Assembly: GCF_007746795.1 (NCBI RefSeq)
Contig: NZ_CP036343.1
Coordinates: 4,625,357-4,689,356, forward strand
Length of the DNA: 64,000 nt
Source: Gimesia algae
GTDB lineage: Bacteria > Planctomycetota > Planctomycetia > Planctomycetales > Planctomycetaceae
Reading direction: 5' to 3'
The notes under the pieces: generated by a model
What the model saw: the letters and a program-made list of their open reading frames with translations, nothing else
Told to the model about the DNA's origin: nothing
The model's database searches: none
Part shown: in pieces, positions 1 through 64,000 of the stretch
How positions within the stretch are numbered: the first letter of the stretch is position 1
Layout: each line of letters starts with the position of its first letter
Program-made: the position numbers and the translations under genes

Positions 1-1
1 C

Positions 2-907
2 ACCACAGTAGAGGTTGTCGGCGATGATGGCAAAATTATAGAACGATTGGAACCGGTCACTTACCTCGACTTTGGAATCGCAATCATCCTTGCTGTGTTT
101 GCCATAGTGGCGACGAACAATGCACCCGGTCTGCTGGAATTTCTGGTCCTGCAGCGATTACCACTCGACGCTTCGGTTAAATACGCGATCACCACACTCG
201 CCCGCTACTTCGTCTCGTTAATAGGAATCTTCGTGGTCTTCTCGACGATGGGGATTGGCTGGACAAAACTGCAATGGCTGGCGACCGCATTAACCTTCGG
301 CCTCGGTTTCGGGCTTCAGGAAATCTTTGCGAATTTTGTTTCTGGCCTGATTCTGCTGATTGAACGTCCGATCCGTGTTGGTGATATCATCACCGTCGAC
401 GAGATCACCGGGATCGTTTCCAGAATTCGCATGCGTGCCACCACAATCACCAACTGGGACCGCAAGGAATATATTGTCCCGAACCGTGATTTCATTACCG
501 GTAAACTCCTCAACTGGACTTTAACCGATTCTGTAAACCGTATCACCATCACCGTGGGTGTGGCGTATGGTTCAGACACAAATCATGCCTCTGAAATCGC
601 TTTAAAAATTCTCATGGATCATCCGCTGATCCTGGAAGACCCGCCACCAAGTATTACGTTTGAATCCTTCGGGGACAGTACCTTAAACCTGATACTGCGG
701 GCCTATCTGCCGGATCTGGAAAAACGTCTGGTTGTGATTCATCAAATCCATACATCCATCCATGAACAATACGCCAAAGCAGGAATCGAAATTGCCTTTC
801 CTCAACGGGACATTCACTTATACTACGAAAACCAGTCGAGTCTGCTGCCGCCACCGAATCTGGATTCGGCTGAACCAGAATCCCCTAATCCGGATCATCA
901 AAAATAG
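2..907 (+). CDS. MscS-family mechanosensitive channel, C-terminal part (5' end outside window)
   Basis: The frame is open to the left edge, so only the last ~301 codons are present. What is visible is the channel core of the MscS/MscK family: two hydrophobic segments (about residues 22-45 and 62-85 of the visible part), then a Gly/Ala-rich pore helix running through GFGLQEIFANFVSG. The soluble beta domain follows, with RPIRVGDIITV and the later IVPNRDFITGKLLNWT, both typical of the MscS cytosolic cage. The family releases solutes from the cytoplasm on hypo-osmotic shock. The upstream fragment (TTVEVVGDDGKIIERLEP) suggests a longer MscK-like protein with a large N-terminal part. The Pro-rich, acidic C-terminal tail is probably disordered. 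The family call is firm; the subtype is inferred. Confidence 0.9.
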   Translation, partial: TTVEVVGDDGKIIERLEPVTYLDFGIAIILAVFAIVATNNAPGLLEFLVLQRLPLDASVKYAITTLARYFVSLIGIFVVFSTMGIGWTKLQWLATALTFGLGFGLQEIFANFVSGLILLIERPIRVGDIITVDEITGIVSRIRMRATTITNWDRKEYIVPNRDFITGKLLNWTLTDSVNRITITVGVAYGSDTNHASEIALKILMDHPLILEDPPPSITFESFGDSTLNLILRAYLPDLEKRLVVIHQIHTSIHEQYAKAGIEIAFPQRDIHLYYENQSSLLPPPNLDSAEPESPNPDHQK

Positions 908-925
908 CTGGCACTCAGCCATTCT

Positions 926-1375
926 TCACAACAGTTTTGCAACAAAGATTCCCTTAATGACTGCCGCGATCTGACCGTTCACTTTGACGGTTGATTCCAA
1001 CGTAATTCGTCCGCGACGTTTTCGCTGAAGACTTGCATGAAATGGCGTCCATACACCTTCGCCAGGTAGCGGACACTCTGCAATGAAATCGGCTTCAATC
1101 GGCTTTAAAAACTCGATTTCACTTTTCTGGATAACGATTTTGTAATTCGGTTGATCAACTCTGAGTTTTAGATGAATCAAAGTCCAGCCTGCCAGAATTC
1201 CCAGGCTCGCAATGCTGCCCCCAAAGGCGGTTTCCTGGTGGTTCAGATTGGGAACCAGTTTCGCACTCAGTTTCAGTGAACCATCTGTTACAGGCAATAC
1301 GCTGAACTGCATGGCACGTGTTACCGGAATATGCTGATGTAAGTAAGCAGTCACTTCCTCAACATCGAATTCCAT
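926..1375 (-). CDS. YiiD C-terminal-like hotdog thioesterase
   Basis: A protein of ~149 aa with the pattern of the YiiD C-terminal/DUF4442-type hotdog fold: an N-terminal helix (VEEVTAYLHQHIPVTRAM), then NHQETAFGGSIASLGILAGWTLIHL, which matches the family's central helix with its conserved N-x-x-x-T-x-F-G-G-S. Such proteins are thought to hydrolyse acyl-thioesters; the substrate is unknown here. The ATG at 1375 (or the adjacent one at 1378) is preferred because AAGGAA lies just upstream; a longer frame to 1429 lacks such a site. It converges on the channel gene across 18 bp. Family call good, biological role unknown. Confidence 0.75.
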   Translation of the reverse strand: MEFDVEEVTAYLHQHIPVTRAMQFSVLPVTDGSLKLSAKLVPNLNHQETAFGGSIASLGILAGWTLIHLKLRVDQPNYKIVIQKSEIEFLKPIEADFIAECPLPGEGVWTPFHASLQRKRRGRITLESTVKVNGQIAAVIKGIFVAKLL

Positions 1376-1492
1376 CATTGTTCCTTCCAGACAGATACGC
1401 ACTACATTCAGTAATCGCCTCGGAACCAATAGTGGTCTATCATCGAAGAAAACGCAAGCGTTGCCGGATCGCTCGAATCACTGGCGCTTATG

Positions 1493-2269
1493 TCAGTCTG
1501 TAGAAGGAAGTGGCGGTAAGAATTCAGGGCCTCCACTGGCAGGAGCCTTTAGTCCAGGTGGCTGTGCCGAAGGAAAGCGCGGCCCCATATTTCGAGAAGG
1601 TTGCCACCCAATATCCCGATCTGGCAATGGCGGTCCGACTGGTCCCGTTTGTGGCTGAGTCCTGTTGTGCTCAAATTCCTGATCAGGAACGGGGGCCGGG
1701 AAGGTTTCTTTAACAGGGAGCTGGACAGGCTGAGGGGAGAAATGAGCCTGCAACTGACTGATCGTAATCTGCATCCCCTCCAGAGTCTGATTTAAACTGT
1801 TCATTTTATACTCTGGAATCATCCGATACGGATAGCCACGGTATTCAAATCGTGGCTGGGGGTAGCCATTTCCCCCGTGGAAAACATATCCGTTTGGTCC
1901 CGTTGGTCGGATGACTGGTTCCCTGAGCACAGGCAACTGCATGACGGCCAGAGAATGGTCCAGATCATCAACCAGTCGTTCCAGATCTGATAATGCCTGC
2001 TGCATGCCCTGCACTGGCACCTGCAGGATCATCATCCGATGGATATTATCTGCCAGTTCATGGATTTCATACGCCTTATCAAACAACAGACGTTGTCCCC
2101 TGATCCCGTGAAACTGTGAACGAATCTTTCTGCACACTGTAAATGAGTCACGATTGAGTTTCCCCCCCAGATTCGCAACTTCCGACTGTTGAGCCCGCGC
2201 GACATTCGTAGATATCGTACAAAGTAAAACGATTGCGAGTTTGAATGAAATCAGGCTTTTATAAAACAT
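1493..2269 (-). CDS. Secreted protein of unknown function
   Basis: A 258-aa protein with a clear signal peptide (MFYKSLISFKLAIVLLCTIS, cleavage probably after ARA). The ATG at 2269 is chosen because AGGAGGA sits about 8 nt upstream and the signal sequence begins there; the frame extends upstream to 2386 without support. The mature part has a helical region with regular Leu spacing (about 60-110), a Tyr/Gly/Pro-rich stretch (GYPQPRFEYRGYPYRM), a second helix (about 165-180) and a Pro-rich tail. The family is not recognised. Probably periplasmic or envelope-associated. It stands alone, reading away from the esterase gene at 2635. Confidence 0.7.
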   Translation of the reverse strand: MFYKSLISFKLAIVLLCTISTNVARAQQSEVANLGGKLNRDSFTVCRKIRSQFHGIRGQRLLFDKAYEIHELADNIHRMMILQVPVQGMQQALSDLERLVDDLDHSLAVMQLPVLREPVIRPTGPNGYVFHGGNGYPQPRFEYRGYPYRMIPEYKMNSLNQTLEGMQITISQLQAHFSPQPVQLPVKETFPAPVPDQEFEHNRTQPQTGPVGPPLPDRDIGWQPSRNMGPRFPSAQPPGLKAPASGGPEFLPPLPSTD

Positions 2270-2634
2270 CTTGCTATCCTCCTGGTCCTTGGCTACCCAG
2301 CCATAGATGTCAGTAAATTCTTTTGACCGCCAGTGTATTTCTGCATCAGGTGTGTAATGAGGCAAAACTTGTTCCCTTAAATCCACGTAAATCTCTCACC
2401 GCCGGTAAACTATTTGAATCCAATCACTTAACGCCTGACTGATTTACTCTTACTATCCATTCGCCTGCAGGGCGACTCACGTTCTGGTGTAGTTTCGATG
2501 ACAGCTGATTCAATTTGATCTCAAAGCAGCTGAAACCAGATTGCCTGCCCTTTCCTCCCCTGTTGTATTCAGCATATAATCATAAATTCAGCTTAAACTT
2601 CGTCTGTTCAAATACTTCGGAAGATTCATTTACC
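2270..2634. other. Intergenic region, divergent promoters expected
   Basis: 365 bp between two divergently transcribed genes. Frames extend from both neighbours into it, but without ribosome binding sites. No repeat, hairpin or convincing promoter pair was seen. Confidence 0.5.
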
Positions 2635-3375
2635 ATGCCCTTCACAACTCATAAGTTTGGTCCGCTCAATTGTCAGATCTATGATAATTTACCCGCCGAT
2701 CAGTCCCCTGACGTCATCGCCATTGTCAGTCATGGATTTGGTGCGCCGGGAGATGATCTCGTTCCCCTGGGGCCCGAGATCCTCAGAAATCAACCGCAGC
2801 TTTCTGAGCGCGTGCAGTTTATCTTTCCTGCTGCTCCCCTTTCGTTACTGGAGATGGGAATGCCCGGCGGTCGTGCGTGGTGGATGCTGGATGTCGCAGA
2901 ACTCAATGCCGCGATTGCTTCCGGAACAATCCGAGACCAGCGAGATAAAACTCCAGAAGGTTTAGTTGAAGCAGGTCAACAACTGCAGGAATTCGTCATC
3001 GCTGTTCAACAGGAGTCGGGCTTGCCATTTTCCCAAATCGTGCTGTCTGGTTTTTCACAAGGATCGATGGTCTCAACAGAAGTCGCCTTTCAGTTGCCAC
3101 AACCTCCGGCAGCGCTGGTAATCTGGTCTGGTACATTACTTTGTGAACAACGCTGGGGAAGCCTGGCTGATCAGTCACCCCGATTTCCTGTTCAGCAGAG
3201 CCACGGAACACAGGATCCCATTCTCCCCTACACAGGTGCAATCTGGTTAAAAGAGATGCTGGAGCAACATGATTTTACCGTCGACTTTTCTGAGTTTGTC
3301 GGCCCACACACAATTCCTGATGTGGCAATCGAAAAATTCCGCAACCTCCTTAGTGATCTGACGGGCAGTCTTTGA
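2635..3375 (+). CDS. Alpha/beta-hydrolase, phospholipase/carboxylesterase family
   Basis: A 246-aa single-domain serine esterase of the bacterial phospholipase/carboxylesterase (acyl-protein-thioesterase-like) family. The nucleophile is Ser141 in GFSQGS, the acid is probably Asp194 (GTQDPILPY) and the base His225 (GPHTIP). An early SHGFGAPGDD loop (32-41) supplies the oxyanion region. No signal peptide is present when translation starts at 2635, so it is probably cytosolic. An upstream in-frame start at 2515 would add 40 residues with no family similarity, so 2635 is preferred. The ~200 bp before the next gene contain a candidate promoter. Substrate cannot be told. Confidence 0.85.
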   Translation: MPFTTHKFGPLNCQIYDNLPADQSPDVIAIVSHGFGAPGDDLVPLGPEILRNQPQLSERVQFIFPAAPLSLLEMGMPGGRAWWMLDVAELNAAIASGTIRDQRDKTPEGLVEAGQQLQEFVIAVQQESGLPFSQIVLSGFSQGSMVSTEVAFQLPQPPAALVIWSGTLLCEQRWGSLADQSPRFPVQQSHGTQDPILPYTGAIWLKEMLEQHDFTVDFSEFVGPHTIPDVAIEKFRNLLSDLTGSL

Positions 3376-3425
3376 ATAAAGAACAGGTTAATCTGCGGAA
3401 ACCCTTTATTTGTAAAGGCAAAGCA

Positions 3426-3454
3426 TTGAGACTGATACAAACCCAAGCCATAAT
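3426..3454 (+). promoter_or_regulatory. Candidate sigma-70-like promoter
   Basis: TTGAGA at 3426-3431 and CATAAT at 3449-3454 are separated by 17 bp, about 125 bp upstream of the ATG at 3580. This is a sequence match only. It would drive the membrane protein gene and the overlapping ABC ATPase gene. Confidence 0.35.
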
Positions 3455-3579
3455 AGGATTTGATTCCTGTATACTTTCCACTTCGCAACTTGAGCGTCTA
3501 CAGACATTTTCGTACACCATCATTACCGAAACTGGTCTTCAGGCGAAGCATCGCCTTGTCTCAACCAGAATATAAACTC

Positions 3580-5889
3580 ATGAAATCATCTCTGTTTTTT
3601 CGATTCTCGACTCTGCTGGTCCTGCTGGTGAGTGCCCTGCTAAATGATTCGCTGTCTTTTGCAGCAGATCAGAAAACAGACAGCCTGGAAATCACAAATA
3701 TTCAAGTCGGGTTTGACGGTCTTTACAAGGTAGGACGGTGGGTTCCAGTCTACCTGGAATTAACAACAGACAGTCCTGTTGCCGTGCAATTAACTGTGAT
3801 CGCACGCTCGCCTGACGGAAATCCCACTGAAGTTCCCTCCCAGGTATTTTCACTCAAGACACCAGGAACGCATCGCCTGTATTCCGAGTTTCAAACTGGA
3901 TTACTGGATAGTCCGCTTAAAGTTCGCCTGCGAGACGCTCAGACACAAACAATCCTGAAAGAGTTTTCTTACGCCCCCCAGTCGAAGCAAAATCAATTCA
4001 CCGGAATTGGTTTGAAACAATCAGTCGAACTCTGGGCCATGGTTGGCGCTGTCGCTGGACTGGAGCCGGTCTCGTCCGAATCACTGGCGGACCATGATCA
4101 GAATCTTGATCAGTATACTGCTTTGATTGAAGACCAGGCATCCCTTCCCGAATCTCCTTACGGTTATGATACTCTCGACACGCTGATTGTGGATGCAGAT
4201 TTCTCATCCGGAACTCAAAAAAATGAGGCCATTCGAAAATGGGTTGCCAATGGCGGTCATCTGGTTTTATGCGTCGGAGCAGATGTTGAAGATTATCAGC
4301 AGAGCGAATATGCCAGTTGGGTCCCCGTAAAAACTCTCGGCACTACAACAGTCCGTGATCTGAGCAGCCTGGAATTATACGCTGCTGTTCGCTCTCGTAT
4401 TCGTGGGGTCGCCACTGCCAGCCAGATTGAAATCTCAACCGGTGAAATCCTGGCCACTGGACTTAATGGACCGGTATTAGTTCGGGTTCCGTATGGATTG
4501 GGAATCGTAACATTCCTGGCGCTCGACTTGAACACCAGTCCGCTCCTCAACTGGGACGGTTTAAAAAATCTGAGTCCCAAACTGGCAACCCGAGCCAAAC
4601 AATCGATCGCTTCCAGTCAACAGAATGCGGTTCTGGGAAAGAGGATTTCTCAAACGGGTATATCGGAACTGGAAACACAACTCTTTCATTCACAACAGAA
4701 TTTTCCAGGCATCGAACGACCTTCCCACTGGTGGGTCATGGCATTGATTCTGGGTTACCTGCTGGTGATTGGGCCGCTCGATTATTTTCTGGTGCACCGG
4801 ATTTTGAAAAAACCTCATTTCACCTGGTTTACATTCCCAGCGATGGTTTTAATTGCCATCGCGTGGGGTGGCTTCACAGCTCTGAATGATAACGGCAGCG
4901 CATTACATTCGACTCAGTTAAACGTTGTTGACTACGATGCATCAGCGGGACAGATGCGCGGACGATTTTATCTGAATTTATACAGTCCGGAAACCCGGCG
5001 TTATCAGGTCAGTGTCAAATCATCCGTTCCTTCTCAATCAAAGGATCAACCTTACTTTTCCACGCATCTCAGCTGGAACGGGCTACCGGAAACTACATTT
5101 GCAGGAATGTATCGTTCAGCGGAAGGCACCATTACTGGTCCTGCATACCGGTTCTCTGAACAATCGAGGGGCGTTGAGAATCTGCCGGTATTGAAGTGGG
5201 GAACCAAAAGCCTGCTGGCGGAGTGGACACAAGAACAATCAGATCTGGTGACATCCAAACTGACAGGAAACAATCTGGGGCAACTTTCGGGAACTCTTAC
5301 TCATCATTTTTCCAGCCCCCTGAAAGACTGGGTCCTGGCATATGGAAATCGAGTATATCTGCCGATCACCAATCCAGAACAGCTCGACGAGTCGTACATC
5401 CCCGCCAGTCAGGCCTGGTCGATCAATGGATCCCGTATCGAATCAAGGAATATCAAAGGGTACCTGACGCGATCTGTTTCGCGTCGGATTGAACAAAAAG
5501 GGCAGAATAATGCCACAATTGTAACGGTACAGACAGACTATAATCCGTTTGCAAAAGATCCTTATGAAATCCTCAAAATCCTGACGTTTCATGAGATGTC
5601 AGGGGGATATGGCTATACCGGACTTTCTAATTTCTCAGGCGAGGAGTTGGATCTGACAGAACAACTTCGCCTGGGCAGAGCGATCCTGTTCGCACGTCTG
5701 GATACACCTCTCAGCGTTGCAGAACTGGATCAAAACCAGCTCGATCAAAAACATCAGAACACCTACATGCGAGTTGTGATACCAGTAAGTATTTCAACTG
5801 ATATTCAATATGAATTACCGTCATTAGATAAAAAAGACAAAGAGACCAAAGATCAGCAGGATACACCTTCCAGGAGTGATAACGAGTGA
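3580..5889 (+). CDS. Membrane-anchored GATase-like protein, partner of ABC ATPase
   Basis: A 769-aa protein. Translation from 3580 gives a signal peptide (MKSSLFFRFSTLLVLLVSAL...FAADQ), which decides the start; a frame from 3460 lacks one. The extracytoplasmic N-terminal ~380 residues contain beta-rich sequence and a GATase-like fold segment (DTLIVDADFSSGTQKNEAIRKWVANGGHLVLCVGAD). Two membrane helices lie around 385-445 (HWWVMALILGYLLVIGPLDYF; FTWFTFPAMVLIAIAWGGF), then a second large domain. The architecture is common in planctomycete ABC-type loci, where such proteins accompany an ATPase and permease. Its stop overlaps the GTG start of the ATPase by 4 nt, so the two are translationally coupled. 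Exact function unknown. Confidence 0.7.
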   Translation: MKSSLFFRFSTLLVLLVSALLNDSLSFAADQKTDSLEITNIQVGFDGLYKVGRWVPVYLELTTDSPVAVQLTVIARSPDGNPTEVPSQVFSLKTPGTHRLYSEFQTGLLDSPLKVRLRDAQTQTILKEFSYAPQSKQNQFTGIGLKQSVELWAMVGAVAGLEPVSSESLADHDQNLDQYTALIEDQASLPESPYGYDTLDTLIVDADFSSGTQKNEAIRKWVANGGHLVLCVGADVEDYQQSEYASWVPVKTLGTTTVRDLSSLELYAAVRSRIRGVATASQIEISTGEILATGLNGPVLVRVPYGLGIVTFLALDLNTSPLLNWDGLKNLSPKLATRAKQSIASSQQNAVLGKRISQTGISELETQLFHSQQNFPGIERPSHWWVMALILGYLLVIGPLDYFLVHRILKKPHFTWFTFPAMVLIAIAWGGFTALNDNGSALHSTQLNVVDYDASAGQMRGRFYLNLYSPETRRYQVSVKSSVPSQSKDQPYFSTHLSWNGLPETTFAGMYRSAEGTITGPAYRFSEQSRGVENLPVLKWGTKSLLAEWTQEQSDLVTSKLTGNNLGQLSGTLTHHFSSPLKDWVLAYGNRVYLPITNPEQLDESYIPASQAWSINGSRIESRNIKGYLTRSVSRRIEQKGQNNATIVTVQTDYNPFAKDPYEILKILTFHEMSGGYGYTGLSNFSGEELDLTEQLRLGRAILFARLDTPLSVAELDQNQLDQKHQNTYMRVVIPVSISTDIQYELPSLDKKDKETKDQQDTPSRSDNE

Positions 5890-6812
5890 TTGAAACACGG
5901 AATTTAACGAAACGCTACGGCGATCTGATCGCCGTCAACAATATTAACCTGAGCCTCGGCGAAGGCGATGTCTTTGGTTTTATTGGCCCTAACGGCTCAG
6001 GCAAAACCACAACCATGCGAATGATCGCCACATTACTCAGCCCTGATTATGGTGAAGCATATGTGTGTGGAAAGTCTATCTACACACATCCGGAAGAAAT
6101 CAGACGCCTGGTCGGGTTTATGCCTGACTTTTTTGGTGTCTATGATGACATGACGGTGATTGAATATCTCGAATTCTTTGCGTCTGCTTACCGGATTAAA
6201 GGTCCACAGCGTCGAAAAATTTGTGAGGAAAAACTGGAACTGGTCGACATGACCTTCAAGCGGGATGCGATGGTCAACCAGCTCTCGAGAGGCCAGACAC
6301 AGCGCATTGGCCTGGCACGCGTGCTGTTACATGAGCCCCAGGTACTTCTGCTCGATGAACCGGCCAGTGGACTTGACCCCCGTGCGAGAATTGAAATTCG
6401 AAATCTGCTGAAACGACTGGGAGAACTGAAAAAAACGGTGATCGTCTCCAGTCATATTCTGCCCGAACTTGCTGACGTCTGTACGCGCGTCGGAATGATT
6501 GAAAAAGGGAATCTGATCGTCGACGATAACGTCGATGCAGTCATGAAAAAAGCCAGACAGCGTATCCTGTTGTATGTCGGTGTGAGTGAGAATACAGAGC
6601 AGGCAGCAACACTGCTGAATGCTCACGAACTGGTTTCCAACCTCGAAATTGATAAAAACGTCATGCTTGTGACACTAAAGAGTGATGTGAAAGACTACAC
6701 CTTCCTCCCCTCGCTGCTGATCAGCGAGGGATTTAAACTCTGCCTGTTCCGCGAAGAGGAAATTAACCTGGAGACGGCATTCATGGAATTGACAAAAGGG
6801 CTCGTCCAGTAA
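5886..6812 (+). CDS. ABC transporter ATP-binding protein
   Basis: A 308-aa ABC ATPase of the type that energises export systems. Walker A is GPNGSGKTT (34-42), the signature is LSRGQ (about 133-137), Walker B is LLLDEP (about 154-159) and the switch His is in SSHIL. A C-terminal extension of ~80 residues beyond the NBD is typical of the CcmA/NatA-like group. The start is GTG, forming a GTGA overlap with the preceding membrane protein gene. No separate permease gene lies next to the pair; the gene is followed by 14 bp and a convergent hydrolase gene. The transported substrate is unknown. Confidence 0.93.
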   Translation: MIETRNLTKRYGDLIAVNNINLSLGEGDVFGFIGPNGSGKTTTMRMIATLLSPDYGEAYVCGKSIYTHPEEIRRLVGFMPDFFGVYDDMTVIEYLEFFASAYRIKGPQRRKICEEKLELVDMTFKRDAMVNQLSRGQTQRIGLARVLLHEPQVLLLDEPASGLDPRARIEIRNLLKRLGELKKTVIVSSHILPELADVCTRVGMIEKGNLIVDDNVDAVMKKARQRILLYVGVSENTEQAATLLNAHELVSNLEIDKNVMLVTLKSDVKDYTFLPSLLISEGFKLCLFREEEINLETAFMELTKGLVQ

Positions 6813-6826
6813 TCCTGACCGGCAGA

Positions 6827-7633
6827 TTACTTCTTCTTTCCGGCAGCAGCTCGTTTTGCTTTGCGAGCTTCTGCCTCTTTTTCTTCACCCGCTTTCACTT
6901 CCGCTTCGGGCTTGCGGACCTGCTGCAACAACCAGTCATAGACTTTCGGATTATCATAAGTCTCTGTCCAGGAATCGTGTCCCGCTTCCGGATAAATAGT
7001 GAATCTTACGTCGGACTTTTCTTTCTTCAGGACATCCACCAGAGTCTGTGATCGCTCGAGAGGCACTGCCGTGTCTTTGCCTCCATGAAACACCCAGATC
7101 GGAACATGCTTGATTTTCTTGACCCAGAACTTCTCGCCGCCCCCACAAATGGGCACCAGCGCGGCAAAACGATAGGGAGTGTAAGCCGCCAGTGACCAGG
7201 TACCAAAGCCTCCCATGCTTAAACCAGTCACATAAATGCGGTCTTTATCAACCTTGTATTTCTTCTCGATGTCATTCAGCAGAGCGGTCAGCTCCACAGG
7301 CTGCCAGAGCTGGTCTTTGGGGCACTGAGGAGAAACAACGATAAACGGAAACTGTTTGCCGTTTTTGACCAGCTTTGGTGGACCATGAACCGTCACCAGA
7401 TCCAGATCGTCCCCCCGTTCTCCTGCTCCATGGAGAAATAATATTAGAGGCCATTTTTCTTGTTCATCATAGTTCTCGGGTAGATAAAGCAGATACTTCA
7501 TCTTTACGGGAATTGTGGTATTTAGCTCGGCTGCAGACTGATTTCCGGTTTCCGGTTTCTCTGCCGCTTCACCAGAAACAGACATCGTATACGCAGCAAA
7601 TATGAAACAGACCGTTATTATTTTTTTAAACAT
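6827..7633 (-). CDS. Secreted alpha/beta-hydrolase (PHB depolymerase/esterase-like)
   Basis: A 268-aa protein with a signal peptide (MFKKIITVCFIFAAYTMSVSG). The fold is that of secreted polyhydroxybutyrate-depolymerase/feruloyl-esterase-like and prolyl-oligopeptidase-like hydrolases: LFLHGAGERG oxyanion loop (66-74), nucleophile Ser139 in GLSMGG, acid Asp187 (GGKDTAVP) and His219 (EAGHDSW). The C-terminal ~30 residues are Lys/Ala/Glu-rich (KAKRAAAGKKK) and probably disordered. Planctomycetes carry many such enzymes, often for carbohydrate esters; the substrate here is not known. Monocistronic, convergent with the ABC ATPase. Confidence 0.85.
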   Translation of the reverse strand: MFKKIITVCFIFAAYTMSVSGEAAEKPETGNQSAAELNTTIPVKMKYLLYLPENYDEQEKWPLILFLHGAGERGDDLDLVTVHGPPKLVKNGKQFPFIVVSPQCPKDQLWQPVELTALLNDIEKKYKVDKDRIYVTGLSMGGFGTWSLAAYTPYRFAALVPICGGGEKFWVKKIKHVPIWVFHGGKDTAVPLERSQTLVDVLKKEKSDVRFTIYPEAGHDSWTETYDNPKVYDWLLQQVRKPEAEVKAGEEKEAEARKAKRAAAGKKK

Positions 7634-8043
7634 CTGGTTTTCTCTCCCAACTCAATATGTCACCTCTGATAAATTAAGCAACCCAGGAAACGAGCATGAC
7701 AGAGAGTCCTAAAGACTTCAAGCACAAAGGGTTCTCTAATTCAGTCGGGAATTGGTCCTCTCGTGTCGAAACTGAAAAACCAGGAAATATAAGCAACATG
7801 AGGAACTCTGATTTCGCGACTCCGTTTCACTCTGATCGCATGCTGGAGCGCATCACATTTAACCCTAGCGTCTCTCAATCTATTATACTCGGTCCAAATG
7901 GCTCTGGAGACGCTACTGTAAAACTGGACACAGTTTATAAGTCCAGAATGCTCTTCTACCATAATCGATTTTTTGATAAAATTCGGCCTCAACTCTCTGC
8001 TTCTCTCCCACCCTGTCATTTTAACTCAATACCCCTCTCCCAC
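7634..8043. other. Intergenic region holding repeat copy A
   Basis: 410 bp upstream of the HEAT lipoprotein. It can be read in frame with that gene from 7696, but the predicted residues are low-complexity and unlike a protein domain, and they run through repeat copy A (7846-7937). It is therefore treated as non-coding. Confidence 0.5.
7846..7937 (+). repeat. 92-bp dispersed repeat, copy A
   Basis: One of four copies of an interspersed element in this window (others at 15640-15731, 38475-38566 and 61733-61824). The core is TTAACCCTAGCGTCTC, an arm complementary to GAGACGCTA 34 nt later (a perfect 9-bp stem here), then GTAAAACTGGACACAGTTTA with a second small hairpin. The 79-bp core is the same length in all four copies. 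The 13 bp to its left (GAGCGCATCACAT) are shared with copies C and D, more weakly with B. Copy A shares its right end (CAGTTTA, then AGTCCAGA) with copy D. Confidence 0.9.
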
Positions 8044-10884
8044 ATGAATTCTGCGACTCCTTGCGGAAATCTTATTTCACAATCAAATTCTGATTTCAAA
8101 CGAGTTTCCTGGAAACCGTTCTGGGTTGGAACTTTGTTATGCTGCGCATCACTTTGTGGATGTCAGAAAAGCATGCTGCAAAACGTGCGCGAGACTCCGA
8201 TAGCCGTATCCTTAAAAGAGAAAGTGACAAGAAAAGTACCGGAAGAACTGGCAGGATTACAGGTTTATCTTTCACGTGATTTGTGGGTCAGAAATCATCA
8301 CTGGTCTCCGGAACTGGAACGGAAAACATTTCAGGAGGACAAGGCAGCGTATCACCTCGCGCCAATTGAGATGCAACGCTGGGGATTTGGATCTGTTGAC
8401 CAGAAAACTCTTTTGAGCGAAGTCAGCACGCGGAAACCATTGGGCGCCATCCAACGGACAACTTCAGAACCTGAGTCTAATACAGAACAGTCAGCTTCCG
8501 ATCAGACAGCAATTTCAAATTCAACAGATCCGACAGAACTGCAGAAATCAGAAAGCTGGTCATTTAACGCGTTGCAGGATTTTTTCTTCGATCAGAAAAA
8601 TCAAAGCTCACAACAAGCAAAGAAGCAGCGATCAGATCAACTTGCAGCATTGCAGGAATTGTCCACATGGGATAATCTGGCTGGCTGGAATGCGGCGCTC
8701 CTCTGGGCCACATTATCGCCTGCAACGGCCACTGAGACACTACCTGTTCTCGAGAAAGTAGCTCTGGATCCCCTGCAATATTCTCAGTCTAATGCAGAAA
8801 ATGATCCGGGGACGTCAGATCAGAATTCTATCTCAGAGGCGATGCAGCATGCCGCCTTGAATGCGATCTCACTGGTTCTGGCTCAAGCCGATGCCATTCC
8901 ACTCAAAACCCGCAATCGACTGACACAGCGATTACAGCGTCCCGATCTTTCGCTTTCACTGAGAAGCGAACTTTATCTCTCACTGGCTCGCTTCATGTCC
9001 CCTGCCAGTATTCCCTCGCTGGAACAGTCTCTGGAAAACACTGAGAATAGCCCATCCCCCCCAAAGCCACTGAGACGAGCAGCGATGCAAGCCTGTATTT
9101 TACATGGACTCTGGTCTCATTCGGATCGAAAACATCTTGACGATCCTGATCTGATTCATACTTTCAATCCCAAGGAGTGGCCAGCCAATATCATGCAGGT
9201 TCGCTGGGACTCCGATGCAAATATGCGTTGGAACTTTGGTTACTGGGCTGCGTTAATTCGCCATCCGGATGCCGAAACAATTCTCACCTCCCAACTGAGA
9301 GATGCAGATCTGGTAGTTCAGACCAAAGCCATCGAACACCTGGGAATGCTGAAGACAGACACAGCACTTCAGATCCTGAAAGAGTATGCGCAACGTCCGG
9401 AGGAAAGTATCCGCGTTGCTGCCGTGAAAGGTCTCAGTTCGTGGGGCCCGATGCATCTCATTCCCTTGAAAAACGACACATCCTCCGCCGTCAGACTGGA
9501 GGTCGCCTCAGGCATGGGAAAAACTCCTTCTGCCGAATCTGCTCTGCATCTTCGCACATTGATCAATGATCGCAGTTCCCAAGTACAACACACAGTCATT
9601 CATGCCATTTCTGACTGGCCAGATGAGCTTGCCATACCTTTACTGCTGGATGGGATTCAGGAAGGAGTATATAAAACGCGCCGTCAAAGCATCCTGCAAC
9701 TGGTTGACCGTACCGGACTGGGAGGATCCATTTCCATCGAAGCACCGCAAACAGAACGAGTCGTTGCTGTTAATGAACTGGTCCAGAGTGGCCAACTCCC
9801 GGGGAGTTTCTGGGGACAGCTCATGCAAGTGGGACTTAAAACGGGCCAGGAAGTCAATCAGGGACGCGCGGCCGAACTCCAGTCCTACTTTCAAAACCTG
9901 ATAAATCAACCTCGGGAGTCATCTGAATATCAGCAGGCATATCAGGAACTTGCCAACATCAGTCCTGCCGAAGTCAAAGTGCTGGAGAAACTGATCAGAG
10001 AAACTTCTATCGAAATCCCGAGTGAAATCTATATCGATTTACTGGCAGGCCTGACTCCCGAATATGCTGCATTGAATCAACTGACCAGTCCCCACATCAC
10101 AGATCGACGTGAAGCCGCACAACAGTTGTTTGTCAGTTCACAGAACATATCATTAAATCCTGTGGTCGTAAGCCGACTGCGAAAGCTGATGACACACGAA
10201 CAGGATCGACTGGTCTGGCGAATTGTGATGTCATCTGTTGAAAAAGACAACTACGATGAAGCTGCCCAACTGGCATTGCTGGCAATCAATCATAACTGGC
10301 CTGACATTAGAATTCTGGGTTGCGAATATTTTGGTTCACATGGATTGCCCCAGTATGCAAACTGGCTGCTCCCCTTGCTGGATGACAAGAACCACACAGT
10401 TCAGTTAGCTGCGATCCGGGCGATCGGTCAATGCCATAACCCCATCGCAATCTCAGGCACACAGAAACCAGGTCAAAGCCAGAATTCAGCGCCTTCACTC
10501 CGTTCTCTACTAACTCACTCAAATCGTCGGGTACGCTTCGAAACAGTTGTGGCTCTCAGTCGGCTGGGTGATTCTGCCGGCATGCAGGAACTGCTGCGAC
10601 TTTCGAATGATACTCAGATTGCGATGCGGAAAGAGGCCGTACGGGAAATGGGGCACTCCGGACAGACCCGTTTTGTAGAACCTCTGATCCAGATGGCCTG
10701 GACCGAGCGAAACAACTCCACGCTTAAAGAAATCCTGAACAGCCTGGACCAACTGGTGCCAGATTCGGAGCAACCTGCCAATCTGACACCGCAACAGGAC
10801 CAGTCAGATCAGGCTAAAAGCTGGATGAACTGGTGGCAAACACAACACTCTGGACAAGGTTCCCGACTGTTTACCGGGCGTTAA
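8044..10884 (+). CDS. HEAT-repeat lipoprotein
   Basis: A protein of ~946 aa from the ATG at 8044. A lipoprotein signal ends at LCGC (SWKPFWVGTLLCCASLCGC), about 40 residues in. After a linker rich in Ser, Gln and Glu, most of the chain is alpha-helical repeats of the HEAT/PBS type, for example DADLVVQTKAIEHLGMLKTD, KNHTVQLAAIRAIGQ and SNRRVRFETVVALSRLGD. Such arrays are protein-binding scaffolds; no enzyme domain was seen. The frame is open to 7696, but that extension contains repeat copy A and is probably not translated; no clear ribosome binding site marks either start. Role at the membrane unknown. Confidence 0.8.
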   Translation: MNSATPCGNLISQSNSDFKRVSWKPFWVGTLLCCASLCGCQKSMLQNVRETPIAVSLKEKVTRKVPEELAGLQVYLSRDLWVRNHHWSPELERKTFQEDKAAYHLAPIEMQRWGFGSVDQKTLLSEVSTRKPLGAIQRTTSEPESNTEQSASDQTAISNSTDPTELQKSESWSFNALQDFFFDQKNQSSQQAKKQRSDQLAALQELSTWDNLAGWNAALLWATLSPATATETLPVLEKVALDPLQYSQSNAENDPGTSDQNSISEAMQHAALNAISLVLAQADAIPLKTRNRLTQRLQRPDLSLSLRSELYLSLARFMSPASIPSLEQSLENTENSPSPPKPLRRAAMQACILHGLWSHSDRKHLDDPDLIHTFNPKEWPANIMQVRWDSDANMRWNFGYWAALIRHPDAETILTSQLRDADLVVQTKAIEHLGMLKTDTALQILKEYAQRPEESIRVAAVKGLSSWGPMHLIPLKNDTSSAVRLEVASGMGKTPSAESALHLRTLINDRSSQVQHTVIHAISDWPDELAIPLLLDGIQEGVYKTRRQSILQLVDRTGLGGSISIEAPQTERVVAVNELVQSGQLPGSFWGQLMQVGLKTGQEVNQGRAAELQSYFQNLINQPRESSEYQQAYQELANISPAEVKVLEKLIRETSIEIPSEIYIDLLAGLTPEYAALNQLTSPHITDRREAAQQLFVSSQNISLNPVVVSRLRKLMTHEQDRLVWRIVMSSVEKDNYDEAAQLALLAINHNWPDIRILGCEYFGSHGLPQYANWLLPLLDDKNHTVQLAAIRAIGQCHNPIAISGTQKPGQSQNSAPSLRSLLTHSNRRVRFETVVALSRLGDSAGMQELLRLSNDTQIAMRKEAVREMGHSGQTRFVEPLIQMAWTERNNSTLKEILNSLDQLVPDSEQPANLTPQQDQSDQAKSWMNWWQTQHSGQGSRLFTGR

Positions 10885-11005
10885 GTATGAATTCTTGTTT
10901 TTGATGTACTTGATGGTTGTTCTCCTCTCCAGGATATCAGTATCATGGAACCTAAATATTTAAATTACTCTCCGAAGAATGTTTTCATCACTGCGGAACT
11001 ACTAC

Positions 11006-11371
11006 ATGGCTAACTACCACGACGACTTTCAACTGGAATGGCATGGAAATACAGTCGTAATCATTCCTGCGAGCAATGTCGAGTCAATGAGCTGGGATCT
11101 GATTGAACAGGCCGCTGATATCGTCATGGCACCGTTACAGGAAGTCGAAATCCCGATGGTCGTCTTCGACCTGAGTGATGTCAGTTATTTTGGCTCCGTG
11201 TTTCTGGCGCTGCTGTTGCGCTGCCACAAACATGTTCGCAGCCGAGGAGGAGAGTTAGTTTTGTGCGGTGCCAGTAAGATGGCCAACGAGCTCTTGCGTA
11301 TCACTGCTCTGGACACTCTCTGGGCTATCTACGAGACCAGAGATGAAGCGCTGGATGCCCTGATGGGCTGA
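11006..11371 (+). CDS. STAS-domain protein, anti-sigma-factor-antagonist-like
   Basis: A 121-aa single STAS domain (from 11006; an in-frame ATG at 10979 adds nine residues). Visible hallmarks are the first strand ([15 protein letters not shown]), the central [21 protein letters not shown] segment that corresponds to the DxSxxxxxDSSGL loop of SpoIIAA, and the final [19 protein letters not shown]. The Asp-Ser at the phosphorylation loop is replaced by Gly-Ser (FGSVFL), so the serine that partner kinases phosphorylate may be retained. Family members bind anti-sigma kinases or act in stressosomes; no such partner is adjacent. The next gene follows 63 bp downstream on the same strand. Confidence 0.8.
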
Positions 11372-11434
11372 CGTATAGTCGTAGTCTGGTTCTCACATTC
11401 GTCTCGACCCGCTATGTTAAAGGATTAATAGATC

Positions 11435-12502
11435 ATGTCGAGGAAATATCGAAAAACACGTCCCGGCGTTTCAGAGTCTGACGTATTACCAACAGAACAT
11501 AGTTCGGAACTTTATCCACATCAGTCTATCGTTGCCAGCATCAAAGAAACGGCCGATAAACTCAAGCAGGATCAGGCGACCCGCGGCGACCTCAAAATCC
11601 TGGATCGTGCTCTGAAAGAATTACGGTATGCTTTCAAGGTTTTCACACCTTATCGAAAGCAACGCAAGGTCACCGTCTTCGGTTCCGCCCGCACAAACCC
11701 CGATGATCCTTCCTATCAGCAGGCGTTGCAGTTCGGACGGAGAATGGCGGAAGAAAAATGGATGATTGTCACAGGTGCTGGTCCCGGAATCATGGAAGCC
11801 GCCCATGTCGGTGCGGGAACTGACATGTCGATGGGTGTCAATATCATGCTGCCATTCGAGCAGGAGCCCAACTACGTCATCCATAAAGACGAAAAACTGG
11901 TTAACCTGAATTACTTCTTCACTCGCAAACTTCTGTTCGTCAAAGAAGTCCACGCCATTGTCTGCTGTGCCGGCGGATTTGGTACTCTGGATGAAGCATT
12001 TGAGACTCTGACCCTCGTACAGACCGGAAAACGAGATCCCATGCCGATCGTGCTGCTGGATGCTCCCGGAGGATCTTACTGGAAAGACTGGGAAGAATTT
12101 CTTAAAAACAACCTCTTGAAACAGGAATTGATCTCCAAAGAAGACTTGTCACTGTTTCATGTCACAGATGATATTGAAGATGCCGTCGATGAAGTAATCG
12201 GTTTTTACAGCGTCTATAACAGTATGCGATATGTCAAAGGGCGGCTCGTGCTCCGTCTGCATGTCGAACCCAGCAATGAGTTCATTGAAAAACTGAACAA
12301 TGAATTCAAAGATATCCTCGATTCAGGGATTATCACAAAAGTCAACGCACACGAGCTGGAAAAAGACGATGACCATCTGGTCGACCTGCCACGCATTTCA
12401 CTCATGTTCAATCGTAAAAACCTCGGCCGACTGCGACAGATGATTGATCGCATTAACTCTGAACTGGCGCCTCAGAGTGCTGATGAGGCAGAAGAAGAAT
12501 AA
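11435..12502 (+). CDS. LOG-family protein (cytokinin-riboside monophosphate phosphoribohydrolase-like)
   Basis: A 355-aa protein with the Rossmann-type LOG/TIGR00730 core: [16 protein letters not shown] (79-93), [13 protein letters not shown] (111-123) and [14 protein letters not shown] (177-190), the counterpart of the PGGxGTxxE motif that holds the catalytic Arg/Glu region. Family members cleave the N-glycosidic bond of nucleoside 5'-monophosphates or bind nucleotides. It is longer than typical LOG proteins (~190 aa): ~75 residues precede the core, and ~120 follow it ([20 protein letters not shown]...). The physiological substrate is not evident. It converges on the sigma-factor gene across 35 bp. 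Confidence 0.88.
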
Positions 12503-12537
12503 CGAATCAGTTTCCATCGATATCGCTTGATATCAAT

Positions 12538-13161
12538 TTATCCCAGCAGACTTTTGAATTCATCTTCATGCTTGAGCAGTTCCTGTAACTTGACCATCGA
12601 GCGGCTGATCATCACACGGACGGCAACATCAGATTTATCCAGTTGTTCTGCGATCTGTTTTGTCGGCAGACCTTCCACATATTTCAGACGAATGGCATCC
12701 CGACTCTCTTCAGGCAGGCTCTCCAATGCCATCAGCAGTTTCATTTCCTTAGCCCCACGGGAAAATGCCTGACTGGGACTGGTGATACTGGCAACCAACA
12801 GATCCATAAATCCCTGTCCTGTCCCTGCGGCGGAGACCGGTTGTCCGGCTTCGCGGCCGGCAGCCCGTTTCTGAACCTGAAAATACTTCCGATGACTGTC
12901 AATAATCCGGCGCTCTGCAAGGTGGCATAACCAGTTGAACGGTGCTTTCTGTTCGAAATCCATACTCTGAAACGAATCGACGGCATTCAATGAGACTTCC
13001 TGCAGGATATCAGCAGCTTCCACCTTGGATTTGAGAGAGTCACTCATATTTTTATTAATGAATGCCAGCAGAGGAGCACGATGCAGTTCCAGAAATGTCA
13101 ACAAAGCCGACTCACTCCCCTGCTTGATCTCCTCAATCAGAATCTCGATATCAGTCGTCAT
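12538..13161 (-). CDS. ECF-type RNA polymerase sigma factor
   Basis: A 207-aa sigma-70-family protein of the short extracytoplasmic-function type. Region 2 is VEAADILQEVSLNAVDSF...APFNWLCHLAERRIIDSHRKYF; region 4 is LESLPEESRDAIRLKYVEGLPTKQIAEQLDKSDVAVRVMISRSMVKLQEL, a helix-turn-helix. There is no anti-sigma gene beside it. A membrane serine/threonine kinase gene is divergently transcribed 194 bp away, a pairing known in planctomycetes where kinase activity is thought to control the sigma factor. That link is inferred from position only. Confidence 0.92.
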   Translation of the reverse strand: MTTDIEILIEEIKQGSESALLTFLELHRAPLLAFINKNMSDSLKSKVEAADILQEVSLNAVDSFQSMDFEQKAPFNWLCHLAERRIIDSHRKYFQVQKRAAGREAGQPVSAAGTGQGFMDLLVASITSPSQAFSRGAKEMKLLMALESLPEESRDAIRLKYVEGLPTKQIAEQLDKSDVAVRVMISRSMVKLQELLKHEDEFKSLLG

Positions 13162-13355
13162 AAAACTCCATTATCCCTGCTAAGTCAAGTCCATCGATTC
13201 TGTGACGCATTCTGCTTTCCTACCCGTTCGTAATCGGTTATTATGCCTGTTCGAGATGTATACCTGACCTCGTTATACCATCAATACAATCAATCATCCA
13301 CTGAAACTTTCAGGATAATCTAAGTCGGATCTTTATCCAGAATTTCGGGAGCTCC

Positions 13356-15596
13356 ATGTTGTCTACTTCAGAGCCAAACCAGAAAGTTTCAGAAAGTCAA
13401 ATTGCAATTGATGCACTTACCGAAGTCATGGAGCAGTTTGTCAGTGAGTGGGAATCCCGTCAGTCTCCGCCTGACTTAAAAGACTATGTATCAGTTGCTG
13501 ATCCTCAAAACCGATTTCTATTAATTGAGTTGATTAAAATTGATCTGGAATATCGCTGGCAACAGTTTAATTTCCCCAGACGAATTCTTGAATATCTCGA
13601 CGACTTCCCCATTCTGGAAAAGCCAGAGTTTCCCGTCGATTTACTGTATGAAGAATTTCACCTGCGTCGTCAAAATGGTTTCGAGGTCGACCCGGAAGAG
13701 TACATTGGTTTTATCCCCACCGCCAACCCTCAGGTCAGGCAGCTGTTTGACCTCGACCATGCATACTGTACAACCAAAATGCTCAATCAATCCCCGCAGC
13801 AGGCAGGCTCACAGTTCAAGCCGGGTGATACGGTTGATGACTTCGAATTGTTAACACTCCTGGGCAAAGGTGCTTTTGCCAACGTTTTTCAGGCGCGGCA
13901 AAATTCCATGCAGCGAATCGTGGCGTTGAAAATTTCCGAAGATTCCAGTAATGAACCACAAACTCTTGCCCAACTGGATCATGACAATATCGTACGCGTG
14001 TTCGACCAGCGATTGCTGACAAATCAGAAAATCAGATTGCTGTATATGCAGTATCTGCCAGGAGGCACACTACATTCAGTCGTCGAAATTGTTCGCAAAA
14101 CGGCTCCTGATGAACGCTCTGGAAATATGCTGGTAAATGCTCTCGATCAGGCTCTGGATCTTAGAGGCGAATCAAGACCTGCTGAATCAGTAACTTATCA
14201 GAAGTTTAAATCATTATCCTGGTCCGAAACGATCTGCTGGCTGGGAATCCGACTGGCTCAGGCGTTGGACTATGCCCATCACAAGGGAGTTTTGCACCGG
14301 GATATTAAACCCGCTAATGTTCTTCTGACAGCAGAAGGCATCCCAAAACTGGCTGATTTCAATATCAGCTTCAGTTCCCATGTCAGTGGTACCACGCCGG
14401 CCGCCTATTTTGGAGGCAGTCTGGCGTACATGTCGCCTGAGCAACTCGAAGCTTACGATCCCACGGATACAAGACGACCTGAAAGTCTGGATGAACGCAG
14501 TGATTTATATTCACTGGGGCTCATGTTGGCTGAGCTATTAACGGGAATCCGCCCTTTTCAGGCCCCTTCAATCCAATCCAACTGGTCCGACCTGCTGAAA
14601 CAGATGATCCACCAGCGTAAAACGGGTATCTCATTATCTGCCAGCCCCCAACATCTGCCTACCAACTGCCCGGAGCATCTTGTTTCAGTCCTGCAAAAAT
14701 GCCTGAGTCCCGATCCTGCCGACCGCTGGCGTTCAGGTGCTGAACTCGCCAGTCAACTGGAACTCTGTCTGAATCCCCGGGCGCAGCAGATTCTGTTTCC
14801 CACATCGAAAAGCTGGTTTACAAAACTCAAAGGCTGGGAAGTACCGCTCGTCATCCTGATTGTGGCCATCCCTAATATTCTGGCAGGACTGTTCAATTTC
14901 TTTCACAACCAGAAACATATTATTGAGCACTTAAAAAATTCACAGGATGCCTTCTGGAAGATTCAATCGGCCATCAACCTGATCGCTTATCCGACAGGAC
15001 TCGGTTTGATTGGCTGGTTAACCTGGCTGCTGCTGAGATTTGCAGCTGATCATGAAACGAGTTCAAAATCGGATCTGCAAAGAAATGTCATCATGCAGAA
15101 ACGCTGCCTCAGCCTGGGACATTATGCGGCGTTGATCTGTACGGCGGAGTGGATCATCGCCGGAATCGCATATCCGGTCAGTATGCATTACGCAATTGGT
15201 TCATTACCAGCGACCGCCTATTTTCATTTTTTAGGCTCCCTGCTCCTGTGTGGTTTGATCGCCGCCAGCTATCCTTTCTTTGGCGTCACCTATTTCAGCC
15301 TGCATATGATCTACCCTCGTTTGATCCAGAATTCTGATTTCACTCAGCTGGCACCTGATTCCTATCAACAACTCAAACGCCGGAGCTGGGTGTATCTGAT
15401 CATGGCATTCCTGGTACCAACTCTCAGTATCGCTTCACTGGCGATGATTAACCTGGATGACAAAATTGCGATCGGCATTCTCACCGTCGCCGGTACCCTG
15501 GGAGCGGTCAGCATCTTTCGGATTTTCCAGACCCTCCAGGCAGATCTGGATGCACTCGAAGAGCTCTCCAGGCGTGTCCACTCCTCACGGAAATAA
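13356..15596 (+). CDS. Membrane serine/threonine protein kinase (planctomycete type)
   Basis: A 746-aa protein. The N-terminal ~160 residues form a helical domain seen in planctomycete kinases. The kinase domain runs from about 165 to 475: Gly loop LGKGAFANVF (~169), VALK lysine (~190), HRDIKPANVLL catalytic loop (~314), and SPEQL in place of APE. The magnesium motif reads DFN rather than DFG, and the stretch between the lysine and the LDHDNIV motif is short. About five or six membrane helices follow from ~497 (VPLVILIVAIPNILAGLF and others), then a helical tail (LEELSRRVHSSRK). The active-site lysine, Asp and Asn are present, so it is probably active. It is divergent from the ECF sigma gene. 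Confidence 0.9.
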   Translation: MLSTSEPNQKVSESQIAIDALTEVMEQFVSEWESRQSPPDLKDYVSVADPQNRFLLIELIKIDLEYRWQQFNFPRRILEYLDDFPILEKPEFPVDLLYEEFHLRRQNGFEVDPEEYIGFIPTANPQVRQLFDLDHAYCTTKMLNQSPQQAGSQFKPGDTVDDFELLTLLGKGAFANVFQARQNSMQRIVALKISEDSSNEPQTLAQLDHDNIVRVFDQRLLTNQKIRLLYMQYLPGGTLHSVVEIVRKTAPDERSGNMLVNALDQALDLRGESRPAESVTYQKFKSLSWSETICWLGIRLAQALDYAHHKGVLHRDIKPANVLLTAEGIPKLADFNISFSSHVSGTTPAAYFGGSLAYMSPEQLEAYDPTDTRRPESLDERSDLYSLGLMLAELLTGIRPFQAPSIQSNWSDLLKQMIHQRKTGISLSASPQHLPTNCPEHLVSVLQKCLSPDPADRWRSGAELASQLELCLNPRAQQILFPTSKSWFTKLKGWEVPLVILIVAIPNILAGLFNFFHNQKHIIEHLKNSQDAFWKIQSAINLIAYPTGLGLIGWLTWLLLRFAADHETSSKSDLQRNVIMQKRCLSLGHYAALICTAEWIIAGIAYPVSMHYAIGSLPATAYFHFLGSLLLCGLIAASYPFFGVTYFSLHMIYPRLIQNSDFTQLAPDSYQQLKRRSWVYLIMAFLVPTLSIASLAMINLDDKIAIGILTVAGTLGAVSIFRIFQTLQADLDALEELSRRVHSSRK

Positions 15597-15639
15597 TTTT
15601 CCTGCAACATGCCATCTCCGGAAATTCTTTGGCTTCAGC

Positions 15640-15731
15640 TAGACTGTGTCCCATTTTACTGTAGCGTCTCCAGAGCCATTTGGAACGAGTATCATAGATT
15701 GAGAGACGCAATGGTTAAGTGGGCTGCGATC
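15640..15731 (-). repeat. 92-bp dispersed repeat, copy B
   Basis: Minus-strand copy of the interspersed element, 44 bp after the kinase stop codon. The stem arms are GCGTCTC (one mismatch in the outer pair) and GAGACGCTA. It differs from copy A by a handful of substitutions, with no insertion or deletion in the 79-bp core. Its right end (CAGTCTAGCT) matches copy C, not A or D. It is antisense to both neighbouring genes, so it cannot serve simply as their 3' untranslated region. Confidence 0.9.
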
Positions 15732-15872
15732 TAGAACTCACCCCCGACCCAAGTGTACATTTCGTATCTCAACTTTTATTGAAAATTGCTGTAACAGATT
15801 ATATCCGTTCCCGCTTGGTTAAGTGTGAGACACACAACACAACACTTAATCAAAACACTAAGGAACGAAACG

Positions 15873-16886
15873 ATGAAAAACACCGCCACTTTGTTCACAT
15901 GCTTTACAGTATCCCTGATTTTAGTTTCAGGAAATGCATCAGCTGGTAACAATCGTTTTTCCGGTAAATCAAACAAGGGTTCTTCCAGTCGTTCCTTCAG
16001 TCATCACAGCAACCGAAACAATAATAATCGCAGTCATCATTTCAACAATCGTTCCAGTCATTCGCAGTACAATCATCGTTCATCAAACCAGCGTATTTCG
16101 CAGAACAAAAAACCGTCTATGAGACAACACAACTACAAAGCATCCTACAACTCAAAGTCGACTCCCGTAAAATCCAGCAAATTCTCAAAGACAAACGACT
16201 ATCACTTCAAAACCGCTCCTAAACAGAATTTCTCAAATAAAGTGAATCGGTTTGACGAGAAAAAACAAATCAACCCACAACTTAAAGCAACTCAGCGTCC
16301 TTTCAAGACTGGCCAGAAAACAACCAAACACAACAAGTTTAATGGTTATCACAATGGACACCACAACGGTCACCATGGACATCATCACTGGAACCGCCCC
16401 TGGATTCACATCAACACTCGTCCCTGGTGTCCCACAGTCTGTCGCCCCTGGTATCCAGTTGCCTGTGTCGACCCGATTCTGACTCCCTGTGTGATCACAG
16501 CATGTGTCCCCGTGTATTACAATGCAGCCGGTGAAACAGTCGATGATGTATCTGAAGGAGCCGGAACAGAAGAAGTTACTGAAACCGAAAACAGTACGGA
16601 ACCGGTTGAACAGGAGCGTCTGGTACTGGAATCCGGAAAATTATTTCAACTATCAGCAGAAGGGCTGGGAGGCGAACAGGGTATGGTTGTTCTGGAAATC
16701 AATGAAATGGGACTGCCTGCGAAGATTGAAAAATGGGAAGACAACATTCTGGCGTTTCAGACTCCCCAGATCGGACTGGCCAAAGTAACAGAAGCCAAAA
16801 TGCATGTCATGAACAGCAAAGGTCAGTTACTGGCGACTCTGGACATCAGTCTGTTGCCCGCAACAAATCCAGTCGCTTCCAATTGA
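15873..16886 (+). CDS. Secreted His/Asn/Ser-rich protein of unknown function
   Basis: A 337-aa protein with a signal peptide (MKNTATLFTCFTVSLILVSG...ASA). The ATG at 15873 has AGGA 8 nt upstream; the longer frame from 15825 hides the signal peptide. The mature N-terminal ~150 residues are basic and very rich in Ser, Asn, His and Lys (SHHSNRNNNNRSHHFNN). A histidine cluster follows (YHNGHHNGHHGHHHW, about 165-180), then a Trp/Cys/Pro block (RPWCPTVCRPWYPVACVDP). A ~90-residue C-terminal beta-type domain (LFQLSAEGLGGEQGMVVLEINEMGLPAKIEKW) ends the protein. The His cluster may bind metal. Family not recognised. Confidence 0.75.
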   Translation: MKNTATLFTCFTVSLILVSGNASAGNNRFSGKSNKGSSSRSFSHHSNRNNNNRSHHFNNRSSHSQYNHRSSNQRISQNKKPSMRQHNYKASYNSKSTPVKSSKFSKTNDYHFKTAPKQNFSNKVNRFDEKKQINPQLKATQRPFKTGQKTTKHNKFNGYHNGHHNGHHGHHHWNRPWIHINTRPWCPTVCRPWYPVACVDPILTPCVITACVPVYYNAAGETVDDVSEGAGTEEVTETENSTEPVEQERLVLESGKLFQLSAEGLGGEQGMVVLEINEMGLPAKIEKWEDNILAFQTPQIGLAKVTEAKMHVMNSKGQLLATLDISLLPATNPVASN

Positions 16887-16905
16887 GCTGAGTCTATTCT
16901 GAATT

Positions 16906-16948
16906 AAACTAACAGCGTCTTCGAGCAGATCGAAGACGCTGTTAGTTT
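16906..16948. terminator. Bidirectional terminator-like hairpin
   Basis: A perfect 19-bp inverted repeat (left arm 16906-16924, right arm 16930-16948) with the 5-nt loop GCAGA. It lies between the ends of the His-rich gene (+) and the enolase gene (-), so it can serve both. The arms begin and end in A/T-rich sequence, but there is no long T tract. Confidence 0.8.
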
Positions 16949-16973
16949 GTTTGAAATAGAAACGGTGACGAAC

Positions 16974-18344
16974 TTATTTGGATCTCAAACTGGAAAAGAT
17001 CTCGCCGCCATGATACAGAGCTCTGTCGGATTGTGATTCTTCCAGCCGCAGCAGTTGATTATACTTTGCCAGTCGTTCACTGCGTCCTACCGAACCGACC
17101 TTTAACTGACCGGCACCTGTTGCGACAACCAGATCGGCAATGGTTGTATCTTCTGTTTCTCCGCTTCTGGCAGAAACGATTGGCCAGTAACCATGATCGA
17201 TGGCCAATTTCATCGTTTCCAGAGTTTCTGTCAGCGTTCCAATCTGATTTAACTTAATCAGCACACTGTTTGCCGTCTGGCTGTCGATGCCCTGCTGCAG
17301 ACGCTTCCGGTTCGTTACAAACAGATCATCACCAATTAACTGGACGCGATGCCCCAGTCGTTCGGTCAGTTTCTTCCAGCCAGACCAGTCGTCTTCCGCC
17401 AAACCGTCTTCAATACTGATGATGGGATATGTATCGACCCAGCGTTCCAGCATATCAATTACGTCATCGGCCGATAACGCTTCATCTCCCGTCGCATTCA
17501 GATGATAAGTGTCAGTCTCGACGTCGTAGAAATGTGTACTGGCCACGTCCAGTCCAATCGCCACATCTTCACCAGGGTTCAGCCCAGAAGTTTCAATGGC
17601 TGCAACGATGTATTTGACCGCTTCACTGTTAGAACTTAATTTCGGCCCATAACCGCCTTCGTCACCAATGAGAGTTCCTTCATGCCCGGTCTTATTGAGA
17701 ATCTGCCCCAGTCGGCGGTAGATCGTCACAATCCATTCAAAGGCCTGCCGATAGGAAGTGGCACCGACAGGCAGAATCAGAAAGTCCTGAAAATCCAGGT
17801 TGCGACCGGCGTGAAGTCCACCGGAAATCATATTGACCATCGGTAGAGGCAGAGACATGGATCGGGCCAGAAGATTCGTCCGCTGAGTTTGCTCTGTTTC
17901 GTCAGCAAAGCCAGATCTGATATAGTCAAACCAGATTTCAGCAAAACGCTCAACCGGTTTTTGCCCCTGTGACTCTGCAGCAGCATAAGCGGTTGCCAGT
18001 GAAGCCCCCAGAATTGCATTCGCTCCCAGACGGGACTTATTCTCGGTCCCATCCAGTTCACAGAGAATCGTATCGATGCCGCTCTGGTCCGAAGCATCCT
18101 GGCCTATTAATGCAGCGGCGATTTCCCGTCTGACATTTTCCACTGCCTGGGTGACACCTAAACCATCGAATCGCGCTGCATCCTGATCACGTAACTCGAT
18201 GGCTTCAAATTTTCCGGTACTGGCACCGCTGGGAACGATCGCACGCCCGCAACGGGAACCAGCACAACAGATCTCGACTTCCACTGTAGGATTACCACGA
18301 CTGTCATAAACTTCACGTGCATGGACGTACTCAATTTGTGTCAT
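16974..18344 (-). CDS. eno: Enolase-family protein with altered active site
   Basis: A 456-aa enolase (2-phosphoglycerate dehydratase) homologue, about 25 residues longer than usual through an insertion near 140-160. Retained, in yeast numbering: His159 (H178), Glu211 (E229), Asp246 (D266), Glu295 (E312), Asp320 (D339 or D340) and catalytic Lys345 (K364). Two conserved positions differ: Glu168 is Asp (FQDF, D187) and His373 in SHRSGETED is Ala (SARSGETED, A392). The TGAP.RSER loop is VGSVGRSER. The fold and Mg2+ ligands are intact, so it is either a divergent glycolytic enolase or a paralogue acting on a related substrate. It lies 111 bp downstream of the kinase-like gene on the same strand. 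Confidence 0.85.
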   Translation of the reverse strand: MTQIEYVHAREVYDSRGNPTVEVEICCAGSRCGRAIVPSGASTGKFEAIELRDQDAARFDGLGVTQAVENVRREIAAALIGQDASDQSGIDTILCELDGTENKSRLGANAILGASLATAYAAAESQGQKPVERFAEIWFDYIRSGFADETEQTQRTNLLARSMSLPLPMVNMISGGLHAGRNLDFQDFLILPVGATSYRQAFEWIVTIYRRLGQILNKTGHEGTLIGDEGGYGPKLSSNSEAVKYIVAAIETSGLNPGEDVAIGLDVASTHFYDVETDTYHLNATGDEALSADDVIDMLERWVDTYPIISIEDGLAEDDWSGWKKLTERLGHRVQLIGDDLFVTNRKRLQQGIDSQTANSVLIKLNQIGTLTETLETMKLAIDHGYWPIVSARSGETEDTTIADLVVATGAGQLKVGSVGRSERLAKYNQLLRLEESQSDRALYHGGEIFSSLRSK

Positions 18345-18455
18345 ATCAGATCACACTCCCATCTGTGATTATCAGCTACATCATTTATAAACAGCAATGC
18401 CCTGCATCTCCCTATAGGATATCAGGTTCGAACTTAACCTTCATCCGAAAGTCCT

Positions 18456-19502
18456 TCAGGAATTCTGCATCTCACTTAATCTTAATGTCGATTGATGAAT
18501 CGTAGACGGTGGATCCAGGATCAACGAGAGCGCAAACGAGCGAACCTGATCCTGCAGACCTGGTTCGCAAAGATAATCGACCGTACTCTTACCATCAACG
18601 CGGGCCAACATGCAAGCTGCCAGATGGCGGATCGTACGACGCTCCAGTTCCTGCTGCCCCATCTTATCAGTTCCTTTATCTCCTGAATCAGACAAGGATT
18701 GAATTTCGGCCAGATACTGTTCCCAGAAACATTCCACCAGTCGAATACAATGAGCGCCGCGCTCGCGGAAGTAGATCGCTTTCAACATCAGATGACTCAA
18801 AAAGAACCCCAGATCGAATGCCGGATCACCATAATGGGCCGTCTCAAAATCGACGAGATAAATCTGATCGCCAGAAATCAGAATATTTTTGGGACTAAAA
18901 TCGGCCAGAACAAGACAGATCTGATTGCCCTCCATTTCGGCAATCAGATCATCCACCCAGTCCTTTATTTCCGGATGAGTTTTGACAATAAACCGATAAA
19001 ATGGGTCAATGCGAAGCTGGTCAAAGATTGTCCAGTCGCTCCATCGTTCTTGAAACTGCTGGCTCTCAAAACTCAACCTGTGAATGGCACCCAGGTAATT
19101 TCCCAGTCGTGAAGCAACCGAGAGGTCAAATATTCCATCCAGTAATTCTGCTTTCCAGACTTTGTGGTCTTTATCGATTGCTTCCATGGCAAACAGATAA
19201 TTATCGCGATCCTCAAACAGGACGCGCGGAACAACTCCTGCCGGCAGCAGATTCTGCAACTCCTGCATGACTTCCAGCTCGCGCCAGATCCGTTCAAGCT
19301 GACTGAACCACTCTGTTTGAGTTCGCAGTTGTTTCCGTGACTGCTTGATGACAAAATCATCGCCAGCCTGGCGATCTATACGGATGACTATATTCGAAAC
19401 TCCCCACGCAAGTGCTTCCGCTGAAGCCTCTTCTCCAGGGGATAATTGCTGCATCTCCTTCAAGTAATTAATGACAGTATCTGCCGTGATCTCCCGGATC
19501 AT
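18456..19502 (-). CDS. Aminoglycoside-phosphotransferase-fold small-molecule kinase
   Basis: A 348-aa protein of the APH/choline-kinase/methylthioribose-kinase fold. ATP-binding lysine is probably Lys53 (FVIK). The catalytic segment is CLVLADFSPKNILI: Asp201 and Asn206 match the HxDxxxxN Brenner motif, but its His is replaced by Ala. LVDFETAHYGDPAFDLGFFLSHL supplies the metal-binding Asp218 and the usual GDPxFDLG. Family members phosphorylate hydroxyls of small molecules; the substrate cannot be read. It is the probable first gene of a two-gene unit with the enolase-like gene. Confidence 0.78.
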   Translation of the reverse strand: MIREITADTVINYLKEMQQLSPGEEASAEALAWGVSNIVIRIDRQAGDDFVIKQSRKQLRTQTEWFSQLERIWRELEVMQELQNLLPAGVVPRVLFEDRDNYLFAMEAIDKDHKVWKAELLDGIFDLSVASRLGNYLGAIHRLSFESQQFQERWSDWTIFDQLRIDPFYRFIVKTHPEIKDWVDDLIAEMEGNQICLVLADFSPKNILISGDQIYLVDFETAHYGDPAFDLGFFLSHLMLKAIYFRERGAHCIRLVECFWEQYLAEIQSLSDSGDKGTDKMGQQELERRTIRHLAACMLARVDGKSTVDYLCEPGLQDQVRSFALSLILDPPSTIHQSTLRLSEMQNS

Positions 19503-19731
19503 TATGAATTCCCATAAGTAACTGGCTCAAAAGCATTAAAGAGTTAGAAAACCGGCTGTACCAGAAGAGTAGATCTGCTTTCCCATTTCTCCTTTTCCAG
19601 CCTCTCTTTGAAAATTATGACGCTGCCTGCCAGGTTCTGCCACTGTTTCACACCATATAATCGTCATAATCTGATATGGCGCAGCCTTTACCTGACCGGT
19701 CCTATATTAATAGCCGGTAGTCGGAGTTATG

Positions 19732-19758
19732 AAAAAGTTGCTTTCAGGACAACTTTTT
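19732..19758. other. Hairpin, 9-bp stem
   Basis: AAAAAGTTG at 19732-19740 and its complement CAACTTTTT at 19750-19758 enclose 9 nt. It resembles a weak terminator or an operator just upstream of the candidate promoter of the Gly-rich gene. Confidence 0.45.
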
Positions 19759-19759
19759 A

Positions 19760-19789
19760 TTGCCAGACCCGTTTTGTATGCTGTAAGAT
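19760..19789 (+). promoter_or_regulatory. Candidate sigma-70-like promoter
   Basis: TTGCCA at 19760-19765 and TAAGAT at 19784-19789 with an 18-bp spacer, about 110 bp upstream of the Gly-rich gene start. Sequence match only. Confidence 0.3.
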
Positions 19790-19899
19790 GATAATATTGG
19801 GATAGTTGTAGTAAATAACTATTTCAGCTTAAAGAGTGATGACTAATCTTACACCACGGCAGCGTGGTATCTTTCCAGTGAACTACAGGAACATTTTCT

Positions 19900-20778
19900 A
19901 TGTTGTCCACAAAATCTGCTTCTCGTTTTTTGATGTTTTTTTCTGTGACCTGCCTGGCACTCTGCTTGAGTACCACTCTGGAAGCAGCAAAAAAACCGAT
20001 CCCTCCTCAGAAGTATGATCCTGCAGCAGAAAAAGCTGACGATCTGTTTGAAGCAATGGAAGCCGGCCTGGTAGACGTCAAAATTATTGCCAAAAGCTCT
20101 AAAGGTGGCAAAGTTATGATTACCAACAATGGTGAGAAACCACTCAATGTGAAACTGCCCGAAACTTTCCTCGCAGTTCAAGTCCTGAAACAGGGGGCTC
20201 TGGGTGGTGGACTTGGCGGTGGTGGACTCGGCGGTGGTCTGGGTGGTGGCGGACAAGGTGGTCAGGCGCAGACAACAGGCGGTGGTGCTGGCGGTGGGCT
20301 GGGTGGTGGACTTGGTGGAATGGGCGGTGGTGGAGCTGGCGGTGCCGGTGGTGGTTTCTTCTCCGTGCCTCCTGAAAAAACAGTTTTCGTCCCCTACACT
20401 TCAGTCTGTCTTGAACACGGTAAAGTTGAACCAGCACCTCGTATGGAATACCGCATGGTCGAAACCGAAGAAATGGTGAAAGATCCTGCACTTCAGGAAC
20501 TTCTCCGCTTCGTTGCAACTGGTCGCGTGAATCAACAGGCAGGTCAGGCTGCAGCCTGGCATCTGGCAGATAAAATGAGCTGGCAGGAACTGGCCGCAAA
20601 GTCAGTCAAACATTTAGGTGGTGCCCCTCCAACTCCTTACTTCAATCAGGCAGAATTGCAGTTTGCTTCTCAACTGGTAGGTATGGCTCACGAACGTGCC
20701 CGTAATAGACCCGAAACAACCGAGACAGCATCAACAACCAAAGCAAGAACAGAAACCGGTCGCAGTTTTGAAAAATAA
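19900..20778 (+). CDS. Secreted protein with Gly-rich segment
   Basis: A 292-aa protein. The signal peptide is MLSTKSASRFLMFFSVTCLALC...LEA, preceded by AGGA at good spacing. The first mature domain (about 35-100) reads KAEDLFEAMEAGLVDVKIIAKSSKGGKVMITNNGEKPLNVKLPETF-like sequence, a possible beta-sandwich. A segment of about 50 residues of near-pure Gly/Leu/Ala follows (GGGLGGGLGGG, around 100-152), then a ~130-residue helical C-terminal domain with VCLEHGKVEPAPRMEY. The Gly tract looks like a flexible linker. Family not recognised. A strong terminator follows the gene. Confidence 0.75.
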   Translation: MLSTKSASRFLMFFSVTCLALCLSTTLEAAKKPIPPQKYDPAAEKADDLFEAMEAGLVDVKIIAKSSKGGKVMITNNGEKPLNVKLPETFLAVQVLKQGALGGGLGGGGLGGGLGGGGQGGQAQTTGGGAGGGLGGGLGGMGGGGAGGAGGGFFSVPPEKTVFVPYTSVCLEHGKVEPAPRMEYRMVETEEMVKDPALQELLRFVATGRVNQQAGQAAAWHLADKMSWQELAAKSVKHLGGAPPTPYFNQAELQFASQLVGMAHERARNRPETTETASTTKARTETGRSFEK

Positions 20779-20820
20779 TCCATGATCGAAACAGTCCAGT
20801 CTGTAAAGACTGCTAAATCA

Positions 20821-20846
20821 AGGCTCGCATTTGCGAGCCTTTTTTT
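20821..20846 (+). terminator. Rho-independent terminator
   Basis: AGGCTCGC (20821-20828) pairs with GCGAGCCT (20833-20840) around a 4-nt loop, followed directly by six T. It ends the Gly-rich protein gene. Confidence 0.9.
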
Positions 20847-20931
20847 GTGGCACGCTTTCATCAAATCATATTCTCAGGTATTTTAGATAAATATCCGTTG
20901 ATTTATCCTGATAGAACTGGAGCTGAAAACC

Positions 20932-21870
20932 ATGCTGCTGAACCTGAGAAATATAATCTACTCTACGTTTCTAATTACGCTTCCCCTGTTGTGTAACATT
21001 TCTTCACTCCAGGCAGATGAAGGTGCCCCGTTACGTATTATCTGCTTTGGTGCTCACCCTGATGATGCAGAATATAAAAATGGTGGAACAGCTGCGCTTT
21101 GGGCGCAACAGGGTCATAAAGTAAAACTGGTCTCCGTGACAAATGGAGACATTGGTCACTTTGAAATGGCGGGAGGTACATTAGCTCAGCGAAGAGCTGC
21201 CGAGGTTAAAGCTGCAGGAAAAATCCTGGGAGTCGAATCGGAAGTGTTGGATATCCATGATGGAGAATTACTTCCGACGTTGGAGAACCGAAAGAAGATC
21301 GTAAAACTGATTCGCGAATGGAATGCCGATCTCGTCATATCACATCGTCCCTGGGATTATCACCCCGACCACCGGTATGTTGGCGTACTGGTCCAGGATG
21401 CTGCATTCATGGTAACCGTACCCTATTTCTGTCCTGATATCCCTCGTCTTAAAAAAAATCCCGTCTTCATGTACTCCAGCGACGGATTCCAGAAGCCTTA
21501 CCCCTTTCGTCCGGATGTGGTCGTTGCCGTGGACAATGTATTTGAACAGAAACTGAAAGCAGTTGCACAGCTCGTATCGCAATCGCTGGAAGGAGGAGCT
21601 GGCGGCAGTCCGGAACGGGCTGCTAAAGTCCCCCCTGCTGATCCGCCAGAACTGCGCGTCGAATTTCTTCGTCCTGCCTGGTCGCGCCGTCAGTCATCAG
21701 AAGCAAATAAATACCGCACCGAACTGATCAATATCTACGGAGAAGAAATCGGTAAGCAGGTCAAATTTGCGGAATCGTTTGAGCTCTGCGAATATGGTTC
21801 AAAACCAAATAAAAAGATGCTACTGAAGCTGTTCCCCATCCAGGCTTCAATTCCGGTTGCTGAAAAATAA
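20932..21870 (+). CDS. PIG-L family deacetylase, secreted
   Basis: A 312-aa protein of the PIG-L/LmbE (N-acetylglucosaminyl deacetylase-like) family, with a signal peptide (MLLNLRNIIYSTFLITLPLL...LQA). Zinc-site motifs are AHPDDAE (41-47) and HPDH (144-147); Asp44 is the likely catalytic base. The family removes N-acetyl groups from GlcNAc-type substrates in a zinc-dependent reaction. Secreted versions are frequent in planctomycetes and may act on polysaccharides in the periplasm. The gene starts 85 bp after the preceding terminator, so it has its own promoter. Confidence 0.9.
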   Translation: MLLNLRNIIYSTFLITLPLLCNISSLQADEGAPLRIICFGAHPDDAEYKNGGTAALWAQQGHKVKLVSVTNGDIGHFEMAGGTLAQRRAAEVKAAGKILGVESEVLDIHDGELLPTLENRKKIVKLIREWNADLVISHRPWDYHPDHRYVGVLVQDAAFMVTVPYFCPDIPRLKKNPVFMYSSDGFQKPYPFRPDVVVAVDNVFEQKLKAVAQLVSQSLEGGAGGSPERAAKVPPADPPELRVEFLRPAWSRRQSSEANKYRTELINIYGEEIGKQVKFAESFELCEYGSKPNKKMLLKLFPIQASIPVAEK

Positions 21871-22132
21871 TAAACTACCGGTTTATTCAGTTTACAGGCA
21901 ACAGAACACGTAGTATCCCTCTCTATCTATTCCAATCCAGATTAGCGAACTTCTGATTAAGTGGTGGATCTCAAAGCCATTATTTGACATACGCTGATAT
22001 AACCTAGTATTATGTAATAATAGCGATCAATCAGGGGACTTACCTGTTCTCCCATGCTGCAATGGAGCAGCTTTGGCCTTCCAGAGACGCACCCAGATCG
22101 TTGAATTGCCTGATAATAATGAGGGCAAGCTA

Positions 22133-25100
22133 ATGAACCGCCTCTTCTTTTCTATGTTCTGGCTGTTGAGCCTGAGTTCTCTGTTACTTCAACCTGTATT
22201 TCTGTCTGCCGCAGAGGCTGTTGCAGAAAAAGACAAAATTGATTTCCAGAAACAGATCAAACCACTGTTTCAGGCCAAATGCTATTCTTGTCACGGTCGG
22301 GAAGTTCAGGAAGGTGGCTTTCGCCTCGATCTGAAAAGTCGCGCTTTGGAAGGTGGAGACAGTGGTCGGGCTATTCTACCCGGTGACAGCCATAAAAGTG
22401 AACTCTTTCATCGGATTTCCGGCACCGGGGATGGCGACCAGATGCCCCCGGAAGGTGAAGGAACTCCACTGAATCAAGACGAACTGGCTTTGGTCAAACG
22501 CTGGATCGAACTGGGAGCCAATTGGCCTGAGATCGCGAATTCAAAAACAGGTCTGGCTGGCTCAGATCACTGGTCATTTCAACCCATCAAAGAGGTTACC
22601 CTGCCAAAGGTGCAACAGACGGACTGGGTTAAAAATGGCATCGATACATTCATTCTACAGAAACTGGAACAGGAAAAAGTAAGCCCCTCTGAAGAAGCGG
22701 ACCGCAGCACTCTTATCCGACGCGTCTATCTGGATTTGACTGGACTCCCTCCCACGGTTGAAGAATGGCAGAAGTGGAGTTCCGATCTCAACCCTGACTG
22801 GTATGAAAAACTGGTCGACCATCTGTTGGCCTCTCCGCATTATGGAGAACGCTGGGCTCGGCACTGGCTCGACCTGGCACGGTACGCTGACAGCGACGGA
22901 TACGAAAAAGACCGCAAAAGACCACACGCCTGGCGCTGGCGAACCTGGGTGATCAATGCCTTGAATCAGGACCTCCCCTTCGACCAGTTTTCGCAGCGAC
23001 AGATCGCGGGCGACCTGTTCCCAGATCCTTCCCTGACCGAACTGGTTGCTACGGGATTCCATCGTAATACCCTGATCAATACAGAAGGTGGAACCGATCC
23101 GGAGGAAGATCGCGTCAAACGTACTGTCGACCGCACGAATACTCTGGGATCGATCTGGCTGGGAATCACAGTAGAATGTGCCCAATGCCACACTCATAAA
23201 TATGACCCCATCACCCAGCGTGAATATTATCGGCTATACTCCTTTTTCAATTCAATGACAGAGCCCGATATCGGCGCGCCCCTGCCTGCCGAACAGGCGA
23301 ATTTTGAGAAAGCAAATCAAGTCTATCAGGCAGCCCATCAGCCTCTGGTAGAAGCAATTCAGGATTATGAACAGAACAAACTGAACTCAGCCCTCAGTCA
23401 CTGGGAAAAACAGAATCCGGAAAAGAAACCTGTCTGGACAGTCCTGAATCCGGAAACCGTTCAAGCCAAACAGAAAACCACATTGAAGGTTCTGCCCGAT
23501 CGTAGCGTGCTGGCTAAAGGGGAAAACCCCGGTCGCGCAGAAATTTATACGATTACTTTTAAAACAGATATACAGAACATTAAGGGGATTCGACTCGAAG
23601 CACTCACTGATCCCAGTCTGCCCAGACAGGGGCCAGGGCGAAGTGCCACTGGCGATTTCGAATTGACCATGCTTACTCTGAAGACGGCACCACTGGAATC
23701 GCCTGATTCGATCCATGAAATCGCGTTACAGAATGCACAGGCCAGCTTTGAGATGGAGGGTTATAAAGTTGACCGTGTCATCAACAACAGTCCCCATACA
23801 GGCTGGTCAATTGCTCCCCAGGAGGGAAGAAAACAGATTGCCACATTCGAAGCAAAAAAACCATTTGGATTCGAAAAGGGTACGCTGGTCACCGTTACAT
23901 TGCAGCAGTCCACTACGAAAAAAACTTATCATAACCTGGGGCGTTTTCGTATTTCACTGACAACAACAGATGTACCATTGCCCCTTACTGGAATGACAGA
24001 CCTGGTAGTCGAGACACTGAATACACCGTCTGAACAGAGAACTGTTGAGCAACACCAGGAACTGCTGGAGTATTTTCGCACCATTGATCCTCAGTTAAAT
24101 AAACTGAAAGCACAGGAAGTGGCACATCGTAAAAAAGCACCTCGTGATCCCGCAGAAACCACGAAAGCCCAGGTAGTCGATCATCTCAAAGTACCCCGCA
24201 AAACACACTTGCTGGTAAGAGGTGACTTTCTGAATCCTGCGGATGAAGTCAAAGCGAATACACCGGCGATCCTGCCTCCCATCCGAACTTCCAATCCAAA
24301 CCGTCTCGATCTGGCGCGCTGGCTGTTTGAGCCCCGTCAGCCTCTAACAGCACGGGTGACAGTCAATCGCATCTGGAGTCGCTATTTTGGCCGGGGAATC
24401 GTATTCACTGTCAACGATTTTGGCACACAGGGAGAGCCCCCCTCGCACCCGGAATTACTCGACTGGCTGTCCACTCAATTTCGCAAAAACCACTGGAGCC
24501 TGAAACAGCTCCATAGACTGATTGTCACTTCAGCAACGTATCGTCAGTCTTCCACGAATCGACCGGAACTCGCAGAACGAGACCCCTATAACACCTGGCT
24601 GTCGCATCAGAACCGCCTGCGGGTTGAAGCGGAAATCATTCGCGACCAGGCGTTGACAGTCAGCGGATTAATCAAACACAAAGTAGGTGGCCCGAGCGTG
24701 AATCCTCCCCAACCCGAGGGAATCGCTAATCTGGGTTATGCAAATTCGGTGAAATGGTCTACCAGTAAAGGGGATGACCGCTACCGTCGCGGACTCTATA
24801 CGTTCTTTCAACGTACAGTCCCCTATCCCATGTTGATGACTTTTGACTCACCCGATTCTAATTTGAGTTGTACTCGCAGAGAGCGTTCCAATACTCCACT
24901 GCAGGCATTAACGATCTGGAATGACCCGGTCTTTTTTGAGTGTTCCCAAAATCTGGGCACACGAATTGTCGAGGCAACACAGAAAAATACTCATTCTCTG
25001 GAAGATCGCATCAAACATGCATTTGAACTCTGCCTGGCACGACAGCCATCAAAGCAGGAAATGCAAATTATCCGTCAGCTCCATCAGGAACAGACACAAT

Positions 25101-25243
25101 TACTGCAGGCAGATCCGTCGGCAGTCAGCGATTTAACAAATCAAATTCAGATTCCTGAGGGAAGCACCCCGCAGGAAGTCGCCACCTGGATAATAATTGG
25201 ACGGGTTTTAATGAATCTCGATGAGTTTGTGACACGCGGATAA
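22133..25243 (+). CDS. PSCyt1/DUF1549/DUF1553 planctomycete cytochrome protein
   Basis: A 1036-aa protein. The ATG at 22133 starts the signal peptide (MNRLFFSMFWLLSLSSLLLQ) and has GAGGG upstream. Domain order: planctomycete cytochrome C (PSCyt1) with heme motif CYSCH (50-54) and distal MPPEG; DUF1549 (PSCyt2) from about 145 with WARHWLDLARYADSDGYEKD; a carbohydrate-binding-like central insert (about 450-640); and DUF1553 (PSD1) from about 720 with NRIWSRYFGRGIV and TPLQALTIWNDPVF. The family is abundant in planctomycetes and is suspected of taking part in periplasmic redox or sugar oxidation, without a proven reaction. It is followed after 61 bp by the DUF1501 gene, its usual partner. Confidence 0.92.
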   Translation: MNRLFFSMFWLLSLSSLLLQPVFLSAAEAVAEKDKIDFQKQIKPLFQAKCYSCHGREVQEGGFRLDLKSRALEGGDSGRAILPGDSHKSELFHRISGTGDGDQMPPEGEGTPLNQDELALVKRWIELGANWPEIANSKTGLAGSDHWSFQPIKEVTLPKVQQTDWVKNGIDTFILQKLEQEKVSPSEEADRSTLIRRVYLDLTGLPPTVEEWQKWSSDLNPDWYEKLVDHLLASPHYGERWARHWLDLARYADSDGYEKDRKRPHAWRWRTWVINALNQDLPFDQFSQRQIAGDLFPDPSLTELVATGFHRNTLINTEGGTDPEEDRVKRTVDRTNTLGSIWLGITVECAQCHTHKYDPITQREYYRLYSFFNSMTEPDIGAPLPAEQANFEKANQVYQAAHQPLVEAIQDYEQNKLNSALSHWEKQNPEKKPVWTVLNPETVQAKQKTTLKVLPDRSVLAKGENPGRAEIYTITFKTDIQNIKGIRLEALTDPSLPRQGPGRSATGDFELTMLTLKTAPLESPDSIHEIALQNAQASFEMEGYKVDRVINNSPHTGWSIAPQEGRKQIATFEAKKPFGFEKGTLVTVTLQQSTTKKTYHNLGRFRISLTTTDVPLPLTGMTDLVVETLNTPSEQRTVEQHQELLEYFRTIDPQLNKLKAQEVAHRKKAPRDPAETTKAQVVDHLKVPRKTHLLVRGDFLNPADEVKANTPAILPPIRTSNPNRLDLARWLFEPRQPLTARVTVNRIWSRYFGRGIVFTVNDFGTQGEPPSHPELLDWLSTQFRKNHWSLKQLHRLIVTSATYRQSSTNRPELAERDPYNTWLSHQNRLRVEAEIIRDQALTVSGLIKHKVGGPSVNPPQPEGIANLGYANSVKWSTSKGDDRYRRGLYTFFQRTVPYPMLMTFDSPDSNLSCTRRERSNTPLQALTIWNDPVFFECSQNLGTRIVEATQKNTHSLEDRIKHAFELCLARQPSKQEMQIIRQLHQEQTQLLQADPSAVSDLTNQIQIPEGSTPQEVATWIIIGRVLMNLDEFVTRG

Positions 25244-25304
25244 TTAGATTTTTAACTCCCCCCTGTAATCTGAGTGACATATTCCATAACGGAAAAAAAT
25301 AATT

Positions 25305-26783
25305 ATGAACGCTGAACCATTCAATTTGAATCTGGCACGTCGTCGCTTCCTGATGAACTCATCCTGCAGTGTCGCCAGTTTTGCTCTGGCTGCGATGCTG
25401 GAGAAAGAAGGGTTAATCGCCTCGGAAAACAGTCTCACAAATCCACTGGCTCCCAAAGATGCCCATTTCCCCGGTACCGCGAAGAACTGTATTTTCATAT
25501 TTCTGGCGGGAGGCCCCAGCCAGATAGACCTCTATGATCCCAAACCCAAGTTACAGGAATTAAACGGACAGCCACTCCCCAAAGAACTGACCGAGAAGGT
25601 TCGATTTGCTTTTATTAACAAAGAAACCGCTACTCTGAGTGGAAGCGCCAGGAAGTTCACGAAATCGGGGGAATGCGGTACCGAGTTTTCAGATGTGCTC
25701 CCCAATATTGCAACCTGTGCAGACGACATCGCTTTAATTCGCTCAATGTATACTGAGCAGTTTAACCACCATCCGGCACAGTTGATGATGAATACGGGGG
25801 TAGGACGCTTCGGGAGACCCAGTGTTGGTTCCTGGCTGACCTATGGGCTAGGCAGCCAATCCAATAATCTGCCAGGGTATGTTGTACTGACAGCAGGTCG
25901 TGGTGCCAGTGGCGGCGCCTCACTCTGGTCCAGTGGCTCTCTACCATCGACTTATGCTGGAGTACTGTTCCGAAATCAGGGTGAGCCGGTATTGAACTTG
26001 AATAACCCGCCTGGAATCAGTTCGGCCATGCAGAAATCTGGTCTGGAAGCCATCAAGAAACTGAACACCGAACAACTGAACGAGACAGGCGATGATGAAA
26101 TTGCCAGCCGGATAGCCAGTTACGAACTCGCCTTTCAAATGCAGTCTTCAGCACCGGAACTGATTGAATTATCCAGCGAGACCAAAGAAACACAGGAAGC
26201 CTACGGCGTCAACCGAAAAGGAGATTCTAAAACTGGTAAAAGAGGTGGGGGAGCCGATGCGGAAGGTGCATTTGCACGGAACTGCCTGCTGGCACGTAGA
26301 CTGGTGGAACGCGGAGTCCGGTTTGTCAATCTTTACCATGCTTCCTGGGACCACCACAGTGGTCTGGATGCCGGTATAAAACGGAACGCAGGAATCGTGG
26401 ACCAGCCCGTTGCTGCACTTCTGAAAGACCTCAAACAACGAGGGCTTCTCGATTCAACGCTGGTCGTGATGGCTGGAGAATTTGGACGGACTCCGCTGGG
26501 TGAAAACCGAACTGGTTCGAAAGCGGTCACAGGCCGAGATCATCATCCTGGCGCCTTCAGTCTGTGGATGGCGGGAGGAGGTGTCAAAGGGGGGCAGGTC
26601 ATTGGCAAAACGACAGAACTGGGATGGTCAGTAGAAGAAGACCCTGTTCACATCAACGATTTTCACGCCACTTTGTTACATCTGTTCGGCCTGAATCACT
26701 TGAAACTGGCACAGAATTTTGGTGGCCTGGATATTCGACTGACCAACGTTGGTGGAAAAGTTGTCGACAAACTGATCTCATAA
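25305..26783 (+). CDS. DUF1501 Tat-exported protein
   Basis: A 492-aa DUF1501 protein, related to the alkaline-phosphatase/sulfatase superfamily. A twin-arginine signal (ARRRFLMNSSCSVASFALAAM, near residues 10-30) predicts folded export. Typical blocks are IFLAGGPSQIDLYDPKP, FNHHPAQLMMNTG, WDHHSGLDAGI, VVMAGEFGRTPLGENRTGSK, GRDHHPGAFSLWMAGGGVKGG and ATLLHLFGLNHLKL. The many His/Asp residues suggest metal binding, but the reaction is unproven. It forms a pair with the upstream PSCyt1 gene, a conserved planctomycete arrangement. No terminator was seen after the stop; the next gene converges within 28 bp. Confidence 0.93.
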   Translation: MNAEPFNLNLARRRFLMNSSCSVASFALAAMLEKEGLIASENSLTNPLAPKDAHFPGTAKNCIFIFLAGGPSQIDLYDPKPKLQELNGQPLPKELTEKVRFAFINKETATLSGSARKFTKSGECGTEFSDVLPNIATCADDIALIRSMYTEQFNHHPAQLMMNTGVGRFGRPSVGSWLTYGLGSQSNNLPGYVVLTAGRGASGGASLWSSGSLPSTYAGVLFRNQGEPVLNLNNPPGISSAMQKSGLEAIKKLNTEQLNETGDDEIASRIASYELAFQMQSSAPELIELSSETKETQEAYGVNRKGDSKTGKRGGGADAEGAFARNCLLARRLVERGVRFVNLYHASWDHHSGLDAGIKRNAGIVDQPVAALLKDLKQRGLLDSTLVVMAGEFGRTPLGENRTGSKAVTGRDHHPGAFSLWMAGGGVKGGQVIGKTTELGWSVEEDPVHINDFHATLLHLFGLNHLKLAQNFGGLDIRLTNVGGKVVDKLIS

Positions 26784-26810
26784 GCAGAGTCGGCATTTAA
26801 CCGCTCTGTT

Positions 26811-28169
26811 TTATGGCCAGCGGAATTCTCCACCCAATACAAGTCCATGCAGTTTATAGGTATCTGTACTGTCCTGAGCTTGGATAGAGACGTCATTAGC
26901 AGCGAAAGAGCCATCCAAGTTGTAATAAGGAATCCCCCCTGCCCGGGCAATATGATTGGCCCACAGGAAGTTATAACCAACATTGAAGGTAAAGTATTCA
27001 CTGAGATGAATGCGGGCATTCACTCCAAACTCAAAAGTCGGTGCAAACCGTGTTTTGGATATCTGTGTGACGTGAGTAGGATCAGTTGGTCCGAGAAACT
27101 GGTTTGTTAACACACTTCCATTGTAATTATTCACACCAAAACCAAACTTCGGTTCAGCTGCAATCGTGAACCAGGGGTGCACGAATTCCATTCGGATACC
27201 AGCCTGAGGAACATACAGTTTATTGCTCGTCTGGCTGCTGATTGTCGATTCAAAAAATGGGAATGGAGGGATCGTGTCTGAGCGTTCAAAATCACCTTTC
27301 ACAACCATCTGCTCACCGATTTTCAGATAACGAAAACCTGCTAAAGGACGAATCTGAAATCCACCTTCTCCATAATAGGTCCGGAAAATCAGGCTTTCCG
27401 TATTGAAGACATAGTTACTTTCCACTCCCCACGCCTGTGTTTTATAGTCGACGCTAAATTTCTGATTGAAATTCCGCTGGGCGTTCGATATTTCACCATT
27501 GAATAAAAGAGGAATTGAAATCATATCGGTCTCGCCAAAGGAAGCACCGAGAAGATCATTTTTACCATAGGAAAATCCACTCGCATCGGTTTTCATACCG
27601 AAAAAGATAGCTTCAATGGTACCACTGTCAAAATCAATACCGAACGTGCCGCGGACCCCGTTAGTACCTTCCTTGCCAATAGAACTCAAATCGGCGGCTT
27701 TGGTTGAGAGAGTGGGAAATCCTAGAAAATCATTAGTTGTATAAGGATTGCGAGGATCATTGCCTGAATCGTTTTGAGAACCGATCAGCATGTTGCCCGG
27801 AGGCGCTTTCCAGAGCAGGTACTCCATACGAAACCAGCTGTTATGGGCCAGTCGGCTGAAATATCCATCCATTGGATGGTCGTAAGCCCAGCCACGATCT
27901 TCTGGAAGAACCCTCATCACCGAATCGGCTGGAGGCATCCCCCCATAATATTCTGCAGGATACGCATCAACCGGCTGATAATATTCCGGTGATGGTTCAT
28001 ACATCACTTCAGGCTCGTAATGGGGACGATAAGCTGCAGTTGAATTATAACTGACAGGCTGAATCATCGATCCCATGTCGGGAGAATATGGAGCCTGCGC
28101 AGACAGTGATTCCACCCCTGACAGGAGAACAACCATTCCAAGCAATAAACGATAGGCCGGATTTACCAT
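26811..28169 (-). CDS. BBP7-family outer-membrane beta-barrel protein
   Basis: A 452-aa protein with a signal peptide (MVNPAYRLLLGMVVLLSGVESLSAQ). After a Tyr/Pro-rich linker (YRPHYEPEVMYEPSPEYYQP), the sequence matches the planctomycete BBP7 barrel family: WFRMEYLLWKAPPGNMLIGSQ, GTFGIDFDSGTIEAIFFGMK, WGVESNYVFNTES, IRPLAGFRYLKIGEQM, and a last strand LHGLVLGGEFRWP ending in an aromatic-Trp-Pro pattern. Alternating polar and hydrophobic strands with many aromatic residues fit an outer-membrane barrel. Function is unknown beyond that. It is transcribed toward the DUF1501 gene. Confidence 0.85.
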   Translation of the reverse strand: MVNPAYRLLLGMVVLLSGVESLSAQAPYSPDMGSMIQPVSYNSTAAYRPHYEPEVMYEPSPEYYQPVDAYPAEYYGGMPPADSVMRVLPEDRGWAYDHPMDGYFSRLAHNSWFRMEYLLWKAPPGNMLIGSQNDSGNDPRNPYTTNDFLGFPTLSTKAADLSSIGKEGTNGVRGTFGIDFDSGTIEAIFFGMKTDASGFSYGKNDLLGASFGETDMISIPLLFNGEISNAQRNFNQKFSVDYKTQAWGVESNYVFNTESLIFRTYYGEGGFQIRPLAGFRYLKIGEQMVVKGDFERSDTIPPFPFFESTISSQTSNKLYVPQAGIRMEFVHPWFTIAAEPKFGFGVNNYNGSVLTNQFLGPTDPTHVTQISKTRFAPTFEFGVNARIHLSEYFTFNVGYNFLWANHIARAGGIPYYNLDGSFAANDVSIQAQDSTDTYKLHGLVLGGEFRWP

Positions 28170-28341
28170 GTTCTACTTCAATCTCATGTTAAAGAAGTCT
28201 ACAAGCCGAAGGCTCTACAAAACTGCCTTCTAACTTAGACAGACCCAGCAAATAACCCCCCTGTGGCGCAGGAAAATCCGCGTCAAGGGTATTAGATATA
28301 TCAAAGGTATCGGTTATGTGGGTTATTCGACTTGTAGGAAT

Positions 28342-28384
28342 CCTGAGATCTCAGGCAGAAAGTTGGGAACCAGAGTGGTCCCAA
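28342..28384. other. Two adjacent small inverted repeats
   Basis: A perfect 14-bp palindrome CCTGAGATCTCAGG (28342-28355) is followed by an imperfect hairpin with arms at 28363-28370 and 28377-28384. They lie after the end of the TMEM43-like gene (28466) and ahead of the BBP7 gene, about 175-215 bp upstream of its start, so they could be a weak terminator or an operator. Confidence 0.3.
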
Positions 28385-28465
28385 ACAACAAAACAGAACA
28401 TCTGGGGCAACCTGGGAAGAAACAAACGGGCTTGTAATTCTTACATGGACTCTAATCAGGTCAGA

Positions 28466-29023
28466 TCAGGCTCTCCTCAACGCGTGCTTCAATCGAGCCC
28501 GTCTTCCTGAACGATAGAGAATGAATAATGGGATAATGCCTGACAGCAATAAGACTGCTCCAAAAACAGGTCGCGCCACCATCCAGACAGCTGACAGGAG
28601 AATTAAAGTCAGACTGAACGAACTCAGCAAAGCAAATATTGTGATTCCACGCCCTACGAAATTCCAGAGGAACGGGATCTTATCAACGAGGACAACCAGG
28701 GGTTTAAAGAGCGTGGCTAATCCCAGAAAAACAATAATCCAGCCGGCAAACCGGAGCCCCCAGTTGATAACCGTTGTTGATTGCAAATTGCGTCCTTCAT
28801 TATTCACCTGCCCTGTTTCTTCGGAACTCGCTTCCTGATTCTCTGACAGAACTGACTCTGCCTGAGAGATACTGATATCTCGCTCAAGAATTTTAGACTC
28901 GTTATGCCAGAGCAAGAACAACCCCGCCATCAGGAAAATGATCCCGATTCCCAGATTCTTCAAGGCGGTTTGAAAACGCTTACCGAAGGATGGTTCTACA
29001 TGATCTTCCGTTTTCTGATTCAC
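28466..29023 (-). CDS. TMEM43-like membrane protein, reduced form
   Basis: A 185-aa membrane protein. The start is a GTG at 29023 preceded by GGAGGAG at 7 nt; a longer frame overlaps the upstream gene and was rejected. One N-terminal helix (NLGIGIIFLMAGLFLLWHNES, with the WHNE ending), a ~45-residue acidic loop, then three C-terminal helices (LRFAGWIIVFLGLATLFKPLVVLVDKIPF...). The last part closely resembles the C-terminus of TMEM43/LUMA proteins, including the helix-VDxxPxL/W-helix pattern. In this family a large periplasmic or lumenal domain separates the first helix from the others; here it is nearly gone. Function unknown. It lies 40 bp downstream of the nucleoside hydrolase gene. Confidence 0.6.
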   Translation of the reverse strand: MNQKTEDHVEPSFGKRFQTALKNLGIGIIFLMAGLFLLWHNESKILERDISISQAESVLSENQEASSEETGQVNNEGRNLQSTTVINWGLRFAGWIIVFLGLATLFKPLVVLVDKIPFLWNFVGRGITIFALLSSFSLTLILLSAVWMVARPVFGAVLLLSGIIPLFILYRSGRRARLKHALRRA

Positions 29024-29063
29024 AGGAATTCTCCTCCAGGGAAATAGAGCTGGTTTATTATGT

Positions 29064-30089
29064 TCACATTGCAGGTGGTTGACTGGAAAGATTTTCCAGA
29101 ACTTCCTGTACCCTGACAATCTGCTCTGGAGTCACAGTCAGAAATTGCTGATTTCCATCTGTATCTTGAGTAAATTCCAGTTTTTCGAGTTCGTTGATCT
29201 TAAATTGACCTGGTTTGGATAATCCAAAATAACCACGCCCGGGCCTGACCGCATATAGAACACTCGTTAGATCATATGTAGGTCGATCATAAGGCATTTT
29301 ATGCCAATATTCGTATCCCAGCTTGATCGGATGAGATTTCACATACCCATAATCATGCTGAATACTGATGGCACGATTCTGAATCGCACGTCCCACCTCC
29401 CAGCCACTGACGACAACGGGAACTTGCTTTGGCCATAATTCGTACACCGCTTTAGCGGCGGGAACATCCAGTCTCACATTGTATTCATGGAATTTAGCAG
29501 GCTTATCCCGGTCAAAGCGACCAATCATCTGAGAAAGAAGTTTCACTTTCCGGGACACCAGCTCCAGGCCCGTCAGGGGACTGACCTGATCCCCCGGCGA
29601 CTGGAGTAGTCTGGCAATATTAGTTGAAAACCCGACTACAACCAGCGTCACAGAATGATCGGGTTGTTTTGCCAGTGTAGACCTTAAAACTGAAACAGCC
29701 TCTGGAATGTCTTCCGCACTTTGAAAGCATCTCGCAAAAACGGGTTTTCCATCCTCGGACGTTTTCACAACTTTACGTGTATATGATCCGTCGAGATGAG
29801 TAGCTCCCTGGTTGACTCTTCCCAGTGGAATCTCTGGCCGGCCGTAAAAAGAATTTACTACATCACAGTACAGGATAGACCAGGGGTTGTCCTTACTGCT
29901 GGTAACTGCCAGCAGATCGCATTCTCCCCTGCTCTCTAAAGCATGTATGACCGCCAGCGCTAATGCATCATCGATATCATTTCCCATATCAGTATCGAAA
30001 ATCAGTTTTACTGGGTCAGAGGCGTAGGATCCTGTTTGAAATATCAAGAAGCACAGTAAAACAGCCAGCACTGACATTATCGGTTTCAT
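29064..30089 (-). CDS. Inosine-uridine-preferring nucleoside hydrolase family protein, secreted
   Basis: A 341-aa protein with a signal peptide (MKPIMSVLAVLLCFLIFQTG...YAS). The IUNH signature is LIFDTDMGNDIDDALAL (29-44), with Asp32/34/38/40/41 forming the calcium-binding cluster. LVVVGFSTNIARLLQSP is the usual N-[IL]A block, and KFHEYNVRLDVPAAK is the usual E-x-N-x-x-x-D-x-x-A segment. The enzymes hydrolyse the N-glycosidic bond of ribonucleosides. Export suggests scavenging of nucleosides in the periplasm. It appears to head a two-gene unit with the TMEM43-like gene. Confidence 0.88.
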   Translation of the reverse strand: MKPIMSVLAVLLCFLIFQTGSYASDPVKLIFDTDMGNDIDDALALAVIHALESRGECDLLAVTSSKDNPWSILYCDVVNSFYGRPEIPLGRVNQGATHLDGSYTRKVVKTSEDGKPVFARCFQSAEDIPEAVSVLRSTLAKQPDHSVTLVVVGFSTNIARLLQSPGDQVSPLTGLELVSRKVKLLSQMIGRFDRDKPAKFHEYNVRLDVPAAKAVYELWPKQVPVVVSGWEVGRAIQNRAISIQHDYGYVKSHPIKLGYEYWHKMPYDRPTYDLTSVLYAVRPGRGYFGLSKPGQFKINELEKLEFTQDTDGNQQFLTVTPEQIVRVQEVLENLSSQPPAM

Positions 30090-30337
30090 GGGAACTCGTT
30101 CTCATTCAATTGCTTAACAATGTGTAATAAATGCCCTTCCGTATTCTTCAGGATAGAGTCTGTTTTCAAAAACTACAATCAACCGGTAAATAAGATTCCA
30201 TGATCTGCAAATCTTTACTGTGTCACAACCAGTATCCAATGAAATTTAAAAGAAGTTATTGTATGATACGGGGCTGGTATTAACATGCTTTACTTCGTAT
30301 CAGCCAGAAGTCTTTATTGAATCAAAAGGGACAATCA

Positions 30338-31837
30338 ATGCCGGCGCAGTGTTTTTTAGGAGTTGATCTGGGGGCAGAAAGCGGGCGTGTCCTCGCAGGC
30401 ATCCTGAATGAAAATAAAATCCAGCTGGAAGAAATCTATCGTTTCAGTAATGGACCAGTCCCGATTGCAGGAACGCGTCGCTGGAATGTAACCGGCCTGT
30501 GGACTTCGATACTGAAAGGACTTTCTCTCGCCGCACAAAAATATGGCGATCAGATCATTTCCGTCGGCGTTGATACATGGGGAGTCGACTATGTACTACT
30601 TTCCGAAAACCAGGAAATGCTGGGGCAACCTTATCATTATCGAGATCCGCGCACGGAAGGTATGTTGAATCTCGCCACTTCGCGCGTCCCGCAACAGGAA
30701 ATATTTGACGCGACAGGTCTACAGTTCATGGAGATCAACACCCTATATCAGCTGTTAGCGATGCAGCAGACCGATCCTGAATTACTCAATCAGGCCAGAA
30801 CATTTCTGATGATGGCCGACTTCTTTCACTGGTTGCTTTCCGGGAGTCAGGTTGTGGAATTCACGAATGCCACGACAACACAATGCCTGAATCCCCTAAC
30901 CGGAGACTGGGCTTATGATTTGCTCCGTAAGCTCGAGATCCCAACCGCCATGCTTCCCAAGCTAGTCTCACCTGGAACAAAACTGGGAACCTTACGCGAA
31001 GAAGTCATGCTCCATACGGGTCTCAGTAAAATTGATGTCATCACTCCTGCTACTCACGACACAGCTTCAGCAGTTGCCGCCATCCCGACCACTCAGACAG
31101 GAAATCCCAACTGGGCTTACATCAGCTCTGGTACCTGGTCACTGATGGGAGTCGAAGTCAATTCTGCAGTTTTAGGCAAACGAGCCTTTGAATTGAATTT
31201 TACTAATGAAGGAGGCATTGATGGCACCTATCGATTACTGAAAAATATTATGGGGCTCTGGCTGGTACAGGAATGCAAGCGCTCCTATGAACGCCAGGGA
31301 CAAGCTCTGGAGTATTCAGAACTGGCTGAAGCTGCAACCTTCGCAGAACCGTTTCGTTCACTTGTTGATCCGGATGATCCACGATTCTTGAGCCCTCCTG
31401 ACATGCTGGAAGCGATTTCACAGTACTGCGTTGAAACCAGTCAGCCGATACCAGAAACCGCTGGTCAGTACATTCGCTGTGCACTGGAAAGCCTGGCATT
31501 GAAATATCGTAAGGTTTCAGGCTGGCTGGAAGAATTGACAGGAATCCCGGTCGAAGTCATTCATATCGTCGGGGGAGGAACTAAAAACGAGCTGCTGAAT
31601 CAGTTCACCGCGAATGCCTGCCAGATACCGGTCATCACCGGTCCGGTAGAAGCCACAGGACTTGGAAATGTATTAGTTCAGGCAAGAGCTATTGGCGCGG
31701 TCAGTTCACTATCTGAAATACGGAAGATTGTGCTGAATTCGATAGAAACCAATCGTTACGAACCTCAGGAGAAGGTCGTTTGGGACCAGGCAATTCAACG
31801 ATTTGACAGTCTGCGCAATAATAAAGTTGAATCATAG
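30338..31837 (+). CDS. rhaB: Rhamnulokinase
   Basis: A 499-aa FGGY-family carbohydrate kinase that best matches RhaB, which phosphorylates L-rhamnulose to L-rhamnulose 1-phosphate. Characteristic are [14 protein letters not shown] (ATP phosphate loop, near the N-terminus), [10 protein letters not shown] (about 86-95), [18 protein letters not shown] and the C-terminal [19 protein letters not shown]. The ATG at 30338 has AAGGG about 8 nt upstream; an earlier in-frame start is less likely. No other rhamnose genes lie next to it, so the pathway is split over the genome. It is divergent from the nucleoside hydrolase gene. Confidence 0.92.
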
Positions 31838-31956
31838 ATTCATGTAAGAAATTCAGATACTTGCCGTCTGACTCCAGACACTATATTATCCTCGACTGAG
31901 ATCCTGGTGATCCAGAACAAATATTAATCAGCTGTATCAAGTAAGAGAGAAGAAAA

Positions 31957-32904
31957 ATGGGTCTGTTTGACCGATTAAAGCGTGGTTTAGAAAAAACTAA
32001 AGAAGTATTGAGGACAGATGTCCGCGATTTATTTAAAGCGGGCGAAATCCTGGATGACCAGAAAATTGAACAGTTTGAAGCCCGTTTGATCAAAACGGAC
32101 ATGGGAGTCGTTGCCTCCTCCGCAATTTGTGAAGAAATCCGCAAAAAGCATGGCGGCCGTACGGTTATTCTGGATGAAATCGAAGAGACAGTGAAAGAGA
32201 AAATCCGTACGCTGCTCGAGGGTGAAGGGGATGCAAAGTGGGATATCTCAGACCCATTATCTCCCTTAAATAACAATCCTGATGGTGTGACTGTAATTCT
32301 GGTGGCAGGAGTGAATGGTGTCGGAAAAACGACTTCTATTGCGAAACTGGCCAATCTGATACTGAAACAGAAAAAAACGGTATTATTAGCTGCAGGAGAT
32401 ACATTCCGGGCCGCTGCGGTCGAACAACTTACCATGTGGGCCAATAGACTGGGATGTGAAATTGTTACTAGACCCGATGGTACGGACCCGGCCAGTGTAG
32501 CTTATTCTGGGTGCGAACGCGCCTTGGAAACTGGTGTTGATTACCTGATTATCGATACTGCAGGACGTTTACAGACTCACACAAACCTGATGGAAGAACT
32601 GGAAAAAATCAAACGTGTTGTCAGCAAAAAAATCCCGAATGCACCTCATGAAAGTTTATTGGTTCTGGATGCAACTACTGGACAGAACGGAATCAGTCAG
32701 GCAGAACATTTTTCGAAATCTATCGAATGTTCTGGATTAATTTTAGCAAAATTAGATGGTACAGCACGGGGAGGAGTCACTGTTGCCATCCGTCAGAAAA
32801 TGGGGATCCCCGTGAAATACGTCGGTGTCGGGGAGCTAATTGATGATCTTGAGTTGTTTAATTCACAGGGATTTGTCGATGCCCTCTTTACAAGTGCCTC
32901 ATAA
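31957..32904 (+). CDS. ftsY: Signal recognition particle receptor FtsY
   Basis: A 315-aa SRP-type GTPase, the receptor that docks the Ffh-4.5S RNA-ribosome complex at the membrane. The N-terminal helical N domain (MGLFDRLKRGLEKTKEVL) is followed by the NG GTPase: G1 GVNGVGKTT (118-126), the DTFRAAAVEQL insertion, G3 DTAGR, LAKLDGTARGG (G4, with the FtsY-specific GG), and the closing KYVGVGELIDDLELF. The acidic A domain of E. coli FtsY is missing, as in many bacteria. The gene stands alone with a 408-bp structured non-coding stretch downstream. Confidence 0.96.
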   Translation: MGLFDRLKRGLEKTKEVLRTDVRDLFKAGEILDDQKIEQFEARLIKTDMGVVASSAICEEIRKKHGGRTVILDEIEETVKEKIRTLLEGEGDAKWDISDPLSPLNNNPDGVTVILVAGVNGVGKTTSIAKLANLILKQKKTVLLAAGDTFRAAAVEQLTMWANRLGCEIVTRPDGTDPASVAYSGCERALETGVDYLIIDTAGRLQTHTNLMEELEKIKRVVSKKIPNAPHESLLVLDATTGQNGISQAEHFSKSIECSGLILAKLDGTARGGVTVAIRQKMGIPVKYVGVGELIDDLELFNSQGFVDALFTSAS

Positions 32905-33312
32905 ATACTCTCCCGAGATAGTCTTGTTCTAAAGACTTTTTCTGGATTGAGTAAATAATTGCATACACGACTGCTTATTCTTCGCGCAAGCTTAACATAA
33001 TTTATGATTTGTTAAAGTTTAACGCTTCCGCTGTCTGGTTGATCGAACCAGACCTTCCTGATCAGTCAGGATATTCTTGACGTATCTCTTTTCATCAAAG
33101 CAACTACGGGGAATTCCGATATTCCGTATTAGAGCCATCGTTATGTTAGCGCTCAATTTGTCGGACCTCGCAGGTCATCTGATTGTAACGATGGGACTTT
33201 GATTAGACCGTCAGTATGGCTTTTACCAATTCATTGTTTTGGAAAGCATATACGCCTCCCTTCTGACGGTATGGAGACCAAGCACCTTTAGCGTGTACTC
33301 AGGAGTTAAAAT
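32905..33312. other. Structured intergenic region and leader of the barrel gene
   Basis: 408 bp between ftsY and the Cys-rich barrel gene. From 33011 to 33270 it contains several perfect or near-perfect inverted repeats, described in the next entry. The ribosome binding site CAGGAG lies just before the ATG at 33313. No frame looks coding. Confidence 0.6.
33011..33270 (+). ncRNA. Candidate structured 5' leader RNA
   Basis: Pairings seen, in order: GTTAAA/TTTAAC (33011-33023, 1-nt loop, probably protein-binding or chance); GTCTGGTT/AACCAGAC (33033-33053, loop 5); TCCTGA/TCAGGA (33056-33071, loop 4); a nested unit with outer stem CCATCGTTA (33135-33143)/TAACGATGG (33186-33194), a middle stem CAAT (33154-33157)/ATTG (33182-33185) that abuts the outer stem, and the hairpin GACCT/AGGTC (33164-33176, loop 3); and ACCGTCAG (33207-33214)/CTGACGGT (33263-33270). 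The whole lies 45-300 nt upstream of the barrel gene. It matches no riboswitch class I recognise. Whether it is transcribed is not shown. Confidence 0.45.
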
Positions 33313-34755
33313 ATGCGAAAACTGAATGAACTGAAAAGAAAAGCCAGACTGACTGGGCTCCTCTTAAGTGGGCTGGGTCTCATGGCTGTATCACCTGCAT
33401 TTGGTGGTGATGCTGGTTGTGCCCCTTCGTGCACTCCAGATCAACCCAATGCCTGCTGCACGAAAGTGTATGAGGAAGCTGGTACAAAGTTAGCTGCAGA
33501 ACTCGAACGGTTAACAGCAGAATGCTGTGCACCTAAGACTTGTGCTCCTACCTGTACCAATCCTGACACTTGCTGTGGCGAAGAATCAAGTGATGACGGA
33601 GACTGCTGCAGCGGCCGCCTGACTCGTCTGTTCGACGACTGCGATGGCTGTGGTAACTTCCTTGAAGATAATGGTTGGTCTTTGAGTGGCTGGCTGGAAT
33701 TTGGTATTACCTTCAACGGTAACCGTCCTGCTAATGACTTGAACACTCCCGGTGTGGGATTCAACCAGGCTGACAGCCAGTTCATGTTGAACCAGCTGTA
33801 CTTCGTCCTGGAAAAAGACGCTGCTGCCAACGAAGACTGCTTCGGCTGGGGTGGTCGTGTCGACCTGTTAGTTGGTTCTGATGCTGCCGATACTGCTGTA
33901 TTTGGTGGCCCCAACAATACCCCGAACTTCGACGGTACCTGGTCAGACAACGACAACGCGACTGCCAACCAGATCGGTCTGGCAATGCCTCAGATGTATG
34001 CTTCATTTTATGCTCCCATCGGAAACGGTGTGACCGTCAATGCTGGTCACTTCTATACACTGATTGGATACGAAGTTGTACCTGCAACCGGAAACTTCTT
34101 CTACTCTCATGCTTATACCATGCAGTACGATGAGCCTTTCACCCACACAGGTGTTCTGGCCAGTACTGACCTGAGCGACAACATCTCACTGACCGGTGGT
34201 ATCACCACGGGTTGGGATGATTTTGAAAATCAGAACAATGAGTGGAGCTTCCTGGGTTCTATTGGCTGGACCAGCGACAGCGAAGATACATCACTGACCT
34301 TTGCCCTCAGCTCTGGCGGTGAAAATGATGCATTCGGGGGAACTTCCAACCTGACCATCTTCAGTATCGTTGCTCAGCAGAAACTGTCAGATAACTTGTC
34401 TTACGTATTCCAGCATGACCATATGTTCTTCATGAATGGCGATGCTGCTGATCCAGGTGACGATGCAGAAGCTTATGGTATTAACCAATACCTCTTCTAT
34501 GACGTCTGCGACTCAACTCGCGCAGGGATGCGTGTCGAATGGTGGCGTGATCATAATGGTACTCAGCTGGGTAACCCCGGTACGAACTACTACGAAATCA
34601 CTGCAGGTTTGAATCACAAAATCAATTCCTGCATCCAGGTTCGTCCTGAAGTTCGCTGGGACTGGGCTGACGGAGCTGACCCCTGGACAACCAAAAGTGG
34701 TGCAACCAAGGACAGCCAGTTCACTGTTGGTACAGACGTTATTCTCGTCTTCTAA
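33313..34755 (+). CDS. Outer-membrane beta-barrel (BBP2-like) protein with Cys-rich N-terminal domain
   Basis: A 480-aa protein: a signal peptide (LTGLLLSGLGLMAVSPAFGG), a Cys-rich segment with 14 Cys between residues 36 and about 112 (NACCTK, ECCAPKTC, DTCCGEE, GDCCSG), and then a ~365-residue barrel resembling the planctomycete BBP2/porin-like families: GWSLSGWLEFGITFNGN, FMLNQLYFVLEKDA, QMYASFYAPIGNGVTVNAGHFYTLIGYEVV, and a last strand SQFTVGTDVILVF with the terminal Phe of outer-membrane proteins. The barrel is strongly predicted; transport activity is not. Disulfide cross-linking of the N-terminal part is inferred. A strong terminator follows, and a long structured leader precedes, so it may be a highly expressed envelope protein. 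Confidence 0.82.
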   Translation: MRKLNELKRKARLTGLLLSGLGLMAVSPAFGGDAGCAPSCTPDQPNACCTKVYEEAGTKLAAELERLTAECCAPKTCAPTCTNPDTCCGEESSDDGDCCSGRLTRLFDDCDGCGNFLEDNGWSLSGWLEFGITFNGNRPANDLNTPGVGFNQADSQFMLNQLYFVLEKDAAANEDCFGWGGRVDLLVGSDAADTAVFGGPNNTPNFDGTWSDNDNATANQIGLAMPQMYASFYAPIGNGVTVNAGHFYTLIGYEVVPATGNFFYSHAYTMQYDEPFTHTGVLASTDLSDNISLTGGITTGWDDFENQNNEWSFLGSIGWTSDSEDTSLTFALSSGGENDAFGGTSNLTIFSIVAQQKLSDNLSYVFQHDHMFFMNGDAADPGDDAEAYGINQYLFYDVCDSTRAGMRVEWWRDHNGTQLGNPGTNYYEITAGLNHKINSCIQVRPEVRWDWADGADPWTTKSGATKDSQFTVGTDVILVF

Positions 34756-35064
34756 TAATACCAGCGGGTAACTTTTTACCAGCTACCATTCGGATCATTC
34801 CGAATCAAAGGGCCATAACGAAAGGAGCCTTCTTCACAGAAGAAGGCTCCTTTAATTTTATCTTTTCCACGACGATTCACTTCCCACAAATGTAATTTCT
34901 GGATCACTTCTATCAGGTTCGTGTCATTCCTGCCGCCTACTCCGTCAGATAACGCTGTAATAGACTTCAAAGGAGTCCTTTGTTTATAATCATATTGAAC
35001 TGATTGAATTTATGCATAACAGTAAATGCAGGCACCTGATTCTACTGTAGAAAGTCAATTCAAT
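34756..35064. other. Intergenic region
   Basis: 309 bp between the barrel gene and the sulfatase gene. It holds the terminator at 34821-34853; nothing else was found. A minus-strand frame running through the terminator is not credible as a gene. Confidence 0.6.
34821..34853 (+). terminator. Rho-independent terminator
   Basis: A perfect 15-bp stem (arms 34821-34835 and 34839-34853) with a 3-nt loop, GC-rich in the middle and flanked by A at the 5' side and T-rich sequence after. It ends the barrel protein gene. Confidence 0.9.
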
Positions 35065-36645
35065 ATGAATCCTTGGGGCTGGGCAACCATATTCTACCTG
35101 CTTTCCGTTTCCACCGTATCAGCACAGGAAACAAAACCTCGCCCCAATATCATCCTGGTCATGGCTGACGATCTGGGCTGGTCTGATATTGGCTGTTACG
35201 GCGGAGAGATCAATACACCTCACATCGATTCACTCGCCCAGGAAGGTTTACGTTTTACACAGTTCTACAATAATGCAATCTGTGGTCCCACCCGCGCTTC
35301 ACTGCTCACGGGACTGTACTGCCAACAGGTCGGCCATCGCGGCGACCGCTGGAACGAGCCTAAAGATTTCAGCAAATGCGTTACGATCGCAGAGCTACTC
35401 CAGCTGTCTGGTTACCAGACCATGATGGTCGGCAAGTGGCAGGGACGTGATCTGGCTGTCGATCGAGGATTCCAACATTTTTTCGGCCCCATGTGTCAGG
35501 CCAAAATCAGTTACTTTCATGAAGTTGAAAACAACCCGTACTATCTGAATCGCAAACGGATTACACTGCCAGCAGACTTCTATCTGACCGATACAATCAA
35601 TGATTATGCAGTTCGATTCTTAAAACAAAGCCTGACTGAGAAAAAACCATTCTTTCTCTATGTGGCTCACATTGCCCCTCACTGGCCTCTCCATGCGCGA
35701 GAAAAAGTGATCTCAGATTTTCGAACGCGATATCAGCGATCCGGCTGGGACCAGGTCAGGGCACAACGATTTCTGCGTCAACGGGAATCAGAGTTAATTC
35801 CCGAACAGTGGAAACTGTCACCAAAACCGGCAGCGATACCGGCGTGGGAACACCAGGATCATCAGCATTGGCAGGCGGAAAGGATGTCAGTTTATGCAGC
35901 CCAGGTATCAGCCATTGATCACGGCCTGGGGCAGATCATCCAGACCTTAAAAGAGGCCAATGCAGCACAGAACACACTCCTTATTTTTCTATCAGACAAT
36001 GGTGCAGCCCCCGATGGGGGATTGACTCCCAGTCAGTCCGGATTCGGGTTCAAACCTGATTCAACTAATACAAACTGGCGAAAAGATGGAGTGGCAATTC
36101 GCCCTGGCAGTAGCTCCAATAACCCGCCCGGACCACATGACACATTTGCCGCTTACGGACTTGCCTGGGCGAATGTCAGTAACACACCATTACGCGGAAC
36201 AAAACTGGAAGCGTATGAAGGGGGAATCCGAACGCCATTAATCGTCCGTTGGCCTGCTGTGATTCGAGAGCGTGGCGGCATTACCAGACAACCAGGGCAT
36301 GTCATCGACTTGATGGCAACCTGTCTTGAGATCGCAAGCGTCCCTTACCCTACTCATTTTCAGGGGCGCATCCCTTTAGCATTGGAAGGGAAAAGTCTAT
36401 TACCGGTTTTTCAGGGTCACCAACGTGAGCCACACAAGGCGCTCTGCTGGGATGTCCCTCGCCACCAGGCAATCCGAATGGGCTCATGGAAAGCGATACG
36501 GCCGCGCAGTAAGCAAGATTGGCAGCTGTTCAATCTGGATCAAGATGGGACAGAAACCACAGATCTCTCTGCACAGGAGCCAGAGCGAGTCAAAATCATG
36601 TCAACGGAATTTGCCAGATGGTACACACGGGTAACAATAAATTGA
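35065..36645 (+). CDS. Secreted type I sulfatase
   Basis: A 526-aa arylsulfatase-type enzyme. The ATG at 35065 begins a signal peptide (MNPWGWATIFYLLSVSTVSA). Metal ligands are in NIILVMADDLGW (Asp35/36), and the formylglycine precursor is Cys73 in CGPTRASLLTG (CxPxR). The later HIAPHWPLHA and FLSDNGAAPDGG supply further active-site His and the Asp/Asn metal ligands. The enzyme hydrolyses sulfate esters of sugars, probably algal polysaccharides, which planctomycetes degrade with many such genes. A separate formylglycine-generating enzyme is required. Substrate not assignable. Confidence 0.94.
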   Translation: MNPWGWATIFYLLSVSTVSAQETKPRPNIILVMADDLGWSDIGCYGGEINTPHIDSLAQEGLRFTQFYNNAICGPTRASLLTGLYCQQVGHRGDRWNEPKDFSKCVTIAELLQLSGYQTMMVGKWQGRDLAVDRGFQHFFGPMCQAKISYFHEVENNPYYLNRKRITLPADFYLTDTINDYAVRFLKQSLTEKKPFFLYVAHIAPHWPLHAREKVISDFRTRYQRSGWDQVRAQRFLRQRESELIPEQWKLSPKPAAIPAWEHQDHQHWQAERMSVYAAQVSAIDHGLGQIIQTLKEANAAQNTLLIFLSDNGAAPDGGLTPSQSGFGFKPDSTNTNWRKDGVAIRPGSSSNNPPGPHDTFAAYGLAWANVSNTPLRGTKLEAYEGGIRTPLIVRWPAVIRERGGITRQPGHVIDLMATCLEIASVPYPTHFQGRIPLALEGKSLLPVFQGHQREPHKALCWDVPRHQAIRMGSWKAIRPRSKQDWQLFNLDQDGTETTDLSAQEPERVKIMSTEFARWYTRVTIN

Positions 36646-36676
36646 CGTATCAGGCGTTTTAGCAACCGATTCCATC

Positions 36677-38254
36677 TTAGTGCTTGAAATGACGTCGTCC
36701 AGTGAAGATCATGGCAATCCCATGCTCGTTGCAGGCTGTAATTACTTCCTCGTCACGAACCGATCCCCCGGGTTGAATAATGGCAGTCACCCCGGCTTTG
36801 GCAGCTTCATCGACTCCATCACGAAAAGGGAAAAATGCATCAGACGCTACGACCGCCCCCTGACTACGCTCGCCCGCTTTATATGCGGCGATATAGGAAG
36901 AATCCAGGCGGCTCATTTGACCTGCTCCTGCCCCCAGAAGCATTTCATCCTTTGCCAGCACAATAGCATTCGATTTCACATGCTTACAGACAATCCAGCC
37001 AAAAGCCAGATCATTCATTTCCCTGGAATCAGGTTCGCGGCTGGTTACCACTTTCCAATCATTAGGGTCATCTCGTAATTCGTCTTTTTCCTGCACGAGT
37101 AAACCTCCAGAGACTCTGCGATAATCGAGGCTGGCTACAACAGGTGCATCCATCATGGGACACTTCATGAGTCTGACATTTTTTTTCCACTTGGGTTTTG
37201 TGATCAGCAGCTCAAAAGCTTCCGGATCATAATCGGGGGCAATAATCGCTTCGATAAAGCGGTTGGGCTCACATAATTTTTCTGCGGTTGCTTTATCAAG
37301 AGGACGATTGAAACTGATAATTGATCCAAATGCACTGACAGGATCTCCTGCATAGGCTTTATCAAACGCTTCCACCAGTGAATCAGCAGTAGCACATCCG
37401 CAAGGATTCGTATGCTTAATCACGACTGCAGCCGGCTTATCAAAATCACCGGCAATCTGCAGTGCCGCATCCAGATCAAGATAGTTATTGTAGGAAAGTT
37501 CCTTGCCATTTAACTGTTCTGCCTGTGCCACACTTGCTGCCCGTGGTTGTTTTTCTACATAGAAAGCTGCGCTTTGATGGGGATTTTCGCCATAGCGTAA
37601 CTGATCTCTCCTTACTAAATTGATACTGATCTGCTGTGAAAATCGAGTCGATTCACTGTCCGGCACAACTGACGACATGTAGTTTGAAACGGCACGATCG
37701 TAACAGGCGGTCATTTCAAAGGCTGCAGCAGAAAGTTCAAGACGGAATTCCGGAGTCAGTGGCCCTGACTGTAATGCATCAAGCACACGACTGTACTGTG
37801 TCTGCGAGGTTACAATTCCGACATAGGCGTGGTTTTTAGCGGCTGATCTCACCATACTGGGACCACCAATATCGATCTGTTCGATTGCTTCTGAAAGAGA
37901 AACATTCTGCTTGGCAATCGTTTCTTCGAACGGGTAAAGATTGCAGACAACCAGTTCGAAAGGCACAATCTCAAATTCCTCTATTGCAGCGGCATCACCA
38001 GCCAGATCAGGACGGCCCAGAATTGCGCCGTGAACTTTAGGGTGCAGAGTTTTTACGCGACCATCCATAATTTCAGGAAAGCCTGTATACTCTGAAATAT
38101 CGATTACATTCACACCCTGTTCTTGCAGATAACGACGGGTTCCACCTGTCGAGATAAATTCAAAGCCCAGTTCAGCCAGACCTTTTACGAATCCATCAAG
38201 ACCCGTTTTATCACTGACACTTACTAATGCACGACGTGGATGTGAATTACTCAT
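36677..38254 (-). CDS. purH: Bifunctional AICAR transformylase/IMP cyclohydrolase
   Basis: A 525-aa enzyme for the last two steps of IMP synthesis: formyl transfer to AICAR and ring closure to IMP. The MGS-like cyclohydrolase domain covers ~1-200 (RALVSVSDKTGLDGFVKGL, STGGTRRYLQEQG, VDGRVKTLHPKVHGAILGR-like MDGRVKTLHPKVHG). The transformylase domain follows (LRYGENPHQSAAFY, AAVVIKHTNPCG with the catalytic Lys-His, and C-terminal SDAFFPFRDGVD, QPGGSVRD). Length is normal. The ATG at 38254 is preferred over a TTG at 38269. It is preceded by a 311-bp gap that holds repeat copy C. Confidence 0.96.
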   Translation of the reverse strand: MSNSHPRRALVSVSDKTGLDGFVKGLAELGFEFISTGGTRRYLQEQGVNVIDISEYTGFPEIMDGRVKTLHPKVHGAILGRPDLAGDAAAIEEFEIVPFELVVCNLYPFEETIAKQNVSLSEAIEQIDIGGPSMVRSAAKNHAYVGIVTSQTQYSRVLDALQSGPLTPEFRLELSAAAFEMTACYDRAVSNYMSSVVPDSESTRFSQQISINLVRRDQLRYGENPHQSAAFYVEKQPRAASVAQAEQLNGKELSYNNYLDLDAALQIAGDFDKPAAVVIKHTNPCGCATADSLVEAFDKAYAGDPVSAFGSIISFNRPLDKATAEKLCEPNRFIEAIIAPDYDPEAFELLITKPKWKKNVRLMKCPMMDAPVVASLDYRRVSGGLLVQEKDELRDDPNDWKVVTSREPDSREMNDLAFGWIVCKHVKSNAIVLAKDEMLLGAGAGQMSRLDSSYIAAYKAGERSQGAVVASDAFFPFRDGVDEAAKAGVTAIIQPGGSVRDEEVITACNEHGIAMIFTGRRHFKH

Positions 38255-38565
38255 TTGTTTCTTAGTCAATCACCTGAGAACACAGAGTGGACAAAGTCCA
38301 TCTGTAGTTTAAAGAAATTTCCCGTGCCTGATATAAACAGACTTCCAGTAACAGGGCGTACCAAAGTCGTTCCATGCACAACTCGGGCTCAGTTTAGCCA
38401 GTATGCGATCAGAAAACAAATGAGGCCTGAGTATCGGGAGAGTCTGAATCAAACGACCTGGTGCTTAGTCAAGCTAGACTGTTTCCAGTTTTACTGTCGC
38501 GTCTCCAGGACCATTTGAACCGGGTTTAATAGATTCAGAAAGGCTATGGTTAAATGTAATGCGCT
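38255..38565. other. Intergenic region holding repeat copy C
   Basis: 311 bp between purH and the beta-propeller gene, both on the minus strand. It contains the repeat at 38475-38566; the remaining ~220 bp should include the purH promoter, but no clear pair of boxes was found. Confidence 0.5.
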
Positions 38566-38566
38566 T
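38475..38566 (-). repeat. 92-bp dispersed repeat, copy C
   Basis: Minus-strand copy and the most diverged of the four: the left arm of the 9-bp stem has decayed (TAGCCTTTC against GAGACGCGA), while the 79-bp core length is unchanged. It starts at the last base of the stop codon of the propeller gene and reads in the same direction. Its right end (CAGTCTAGCT) matches copy B. Confidence 0.85.
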
Positions 38567-39846
38567 TAGTTATCGGTGTTTTCACCGTCGGCAGGGGTTT
38601 CTGACTGAACATCTTTTACTGTCGGTTCCGGCGCAATCTCGGGAAGAATCGGATACTTATCCTGATTTTTGAAGCGGATCGGAAATGGCAGATCCTTCTG
38701 TTTCAGACACAAAATAATCCCTGATTCTGAAGCGCAAAATATTCGATCCGTCTGTTCGTTCATCAGCTTAACCTGGTATTTTCGAAGGGGAACAGCAGCA
38801 AGAACCGCGCCATCTGTGCGTGAGAGAACCAGCAAATTCCCAAGCTCATCTGTAGAATAGACACGAGTTGGTGACAGTGAAATAAACCGTGAACCCAACG
38901 GTTGCCACCACTGCTCCTGTCCCGATTGAGCTGAAAGTTGAAATAGGCCTTTTTTCTTTGAAGAGAGATAGACTTCATTTTCCAGAACAGAAACTGGAAA
39001 GAGTAACGGAAACGAGGTTCGGATTCTCCAACGGACAATGCCATTCAATTTATTCAGACAATACAGATTCTGATCCTCTGAAGCGAGAAAGATGCTCTTA
39101 TCATCTTCAGCAAGACTGGCTGAAATGGGTGCATCAGTTTCAAACTGAAAAGCAAGTTGTCGATCCTGGAGTGTCACTGAATAAAGTGAACCATCCTGGC
39201 TGGCGAAAATCAAAGTCCGGTTTGTGACGATCGCGGGCGTGTTAATGGTATCACCCGTCTGATACGTCCAACGGATTGCACTTTCACGCCATGCCGGGAG
39301 TTTTGACTCATTACTTAATTCGTTCAGTTTTTTCAGATCCCACGCATAAACCCGACCACTCAATGTGCCCACATAGATAGCATCTTCGTCGACAGTGGGG
39401 CTGGTTGAAGCAGAGCCTGGTAGCTGAAGTTCCCAATCGATTTCACCATTTAACCTGTCAATGGAATATAATTTAGTCCCTACTGTGATGAAGACATATT
39501 TTGAATTGGATACAGGAGAATAACCGATATTATTACCCCGTCCCAGTTGAGTTGCCCACAATTTTTTGCCGGTTTCATTGCTAAACGCGGTGATGATGCC
39601 TGCGGTGGATAGTGCATACAAATTGATTTCGTCAATCGATAAATGCACAATCCGATCCCGATGCGGATCCACGACAGCCTGTCCCCACCAGACGCGTTCG
39701 AGATCATACTGTCCCAACTGCCGTTGTGTCGGAATCGTGATACCAACCGAGGACTCATTCAAGCGTTGAGCCATCAGGCAATCACTTCCAGTGACTGTCA
39801 CAACTAACATCAGAAAACTAATTGTCAATTTCTTCCACACAGGCAT
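38566..39846 (-). CDS. Secreted PQQ-type beta-propeller repeat protein
   Basis: A 426-aa protein with a signal peptide (MPVWKKLTISFLMLVVTVTG). The mature part is made of PQQ/BamB-like blades of about 40 residues, for example ALSTAGIITAFSNETGKKLWATQLG, YSIDRLNGEIDWELQLPG, YCLNKLNGIVRWRI and FQLSAQSGQEQWWQPLG. The repeated G-x-x-x-W signature is clear. No calcium or quinone dehydrogenase residues were identified, so a binding scaffold is more likely than an enzyme. The acidic, Pro-rich C-terminus (TPADGENTDN) is probably disordered. Its stop codon touches repeat copy C. Confidence 0.85.
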   Translation of the reverse strand: MPVWKKLTISFLMLVVTVTGSDCLMAQRLNESSVGITIPTQRQLGQYDLERVWWGQAVVDPHRDRIVHLSIDEINLYALSTAGIITAFSNETGKKLWATQLGRGNNIGYSPVSNSKYVFITVGTKLYSIDRLNGEIDWELQLPGSASTSPTVDEDAIYVGTLSGRVYAWDLKKLNELSNESKLPAWRESAIRWTYQTGDTINTPAIVTNRTLIFASQDGSLYSVTLQDRQLAFQFETDAPISASLAEDDKSIFLASEDQNLYCLNKLNGIVRWRIRTSFPLLFPVSVLENEVYLSSKKKGLFQLSAQSGQEQWWQPLGSRFISLSPTRVYSTDELGNLLVLSRTDGAVLAAVPLRKYQVKLMNEQTDRIFCASESGIILCLKQKDLPFPIRFKNQDKYPILPEIAPEPTVKDVQSETPADGENTDN

Positions 39847-40356
39847 AGTACCAACTTTTTCAAGATGATTTTTAGATCTGGCATACTCAGATCTAATAAA
39901 GGGATCTGAATCGTCTACGGCAAAGAGTAGTAACTCTTCTCAAGTCTACAATACAGACTGACCTTGACCGCAAACTGTCTTTAAAAACCGCTTGCAGAAC
40001 AGAATTCTCAGTATCCTGCCCTGGCTCATACTTCCCATTCTACCCACCCCACCAAAGGGGAATCCAGTATTGTTATGAAATCATTTGAAGAATTTTCACT
40101 AGAGAAACTGTACACCCCTCTATAATCACTGTTTTTTTGTCGTTCCCGTCAATTGGTTGCCCCTCTTTGAGTTCGTTATCGTACCTCGCTTTCTCTATTG
40201 ATGATTGCTTCATACAACTGATACGAATTACAAAAAGCAGCGACTCCCGAAGAAAGATCCTGTCCCGCTATTGTCGAATATGATAAAATCAGACTGGAAA
40301 TTAACGTTTGACGCAGTTTGTCGCTCACACACCAGTAAATCAAAACTTCAACGGGT
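39847..40356. other. Intergenic region between divergent genes
   Basis: 510 bp with a perfect inverted repeat at 39872-39896 close to the propeller gene, and an isolated TATAAT at 40121-40126 on the + strand that could be the -10 box of the HEAT gene but lacks a good -35 partner. The rest shows nothing. Confidence 0.5.
39872..39896. promoter_or_regulatory. Perfect 9-bp inverted repeat, possible operator
   Basis: TTAGATCTG (39872-39880) and CAGATCTAA (39888-39896) with a 7-nt spacer, ending 26 bp upstream of the propeller gene start. Position and symmetry fit an operator or a leader hairpin; no evidence favours one. Confidence 0.4.
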
Positions 40357-41688
40357 ATGAGAACTGGCACGATGTATCCAGAGCATATTTTCCCAAATTC
40401 AAGGCTCGCTCTTTCTGTTCCCCTTCTATTGACGTTATTTCTGGGACTGCAGGTCCCGGGGCAATGTGATCTGATCAAACTTAAACAGGGAGGAGAAATT
40501 CGAGGCAAACTGCAGAGGTTGACTCCGGAATCCGGAGAGATTCGTATCATAGAAACGCTGACTGGTGGCAGGATCGCCATTACCTCGCAACAGATTGAAT
40601 TTATCACGAACCGTCCATTGTCAGTCGAAGAATATGAATCTCGCTCCAAATTAATCGCTGATACAGTGGAAGCGCATCTGGAACTGGCAAACTGGTGCTC
40701 CGAAAATCACCTCACCTCTCAACGACATGCAGAACTGGAAAAAGTTCTCTTACTGGAACCGGATCATGCAAAAGCCCGAGCGGCACTGGGGTATACCCAA
40801 CGGGACGGGGAATGGATGACCCGAGATGAATTGATGCGAAAAAATGGCTACATCAAATACAAAGGAAGATATGTCTCTACCGCGGAACTGGAATTACTGG
40901 AAAAAAATGAAGCCGATCTGGCAGAAGAACGAAAATGGGCTAAAAAAGTCAAGCTTTGGCTGACTTTGATGAACAGTAACAATGCTCAACTTCAGCAGGA
41001 GGGGCTGAAAAATATTCAGGCAATAAAAGACCCGTTCGCAGTATCCGCCTTATCGCGACAGATGGGCAAACATGAAAACTATCTTGTACGATCACTTCTT
41101 GTTATCACACTGTCACAGATAACTGGTGACAAGCCTCTCAGACCACTGGCGGAGCTCGCTTTGACGGACCCCGTGCAGGCGATTAGAGAGTCAGCCCTGC
41201 AGGCACTTTCCAGGCGGGATGTATCACAAGCAATCGTCTATTTTATTGAAGCCTTGAAAAACAGATCAAATCTGATCGTTCAGAGGGCTGGAGAGGGACT
41301 GGGAGTCATAGGAGACGAATCTGTTGTCCCAGAACTGATCTCCGCTCTGATTACCAGCCATACCTATCGTATCAGGGTTCCCGATACAACATCGACATAC
41401 AGTTTCGGCACGAACGGAACGTTTGGTAATACGGGAGTTGTCTTGCCCCCTGAAATTGAAGCGGGACTACTAGCAGGTCGGTACCCCAATGGAGTCATTG
41501 TACTTCCATCACAACAGCCCCGGGTCCCCATGCGAACTGTCTCAGTCAGACATAGCCATCAAAATGAAGCCGTGCTGTCAGCCCTGCAGGAGATCACTCA
41601 GCAGAATTTTGGATACAATCAACGACTCTGGCAACTCTGGTGGTCTTCAACTCAAAATAAAACAGGAATTGTACCTGTGGTTCAATAA
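40357..41688 (+). CDS. Secreted HEAT-repeat protein
   Basis: A 443-aa protein with an N-terminal signal sequence (RLALSVPLLLTLFLGLQVPGQC; start at 40357 or 40372). The next ~70 residues (IKLKQGGEIRGKLQRLTPESGEIRIIETLTGG) look like the small beta domain found in front of planctomycete repeat proteins. A TPR-like helical pair follows (ANWCSENHLTSQRHAELEKVLLLEPDHAKARAALGY), then HEAT units from about 200 (DPFAVSALSRQMG, DPVQAIRESALQALSRRD). The last ~100 residues include a Gly/Thr-rich insertion. A protein-interaction role is inferred. No enzyme motif was seen. Confidence 0.75.
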   Translation: MRTGTMYPEHIFPNSRLALSVPLLLTLFLGLQVPGQCDLIKLKQGGEIRGKLQRLTPESGEIRIIETLTGGRIAITSQQIEFITNRPLSVEEYESRSKLIADTVEAHLELANWCSENHLTSQRHAELEKVLLLEPDHAKARAALGYTQRDGEWMTRDELMRKNGYIKYKGRYVSTAELELLEKNEADLAEERKWAKKVKLWLTLMNSNNAQLQQEGLKNIQAIKDPFAVSALSRQMGKHENYLVRSLLVITLSQITGDKPLRPLAELALTDPVQAIRESALQALSRRDVSQAIVYFIEALKNRSNLIVQRAGEGLGVIGDESVVPELISALITSHTYRIRVPDTTSTYSFGTNGTFGNTGVVLPPEIEAGLLAGRYPNGVIVLPSQQPRVPMRTVSVRHSHQNEAVLSALQEITQQNFGYNQRLWQLWWSSTQNKTGIVPVVQ

Positions 41689-41705
41689 GCTCTGTTTGTC
41701 TTGAC

Positions 41706-43061
41706 TCAATTCAGACTTAGAGCAGTACCTGCCAAAGCTTCCCGGAGCGGGGCAAGATTCTGATTATAATTTTTCCAGCGATCAAGGCCAGATTTATTCA
41801 TCGGCCTGCGGACCTGCCAGTTACTCGCCGTGGTAACAGGCCGAGAGTTGTCATGAAACGACAGGCAGTTATCGTCCCAGGGCATCCCCGTCCATTCAAC
41901 AAGTTTCCGGGAGACATCTTCCTGGTGATTCACCAGATCAGAGTACTGTAGATCAAAAGGAGTTGTTGGCAATACTTCCAGCCAGTGCTGCATCAGCCGC
42001 TCGTACTCCCGAAAGTAGAGCCCCAAATGAGATAAATCAAATGAGTACTCGTGACCACGACGAAATCGTTGAAAATAACAGGAGAGACAGGTATCAAGCG
42101 GATGCCTGCGACAGTGAATCACTTTTGCCTGAGGAAACATGATTGCCAGCAGACCCAGGTATAGAAAGTTTCCAGGCATTTTATCAACAATAAGCGTAGC
42201 TGTCTGATCGAAAGATCGCAGGCGACGCAGATAAGCATCTGCAAACCCGGTAAAGACTTTTTCGGGCAGACGGGTTATGCATTCCGGATATTCCATCTTT
42301 TGAGTGGCATGCTGCGGCATCGTTCCACTGATACTGGAAATATCGGGAAGTTCACCAGCACCGTAAATTTCAGGATGACTCGACAGGATTTGTTCTACCA
42401 GAGTCGATCCTGTGCGGGGCATACCGACGATAAACACAGGAATCCTGCTCTGATGACCGAAGGCAGCCAATTCTCGAATACGTTCGGCTGTAAATACTGT
42501 GATAATCCGATCTATGTCTTTGCGAAAGCGGTCGATCTCAAACGAAGCACCTTTGTATTGATTCCCCATCTTGTAATATGCAAACGCTTTGTCATATTCT
42601 TTCACATCATTGAAGATTTTACCGGCTGCAAACCCCAGGAAACAGCGATCCTGGTCAGACAAGTCGGTCCTGACCGACTGTTGTTCAAGCTCAGTTAGAA
42701 TTGGTTCATCCGCTTTAAATTTTCTGGTCGCGGAATAGTTAAAGTATGCTTCTGCGTAATCGGGCTTTAGTTTCAGAGCGGTCAGATAACGTTGTTCTGA
42801 AAGATCGAAATCTCCCACCAGACGATAAATGGCAGCAATATTATGATGGTACTCAGCGATATCTGGATTGAGAGAAATCGCTTTATTGAGAAGATCGATT
42901 CCAAGTGAGTGTTCACCAGTATGAGAATTCGCCAAAGCATACAGATGGAGAAACTGGGAATTATTGACGTTGGCCGGATAATAAGGTCGCAGCAGCGCCT
43001 CTGCCTTAATTGCCTGATTTGCCTGCAATAATTTCACTGCTTCGGCTATGATATTGCTCAT
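41706..43061 (-). CDS. TPR-sulfotransferase fusion protein
   Basis: A 451-aa protein. The start at 43061 has CGGAG 5 nt upstream. The first ~160 residues are TPR units (HLYALANSHTGEHSLGIDLLNKAISLNPDIAEYHHNIAAIYR). The rest is a sulfotransferase fold: VGMPRTGSTLVEQILSSHPEI is the 5'-phosphosulfate-binding loop that contacts PAPS, and VIHCRRHPLDTCLSCYFQRF is the 3'-phosphate-binding segment. TPR-sulfotransferases are common in planctomycetes; substrates are not known and can be proteins or glycans. It begins 54 bp after the M50/HlyD fusion gene on the same strand and may be cotranscribed. Confidence 0.88.
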   Translation of the reverse strand: MSNIIAEAVKLLQANQAIKAEALLRPYYPANVNNSQFLHLYALANSHTGEHSLGIDLLNKAISLNPDIAEYHHNIAAIYRLVGDFDLSEQRYLTALKLKPDYAEAYFNYSATRKFKADEPILTELEQQSVRTDLSDQDRCFLGFAAGKIFNDVKEYDKAFAYYKMGNQYKGASFEIDRFRKDIDRIITVFTAERIRELAAFGHQSRIPVFIVGMPRTGSTLVEQILSSHPEIYGAGELPDISSISGTMPQHATQKMEYPECITRLPEKVFTGFADAYLRRLRSFDQTATLIVDKMPGNFLYLGLLAIMFPQAKVIHCRRHPLDTCLSCYFQRFRRGHEYSFDLSHLGLYFREYERLMQHWLEVLPTTPFDLQYSDLVNHQEDVSRKLVEWTGMPWDDNCLSFHDNSRPVTTASNWQVRRPMNKSGLDRWKNYNQNLAPLREALAGTALSLN

Positions 43062-43115
43062 AATAACTCCGAGACGCAATTGATTCGCTTCTTTTATATT
43101 GCTGTAATCTTTAGC

Positions 43116-45338
43116 TCAGAGTCGAAAATGAAACGTTTTTCGGAAGTAGCGCCAAAGCCATTGTCCGGTTGTCAGTTCACTCACTAGAAATCGTGCTTTG
43201 CCTCTCATATTCGAACGGAAAAATACCACGTCTTCGTTTAATGGTACGATAGCCTGATAGGCCGTACTGGTCAGTTTTTCCCGCCCGTCTTTATCCGTCA
43301 CTGTAGGCAACTCTCCCCCCATTTTGTTAGATAGAGTTGGTGGCACATAATCCAGATGACCATGTGCAACTCGTTCTATTTTGGAAGTGTAAGTTTTCTC
43401 CGGAAGATGTTCGAGTTTCAATTCAACTTCCTGATCCTGGTTAAAGTCGTTCCGATATTCCTGATCGATAAACAGTACTGCCTGAAAACGAGATTCAGGC
43501 GCTATACTCAACATGTGAGTACGCTCATCCAGATAACAATTTGCATTTTTGGGATCGAGTGGCGTTCCAAACCAGCGGGAAAGCTGTTTCTTGGAATCCG
43601 ACAGCTTTGGTTCAGGTTGACTCGCCGGAGCCACAACGACTCCACTGACAGGAGCTACCACTTCAAGATTTTTGAGTTGCTCTTTGAGCTCTTCAATGCG
43701 TTCCTGGATATTTGACCATTTTTCTTCAGACACCCTGAGACCTGCCAGATCATCCAGAGCCCGATATTTTGCAATCTCATCTATTTGAATATCCCGATCG
43801 ATGCTCAACTGTCGCAACTCATCCATTTTTTCGATATTCACAATATTTGCGAGTTTCTGACCTTTAACAACATGCTGTCCCGGTTCGACATAGACCTTGT
43901 CAAGGCGGCCGCTGCCTGTAGTGTAAACATGCTTTACGCCATACCCCTCTATAATGAAGGGAGCTTCAAAATGCATGGGAACGGGAATCAGAAGAATTCC
44001 AAGAATCACGGCGGCGGTGACGGTCAGCGTCGCTGAGACTTTGAAGTAATTCATGGGTTCGGCCCTCGGAGCAGCAATAATTTTGTAAATGTTAAAGACG
44101 ATTCCACCAATAAAAGAGGCGATGGATACCACAGCAAGTGTGATTCCGATACTCTGCAAATCATAAGGTTTCAAGACGGTGTACAGGAACAGAGTGATCC
44201 CAAACATAATAAACCAGCGATAAATCACTGCAGAAAGCGCGTAGAAGATAAACCAGAATTTACCCGTCTCCGGCATAAAGGGATCGCGCTGAGACTCAAT
44301 CCCCAGGCAATACCAGGCAAACGTATCGCGCAGATGTTTATCGGCTTTCTGTCTAAGATTGGGAATTTCCAGTAAATCGCTCATCATGTAGTAACCGTCG
44401 AAACGCATCAACGGGTTGGCATTGAAGATCACCGTCGTCACAGTTGAAACAAAGAACAGGTTCAATGCCAGGTGGTTCAGCAGGCCAGGTTTGGTAAACC
44501 ACCAGATCCAGACTGCTATGGCTGACATGATCACCTCGATATACATCCCTGCTCCGCCGATAATAATCCGCTGCCATTTATTTCTCAGCATCCACGAGTC
44601 AGAAACGTCGCAGTATAGACAGGGGCTGAAAACCAGAAACATGATCCCCATGCCGTGGCATTCACCACCATAATGTTTACAGGACAGTCCGTGCCCAAAT
44701 TCGTGGATAATCTTTGCTGCGCCCAGCACAAACCACATATAGATCAGGTTAGGCCAGCCAAAGAACTGTTGAAATTCCGGGAGTCGACTGCGAAAGGCTT
44801 CAAATTGCGTACCGATCAATACCCAGGAAGAAACTATCAGTAAGGCGAACATAAACGTCGCCCCGGGCTGCCACATCCATTTAACATAGGGATAAAGCTT
44901 TTGTAATGTTGTTTCCGGGTCCCAGCCCGGAAGTCTGAGATAGAGTAGATTCTTAAATGTCGTCGTTAATTTCTTTTTATGCTCTTCCCGGCTTTGTTTG
45001 ATCAGCGTGACACCTTGACCGGGTCGTCCACTGGTCAGCAGACCTTTTCGATACAGGTCAGAGATTAACTGTTGAATTTCGGAAATGGTAAGCAGCAGTG
45101 TGGGGTACTGTCGATGTACTTCATCCCTGATCTCTTCTGGACAACGTGAGCCGTTTAAGAGATTAAGAATATAAAACTGTTCTGGATGAAGTCGAGTATA
45201 TTTCAATGAAACAGGGTCTTTGATGACCCAGTATCCGAGACCTTTGTAATGAATCCACTTACTGATTAAATCATCGCGCACGCTTAACGGAATGGGTCGT
45301 TCCGTTGAGGATGTCATGGATTCACTTAATGTGCTCAT
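43116..45338 (-). CDS. PqqD-M50 peptidase-HlyD fusion protein
   Basis: A 740-aa membrane protein of three parts. Residues ~20-105 look like a PqqD/winged-helix peptide-binding domain (YWVIKDPVSLKYTRLHPEQFYILNLLNG). A site-2-protease-like membrane domain follows, with the zinc motif HEFGH (212-216) and the second metal motif NPLMRFDGYY (Asp314); about ten helices run to ~460. The C-terminal third is a periplasmic HlyD/membrane-fusion-type adaptor: lipoyl half-motif (VYVEPGQHVVKGQKLANI), a short coiled coil, the other half (LEVVAPVSGVVVAP) and a beta-barrel. It lies between an HlyD adaptor and a sulfotransferase gene. Peptide processing plus export is inferred. Confidence 0.85.
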   Translation of the reverse strand: MSTLSESMTSSTERPIPLSVRDDLISKWIHYKGLGYWVIKDPVSLKYTRLHPEQFYILNLLNGSRCPEEIRDEVHRQYPTLLLTISEIQQLISDLYRKGLLTSGRPGQGVTLIKQSREEHKKKLTTTFKNLLYLRLPGWDPETTLQKLYPYVKWMWQPGATFMFALLIVSSWVLIGTQFEAFRSRLPEFQQFFGWPNLIYMWFVLGAAKIIHEFGHGLSCKHYGGECHGMGIMFLVFSPCLYCDVSDSWMLRNKWQRIIIGGAGMYIEVIMSAIAVWIWWFTKPGLLNHLALNLFFVSTVTTVIFNANPLMRFDGYYMMSDLLEIPNLRQKADKHLRDTFAWYCLGIESQRDPFMPETGKFWFIFYALSAVIYRWFIMFGITLFLYTVLKPYDLQSIGITLAVVSIASFIGGIVFNIYKIIAAPRAEPMNYFKVSATLTVTAAVILGILLIPVPMHFEAPFIIEGYGVKHVYTTGSGRLDKVYVEPGQHVVKGQKLANIVNIEKMDELRQLSIDRDIQIDEIAKYRALDDLAGLRVSEEKWSNIQERIEELKEQLKNLEVVAPVSGVVVAPASQPEPKLSDSKKQLSRWFGTPLDPKNANCYLDERTHMLSIAPESRFQAVLFIDQEYRNDFNQDQEVELKLEHLPEKTYTSKIERVAHGHLDYVPPTLSNKMGGELPTVTDKDGREKLTSTAYQAIVPLNEDVVFFRSNMRGKARFLVSELTTGQWLWRYFRKTFHFRL

Positions 45339-45402
45339 AAGCCCGTTCTGAATTCAATCAGGAAAATGCAATTTGTAACGTCTTTTGTAACAGGTGATGC
45401 AA

Positions 45403-46347
45403 CTATTTTACGTCAGACTTCTGAGCAACCTTGCTGTCCGGCTTATGAGTTAATATTTTCATAGTCGCCATGTACCCGGCCTTAAGATCATCTTCCTGAT
45501 TTTCAACTTCTGCCCAGACGCGAATCGATTTCCCGTGGATTGGCTCGACTTCGACATCTATAAAAATAATTTTGCCAGGATACTGTTTTTCTTCGATCGG
45601 AAGACGTATGCCGGGAATGTCCAGTTGAATCTCTACCGGTGTTCCAATCTGAAACTTCCAGGTATCTTCGATATTGACATAGGATTCCACTTTGACTCGT
45701 TTCGTGCTGACCAGTTCCAGCACTTCATCTCCATGCCGGACCACTTCACCCGTCGATCGAAACTTTTTGGTAACAATACCATCAAAGGGAGCAATAATTT
45801 TAGTCTCTTCAATCTGCGCGTCGATTTCATTCAGCTGTAATTTGTTCATTTCGAATTCCAACTCCGCCTGCTCGATCTGCAGATCACTCTTCTCTGCGTT
45901 CAGGGTCAGGCGTTTGATATCCAGTTTTGTGACGGCATTCGGCAATCGCCTGTTGATTTCCAGATTGATTTCCAGTTCAACATAAGCAGTGTCTTTCGCC
46001 TTTTCGGCATAACGAATTTCGATATCATTCGTCGCTTTTTTCTTCGCAGTTGCTTTTGCTGCCTGTAAAGCATCACTTTTTAAAGCGGCTATCACCTGTC
46101 CTTTTTTGACCACTTCGCCTTCATTGGGTTCAACGAATTCAAGTACTCCAGGCCGATCGCTTCCCAAGATCACCCGGTCGATCAATTTAATCCGGCAATT
46201 ATTGACAGTAATTGATGAGTCCGGATCGGCGGTTGAAGCATCAGTCCCTTGCTTTTCATCTGCAGAGAGGCGGTTGTCGCTCTGAATCAGACAGGCTCCC
46301 AATGCCAGCATCGAGTAGATCAACGTATTCTTCAAAGTTAGATTCAT
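45403..46347 (-). CDS. HlyD-family periplasmic adaptor
   Basis: A 314-aa membrane-fusion protein. The N-terminal signal (MNLTLKNTLIYSMLALGAC) ends in LGAC, which could be a lipobox. The two lipoyl halves (FVEPNEGEVVKKGQVIAAL and TKIIAPFDGIVTKKFRSTGEVVRHGDEVLEL) flank a coiled-coil hairpin (about 85-170, rich in Glu/Lys/Ala). A beta-barrel domain follows (VESYVNIEDTWKFQIGTPVEIQL). Such adaptors couple an inner-membrane pump to an outer-membrane channel. No pump or TolC-like gene lies here; the next gene, 64 bp on, is the M50/HlyD fusion. Confidence 0.88.
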   Translation of the reverse strand: MNLTLKNTLIYSMLALGACLIQSDNRLSADEKQGTDASTADPDSSITVNNCRIKLIDRVILGSDRPGVLEFVEPNEGEVVKKGQVIAALKSDALQAAKATAKKKATNDIEIRYAEKAKDTAYVELEINLEINRRLPNAVTKLDIKRLTLNAEKSDLQIEQAELEFEMNKLQLNEIDAQIEETKIIAPFDGIVTKKFRSTGEVVRHGDEVLELVSTKRVKVESYVNIEDTWKFQIGTPVEIQLDIPGIRLPIEEKQYPGKIIFIDVEVEPIHGKSIRVWAEVENQEDDLKAGYMATMKILTHKPDSKVAQKSDVK

Positions 46348-47023
46348 GACTTTGTTCCAAATCAGATTCGCGGATTATTGTGAGAGTATTGTATTTTCCA
46401 GTGCCTCAGTCAGATAAAATACCCGGACATATAAATATAGACACTTCTGAGCCTAATATCTAACGCGTCTCGCCCCCCTCTGACAAGCGCTTTTTTCTAT
46501 AACGCATCTGAATTTGAAAGTACAGAACGGACCGTAACGACGCGCTGAAAGATAGCAACTTAGCCACACAACCCTCACACATATCCCATTCATCCTTTAT
46601 TAACAGGAAACTATTCCCAGACGGGAGCCCCCATCATTTCTTGATTCTTGTAAGTCACTACCAGATTTCAAATTAAACCTGGTATACATGATACGTATGT
46701 TATACTTTGAATATTTGACCGTCTTTCAATATGAAGGCCGTTTATAGGATTATTTGCTGCTGGATGGGTTAGGTAAAACATCCGTTTCTTTTAAGCAACA
46801 TGGCTAATATTTTACATTTACAGCAAAATGGAATTTTGCAATCGCCCCGCTGCTCCCATAAAATTATCAGAATGTAAGACTGTCCAGATTATGAATCTAG
46901 AATGAGCTTACGGCAAAAAACCAGTGTTTATCCTAAACATACCGTATAATTTGAGGAAGTGACTCAGCTTCTGACAATCAGGTATCGGAATTACTCGAAC
47001 GACATAACAGGTAACGTATCTCT
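46348..47023. other. Long divergent intergenic region
   Basis: 676 bp, AT-rich, between the HlyD adaptor and the GAF-HlyD gene. Visible are a near-palindrome at 46682-46705 (arms GTATACAT and ATGTTATAC), a hairpin GCAAAAT/ATTTTGC at 46823-46839, and a TATAAT box at 46945-46950. No frame looks coding. The size suggests complex regulation of both transcription units. Confidence 0.55.
46945..46950 (+). promoter_or_regulatory. Candidate -10 box
   Basis: TATAAT about 75 bp upstream of the GAF-HlyD gene start. No matching -35 hexamer is present, so this is a weak call. Confidence 0.25.
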
Positions 47024-49051
47024 ATGACAAGCACTCAATCACCGACGCCGGGACAGACCCGTGAACGTGTCATTCGTATCGCACGGGAGATCGAAGAGTT
47101 CGCTCACTCTAATGTGGCCGCAGAGACCTTTTTTCGAGAATTTCTCCGACGTGTAGTTGCAGGACTGGGAGCAACTGCTGGAGCTGCCTGGCTCATTGAC
47201 GACAGTGGTCGACTGGCAGTGAAAAGTGAATTGAATCTGGCTGATACCGGATTCTATGAAGAGCCAGAAGCCATCCTCAAAAACCAGCGGCTGTTATCTG
47301 ATGTCTTATCAACTGCGGAAGCGCGGATCTTTTCTGCCGATGCGGAAAATGACGTCCATTTGCCGACGGACAATCTGATTATTGTCGCAGCACTCACTAT
47401 TCGAAAAAAACCAGTTGGCGTCATTGAAATCTTTCAGCGATCCAACGCCCCCAAGCAGGCTCACCCCGGCTATCTGCAGTTTGTTGAGCAAATGTCAGGC
47501 TACGCCTCTCATTATCTGGCCGAACGAGAGAAAGCCAGTCAGACAGACGCTTCTCTGGAAGTGTGGGAGGAAGTGGACCAGTTTGTGCAACAGATTCATC
47601 GCAGCCTGGACCTGTCAGAAGTTGGCGCGACCGTTGTCAACGACGGTCGTCAATTACTGAATGCAGATCGTGTCAGTCTGGCGATGCAATACGGAAAGAA
47701 AACGGTCATTGAAGCCATCAATGGTCAGGATAAAGTCAACAAACGGGCCAACACTGTCCGCCTGCTTTCTAAATTGGCAAACAAAGCTCTGGCCATGAGA
47801 GAGACGTTCCTGTATTCCGGATCGAATGAAGCGATTCCTCCTCAGATAGAAGAGCCTCTGGCTGACTACCTGCAGGAAAGTGGAGCGCGAATGATCCTGA
47901 TTTTACCTCTCTTCGAACCAGACCAGATCATTAAATCAGACGAAGAAGCACTGGGACGCATGAAAGATGCTCCGAAAAAACTGATTGGTGGCCTGATCGT
48001 GGAACAGATTACCGACAGCCAGCCCCGCCCCCACCTGGAAAGCCGGTCTGAGCTTCTGGCTGGTCACATCGCCAGTGGAATTGCTAACTCTCGCAATTAC
48101 GAAAGCATCTTCCTGATGCCTCTCTGGAGGTTTGTCGGTCGTTGCTTCGCTGCATTGCGAGGTAAAACCCTGGTAAAAACACTGGTTATTATTGCCCTAA
48201 TCGTTGCTGCGGGTGTCGCACTGGCTCTGGTCCCTTACGATTATCGAGTGAGTTGTGACGGACGATTGATGCCTACAGTCCAGCGTGAAGTCTTTACCAA
48301 CTGGGAAGGCGAAGTCATCAAGATCCACATTGAAAGTGGTCAACTCGTGAAAAAGGGAGATCTCCTGATCGAAATTCGTAATGAAGATCTCAAAGCGCAG
48401 TTACTGGAAACAGAGAATAAGCTAAATGAACTTCAGCTGATGCGTTTAACATTAAATGCACAGCTGCAGGGTGGAAATAATAACAAACGTCCCGTCGATG
48501 AAATCACGAAACTGCGTGGCCAGAAAATCGAGACAGAGACTCAAATTACAGGAATACTGAAACAGATTGAGATTCTGAAAGACAGGCTTGATAAACTGAA
48601 TGTCAAAGCACCAATCGATGGCGTAGTAACCACATTCCAGATCGAACAACTCTTGATCAATCGCCCGGTACAACGAGGGGAACTTCTGCTGGAAATCATG
48701 GATCCGAATGGCCCCTGGCAGCTGGAACTGGACGTGGAGGAAAAGCGTATGGGGCATATCCTGCGTGCCACCGAAAGAAAGGGAGACATTGGGCTGCCAG
48801 TTGAATTCATCCTGGCAACATCGAATGAACTGTCTTACGAAGGTGAAGTCTTTGAAATTTCCACCCGCGCCAATCATTCCGAAGAGAGTGGCAGCATTGT
48901 GGAAACCTATGCCACATTTGACAAGGAAAAACTGCCTCTGCTCCGTATCGGCGCTGAAGTCAGTGCCAAAATTGATTGTGGCGAACGCAGTCTGTTCTAC
49001 GTGCTGTTTGGAGACGTGGTCGAAACCTGTCGTCGGTACTTCTGGTTTTAA
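47024..49051 (+). CDS. GAF-domain/HlyD adaptor fusion
   Basis: A 675-aa protein. The cytoplasmic ~380 residues hold two GAF-like domains (about 20-170, with TAGAAWLIDDSGRLAVKSELNL; about 180-360, with LLNADRVSLAMQYGKKTVIEAINGQDKVNKRANT). One membrane helix follows (VKTLVIIALIVAAGVALALVPY, about 384-406). The C-terminal part is a periplasmic HlyD adaptor: first lipoyl half (NWEGEVIKIHIESGQLVKKGDLL), a coiled coil (about 450-520), the second half (VKAPIDGVVTTFQIEQLLINRPVQRGELLLEI) and a beta-barrel. GAF domains bind small ligands or mediate dimers, so a cytoplasmic signal could be passed to the periplasmic arm. It is divergent from the HlyD/M50 genes and closed by a strong terminator. Confidence 0.88.
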   Translation: MTSTQSPTPGQTRERVIRIAREIEEFAHSNVAAETFFREFLRRVVAGLGATAGAAWLIDDSGRLAVKSELNLADTGFYEEPEAILKNQRLLSDVLSTAEARIFSADAENDVHLPTDNLIIVAALTIRKKPVGVIEIFQRSNAPKQAHPGYLQFVEQMSGYASHYLAEREKASQTDASLEVWEEVDQFVQQIHRSLDLSEVGATVVNDGRQLLNADRVSLAMQYGKKTVIEAINGQDKVNKRANTVRLLSKLANKALAMRETFLYSGSNEAIPPQIEEPLADYLQESGARMILILPLFEPDQIIKSDEEALGRMKDAPKKLIGGLIVEQITDSQPRPHLESRSELLAGHIASGIANSRNYESIFLMPLWRFVGRCFAALRGKTLVKTLVIIALIVAAGVALALVPYDYRVSCDGRLMPTVQREVFTNWEGEVIKIHIESGQLVKKGDLLIEIRNEDLKAQLLETENKLNELQLMRLTLNAQLQGGNNNKRPVDEITKLRGQKIETETQITGILKQIEILKDRLDKLNVKAPIDGVVTTFQIEQLLINRPVQRGELLLEIMDPNGPWQLELDVEEKRMGHILRATERKGDIGLPVEFILATSNELSYEGEVFEISTRANHSEESGSIVETYATFDKEKLPLLRIGAEVSAKIDCGERSLFYVLFGDVVETCRRYFWF

Positions 49052-49080
49052 ACAGATTTCCCAGATATCAACTACAATGA

Positions 49081-49120
49081 AAAAAAACTCCCCTGTTTTT
49101 CTAAACAGGGGAGTTTTTTT
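49081..49120. terminator. Bidirectional rho-independent terminator
   Basis: A perfect 18-bp stem (arms 49081-49098 and 49103-49120) with a 4-nt loop, seven A before and seven T in the arm ends, so it can work for the GAF-HlyD gene (+) and the His-rich lipoprotein gene (-). Confidence 0.92.
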
Positions 49121-49139
49121 CTTATCATTCACTGCTGAA

Positions 49140-49751
49140 TTATTTCTCTTCTGTTTTGGCTTCCTCTTTAGCAGGAGCTACCGTTTCAGCTTCTGGCTTT
49201 TTTGACTCAGCCTTTTCATGATCATGGCCGTGTTCTGAATGGTCGTGTCCTTCATGCTCACCATGGCTCAGATCAACATGAAAGTGATTTTCGCCGATAT
49301 CCAGATGGAAATGCCCATTCAGACCTGCTTCCTTTTTGATCGAATCGGGAATGGCTTTTCCTTCCGCAACAAAACGTGAGGATGTCCCATCCTTTTCCCC
49401 TTCCAGAGGCTTGGCAGCCAGAGGAATTTCGTGCTCTTTGTCACCGATTTCGAGATCAAAATCGATTTCCTTACCGGCAATCGGGAATGCGGTTTTGGCA
49501 TCGGGGCCCAGAATGTAGGCTGTCAGTGTGCGGCCTGCTTCATCGAAGACGACTTCCACATGATACTGCTCTTCCCCTACTTCGAGGAGATGCCCCCCGT
49601 TGGGCCCGTGCTCATGTGCATGCTCTGCTTCCGCCGATGCTGTCGTATCTTTTTCATCAAAAGTACGAGTGTCACTCTGCGCGGAACAACCTGCAAATAC
49701 TGCCAGTCCGAGACCACAGAGAGCTACTTGAAATGTTTGAGAGAAACGCAT
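49140..49751 (-). CDS. His-rich lipoprotein, possible metal binder
   Basis: A 203-aa protein. The ATG at 49751 has AAAGGA upstream and begins a lipoprotein signal (MRFSQTFQVALCGLGLAVFAGC). His-containing stretches follow: EAEHAHEHGPNGGHL near the N-terminus, HFHLDIGENHFHVDLSHG in the middle, and HGEHEGHDHSEHGHDHEK near the end. Between them is a ~100-residue beta-type domain (EEQYHVEVVFDEAGRTLTAYILGPDAKTAFPIAGKEI). The C-terminus is Glu/Lys/Ala-rich. Similar His clusters occur in periplasmic zinc or copper carriers; binding is inferred. The family is not recognised. It follows the POT transporter gene by 136 bp on the same strand. Confidence 0.72.
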   Translation of the reverse strand: MRFSQTFQVALCGLGLAVFAGCSAQSDTRTFDEKDTTASAEAEHAHEHGPNGGHLLEVGEEQYHVEVVFDEAGRTLTAYILGPDAKTAFPIAGKEIDFDLEIGDKEHEIPLAAKPLEGEKDGTSSRFVAEGKAIPDSIKKEAGLNGHFHLDIGENHFHVDLSHGEHEGHDHSEHGHDHEKAESKKPEAETVAPAKEEAKTEEK

Positions 49752-49887
49752 TTCTAATTCCTTTCTCAGGTAGATTAAATCATTGGTTATTTCCAAAAGC
49801 GAAACCGGTTCGCGTAAATTCCTTTGTTGTGCAAATCATAGCAGGATCATCCACAAAGGAAAGCATGCCAGGAAGTTTCGACAGAAA

Positions 49888-51282
49888 TCACTGGACCTGA
49901 ATCCCTTCTGCTGTCGCCTGCGATTCGTCTGTGCCGTCATCCTGAATGTAGTTTTTGCCTTTGTACCGCTGAGCCACGAAGACAAATAGTATCGCTGCAA
50001 CCAGCATCAGGCCGGAGAAAAACCAGAAGTAATTCGCCCCTTCGAGATAGGAGCGGTTTTTATCAATCATGTTGATCTTATTCACCCCCGCGGTCAGCAG
50101 GTTCCCGACTGTGACTGCCAGCCAGAATAAGGACATAATAAAAGATTTTATTGACTTGGGTGCCTGGGTGTAAGAGAACTCCAGACAAGTAATAGAGACC
50201 ATGACTTCCGCAGACGTTAATACCAGGTAGGGAACGGCCTGCCAGAAAATGTGTGGGGGGTTATCCGGAGTACGATTAATCCATGACTCGAGCAGGGCGC
50301 TAATTGCAAACGAGGCTGACGCCACAAAGAAGCCGATCGAAATTTTACGCAGGGGAGTCAGCGGGAAGACCTTCTCGATCAAAGGGTAAATCAGGTAGGT
50401 GAAGGTCGGTACCAGCAACAGAATAAACAGGGGATTGAGTGCCTGCATTTGTGCCGGATTCAGTACATACTCACCCAATTTCAGATTCATCTTTTGCCCC
50501 TGCAGCACCCAGGAGGAACCGGTCTGATCGAAAAGTGACCAGAAGACGGGCAGAAAGACATAAAACAGAACGCAGAGATTAAGCAGTGCCTGCATACCTT
50601 CCCGGCTGAATGTTTCGGAGCGAAATTTTTTCCAGCCGGAAGCGGGGATATGTACAAATTCATTGCGTCCCAGCCAGAACAGAATGGTGGCAATCAGCAT
50701 CAGCACCCCGGGAAGACCGAATGCATAATGCGGTCCATACTCCTCAAGTATGACCGGAATCAACAAAGAGGAAACAAACGCCCCCATGTTGATCGACAGG
50801 TAGAACCAGCCGAACACCCGGCTGAGCAGATGCTGGTTCTGGCTGCCAAACTGGTCTCCCACATGCGCGGAGACACAGGGTTTGATGCCCCCCGCCCCAA
50901 TGGCGATTAATGTTAAACCGATCAGCAGTCCTGTGCGCGTTTCATCGATGGCCAGAGCCAGATGCCCGAAGCAGTAAACCATAGAGAGGACCAGAATTGT
51001 GCGATACTTTCCCCAGAAGATATCAGAAATAATGGATCCCAGCAGCGGAAAAAAATAACAGGCGGCGACAAACAGATGGAAATAAGTACTTGCCTGCTGA
51101 TCGCTCATGTGATCATCCATGCCTTCTGAATTCAGCATGTACTGAGTCATGAAGACCACGAGAATCCCCCGCATCCCGTAGTAACTGAAGCGTTCAGCAG
51201 CCTCGTTACCGACAATATAGGGGATGCCGGTCGGCATTTTTTTCGAAGGAACGGGGGCGGTCTTATAAGTTGGCGATGACAT
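49888..51282 (-). CDS. Proton-dependent oligopeptide transporter (POT/PTR family)
   Basis: A 464-aa MFS-type membrane protein with about 12 helices. The N-terminal PTR signature is NEAAERFSYYGMRGILVVFM (about 25-45), including the ExxER motif that couples proton and peptide transport. The second PTR signature is the WFYLSINMGAFVSSLLIP region. It imports di- and tripeptides with protons. It starts 38 bp after the Rad50 C-terminal-half gene and could share its transcript, although the functions are unrelated. Confidence 0.92.
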   Translation of the reverse strand: MSSPTYKTAPVPSKKMPTGIPYIVGNEAAERFSYYGMRGILVVFMTQYMLNSEGMDDHMSDQQASTYFHLFVAACYFFPLLGSIISDIFWGKYRTILVLSMVYCFGHLALAIDETRTGLLIGLTLIAIGAGGIKPCVSAHVGDQFGSQNQHLLSRVFGWFYLSINMGAFVSSLLIPVILEEYGPHYAFGLPGVLMLIATILFWLGRNEFVHIPASGWKKFRSETFSREGMQALLNLCVLFYVFLPVFWSLFDQTGSSWVLQGQKMNLKLGEYVLNPAQMQALNPLFILLLVPTFTYLIYPLIEKVFPLTPLRKISIGFFVASASFAISALLESWINRTPDNPPHIFWQAVPYLVLTSAEVMVSITCLEFSYTQAPKSIKSFIMSLFWLAVTVGNLLTAGVNKINMIDKNRSYLEGANYFWFFSGLMLVAAILFVFVAQRYKGKNYIQDDGTDESQATAEGIQVQ

Positions 51283-51320
51283 CAGTGGGTAGGGTCCTTC
51301 AATGCGTTCTCGACTTCGGT

Positions 51321-52031
51321 TCAGGTTGAATCATTCTGCTGCCGGTCCGTTACGATCCGTTCCACCTGGACTCCTTCGGGAGAGGGTGTGAACTGAAAGA
51401 TGGTATCGGCATAACGTTCAAACATCACCGGGTCGTGGTGACTGATCATGATAATCTGGAAGCCGAGTGCCTGCCCCGCCTCATGAATAATTTTCACTAA
51501 CCGTGGTACCAGATCGGGCCGCAGCCAGCAATCCTGTTCGTCCAGTACCAGTATGCGTCGATGCTCTGTTTCATCGAGTGTCATCAACGCAAACATTCGC
51601 AGGCCGACCGAGAGGATATTCGCTACCGAGCCCCCCTGCCCTCGCATGATGTCTTCCGTGTTTCCTTCTCGTTCGATCTGAAACTCGACGGTAGCCGCGT
51701 TACGTTTCCACTCCGCAACCGCCTTGAGTTTGAGTGGCTGTTCCAGCACTTCCTGCAAGGCGATGGTCAGTTTGTCTTGAATCATCTGCAGTTCCTGCTC
51801 GAACAGCTGTCCACTCAGCGTCTCCAGCGCTTCGGTCACCTGCTCTGAAATCGCCAGGTACGCTTCGGTCTGCTGCAGTTGCTGATTGAGTTGCGCCTGA
51901 TCCTTCTCTTTCTGTTTGCGTACCGCGGATAATTCCCAGCAGCGACGCTGTAGACTCAGGGGAGTCCGCAGTTCCGCAGGCGTGGTCGCCGCATCAGTTT
52001 GAGAAGTCATATCGCCGTTCATATCGCTCAT
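51321..52031 (-). CDS. Rad50/SbcC C-terminal half (separate gene)
   Basis: A 236-aa protein that matches only the last part of an SMC/Rad50-type ATPase. A coiled-coil arm (about 25-90, SAVRKQKEKDQAQLNQQLQQTE) leads into the C-terminal head: ABC-type signature region RGQGGSVANILSVGLRMFAL (about 129-148), Walker B ILVLDEQD (about 159-166) and the switch His in MISHHD. There is no Walker A in the chain, so it must pair with another subunit; the 54621-53278 protein supplies one. Together they would complete a Rad50-like ATPase. The signature is not the canonical LSGGE. It lies 14 bp downstream of the small coiled-coil gene, last in the module. Confidence 0.8.
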   Translation of the reverse strand: MSDMNGDMTSQTDAATTPAELRTPLSLQRRCWELSAVRKQKEKDQAQLNQQLQQTEAYLAISEQVTEALETLSGQLFEQELQMIQDKLTIALQEVLEQPLKLKAVAEWKRNAATVEFQIEREGNTEDIMRGQGGSVANILSVGLRMFALMTLDETEHRRILVLDEQDCWLRPDLVPRLVKIIHEAGQALGFQIIMISHHDPVMFERYADTIFQFTPSPEGVQVERIVTDRQQNDST

Positions 52032-52045
52032 TTCAGCCGCCCCGA

Positions 52046-52351
52046 TCAGGGTGCATCGGACGCGTTGTAGGCCGTTTCAATTTTGGTGAGTTCCGCCTCA
52101 ATCTTTTCCAGACTCTGATGGTACTCGGCCCGCTTACGGGCATTTTCATCTTTGATCTGCTGCAACTTCGTTTTGAGTTCTTCCAGCTGATCGGTCCCAT
52201 ACTCTTCCTGAGCCTGCTGTTTGAGCTCGTTCAGATTCTTTTCGGCGTTTACCAGATCGCGTTCGGATTCAATCTTGCGTTTATTCAGTTTCTGGAACTG
52301 TTCAGTCAGCGTTTCAATATCGGGAACAGCTCCCGGCTGGTCATTCGTCAT
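52046..52351 (-). CDS. Small free coiled-coil protein in the Rad50/Mre11 module
   Basis: A protein of 101 aa from the ATG at 52351, which overlaps the nuclease gene stop by 11 nt and has GAGG upstream. An alternative start at 52366 adds five residues. Almost all of it is heptad-type helix (IETLTEQFQKLNKRKIESE, LEELKTKLQQIKDENARKR, EKIEAELTKIETAYN). No ATPase motif is present. Given its place between the two ATPase halves' genes, it may form part of the returning coiled-coil arm after the zinc hook. That role is inferred from position alone. Confidence 0.7.
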   Translation of the reverse strand: MTNDQPGAVPDIETLTEQFQKLNKRKIESERDLVNAEKNLNELKQQAQEEYGTDQLEELKTKLQQIKDENARKRAEYHQSLEKIEAELTKIETAYNASDAP

Positions 52352-53288
52352 GGCTGGATACCTCATCTGCTAATTTCTGTATTTCAGTTGCCACGGTTGT
52401 TTCAAACTGTGGCAGATTTTTCTCCAGGAACAGTTTGAGACCTGCCCCCGTATCTGTTCTGCGAGACTGTAATTCGGCCAGTCCCGAAATAAAAGCGGAA
52501 GGGAGTCCTTCCTCGGTTTCATCCTGTACTTCGGGATGGAAGATATCCTTAAACGCCTCATGCGGGATAACAAGGTTCGATCGCTGCCAGCCCGCTGCAG
52601 TCACTTCCAGCTTGAGAACGGAGGGGATGTGTGCCTGCGTAGCATCGCTACGGGAGCGGCGGATAATATTTCCCGGAGTAACCCAGGTGGTCTGTCCCTT
52701 TTGAACGTCTTCCAGCTGTCGGTGAATGTGCCCATTCACGACGTATGCCACGCCTTCGATTTCGTATGGTCTCAAGTGCCCCTGCTCTTCGTATCCGGGT
52801 ACCAGAATATCGTGATGCGTGACCCAGACTACGAGTGGCGACTCGTCTTCCTGCTGAAAGGCATCGGCTTTAGGCAGTTTCTGTCCCCAGGATGTGCCGC
52901 CCACCAGGACAGAGCGCCCCGCCATGATGCCCCGCCAGGGGGTTTCTGGCGAAAGTAACCGATAGCGGCCGGCCTGGATCAGAATGCTCAGTGTATCATG
53001 TTCATTCAGCTGGTTTTCCCGGCAGTCGTGGTTCCCATAGATGCCATACACGGGCGTTTCGAAGAGCGTGAGCAATTCACAGAGCAACCAGTTCTGATTG
53101 TCACGGGGGACATGAAACAGATCCCCCAGGATCACAGGCAGTAGCCTCTGCTCCTGCGCTGTCTGCAGGCACCACTTTAGTTTCTCCAGCACCACGCGGG
53201 GATAGTCGTCCTTGCGAAACCCGGGAACTCGTCCCTCGATGTGCGGATCCCCGATGAGCAGCACTCCCTGGTATTCCTCATGCGTCAT
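52341..53288 (-). CDS. SbcD/Mre11-like metallophosphoesterase
   Basis: A 315-aa calcineurin-like phosphoesterase. The metal-site motifs are all present: GDPHIEG (Asp14, His16), GDLFH (about 55-59), GNHD (about 86-89), VTHHD (about 157) and NGHIH (about 186-190), which fits an Mn-dependent nuclease of the Mre11/SbcD type. The C-terminal ~100 residues probably form the capping and Rad50-binding region and end in a helix. It overlaps the upstream ATPase gene and the downstream coiled-coil gene by 11 nt each, so all three are translationally coupled. DNA end processing is inferred from the family. Confidence 0.88.
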   Translation of the reverse strand: MTHEEYQGVLLIGDPHIEGRVPGFRKDDYPRVVLEKLKWCLQTAQEQRLLPVILGDLFHVPRDNQNWLLCELLTLFETPVYGIYGNHDCRENQLNEHDTLSILIQAGRYRLLSPETPWRGIMAGRSVLVGGTSWGQKLPKADAFQQEDESPLVVWVTHHDILVPGYEEQGHLRPYEIEGVAYVVNGHIHRQLEDVQKGQTTWVTPGNIIRRSRSDATQAHIPSVLKLEVTAAGWQRSNLVIPHEAFKDIFHPEVQDETEEGLPSAFISGLAELQSRRTDTGAGLKLFLEKNLPQFETTVATEIQKLADEVSSHDE

Positions 53289-54621
53289 GCGAGTGCCCTC
53301 TCAATCCGGTCTCTGCAGACTGCAAAAACTGATCTGGTTCCAGCTCTGCACCGCAGGTCGGGCAGGTCGGATTCTCTGCCACCCACTCTCGCAGTTCCGA
53401 ACACACGCGTTCAAACGCTGCTTCCGCTTTTGCGTGAATCTGTTTCCGTTCCAGAAACTCGGTTTCTAGAGCGGTCCACTGCTGACAGACCTGCGTCAGG
53501 TGGGCGCCATCAACCAATTCAGGGGGCGGAACACATTTCGCGAGTATTTGTGCTTCCTGCTGATCCACTTGGACCCGCTCTGCCGCCGTGGACAGTCGAG
53601 CGATCAGCTTTTCCAGATTGTCTGGTGAGGTCAACTGCGGTGGATCCTGCAGATCTTCCAGGCAACTGTGTGTGGCAACCGAATACTGGCAGATCACGGA
53701 TTGCAGTTCTGTCTCTTTGATAAGTTCCGCCAGCGCGGACTCATCTTCAATGGTTGGCGGGATACTCAAAGGCAGTAAAGCGGTGACGGCAACCTGGGAC
53801 CGCTGCTGTTCCTGTTCGATGCCCTGCCAGCGATGGACGAGCACTTCCAGTGGACGCTCATTTTCCTGCTGGAGTTCCGTCGGTAAGTCGCTCAAACAGG
53901 CAGCGCGGCGGGCATAAAGCTCTACGCGTTCGCTAGCTTGGGTCAGCCCCTGAATCAGGATTTCCAGCTGCTGAATCTGTTGTATTTCGGCCTGGAGTGC
54001 CTGATACGTCTGGTCGAGTGTTTCGAGTCGCGATTCCAGATCCGGAACTGGCTGCAGGAGTTCCAGAGTTGCGGCGTTCTGTTTCTGCTCGGCCTGCTGT
54101 CGCTGATATTCCTGCTGCGCCGCTTTGACTTTACTGCGGTGCAGCTTCTGCATTTCGATCAGGACCGATGCATCAGAGGAAGACGCAAAGAACCGGGCGG
54201 CACGACTGCCCCGGTCCCCTAACAGAAAAATGGGCGACTTCTGCTCGCCGAAATGCACGTCGAATTCATCGCTGTCCCCCGACTTGACTTTCGCCAGCCG
54301 CAGAACTTCGGTCAGGATCTCCGGGACGCTGTTTCGGAGGCGATGAAAATCCTGCCCGTCAATCGTGTAGCTGACCACTTTCTTTTTGCGCTTCCATTCG
54401 ATGACGTGGCCATCATCGGTTTCCACGATCACCCGGCACTCTTTTGCACCGTGCCTGACCATGTAATCGCCAGAGGTATTTTCAGCCAGAACCTGCAGCG
54501 CAGAAACGAACGCTGACTTACCGCAGTTATTGGGCCCCGTCAACACGGTTAACCCGGGCGACAGCTCGATCTCGGTAAACGCATGGCTCATAAAGTTATG
54601 TAGTGTAATCCGTTTCAACAT
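53278..54621 (-). CDS. Rad50/SbcC N-terminal half ending in a zinc hook (separate gene)
   Basis: A 447-aa AAA/ABC-type ATPase half. It opens MLKRITLHNFMSHAFTEIEL and has Walker A in LTGPNNCGKSAF (about 31-42) and a Q-loop-like EQKSPIFLLGDRGS. Then comes a coiled-coil arm (about 160-415; Gln/Glu/Leu-rich, e.g. LETLDQTYQALQAEIQQ). The chain ends 24 residues after the zinc hook CPTC (420-423). No Walker B or signature is present, unlike full-length Rad50 (800 or more residues), so the second head half must come from another chain. It is the first gene of the module, which reads on the minus strand. Confidence 0.88.
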   Translation of the reverse strand: MLKRITLHNFMSHAFTEIELSPGLTVLTGPNNCGKSAFVSALQVLAENTSGDYMVRHGAKECRVIVETDDGHVIEWKRKKKVVSYTIDGQDFHRLRNSVPEILTEVLRLAKVKSGDSDEFDVHFGEQKSPIFLLGDRGSRAARFFASSSDASVLIEMQKLHRSKVKAAQQEYQRQQAEQKQNAATLELLQPVPDLESRLETLDQTYQALQAEIQQIQQLEILIQGLTQASERVELYARRAACLSDLPTELQQENERPLEVLVHRWQGIEQEQQRSQVAVTALLPLSIPPTIEDESALAELIKETELQSVICQYSVATHSCLEDLQDPPQLTSPDNLEKLIARLSTAAERVQVDQQEAQILAKCVPPPELVDGAHLTQVCQQWTALETEFLERKQIHAKAEAAFERVCSELREWVAENPTCPTCGAELEPDQFLQSAETGLRGHSHDA

Positions 54622-54805
54622 GCTTCAAAGTATAATCATTTCGTTTTCCGAATCACAGGATTTATACCCCCGGTATTTCAGATCCCGTCCGAAACAGAGG
54701 CTTGCGTTCCGTAGTGGATTGGAGTCAAATATTCTGAAAGACGACCATCGGGCGCGAAACTCGTGACCTGCTCGATTCTTCCTGCATTCTTAAATAGGAC
54801 TACCC

Positions 54806-56014
54806 ATGCTCTCGCAGACTCAATATTTCCTGTACGTCACCATGTTATCAGGTGCTGTCTGCTCAACCCTGTTCACTGAGACCGCCCGGGGCGCCGATCA
54901 ATACTGGGTTTATGTGGGCACTTACACCCGCGGCAGTGACAGCAAAGGGATCTACCAGCTGCTGCTGGACAGCGAGACGGGTAAACTGACGCACGTGGAT
55001 GCTACGGAAAATGTCGTAAACCCGTCGTTCCTGGCGATTCACCCCAATCAGAAATTCCTGTATGCTGTCAACGAAATCAATGATTTCCCCCATGGTATTG
55101 TTGATTTTCCAAATCTGCCCTCCGGAGCTGTCAGTGCGTTTTCGATTGACTCGGACAGTGGTAAGTTGACTTTTCTGAACCAGATTGCATCCGAGGGAGG
55201 CTCTCCCTGCTATCTGGTGGTCGACCGGACCGGAACAACAGTGCTCGTGGCCAATTACTCCAACGGGAGAATTTGTTCATTTTCGCTCAAAAAAGACGGT
55301 GCGATCGATGACTGCAAATCGGTAATACAACATAGCGGCTCAAGTATTAACCCCCAGCGTCAGCAGTCGCCCCACGCCCACTCCATCAACCTGGATCCTG
55401 AGAATAAATATGCGGTCGCAGCTGATTTAGGCATCGATAAGCTGCTTATATATATCTTTGATCCCAAACAGGGTGTTCTATCTCCGAATTCAAACGGCTC
55501 CCACGAGATCAAAATGGCCCCGGGAGCCGGACCGCGGCACTTTGCCTTTCATCCGAGCGGGAAATGGGGTTATGTGATCAACGAGCTGAACCTGACCGTG
55601 ACTGCGATGAACTACAATCAAAAGACGGGCGAATTAGAGATTATTCAGACCATCTCGACTGTTCCACCGGGGACAGACTTAAAAGGAAATTCCACTGCGG
55701 AAGTACAAGTGCATCCTTCGGGGAAATTTTTGTATGGTTCGAACCGGGGGCCGAATACACTGGCCATGTACCGGATTGATGAGCAGACCGGCAAACTGAC
55801 TTCTATCGGCTTCCAGCCTACTGGTGGCGCAATGCCACGCAATTTCAAGATTGATCCATCGGGAACGTTTCTGCTTGCGGCAAACCAGAATACAAACAAC
55901 ATCGTGGTATTCCGGATTGATCAGAAAACCGGTTTGTTACAGCCCACAGGTCATGAGATTACAATCCCCAAGCCGGTCTGCATCAAATTCCTGCCAATCA
56001 CTGCTACCCCGTAG
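54806..56014 (+). CDS. Secreted lactonase-type seven-bladed beta-propeller
   Basis: A 402-aa protein of the lactonase/6-phosphogluconolactonase (PF10282) family, with a signal peptide (MLSQTQYFLYVTMLSGAVCS...RGA). Typical blades are VYVGTYTRGSDSKGIYQLLLDSETGKLTH, FLAIHPNQKFLYAVNEI, PHAHSINLDPENKYAVAADLGIDKLLIY, PRHFAFHPSGKWGYVINEL, and MPRNFKIDPSGTFLLAANQNTNNIVVFRID. In E. coli, PgL hydrolyses 6-phosphogluconolactone; export makes another lactone substrate more likely here. The ATG is preceded by a long AT-rich gap; the gene is apparently monocistronic. Confidence 0.9.
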   Translation: MLSQTQYFLYVTMLSGAVCSTLFTETARGADQYWVYVGTYTRGSDSKGIYQLLLDSETGKLTHVDATENVVNPSFLAIHPNQKFLYAVNEINDFPHGIVDFPNLPSGAVSAFSIDSDSGKLTFLNQIASEGGSPCYLVVDRTGTTVLVANYSNGRICSFSLKKDGAIDDCKSVIQHSGSSINPQRQQSPHAHSINLDPENKYAVAADLGIDKLLIYIFDPKQGVLSPNSNGSHEIKMAPGAGPRHFAFHPSGKWGYVINELNLTVTAMNYNQKTGELEIIQTISTVPPGTDLKGNSTAEVQVHPSGKFLYGSNRGPNTLAMYRIDEQTGKLTSIGFQPTGGAMPRNFKIDPSGTFLLAANQNTNNIVVFRIDQKTGLLQPTGHEITIPKPVCIKFLPITATP

Positions 56015-56103
56015 TCGGCTGGCCGCCTATAATTCACTTTTTGTAATTCATATAGACGAATCAGAACCGATTTCTGACACCAAGACCAGAAAAGTTGCTT
56101 GAG

Positions 56104-56760
56104 ATGTGGATTAAAATTTGTGGTATACAAGACCCCGAAACTGCGTGCATGGTCGCCGATCTGGGCGCTACCGCTCTGGGTCTGAATTTTTATTCCCCCT
56201 CCCCCCGCTCCATTGATCTCACCACAGCCAAAGAAATCCAGACAGCAATCGGCCCCCGAGCGGTCACGCTGGTTGGATTATTTGTCAATCACTCACTGCT
56301 AGATGTGATCACAGTCTGTGACGCGCTCAACTTAAATATGATCCAGTTGCATGGCGAGGAGCCACCCGAGTTTCTCGCAGAACTGGCTCACCAGTTCTCT
56401 GAACTTACCATCATCAAGGCGATTCGCACCAGAGATTCAGACCTCTCATTCTTGGAGTCGTATCTGAAGTCCTGTGACCGAACCGGAAAACGTCCTGACC
56501 ACATACTGATAGACGCTTATTCACCTGCAGCTTACGGAGGCACAGGTCATCTCGCTCCCTGGCAAATGATTAGCGAAGAATATCAGTACAGCGACTGGCC
56601 TAAGCTGATTTTGGCAGGAGGACTGACACCAGAAAATGTGGCAGAAGCAATCGGTGCCGTTCATCCCTTTGGTGTCGATACTGCCAGTGGAGTCGAAAAT
56701 CAACCGGGAGTGAAAAACCGGGCTCAAGTTGAAGCCTTCATAAACCAGGCGAAAAAGTAA
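56104..56760 (+). CDS. trpF: Phosphoribosylanthranilate isomerase
   Basis: A 218-aa (beta/alpha)8 enzyme that converts N-(5-phosphoribosyl)anthranilate to CdRP in tryptophan synthesis. It opens with MWIKICGI, with the catalytic Cys7. Further landmarks are ALGLNFYSPSPRSI, LVGLFVNHS, MIQLHGEE, LIDAYSPAAYGGTG (catalytic Asp) and LAGGLTPENVAEAI with GVDTASGVE. The ATG at 56104 gives the usual MWIKICG start; a TTG nine bases earlier is less likely. No other trp genes are near, as usual for planctomycetes. Confidence 0.95.
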   Translation: MWIKICGIQDPETACMVADLGATALGLNFYSPSPRSIDLTTAKEIQTAIGPRAVTLVGLFVNHSLLDVITVCDALNLNMIQLHGEEPPEFLAELAHQFSELTIIKAIRTRDSDLSFLESYLKSCDRTGKRPDHILIDAYSPAAYGGTGHLAPWQMISEEYQYSDWPKLILAGGLTPENVAEAIGAVHPFGVDTASGVENQPGVKNRAQVEAFINQAKK

Positions 56761-56969
56761 AGAAAATTCTTCGCTAAAGCCGCTACAACAGGGCTCACTA
56801 TTCACCTGAAAGACTAAGATTCATGACAGTTTTTCATAACTGCCTTGAGAATCGATTGATAGAGGCATACCATATACACAGGACAGGTGTGTCTCGAGGA
56901 TGTGGCGCTGGGTCACTTTAATTCAGGAGTCGCGAGAAACAACTGGTTTCTCCAGGGAATTTAAAAACC

Positions 56970-57398
56970 ATGTCAACCGATTATACGATTTTATTGATCG
57001 AAGATGACCGTGAAATTTCAAGTACGCTAAGCGGTGTCATCAAGTCAGCAGGTTACAATGTGCTTGTTGCCCCCAATGGTCTGGAAGGCCAAAAACTGGC
57101 ACAATCTGAAAACCCGGACCTGGTCATTACCGATATGATGATGCCCAAAATGGGTGGTTTCCCAGTACTGGAGTCTCTGAAATCGCTCCCCTCACCTCCC
57201 AGGGTCATCATGATTACTGCGAACGAAGGAGGGCGCCATAAAGCTTACGCTGAAATGCTGGGCGTGGATGATTATCTGCGAAAACCATTCGCAATGGATA
57301 TTTTTCTTGATGCCATCGCACGCGTCCTCGCTAAAGACAGCAGTGACGACGAGAAACCAGCCAAAGGACCAGTTACCCGTTCTCGCAAAAAGTCCTGA
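56970..57398 (+). CDS. Single-domain response regulator
   Basis: A 142-aa CheY-like receiver domain: acidic pocket Glu11/Asp12/Asp13 (LLIEDDRE), phosphoacceptor Asp55 ([13 protein letters not shown]), Thr83 (MITAN) and Lys105 (YLRKPFAMD). No output domain follows. The C-terminal ~25 residues are charged and end in a basic tail ([11 protein letters not shown]), probably disordered. No histidine kinase gene is close, so the partner is unknown. The gene is monocistronic and convergent with the DUF420-like gene. Confidence 0.94.
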
Positions 57399-57413
57399 TC
57401 GAAAAAGAGGCTC

Positions 57414-57908
57414 TCAACTGCTGACAACAAGTGCGACGTAGTACCAATACAAGCCTGTTACTGACGTCAGCGTGATATCAATTGTCGAGATCCAGCCCAG
57501 CTTCTTATGAAGACCACTGTGCGCACAGGGTTTGGGCGGATCAGGAATCCGTTTCAATGCCAGAAACAGTGTTGTAGCCCATAACAGTGGTGTACTGACA
57601 GCAAAAACCAGGTGGACATACAACACATTCCGAACGTACTGGAACTGTTCGGGGGTTAATGGTGTCTCGCGCTGATCGACAATATTCTGCCAACCTCCGT
57701 GCATGAGTTGCACGTCGATTTCAAACGCAGTTACCGCAACCAGCAGTACCGCTCCCAGCAATATCTGCAGTTTTTTGTGTAAGGAAAAATTACGTTTAAT
57801 TTTGACTGTGAAGAGACTGAATAACAGTAAAGGCACGATCAGGATGAGTGCCGAGACAACAAAATCCAACATGAATGTTGAGCGATAGCCTAAAAATCCA
57901 TGCGCCAT
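57414..57908 (-). CDS. DUF420-like four-helix membrane protein
   Basis: A 164-aa protein with about four hydrophobic helices: FMLDFVVSALILIVPLLLFSLF, KLQILLGAVLLVAVTAFEIDV, VLYVHLVFAVSTPLLWATTLFLALK and ITLTSVTGLYWYYVALV. The spacing, the LHKKLQ motif after helix 1, and HxxF/GLHKKLGWISTID before the last helix fit the DUF420/YozB-type family, which is linked in other bacteria to heme-copper oxidase assembly. That link is established knowledge for relatives and is not shown here. Family call moderate. Confidence 0.6.
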   Translation of the reverse strand: MAHGFLGYRSTFMLDFVVSALILIVPLLLFSLFTVKIKRNFSLHKKLQILLGAVLLVAVTAFEIDVQLMHGGWQNIVDQRETPLTPEQFQYVRNVLYVHLVFAVSTPLLWATTLFLALKRIPDPPKPCAHSGLHKKLGWISTIDITLTSVTGLYWYYVALVVSS

Positions 57909-58151
57909 CTGAAATCCTGTCTGGGAATATATAAGGGGCTAAATTGTTCGTAGCACAACATATCAGATCTGCAGATCCCCTCCAATAGCAGCCTGTCACC
58001 CCAGCGATCGACGCTCCGAGAGATTCCTGTCAATAAAGCTGCAGTTTTGCTTGTTACCCGCTTGATGTCTCTGTCAGAGTGTTGATAAATTGACGGAACA
58101 GACATATTGTTACCAAAGAGCCGTCTATCATAAAACACAGGAGGTGTTCGC

Positions 58152-58904
58152 GTGCAAGTGTGCGGCGTTATTCCCGCCAGACTGCAATCAACTCGACTAC
58201 CCGGAAAACTATTGCTGAACGAAACGGGTAAAACGTTAATTCAGCATACCTGGGAAGCCGCCGCCAGTTCCGAAAAGCTGGATCGGTTGATCGTCGCCAC
58301 AGACAGTCTGGAAATCATGGAATGTGTACATGGATTTGGCGGGAAAGCCTGTCTGACAGGTGAGCACCCCAATGGTACCGACCGAATTGCAGAAGTGGCA
58401 ATGCACGAGCTATTTGATGCTGAAATTCTGGTGAATATCCAGGGAGATGAGCCTGAGATCTCACCCGTTTTTATCGACAAGCTTATAGAAGTATTGATTC
58501 AGTCTCCAACTGCAGATATGGCTACTCTGGCGACTCCGATTCGTGAATTGGATCAGTTGCAGGATTCTTCGTGTACTAAAGTCGTCTGCCGGACTGATGG
58601 CTCTGCAATGTACTTTAGTCGCCTGCCAATCCCTTTTACACGTGATCAGAACCCGGAAATATTCCTGCCTGAGCAGAGCCCCTGGCTGCTACATCTGGGT
58701 ATCTATGCATACCGCCGGGCTTTCCTGCTGAATCTGACTCAGATTCCACCGACTCCTCTGGAACAGTTAGAAAAGCTGGAACAGCTACGCGCTCTGGAAT
58801 CAGGTGCCACTATTCAAGTCGCTCAAGTCTCCCACCCTTCAGTGGGTATTGATACTCCGGAAGATTACGCACAATTTGTCTCACGCTATCAGCAGAACCA
58901 GTGA
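58152..58904 (+). CDS. kdsB: 3-deoxy-manno-octulosonate cytidylyltransferase
   Basis: A 250-aa nucleotidyltransferase that activates Kdo as CMP-Kdo for lipopolysaccharide core synthesis. Motifs: VIPARLQSTRLPGKLL (the CTP-binding loop), IVATDS, GTDRIAEV, LVNIQGDEPEI (metal site), and YFSRLPIPF. The start is GTG at 58152 with AGGAGGTG about 8 nt upstream, one of the clearest ribosome binding sites in the window. Length is normal. Its presence indicates that this organism makes Kdo-containing lipid A core. Confidence 0.96.
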   Translation: MQVCGVIPARLQSTRLPGKLLLNETGKTLIQHTWEAAASSEKLDRLIVATDSLEIMECVHGFGGKACLTGEHPNGTDRIAEVAMHELFDAEILVNIQGDEPEISPVFIDKLIEVLIQSPTADMATLATPIRELDQLQDSSCTKVVCRTDGSAMYFSRLPIPFTRDQNPEIFLPEQSPWLLHLGIYAYRRAFLLNLTQIPPTPLEQLEKLEQLRALESGATIQVAQVSHPSVGIDTPEDYAQFVSRYQQNQ

Positions 58905-59042
58905 GTATCCGCATCGCAAGCAGGACACTGCCGCCATCATAAGTGACTGATATCAATTACCTTAAACCACCACACCAGATTGATAAATAAATCAGTGGCA
59001 GATGCCCTTCCTTCAATCTGGCTGGGGTTTTCCTGATTTTGA

Positions 59043-60749
<1,707 letters not shown>

Positions 60750-60807
60750 AACAAAGACAGAGCGTACATTTTGCTATAACCACCAGAAACAATGGGCACA
60801 TTCTCCG

Positions 60808-61749
60808 ATGAGTTCCAATAAATCTGGCGCAGGTCTGAAGATTTCGGGTCTGCTGAATATCAATAAACCACAGGACATCACTTCCCGGCAGGTGGTCAAT
60901 CAGATCCAGAAGCTGATCAAGCCGGCCCGCGTTGGTCATGCTGGGACTCTGGATCCTCTGGCAACGGGTGTTCTGGTGCTGTGTACTGGATCTAATACAC
61001 GGCTGATTCGCTTTATCCAACAACAGCCCAAAGAATATATCGGTGAATTTATTCTGGGTAAACGCAGTGATACTGATGATATGACCGGTGAGATCAGCGA
61101 TACACATGACTGCCGAACGGTAACACAACAGGAGTTGGAAGAATGCCTGCCGACTTTCCAGGGTAGGATCAAACAGATCCCACCTCAGTATTCTGCAGTG
61201 CATATTGATGGACGGCGTGCCTACGATCTGGCGCGTCGTGGTAAATCGTTTGAAATCCAGCCGCGCGAAGTCGATGTTTACGAAATCGAATTATTGGACT
61301 TTTCCTTTCCCCGGTTTCAATTGCGCATCGTGTGTGGCTCGGGAACCTATATCCGCTCAATCGGACGCGATCTAGGCGAACAGCTGGGGGTGGGTGCCAC
61401 GATGTCAGCACTGGTACGTACTCGGATCGGCCCCTTTACTCTGAATTCAGCAATGGAACTGGATGAAGAGCTTTCGGTCGGCATGATTGCTCAGAATTTG
61501 CAGTCGGCAGTACTCGCTGTGGAACAACTGCCCCACTATCACTGTGATGCACGGGAGCTGCTGTCACTCAGTCAGGGACAAAAATTGAACTGTAAGCCAG
61601 AACAATTTCCAACTACTCCCGAAATAATTGAAGTAGCTGTGATCTGCCCCCAAGGTAGTCTTTCGGCAATAGCGGAATGGGACCCGGATGAACAACAGCT
61701 GTCCCCACGGCAGGTTTTCCATCCCGCACCTGGAGCGCATCAGAATTAA
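60808..61749 (+). CDS. truB: tRNA pseudouridine(55) synthase
   Basis: A 313-aa TruB that makes pseudouridine at position 55 of tRNA. The catalytic Asp49 lies in GHAGTLDPLATGVL (43-56). Other blocks are NINKPQDITSRQVVNQI, QIPPQYSAVHIDGRRAYDLARRG and IVCGSGTYIRSIGRDLGEQLG. The last ~70 residues form a C-terminal extension related to the PUA region but poorly conserved. The stop codon lies within the left end of repeat copy D, so the last codons (GAHQN) overlap the repeat. Confidence 0.96.
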   Translation: MSSNKSGAGLKISGLLNINKPQDITSRQVVNQIQKLIKPARVGHAGTLDPLATGVLVLCTGSNTRLIRFIQQQPKEYIGEFILGKRSDTDDMTGEISDTHDCRTVTQQELEECLPTFQGRIKQIPPQYSAVHIDGRRAYDLARRGKSFEIQPREVDVYEIELLDFSFPRFQLRIVCGSGTYIRSIGRDLGEQLGVGATMSALVRTRIGPFTLNSAMELDEELSVGMIAQNLQSAVLAVEQLPHYHCDARELLSLSQGQKLNCKPEQFPTTPEIIEVAVICPQGSLSAIAEWDPDEQQLSPRQVFHPAPGAHQN

Positions 61750-61824
61750 CCATAGCGACTCTCAATCTATGATACTCGGTCCAAATGGCCCTCGAGACGC
61801 TACAGTAAAACTGGACACAGTTTA
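61733..61824 (+). repeat. 92-bp dispersed repeat, copy D
   Basis: Plus-strand copy, in the same direction as truB and overlapping its last codons and stop. One mismatch (TAGCGACTC) affects the 9-bp stem; the right part (AAACTGGACACAGTTT) is a perfect small hairpin with a 4-nt loop. Its right end resembles copy A (CAGTTTA, then AGTCCAGA a few bases further on). Confidence 0.9.
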
Positions 61825-61878
61825 ATAATTAATTTTAGTCCAGACCAACTGAGTATTTTCACGCAGAGCGAGCACAAC

Positions 61879-62454
61879 ATGAAACTCATCCTGGCCAGCA
61901 CTTCGCCGTATCGTACTCAACAACTAACACGAATCGGATTAGAATTTGAGAGGTGTGCCCCCAATGTAGATGAAGACCTCTTCAAACAAGCCGGATTCAC
62001 TCCTGAAACACTGGCAGAAGTTCTGGCCCTCGAAAAAGCAAAAGCGGTAGCTCAACAGCACCCTCAGGCGGTGGTCATTGGAGGTGACCAACTGGTTTCG
62101 TTTGAAAACCGGATTCTGGGAAAGCCTGGCACGGAGGAACTTGCGATTGAGCAGCTACTGTCAATGCAGGGACAAACCCACCTGCTGATCACAGCGATTG
62201 CAGTACTCGGACCAGACTTTTTAGAAACACACATTAATCAGACCACTCTCAAAATGAGAGAACTCAGTCGAACTGCCATTGAACGCTATGTCCGGTTTGA
62301 TCAACCACTGAACTGTGCGGGTGCTTACAAGCTCGAGAGCCAGGGAATTACTTTATTTGAAGAGATTCAGTCCACAGATCATTCCGCAATTACAGGAATC
62401 CCGCTGATCGCTTTGACCTCGCTGCTGATTAAAGCAGGAATCTCGATTCCCTGA
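61879..62454 (+). CDS. Maf-family nucleotide pyrophosphatase
   Basis: A 191-aa Maf/Ham1-type protein that hydrolyses non-canonical or excess nucleoside triphosphates to monophosphates. It opens KLILASTSPYRTQQLTRIGLEF, with the SxSPxR phosphate-binding pattern. VVIGGDQLVSF carries the metal-binding Asp; CAGAYKLESQGITLFE is the usual C-terminal YxIxGxG block. Length is normal. It starts 129 bp after truB and is followed by a terminator. Confidence 0.93.
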   Translation: MKLILASTSPYRTQQLTRIGLEFERCAPNVDEDLFKQAGFTPETLAEVLALEKAKAVAQQHPQAVVIGGDQLVSFENRILGKPGTEELAIEQLLSMQGQTHLLITAIAVLGPDFLETHINQTTLKMRELSRTAIERYVRFDQPLNCAGAYKLESQGITLFEEIQSTDHSAITGIPLIALTSLLIKAGISIP

Positions 62455-62487
62455 TCGTGGTCGATATTTCAAGTAACAACAATCAAT

Positions 62488-62526
62488 AAAACGCCTGCAG
62501 AAGTTTCCCCCTACAGGCGTTTTTTT
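62488..62526. terminator. Bidirectional terminator-like hairpin
   Basis: AAAACGCCTG (62488-62497) pairs with CAGGCGTTTT (62514-62523) around a 16-nt loop, followed by further T. It lies between the ends of the maf and ECF sigma genes. Confidence 0.85.
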
Positions 62527-62545
62527 GGTTACCAGTAATCAGCAT

Positions 62546-63097
62546 TCAAACGGACTGCAGATCCAGCAAAGCTTCCCGCAGCCGATTACGGGCTGTGTGC
62601 AGTCGGCGCTTGATCGTCCCGATGGGTCGATCAAATTCGTGACTCATCTCCTTCAGGGACTGACCTTTGAAGTAGAATGAGATCAGCGTCTGCCGGTCAA
62701 CTTCACCAAGCTGTTCCAGACCACCTCGCAATTCAGTAGCCCGTTCACTTTCCAGAAGCTTGTCCAGAGGACTCTCTGGTTCATCGTCCAGGACGATGAT
62801 GGTATCCGGGCTCTGAATGCATTCGTTTGGTCGACGCACAGCTCGATTGATTGACATCCGGACGGCAATCTGCCGCAACCATCCACCGAAGCGTTCCGGG
62901 GCATTTAGCTGAGACAGTTTTCGCATTGCCTGGATGAAAACATCCTGCGTCACTTCGCTGGCTTCTGCATGGTTCCGTAATCGCTTCATGACGATCGCAA
63001 ATACAGTTGATTCAAACTGAACCACCAGTGAACCGAAAGCTTCTCGATCACCATTCTGAGCAGCAGTAACTAATTCAATTAAGTTCTGATCTTCCAT
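62546..63097 (-). CDS. ECF-type RNA polymerase sigma factor
   Basis: A 183-aa sigma factor from the ATG at 63097; an upstream extension to 63247 lacks similarity. Region 2 is AFGSLVVQFESTVFAIVMKRLRNHAEASEVTQDVFIQAMRKLSQLNAPERFGGWLRQIAVRMSINRAVRR, split here by description only. Region 4 is LISFYFKGQSLKEMSHEFDRPIGTIKRRLHTARNRLREAL, a helix-turn-helix. No anti-sigma gene follows in the window. It differs from the other sigma factor at 12538 in length and linker. Confidence 0.93.
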   Translation of the reverse strand: MEDQNLIELVTAAQNGDREAFGSLVVQFESTVFAIVMKRLRNHAEASEVTQDVFIQAMRKLSQLNAPERFGGWLRQIAVRMSINRAVRRPNECIQSPDTIIVLDDEPESPLDKLLESERATELRGGLEQLGEVDRQTLISFYFKGQSLKEMSHEFDRPIGTIKRRLHTARNRLREALLDLQSV

Positions 63098-63360
63098 TAT
63101 ACTATCTCTTCTCTGTCCCTGAAAAAGGGCTTTTATCCAAGGAATATCAAAGTGACATGGCATGCAGCTTCGAAGTGAGAACAGAACAGCATCAGAGTCA
63201 GTCGATTGCAAGGAAAAGAATTCATTCTTTAACCAACAGGACGACACCCAAGGTGTTGCTCACGCCATCAAAAACGGCACAGTCAGTTCAACCCGACTTG
63301 AGTTAAACCAACCACTTTGAGGAACGATTTTCTGCTAAAAAGCAGGGAATGGGAGACTGC

Positions 63361-63645
63361 CTACGAAGCAGTTCCGGTCACAGTGGTTTGGGTACCCGTT
63401 ATCCGCGTATATCTTTGATATAGCGAATGCATTGATGGTTGATGTTGACAACAATGCCAACCCATCGGGGGGGTCCCCGGCATACCACCGGATTCCGACA
63501 ATCGTTCTCCACTTAGAGGGCTTAACGAATCCAGAAGGAGGGCGGCACGGACGACATCGATGGCTTTCACGACAGCTGCTTTGACAAACGCGCTGTTGTT
63601 AATTGCTTTGACGACGAAACGACGATTCTGTTTATTGAAAATCAT
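63361..63645 (-). CDS. Small protein of unknown function
   Basis: A 94-aa frame starting MIFNKQNRRFVVKAINNSAF. The strongest support is AGGAGGTG, about 6 nt before the ATG. The N-terminal ~40 residues are basic and rich in Val/Ala (VKAAVVKAIDVVRAALLLD); the rest is low-complexity with Ser/Gly/Thr/His and no recognised motif. It precedes the ECF sigma gene on the same strand, with 263 bp between. No homology can be claimed; the ribosome binding site argues that translation starts here. Confidence 0.5.
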   Translation of the reverse strand: MIFNKQNRRFVVKAINNSAFVKAAVVKAIDVVRAALLLDSLSPLSGERLSESGGMPGTPPMGWHCCQHQPSMHSLYQRYTRITGTQTTVTGTAS

Positions 63646-64000
63646 CAGTGCACCTCCTGCGTTAAACCGCAGAGAAAGAGACTAAAAAAGCGAGGTTACT
63701 ACCTCGAAAGGAAAAAACGGAACAATACCGTTCACAAATAATTTACAGAAAATCCCCAACTCATAAATCAGGAATTCTCCTACATCAGCTAGACTGAGCA
63801 TGGCTGACAAAGGTTCGCGTATTTTTGACAGTTTTCGGTAAAATGTCGAATCTTTCAAGAGATGATTTGCAAAAATGTTCATTTTTCCACCATTCGTTAG
63901 TGAATCCTGACCATCGCATCTTCGCACATCCCTTTTGATATCAACAACTTATCACTACTAAGGTGATGGTTATTTTCTCATAACTGTTTTCACGCTTTTT
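63646..64000. other. Right-edge region
   Basis: 355 bp to the window edge. It holds only the doubtful frame at 63682-63882; the last ~70 bp are AT-rich and may be a promoter region. Confidence 0.4.
63682..63882 (-). CDS. Doubtful small ORF
   Basis: A 66-aa frame beginning MNIFANHLLKDSTFYRKLSK, preceded by GGTGG 5 nt upstream. It ends 36 bp before the start of the 94-aa ORF on the same strand. A hydrophobic C-terminal half (EFLIYELGIFCKLFVNGIVPF) could be a membrane helix. It is kept only because of position and ribosome binding site; it may be noise. Confidence 0.2.
   Translation of the reverse strand: MNIFANHLLKDSTFYRKLSKIREPLSAMLSLADVGEFLIYELGIFCKLFVNGIVPFFPFEVVTSLF

Follow-up and report, generated by a model that had tools for sequence, protein, structure and literature searches.

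The window analysed here, a stretch of 64,000 nucleotides from Gimesia algae, contains four genes on the minus strand that are termed A, B, C and D in the order in which they are read. A and B overlap by 11 bp and B and C by 26 bp, and a gap of 14 bp separates C from D. A has dN/dS ratios of 0.14-0.15 and the other three genes have ratios of 0.05-0.10, with dS computable in 13 of 20 comparisons, which indicates purifying selection on all four. The genes and their features are as follows.

53278..54621, minus strand: gene A, 447 aa, N-terminal half of a Rad50/SbcC-like ATPase with N-lobe, helical arm and terminal CPTC
54514..54537, minus strand: Walker A motif GPNNCGKS, A residues 29-36
53374..53853, minus strand: helical part of the arm, with 39-residue PP repeats, A residues 257-416
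53353..53364, minus strand: CPTC, A residues 420-423 (C420, C423), with 24 residues remaining to the C-terminus and HSH near the end
52341..53288, minus strand: gene B, 315 aa, Mre11/SbcD-like nuclease
53241..53249, minus strand: metal motif I, DPH, B residues 14-16; D14 and H16 invariant in 20 diverse rows
52722..52730, minus strand: metal motif V, HIH, B residues 187-189; invariant in 16 rows, H189 also in 20 diverse rows
52046..52366, minus strand: gene C, 106 aa, small helical protein with a possible alternative start Met at residue 6
51321..52031, minus strand: gene D, 236 aa, C-terminal half of a Rad50/SbcC-like ATPase with short coil and C-lobe
51594..51641, minus strand: signature-like segment GQGGSVANILSVGLRM, D residues 131-146, with GQGGS at 131-135, assigned by eye
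51537..51554, minus strand: Walker B motif ILVLDE, D residues 160-165 (LVLDE at 161-165)
51438..51440, minus strand: switch His 198 of D, invariant in 36 rows

Protein A is matched by AAA_23 (7.7e-13), and hhalign aligns it to residues 4-517 of full-length SbcC, from the N-lobe through the hook, with a probability of 98.9. Residues 1-189 of the A model match the heads of Rad50, SMC and RecF, with RecF in the top row. The Walker A pattern is present in 41/41 bacterial and 33/33 phage-type A proteins and Q127 was assigned as Q-loop by eye; A contains the N-lobe with Walker A and Q-loop of Rad50/SbcC. An earlier interpretation of the DNA from its letters and reading frames (the sequence-only reading) had described A as an ATPase half with Walker A and a CPTC 24 residues from its end, which the reading frames and motifs confirm, and had named a Walker B in this N-terminal protein as an argument against a split. 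The window's A contains no hhhhDE string; such a string (IFLLDE) was found in 5 of the 41 bacterial A proteins and was rejected as a Walker B, since it sits near residue 130, approx. 100 residues after Walker A.

The same reading had assigned a coiled coil to A. A helical arm is indeed present, but it consists of successive helices that recur with a period of 39 residues and does not form one continuous coil. The AF2 model (pTM 0.35) places helices at residues 257-281, 294-322, 333-362 and 372-416, PP motifs occur at 282, 321 and 357-361, and self-comparison yields peaks at 78 (z 4.1) and 39 residues (z 2.9), which are stronger in relatives. The 39-residue period is absent from five SbcC controls, and most of the Bacillus-phage-type A proteins tested have a period of 47. 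At the tip of the arm, a CxxC lies within the last 45 aa in 39/41 bacterial and 32/33 phage-type A proteins; the bacterial proteins L130 and L133 and gp155 of phage Magritte are without it. The CPTC aligns with the SbcC hook, yet it ends the chain, and HxH often follows it.

Protein B matches Metallophos (1.1e-9), and a wider B profile matches Mre11 of T. maritima (8.5e-14) as well as Mre11 of M. jannaschii and others, while a narrow profile of 16 near relatives gave 0 matches against the PDB at E 0.01. The residues D14/H16, D56, N86/H87, H158 and H187/H189, which we take to be the metal ligands, are invariant in 16 rows, and approx. 80 C-terminal residues are conserved as well. B combines phosphoesterase motifs with a relation to Mre11, and the nuclease with metal motifs that had been recognised at this position is borne out.

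For protein D, the AF2 model reaches a pLDDT of 82.5 and a pTM of 0.62, and its best fold match is the C-half of P. furiosus Rad50 (9a9j_B, 3.2e-8, Z 12.9). Alignment by hhalign to SbcC residues 939-1043 is weak, with a probability of 26%. The Walker B pattern is found in 56/56 bacterial and 32/32 phage-type D proteins and the switch His pattern in 55/56 and 32/32, respectively; the sole miss, L128, carries SHH beyond the tested stretch. GQGGS, LVLDE and H198 are nearly all invariant in 16 D rows, G133, G134, L144 and R145 are invariant in 36 rows, and the GG of the signature opens the model helix 133-150. D contains the C-lobe of Rad50/SbcC with signature, Walker B and switch His, the signature, which was assigned by eye, being degenerate (GQGGS, RGGG). 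The absence of a Walker A motif, likewise part of the sequence-only reading, extends to all D proteins searched (0/56 bacterial, 0/32 phage-type).

By sequence, by comparison and in the models, A and D are the two halves of a Rad50/SbcC-like ATPase: they align to opposite parts of SbcC and their models match the N- and C-halves of Rad50, in agreement with the complementary head halves predicted before. A hidden duplication of A and D left no sign in the A versus D comparison (prob 0.8). Rad50/SbcC carries both lobes within one chain of 800-1300 residues; here they reside in two chains of 447 and 236 aa. Protein C looks, from its sequence, like a helix-loop-helix hairpin with a conserved central YGTD loop; it is conserved in 16 rows and was aligned with 28 further sequences from bacteria and phages. 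Unusually long D frames in L075, L076, L082 and L157 were considered as C-D fusions and rejected: these loci have a C gene of their own upstream, and by eye the additional residues show no likeness to C.

Of the 59 bacterial loci with D, 49 have all four genes on a single strand in the order A-B-C-D, which supports a conserved gene order, a check that the sequence-only reading had proposed. Six of the ten remaining loci are cut by contig ends, and D lies elsewhere in four, with A-B-C on another contig in three of these four genomes; no A was seen in the MAG with a lone D (G430). The set occurs in many genera and several bacterial phyla with a patchy spread, and it was found in 14/14 near-complete congeners. 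Among 392 genomes of the phylum, 16 D matches were obtained, all in frames of 233-258 aa. The A profile matches at least 232 of 384 genomes of the phylum at E up to 0.001, but most of these matches are approx. 50 residues around Walker A of other ATPases and were excluded; long matches in D-bearing genomes were counted as A, as was the match in G394 (L155), where A occurs together with B and D. A match in G037 (1.6e-5) is a different 449-aa frame and was discarded.

Among viruses related to a Bacillus phage, 27/27 contigs show the order A-C-D-B, with C between A and D and mostly adjoining D. Phages Magritte and Tunturi_5 have A, B and D unlinked, and Magritte showed no clear C. Neighbouring phage genes include RecA and PD-(D/E)XK and, by annotation, UvsX, SSB and RuvC. 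In IMG/VR, the Gimesia-type D profile retrieved 33 stretches and D of phage Mvi-JY20 retrieved four, none of which was confirmed. Pairwise distances of the four proteins correlate across 26 non-Gimesia loci (r 0.34-0.72; 0 of 2000 permutations as high), for which shared descent alone is a sufficient explanation.

Taken together, these data make it probable (approx. 0.82) that A-B-C-D encode an Mre11-Rad50 complex of the SbcCD type for DNA end processing in which the Rad50 chain is permanently split. The N-lobe of A and the C-lobe of D would build one ABC ATPase head, and two such heads would close upon ATP with shared ATP sites, seated on a dimer of nuclease B. The arm of 39-residue helical repeats would extend from the head and bear a putative zinc site, CPxC, at the free tip, through which arm tips may be tethered in pairs, and the nuclease would be gated. 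Rad50's returning arm would be absent, and the short coil of D could pair with the first helix of A, while C, as a separate predicted hairpin, probably braces the arm or the head. Such a complex may serve in break repair and, in phages, in recombination-linked replication.

The end of A allows a different view of the arm tip, in which CxxC and HxH form a zinc knuckle complete in itself, which attaches the arm to another protein, DNA or C, and no Rad50 hook exists. Of 79 A proteins, 48 have HxH behind their CxxC (15/15 Gimesia loci, 20/27 viral contigs, 13/37 others), versus 8/820 other ORF ends, a background that leaves out the A proteins themselves, which suggests that the zinc site may close within one chain instead of a two-chain hook. 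The long helix that follows CxxC in SbcC is also absent in A. On the other hand, the CPxCG of A aligns with the SbcC hook, and 31/79 tails lack HxH. We consider the knuckle a serious possibility, albeit the less probable account of the tip.

It appears unlikely that the parts rebuild an ordinary Rad50, with C and the coil of D as the returning strand of an antiparallel coiled coil and the hook at the break. The very weak alignment of the C profile just behind the SbcC hook (548-680, prob 6.5) and the position of C between A and D, mostly beside D, in the 27 viral contigs would fit such an arrangement. However, the hook position in A ranges from residue 340 to 659, so that the arm varies by up to approx. 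320 residues, whereas C (92-125 aa) and D (212-283 aa) are nearly constant in length; hook position and C+D length correlate with r = 0.11 over 38 loci, with starts chosen by script and the truncated rows L032 and L150 left out. The conserved central loop of C speaks against a continuous returning strand, as does the period of the A arm that the SbcC controls lack. Thus, the returning arm seems to have been lost, and the proposal of the sequence-only reading that C supplies part of it is not upheld.

The patchy spread over phyla could also point to an anti-phage defence ATPase-nuclease comparable to Lamassu, PARIS or Gabija, which would cut DNA on sensing phage ends. PADLOC models of AAA ATPases match A and D weakly to moderately: 83 models match A at E up to 1 (among them AriA at 6e-12 over residues 1-91 and LmuB at 7e-9 over 2-428), mad3 matches D (7e-6), and two Lamassu chains are among the VIA-align matches of D (Z 7.8-8.0). 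Most of the listed matches of A, however, span the N-lobe only, PADLOC gives nothing for B at E up to 1, and no single named PADLOC system fits both ATPase and nuclease. Among ten flanking genes scanned at eight loci no clear defence gene was found, and one gives a weak LeoA/LeoBC match and is an HflX-type GTPase per Pfam. As no clear defence gene is among these neighbours and every near-complete congener searched has the set, which phages carry as well, repair or recombination fits better; of the two roles that had been proposed, repair is favoured and defence is very improbable. The split is no frameshift, which the sequence-only reading had already called unlikely. A full-length Rad50 that decayed and was broken up by inserted genes would leave A and D matching opposite ends of one SbcC chain, but it can be dismissed, because the layout is shared across genera and phyla, dN/dS is 0.05-0.15, the Walker motifs of A and D are kept throughout and D is retained even on another contig.

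The proposed split complex shares with Rad50/SbcC the Walker A N-lobe, the C-lobe with signature, Walker B and switch His, the CPxC at the arm tip and the nuclease gene alongside; it differs in its separate halves, the apparent lack of a returning arm, the 39-residue arm repeats and the extra protein C. Like Mre11/SbcD, B is a calcineurin-type nuclease with all metal motifs, but it is short (approx. 315 aa) and its gene lies between the ATPase halves in bacteria or behind them in the 27 viral contigs. Separate N- and C-halves are also found in P. furiosus Rad50 crystallised as two chains (1f2u, 1ii8), and such chains rank high in the fold matches of both A and D; they were presumably expressed as two halves for crystallography, whereas the split described here occurs in nature and seems to go along with a missing returning arm. 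We lean slightly towards a separate architectural class of Mre11-Rad50 in several phyla and phages, with a two-gene head, no returning arm, a third hairpin subunit and a ruler-like arm of whole 39-residue repeats whose number would set the reach of the terminal zinc site.

Whether a full-length SbcC exists elsewhere in the genome had been raised as a check. No clear SbcC was found, and TIGR00618 and TIGR00619 gave nothing over their cut-offs, which are reached by just 1/14 and 8/14 control genomes, respectively, so that these cut-offs discriminate poorly. There is, however, a full-length Rad50-like AAA_27 ATPase of 1413 aa (L165:5043-9284), which presumably resembles YhaN. It shares the Rad50-like head and has another gene directly upstream, but is a single chain with DUF4332 and belongs to another family.

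According to the current view, Rad50 and SMC proteins require one chain that runs out and back, linking hook or hinge mechanically to the ATPase head. A form that is split by nature, occurs widely and seemingly has no returning arm would reveal which parts are indispensable, and its recurrence in phyla and phages amounts to a natural experiment on the construction of such machines. The phage and bacterial sets offer arms of graded length, with which the roles of arm and hook in nuclease gating and DNA tethering become testable. The literature searched, which lay outside subscription journals and preprints, held no description of a naturally split Rad50/SbcC. Part of an article on jumbo phages reports split Pol III, split RNAP and a nearly universal SbcCD, and a split SbcC is not mentioned alongside them in that part (PMC7824862).

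Three of these parts are present in Bacillus phage vB_BboS-125 as gp32, gp34 and gp35 (PHROGs 16465, 18563 and 15167), with the nuclease behind D and without the 39-residue period. They are annotated separately as exonuclease, hypothetical protein and ATPase, and three PHROG families that were so far filed apart become joined. The vB_BboS-125 record likens gp32 to SbcC without naming the set a split Rad50. A phage A matches positions 299-427 of the PHROGs SbcC model, and D of the same phage matches its positions 874-952.

As judged from sequence, four genes in the window represent a genuine, conserved split of the Mre11-Rad50-like kind. The set is a known Mre11-Rad50 theme in altered form, and the arm of its N-terminal half has a new design. 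The four open reading frames of the sequence-only reading were recovered in place and with the content it gave them:

53278-54621, minus strand: A, N-terminal Rad50/SbcC-like half (447 aa)
52341-53288, minus strand: B, Mre11/SbcD-like nuclease (315 aa)
52046-52366, minus strand: C, small helical protein (106 aa)
51321-52031, minus strand: D, C-terminal Rad50/SbcC-like half (236 aa)

A overlaps B, B overlaps C, and C and D are spaced by 14 bp, which gives an operon-like layout. In A there are a Walker A, a probable Q-loop and, 24 residues from the C-terminus, a CPTC motif (the putative hook); B has the complete set of metal motifs. D contains Walker B, the switch His and a GQGGS that resembles the signature motif; Walker A is absent from its sequence, as had been claimed. 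Above the Pfam cut-off, A matched AAA_23, AAA_15 and, barely, AAA_27, and B matched Metallophos. C and D had no Pfam match above cut-off, and D could therefore be mistaken for a hypothetical protein.

The proposal that A and D are complementary Rad50 head halves was supported. The A profile aligned with residues 4-517 of full-length planctomycete SbcC, from the N-lobe to the hook (probability 98.9, E 3e-17), with CPTCG of A falling on the SbcC hook, and the D profile aligned weakly with the final 105 residues (probability 26, E 7e-4). The AF2 model of D (pLDDT 82.5, pTM 0.62) is closest to P. furiosus Rad50 C-half chains (9a9j_B: E 3.2e-8, Z 12.9, rmsd 3.9 over 164). The A model reached a pLDDT of 80.5 and a pTM of just 0.35; its top Foldseek match was Rad50 1f2u_C (1.0e-5), and VIA-align found residues 1-189 to resemble RecF, SMC and Rad50 (9a5q_B Z 13.7, 1xex_A Z 13.5, 1f2u_A Z 11.4). 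A wider B profile had Mre11/SbcD as top structure matches (T. maritima 8.5e-14).

The gene order proved to be conserved as well. After removal of 7 duplicates of other loci, 59 bacterial loci with D were counted, and 49 of them show A-B-C-D on one strand; six are interrupted by a contig end (L112, L125, L129, L139, L141, L149), and four, from Pirellulaceae/Planctomycetaceae MAGs, hold D by itself (L138, L140, L142, L146). Median spacing, with script-chosen starts, is -8 bp for A-B, -11 for B-C and +12 for C-D (range -53 to 357). In three of the four lone-D genomes, a complete A followed by B and C lies on another contig, with C incomplete in one of them. D can thus be separated from the operon and still be retained, as would be expected of a separate subunit; a search for a complete A on the contigs of the fourth found none. 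The same two genes follow lone D in L138, L142 and L146.

D was found in 14 of 16 congeners, corresponding to 14/14 of those at least 90% complete; the two without it are 74-76% complete. The same search detected D in 1 of 20 further family genomes (G020). Across the phylum, 16 of 392 genomes carry it, including that of G. algae itself (7.93 Mb, one contig), in frames of 233-258 aa. A D-profile scan of one genome per species (84,980 species) gave 45 confirmed loci, a lower bound because the scan relied on two short patterns only. These loci comprise Gimesia, Planctomicrobium, Thalassoglobus, Pirellulaceae, Gemmataceae, Mariniblastus and others among the Planctomycetota, and Desulfobacterales outside this phylum, besides one or two MAGs each labelled Spirochaetes, Sumerlaeia, Poribacteria, Nitrospira and proteobacteria, labels that can err for MAGs. 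A tree of D places the Thermodesulfobacteriota together (100/99). The Planctomycetota are not a single group (3 changes, at least 2 forced) and have Pseudomonadota and Sumerlaeota rows among them, and the phage sequences fall outside, on branches that are long and unreliable. All four genes are under purifying selection, which is as strong on C as on B and D (dS could not be computed in 7 of 20 cases). Protein distances are correlated between the A head, B, C and D (r 0.34-0.72, 26 non-Gimesia loci; 0/2000 permutations as high), a pattern that shared descent by itself would also produce.

The same split was seen in phages by tblastn and in IMG/VR. All 27 contigs reached from vB_BboS-125, that phage included (the Bacillus-phage type), have the order A, C, D, B and a C of 77-79 aa; PHROGs assigns three vB_BboS-125 parts to three families. 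Between A and C, vB_BboS-125 holds an AP2-domain gene (L026:6398-6970) and other contigs of this type an unnamed gene of ~100 aa (L060-L072). Microcystis phage Mvi-JY20 has the bacterial order A-B-C-D, and in phage LR745208 (485 kb) A, B, C and D keep this order but are interspersed with other genes, one encoding a PD-(D/E)XK protein, with a RecA gene shortly ahead of A. In Tunturi_5, A and C adjoin behind UvsX, RuvC and SSB genes, with B ~1.5 kb behind A and D ~107 kb off. In Magritte, D, A and B stand far apart (at 0.3, 94 and 120 kb, respectively), and a search of its genome for C found no clear one. The planctomycete contig L155 (G394:C21), whose A, B and D belong to the LR745208 type, is possibly phage or prophage and was tallied with the phage-type loci.

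No clear SbcC emerged in the G. algae genome: with 10 of 48 candidates scored, TIGR00618 matched only short stretches of two frames (1022 aa, 6.8e-4; 245 aa, 9.8e-4), and TIGR00619 gave no match. End-to-end SbcC-like chains (below cut-off) and SbcD above cut-off occurred, among 59 genomes, in one family only (f3). The genome does encode a full-length, 1413-aa Rad50-like ATPase with AAA_27 and DUF4332 (L165:3706-9284 including the preceding gene; G000:C1 ~7.21 Mb), preceded by a 446-aa gene without a Pfam name at 1e-4; thus, the split complex need not be the sole Rad50-like machine of this genome.

The neighbours of the set are ordinary: a POT transporter and a lactonase in the window, while 10 genes flanking the set at 8 other loci belong to families such as efflux, redox, channel and GTPase proteins. 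Because every near-complete congener searched has the set, and because in some phages it has recombination neighbours, DNA end processing is our best guess for its predicted role, and the defence role suggested earlier is the weaker guess. Elsewhere in the window, a 675-aa protein (47024-49051) appears by eye to fuse a GAF-like sensor to an HlyD-like membrane-fusion part.

The arm of A contains a PP motif recurring at 39 residues, a design that would be new. Among 86 PP spacings in 41 complete bacterial A proteins, 50 are exactly 39, 77 fall at 36-42, 8 at 75-81 and one elsewhere; without Gimesia, 36 of 65 spacings in 27 proteins are exactly 39. In self-comparisons, 39 was in the top two peaks for 20/21 bacterial A proteins (z up to 14), the short L088 being the exception; A of the window scores z 2.9 at 39, with its top peak at 78 (z 4.1). 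The arms of five SbcC controls had z from -2.1 to 1.1 at 39, one with a weak 47 (2.6). In the Bacillus-phage type, a period of 47 was top in 7 of 9 contigs and second in 2, and among five other phage-type A proteins 39 was never top, one peaking at 38 and one at 42 with 39 second. Past residue 256, the A model shows helices of 25-45 residues with short loops between, and the arm is perhaps an up-and-down stack.

C had been proposed to supply part of the returning arm. A normal returning arm would have to lengthen with A; the hook lies between residues 340 and 659, C has 92-125 aa, D 212-283 aa, and C+D length does not track hook position (r = 0.11, 38 loci). This suggests that the arm of A stands alone, without a returning strand, and that C does not substitute for the lost one. 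Judged from its sequence, C itself looks like a helix-loop-helix hairpin in bacteria and phages, with YGTD, GVTPE and NIDPN as variants of its central loop. Behind CxxC, HxH is present in 48/79 A proteins (15/15 Gimesia loci; tail at 53278-53352 in the window) versus 8/820 other ORF ends. Two planctomycete A proteins lack CxxC and have a common extra C-terminal domain (L130:2455-4719, L133:429-1889); ahead of this domain, L130 has by eye a likely transmembrane helix, as if its arm tip were membrane-tethered.
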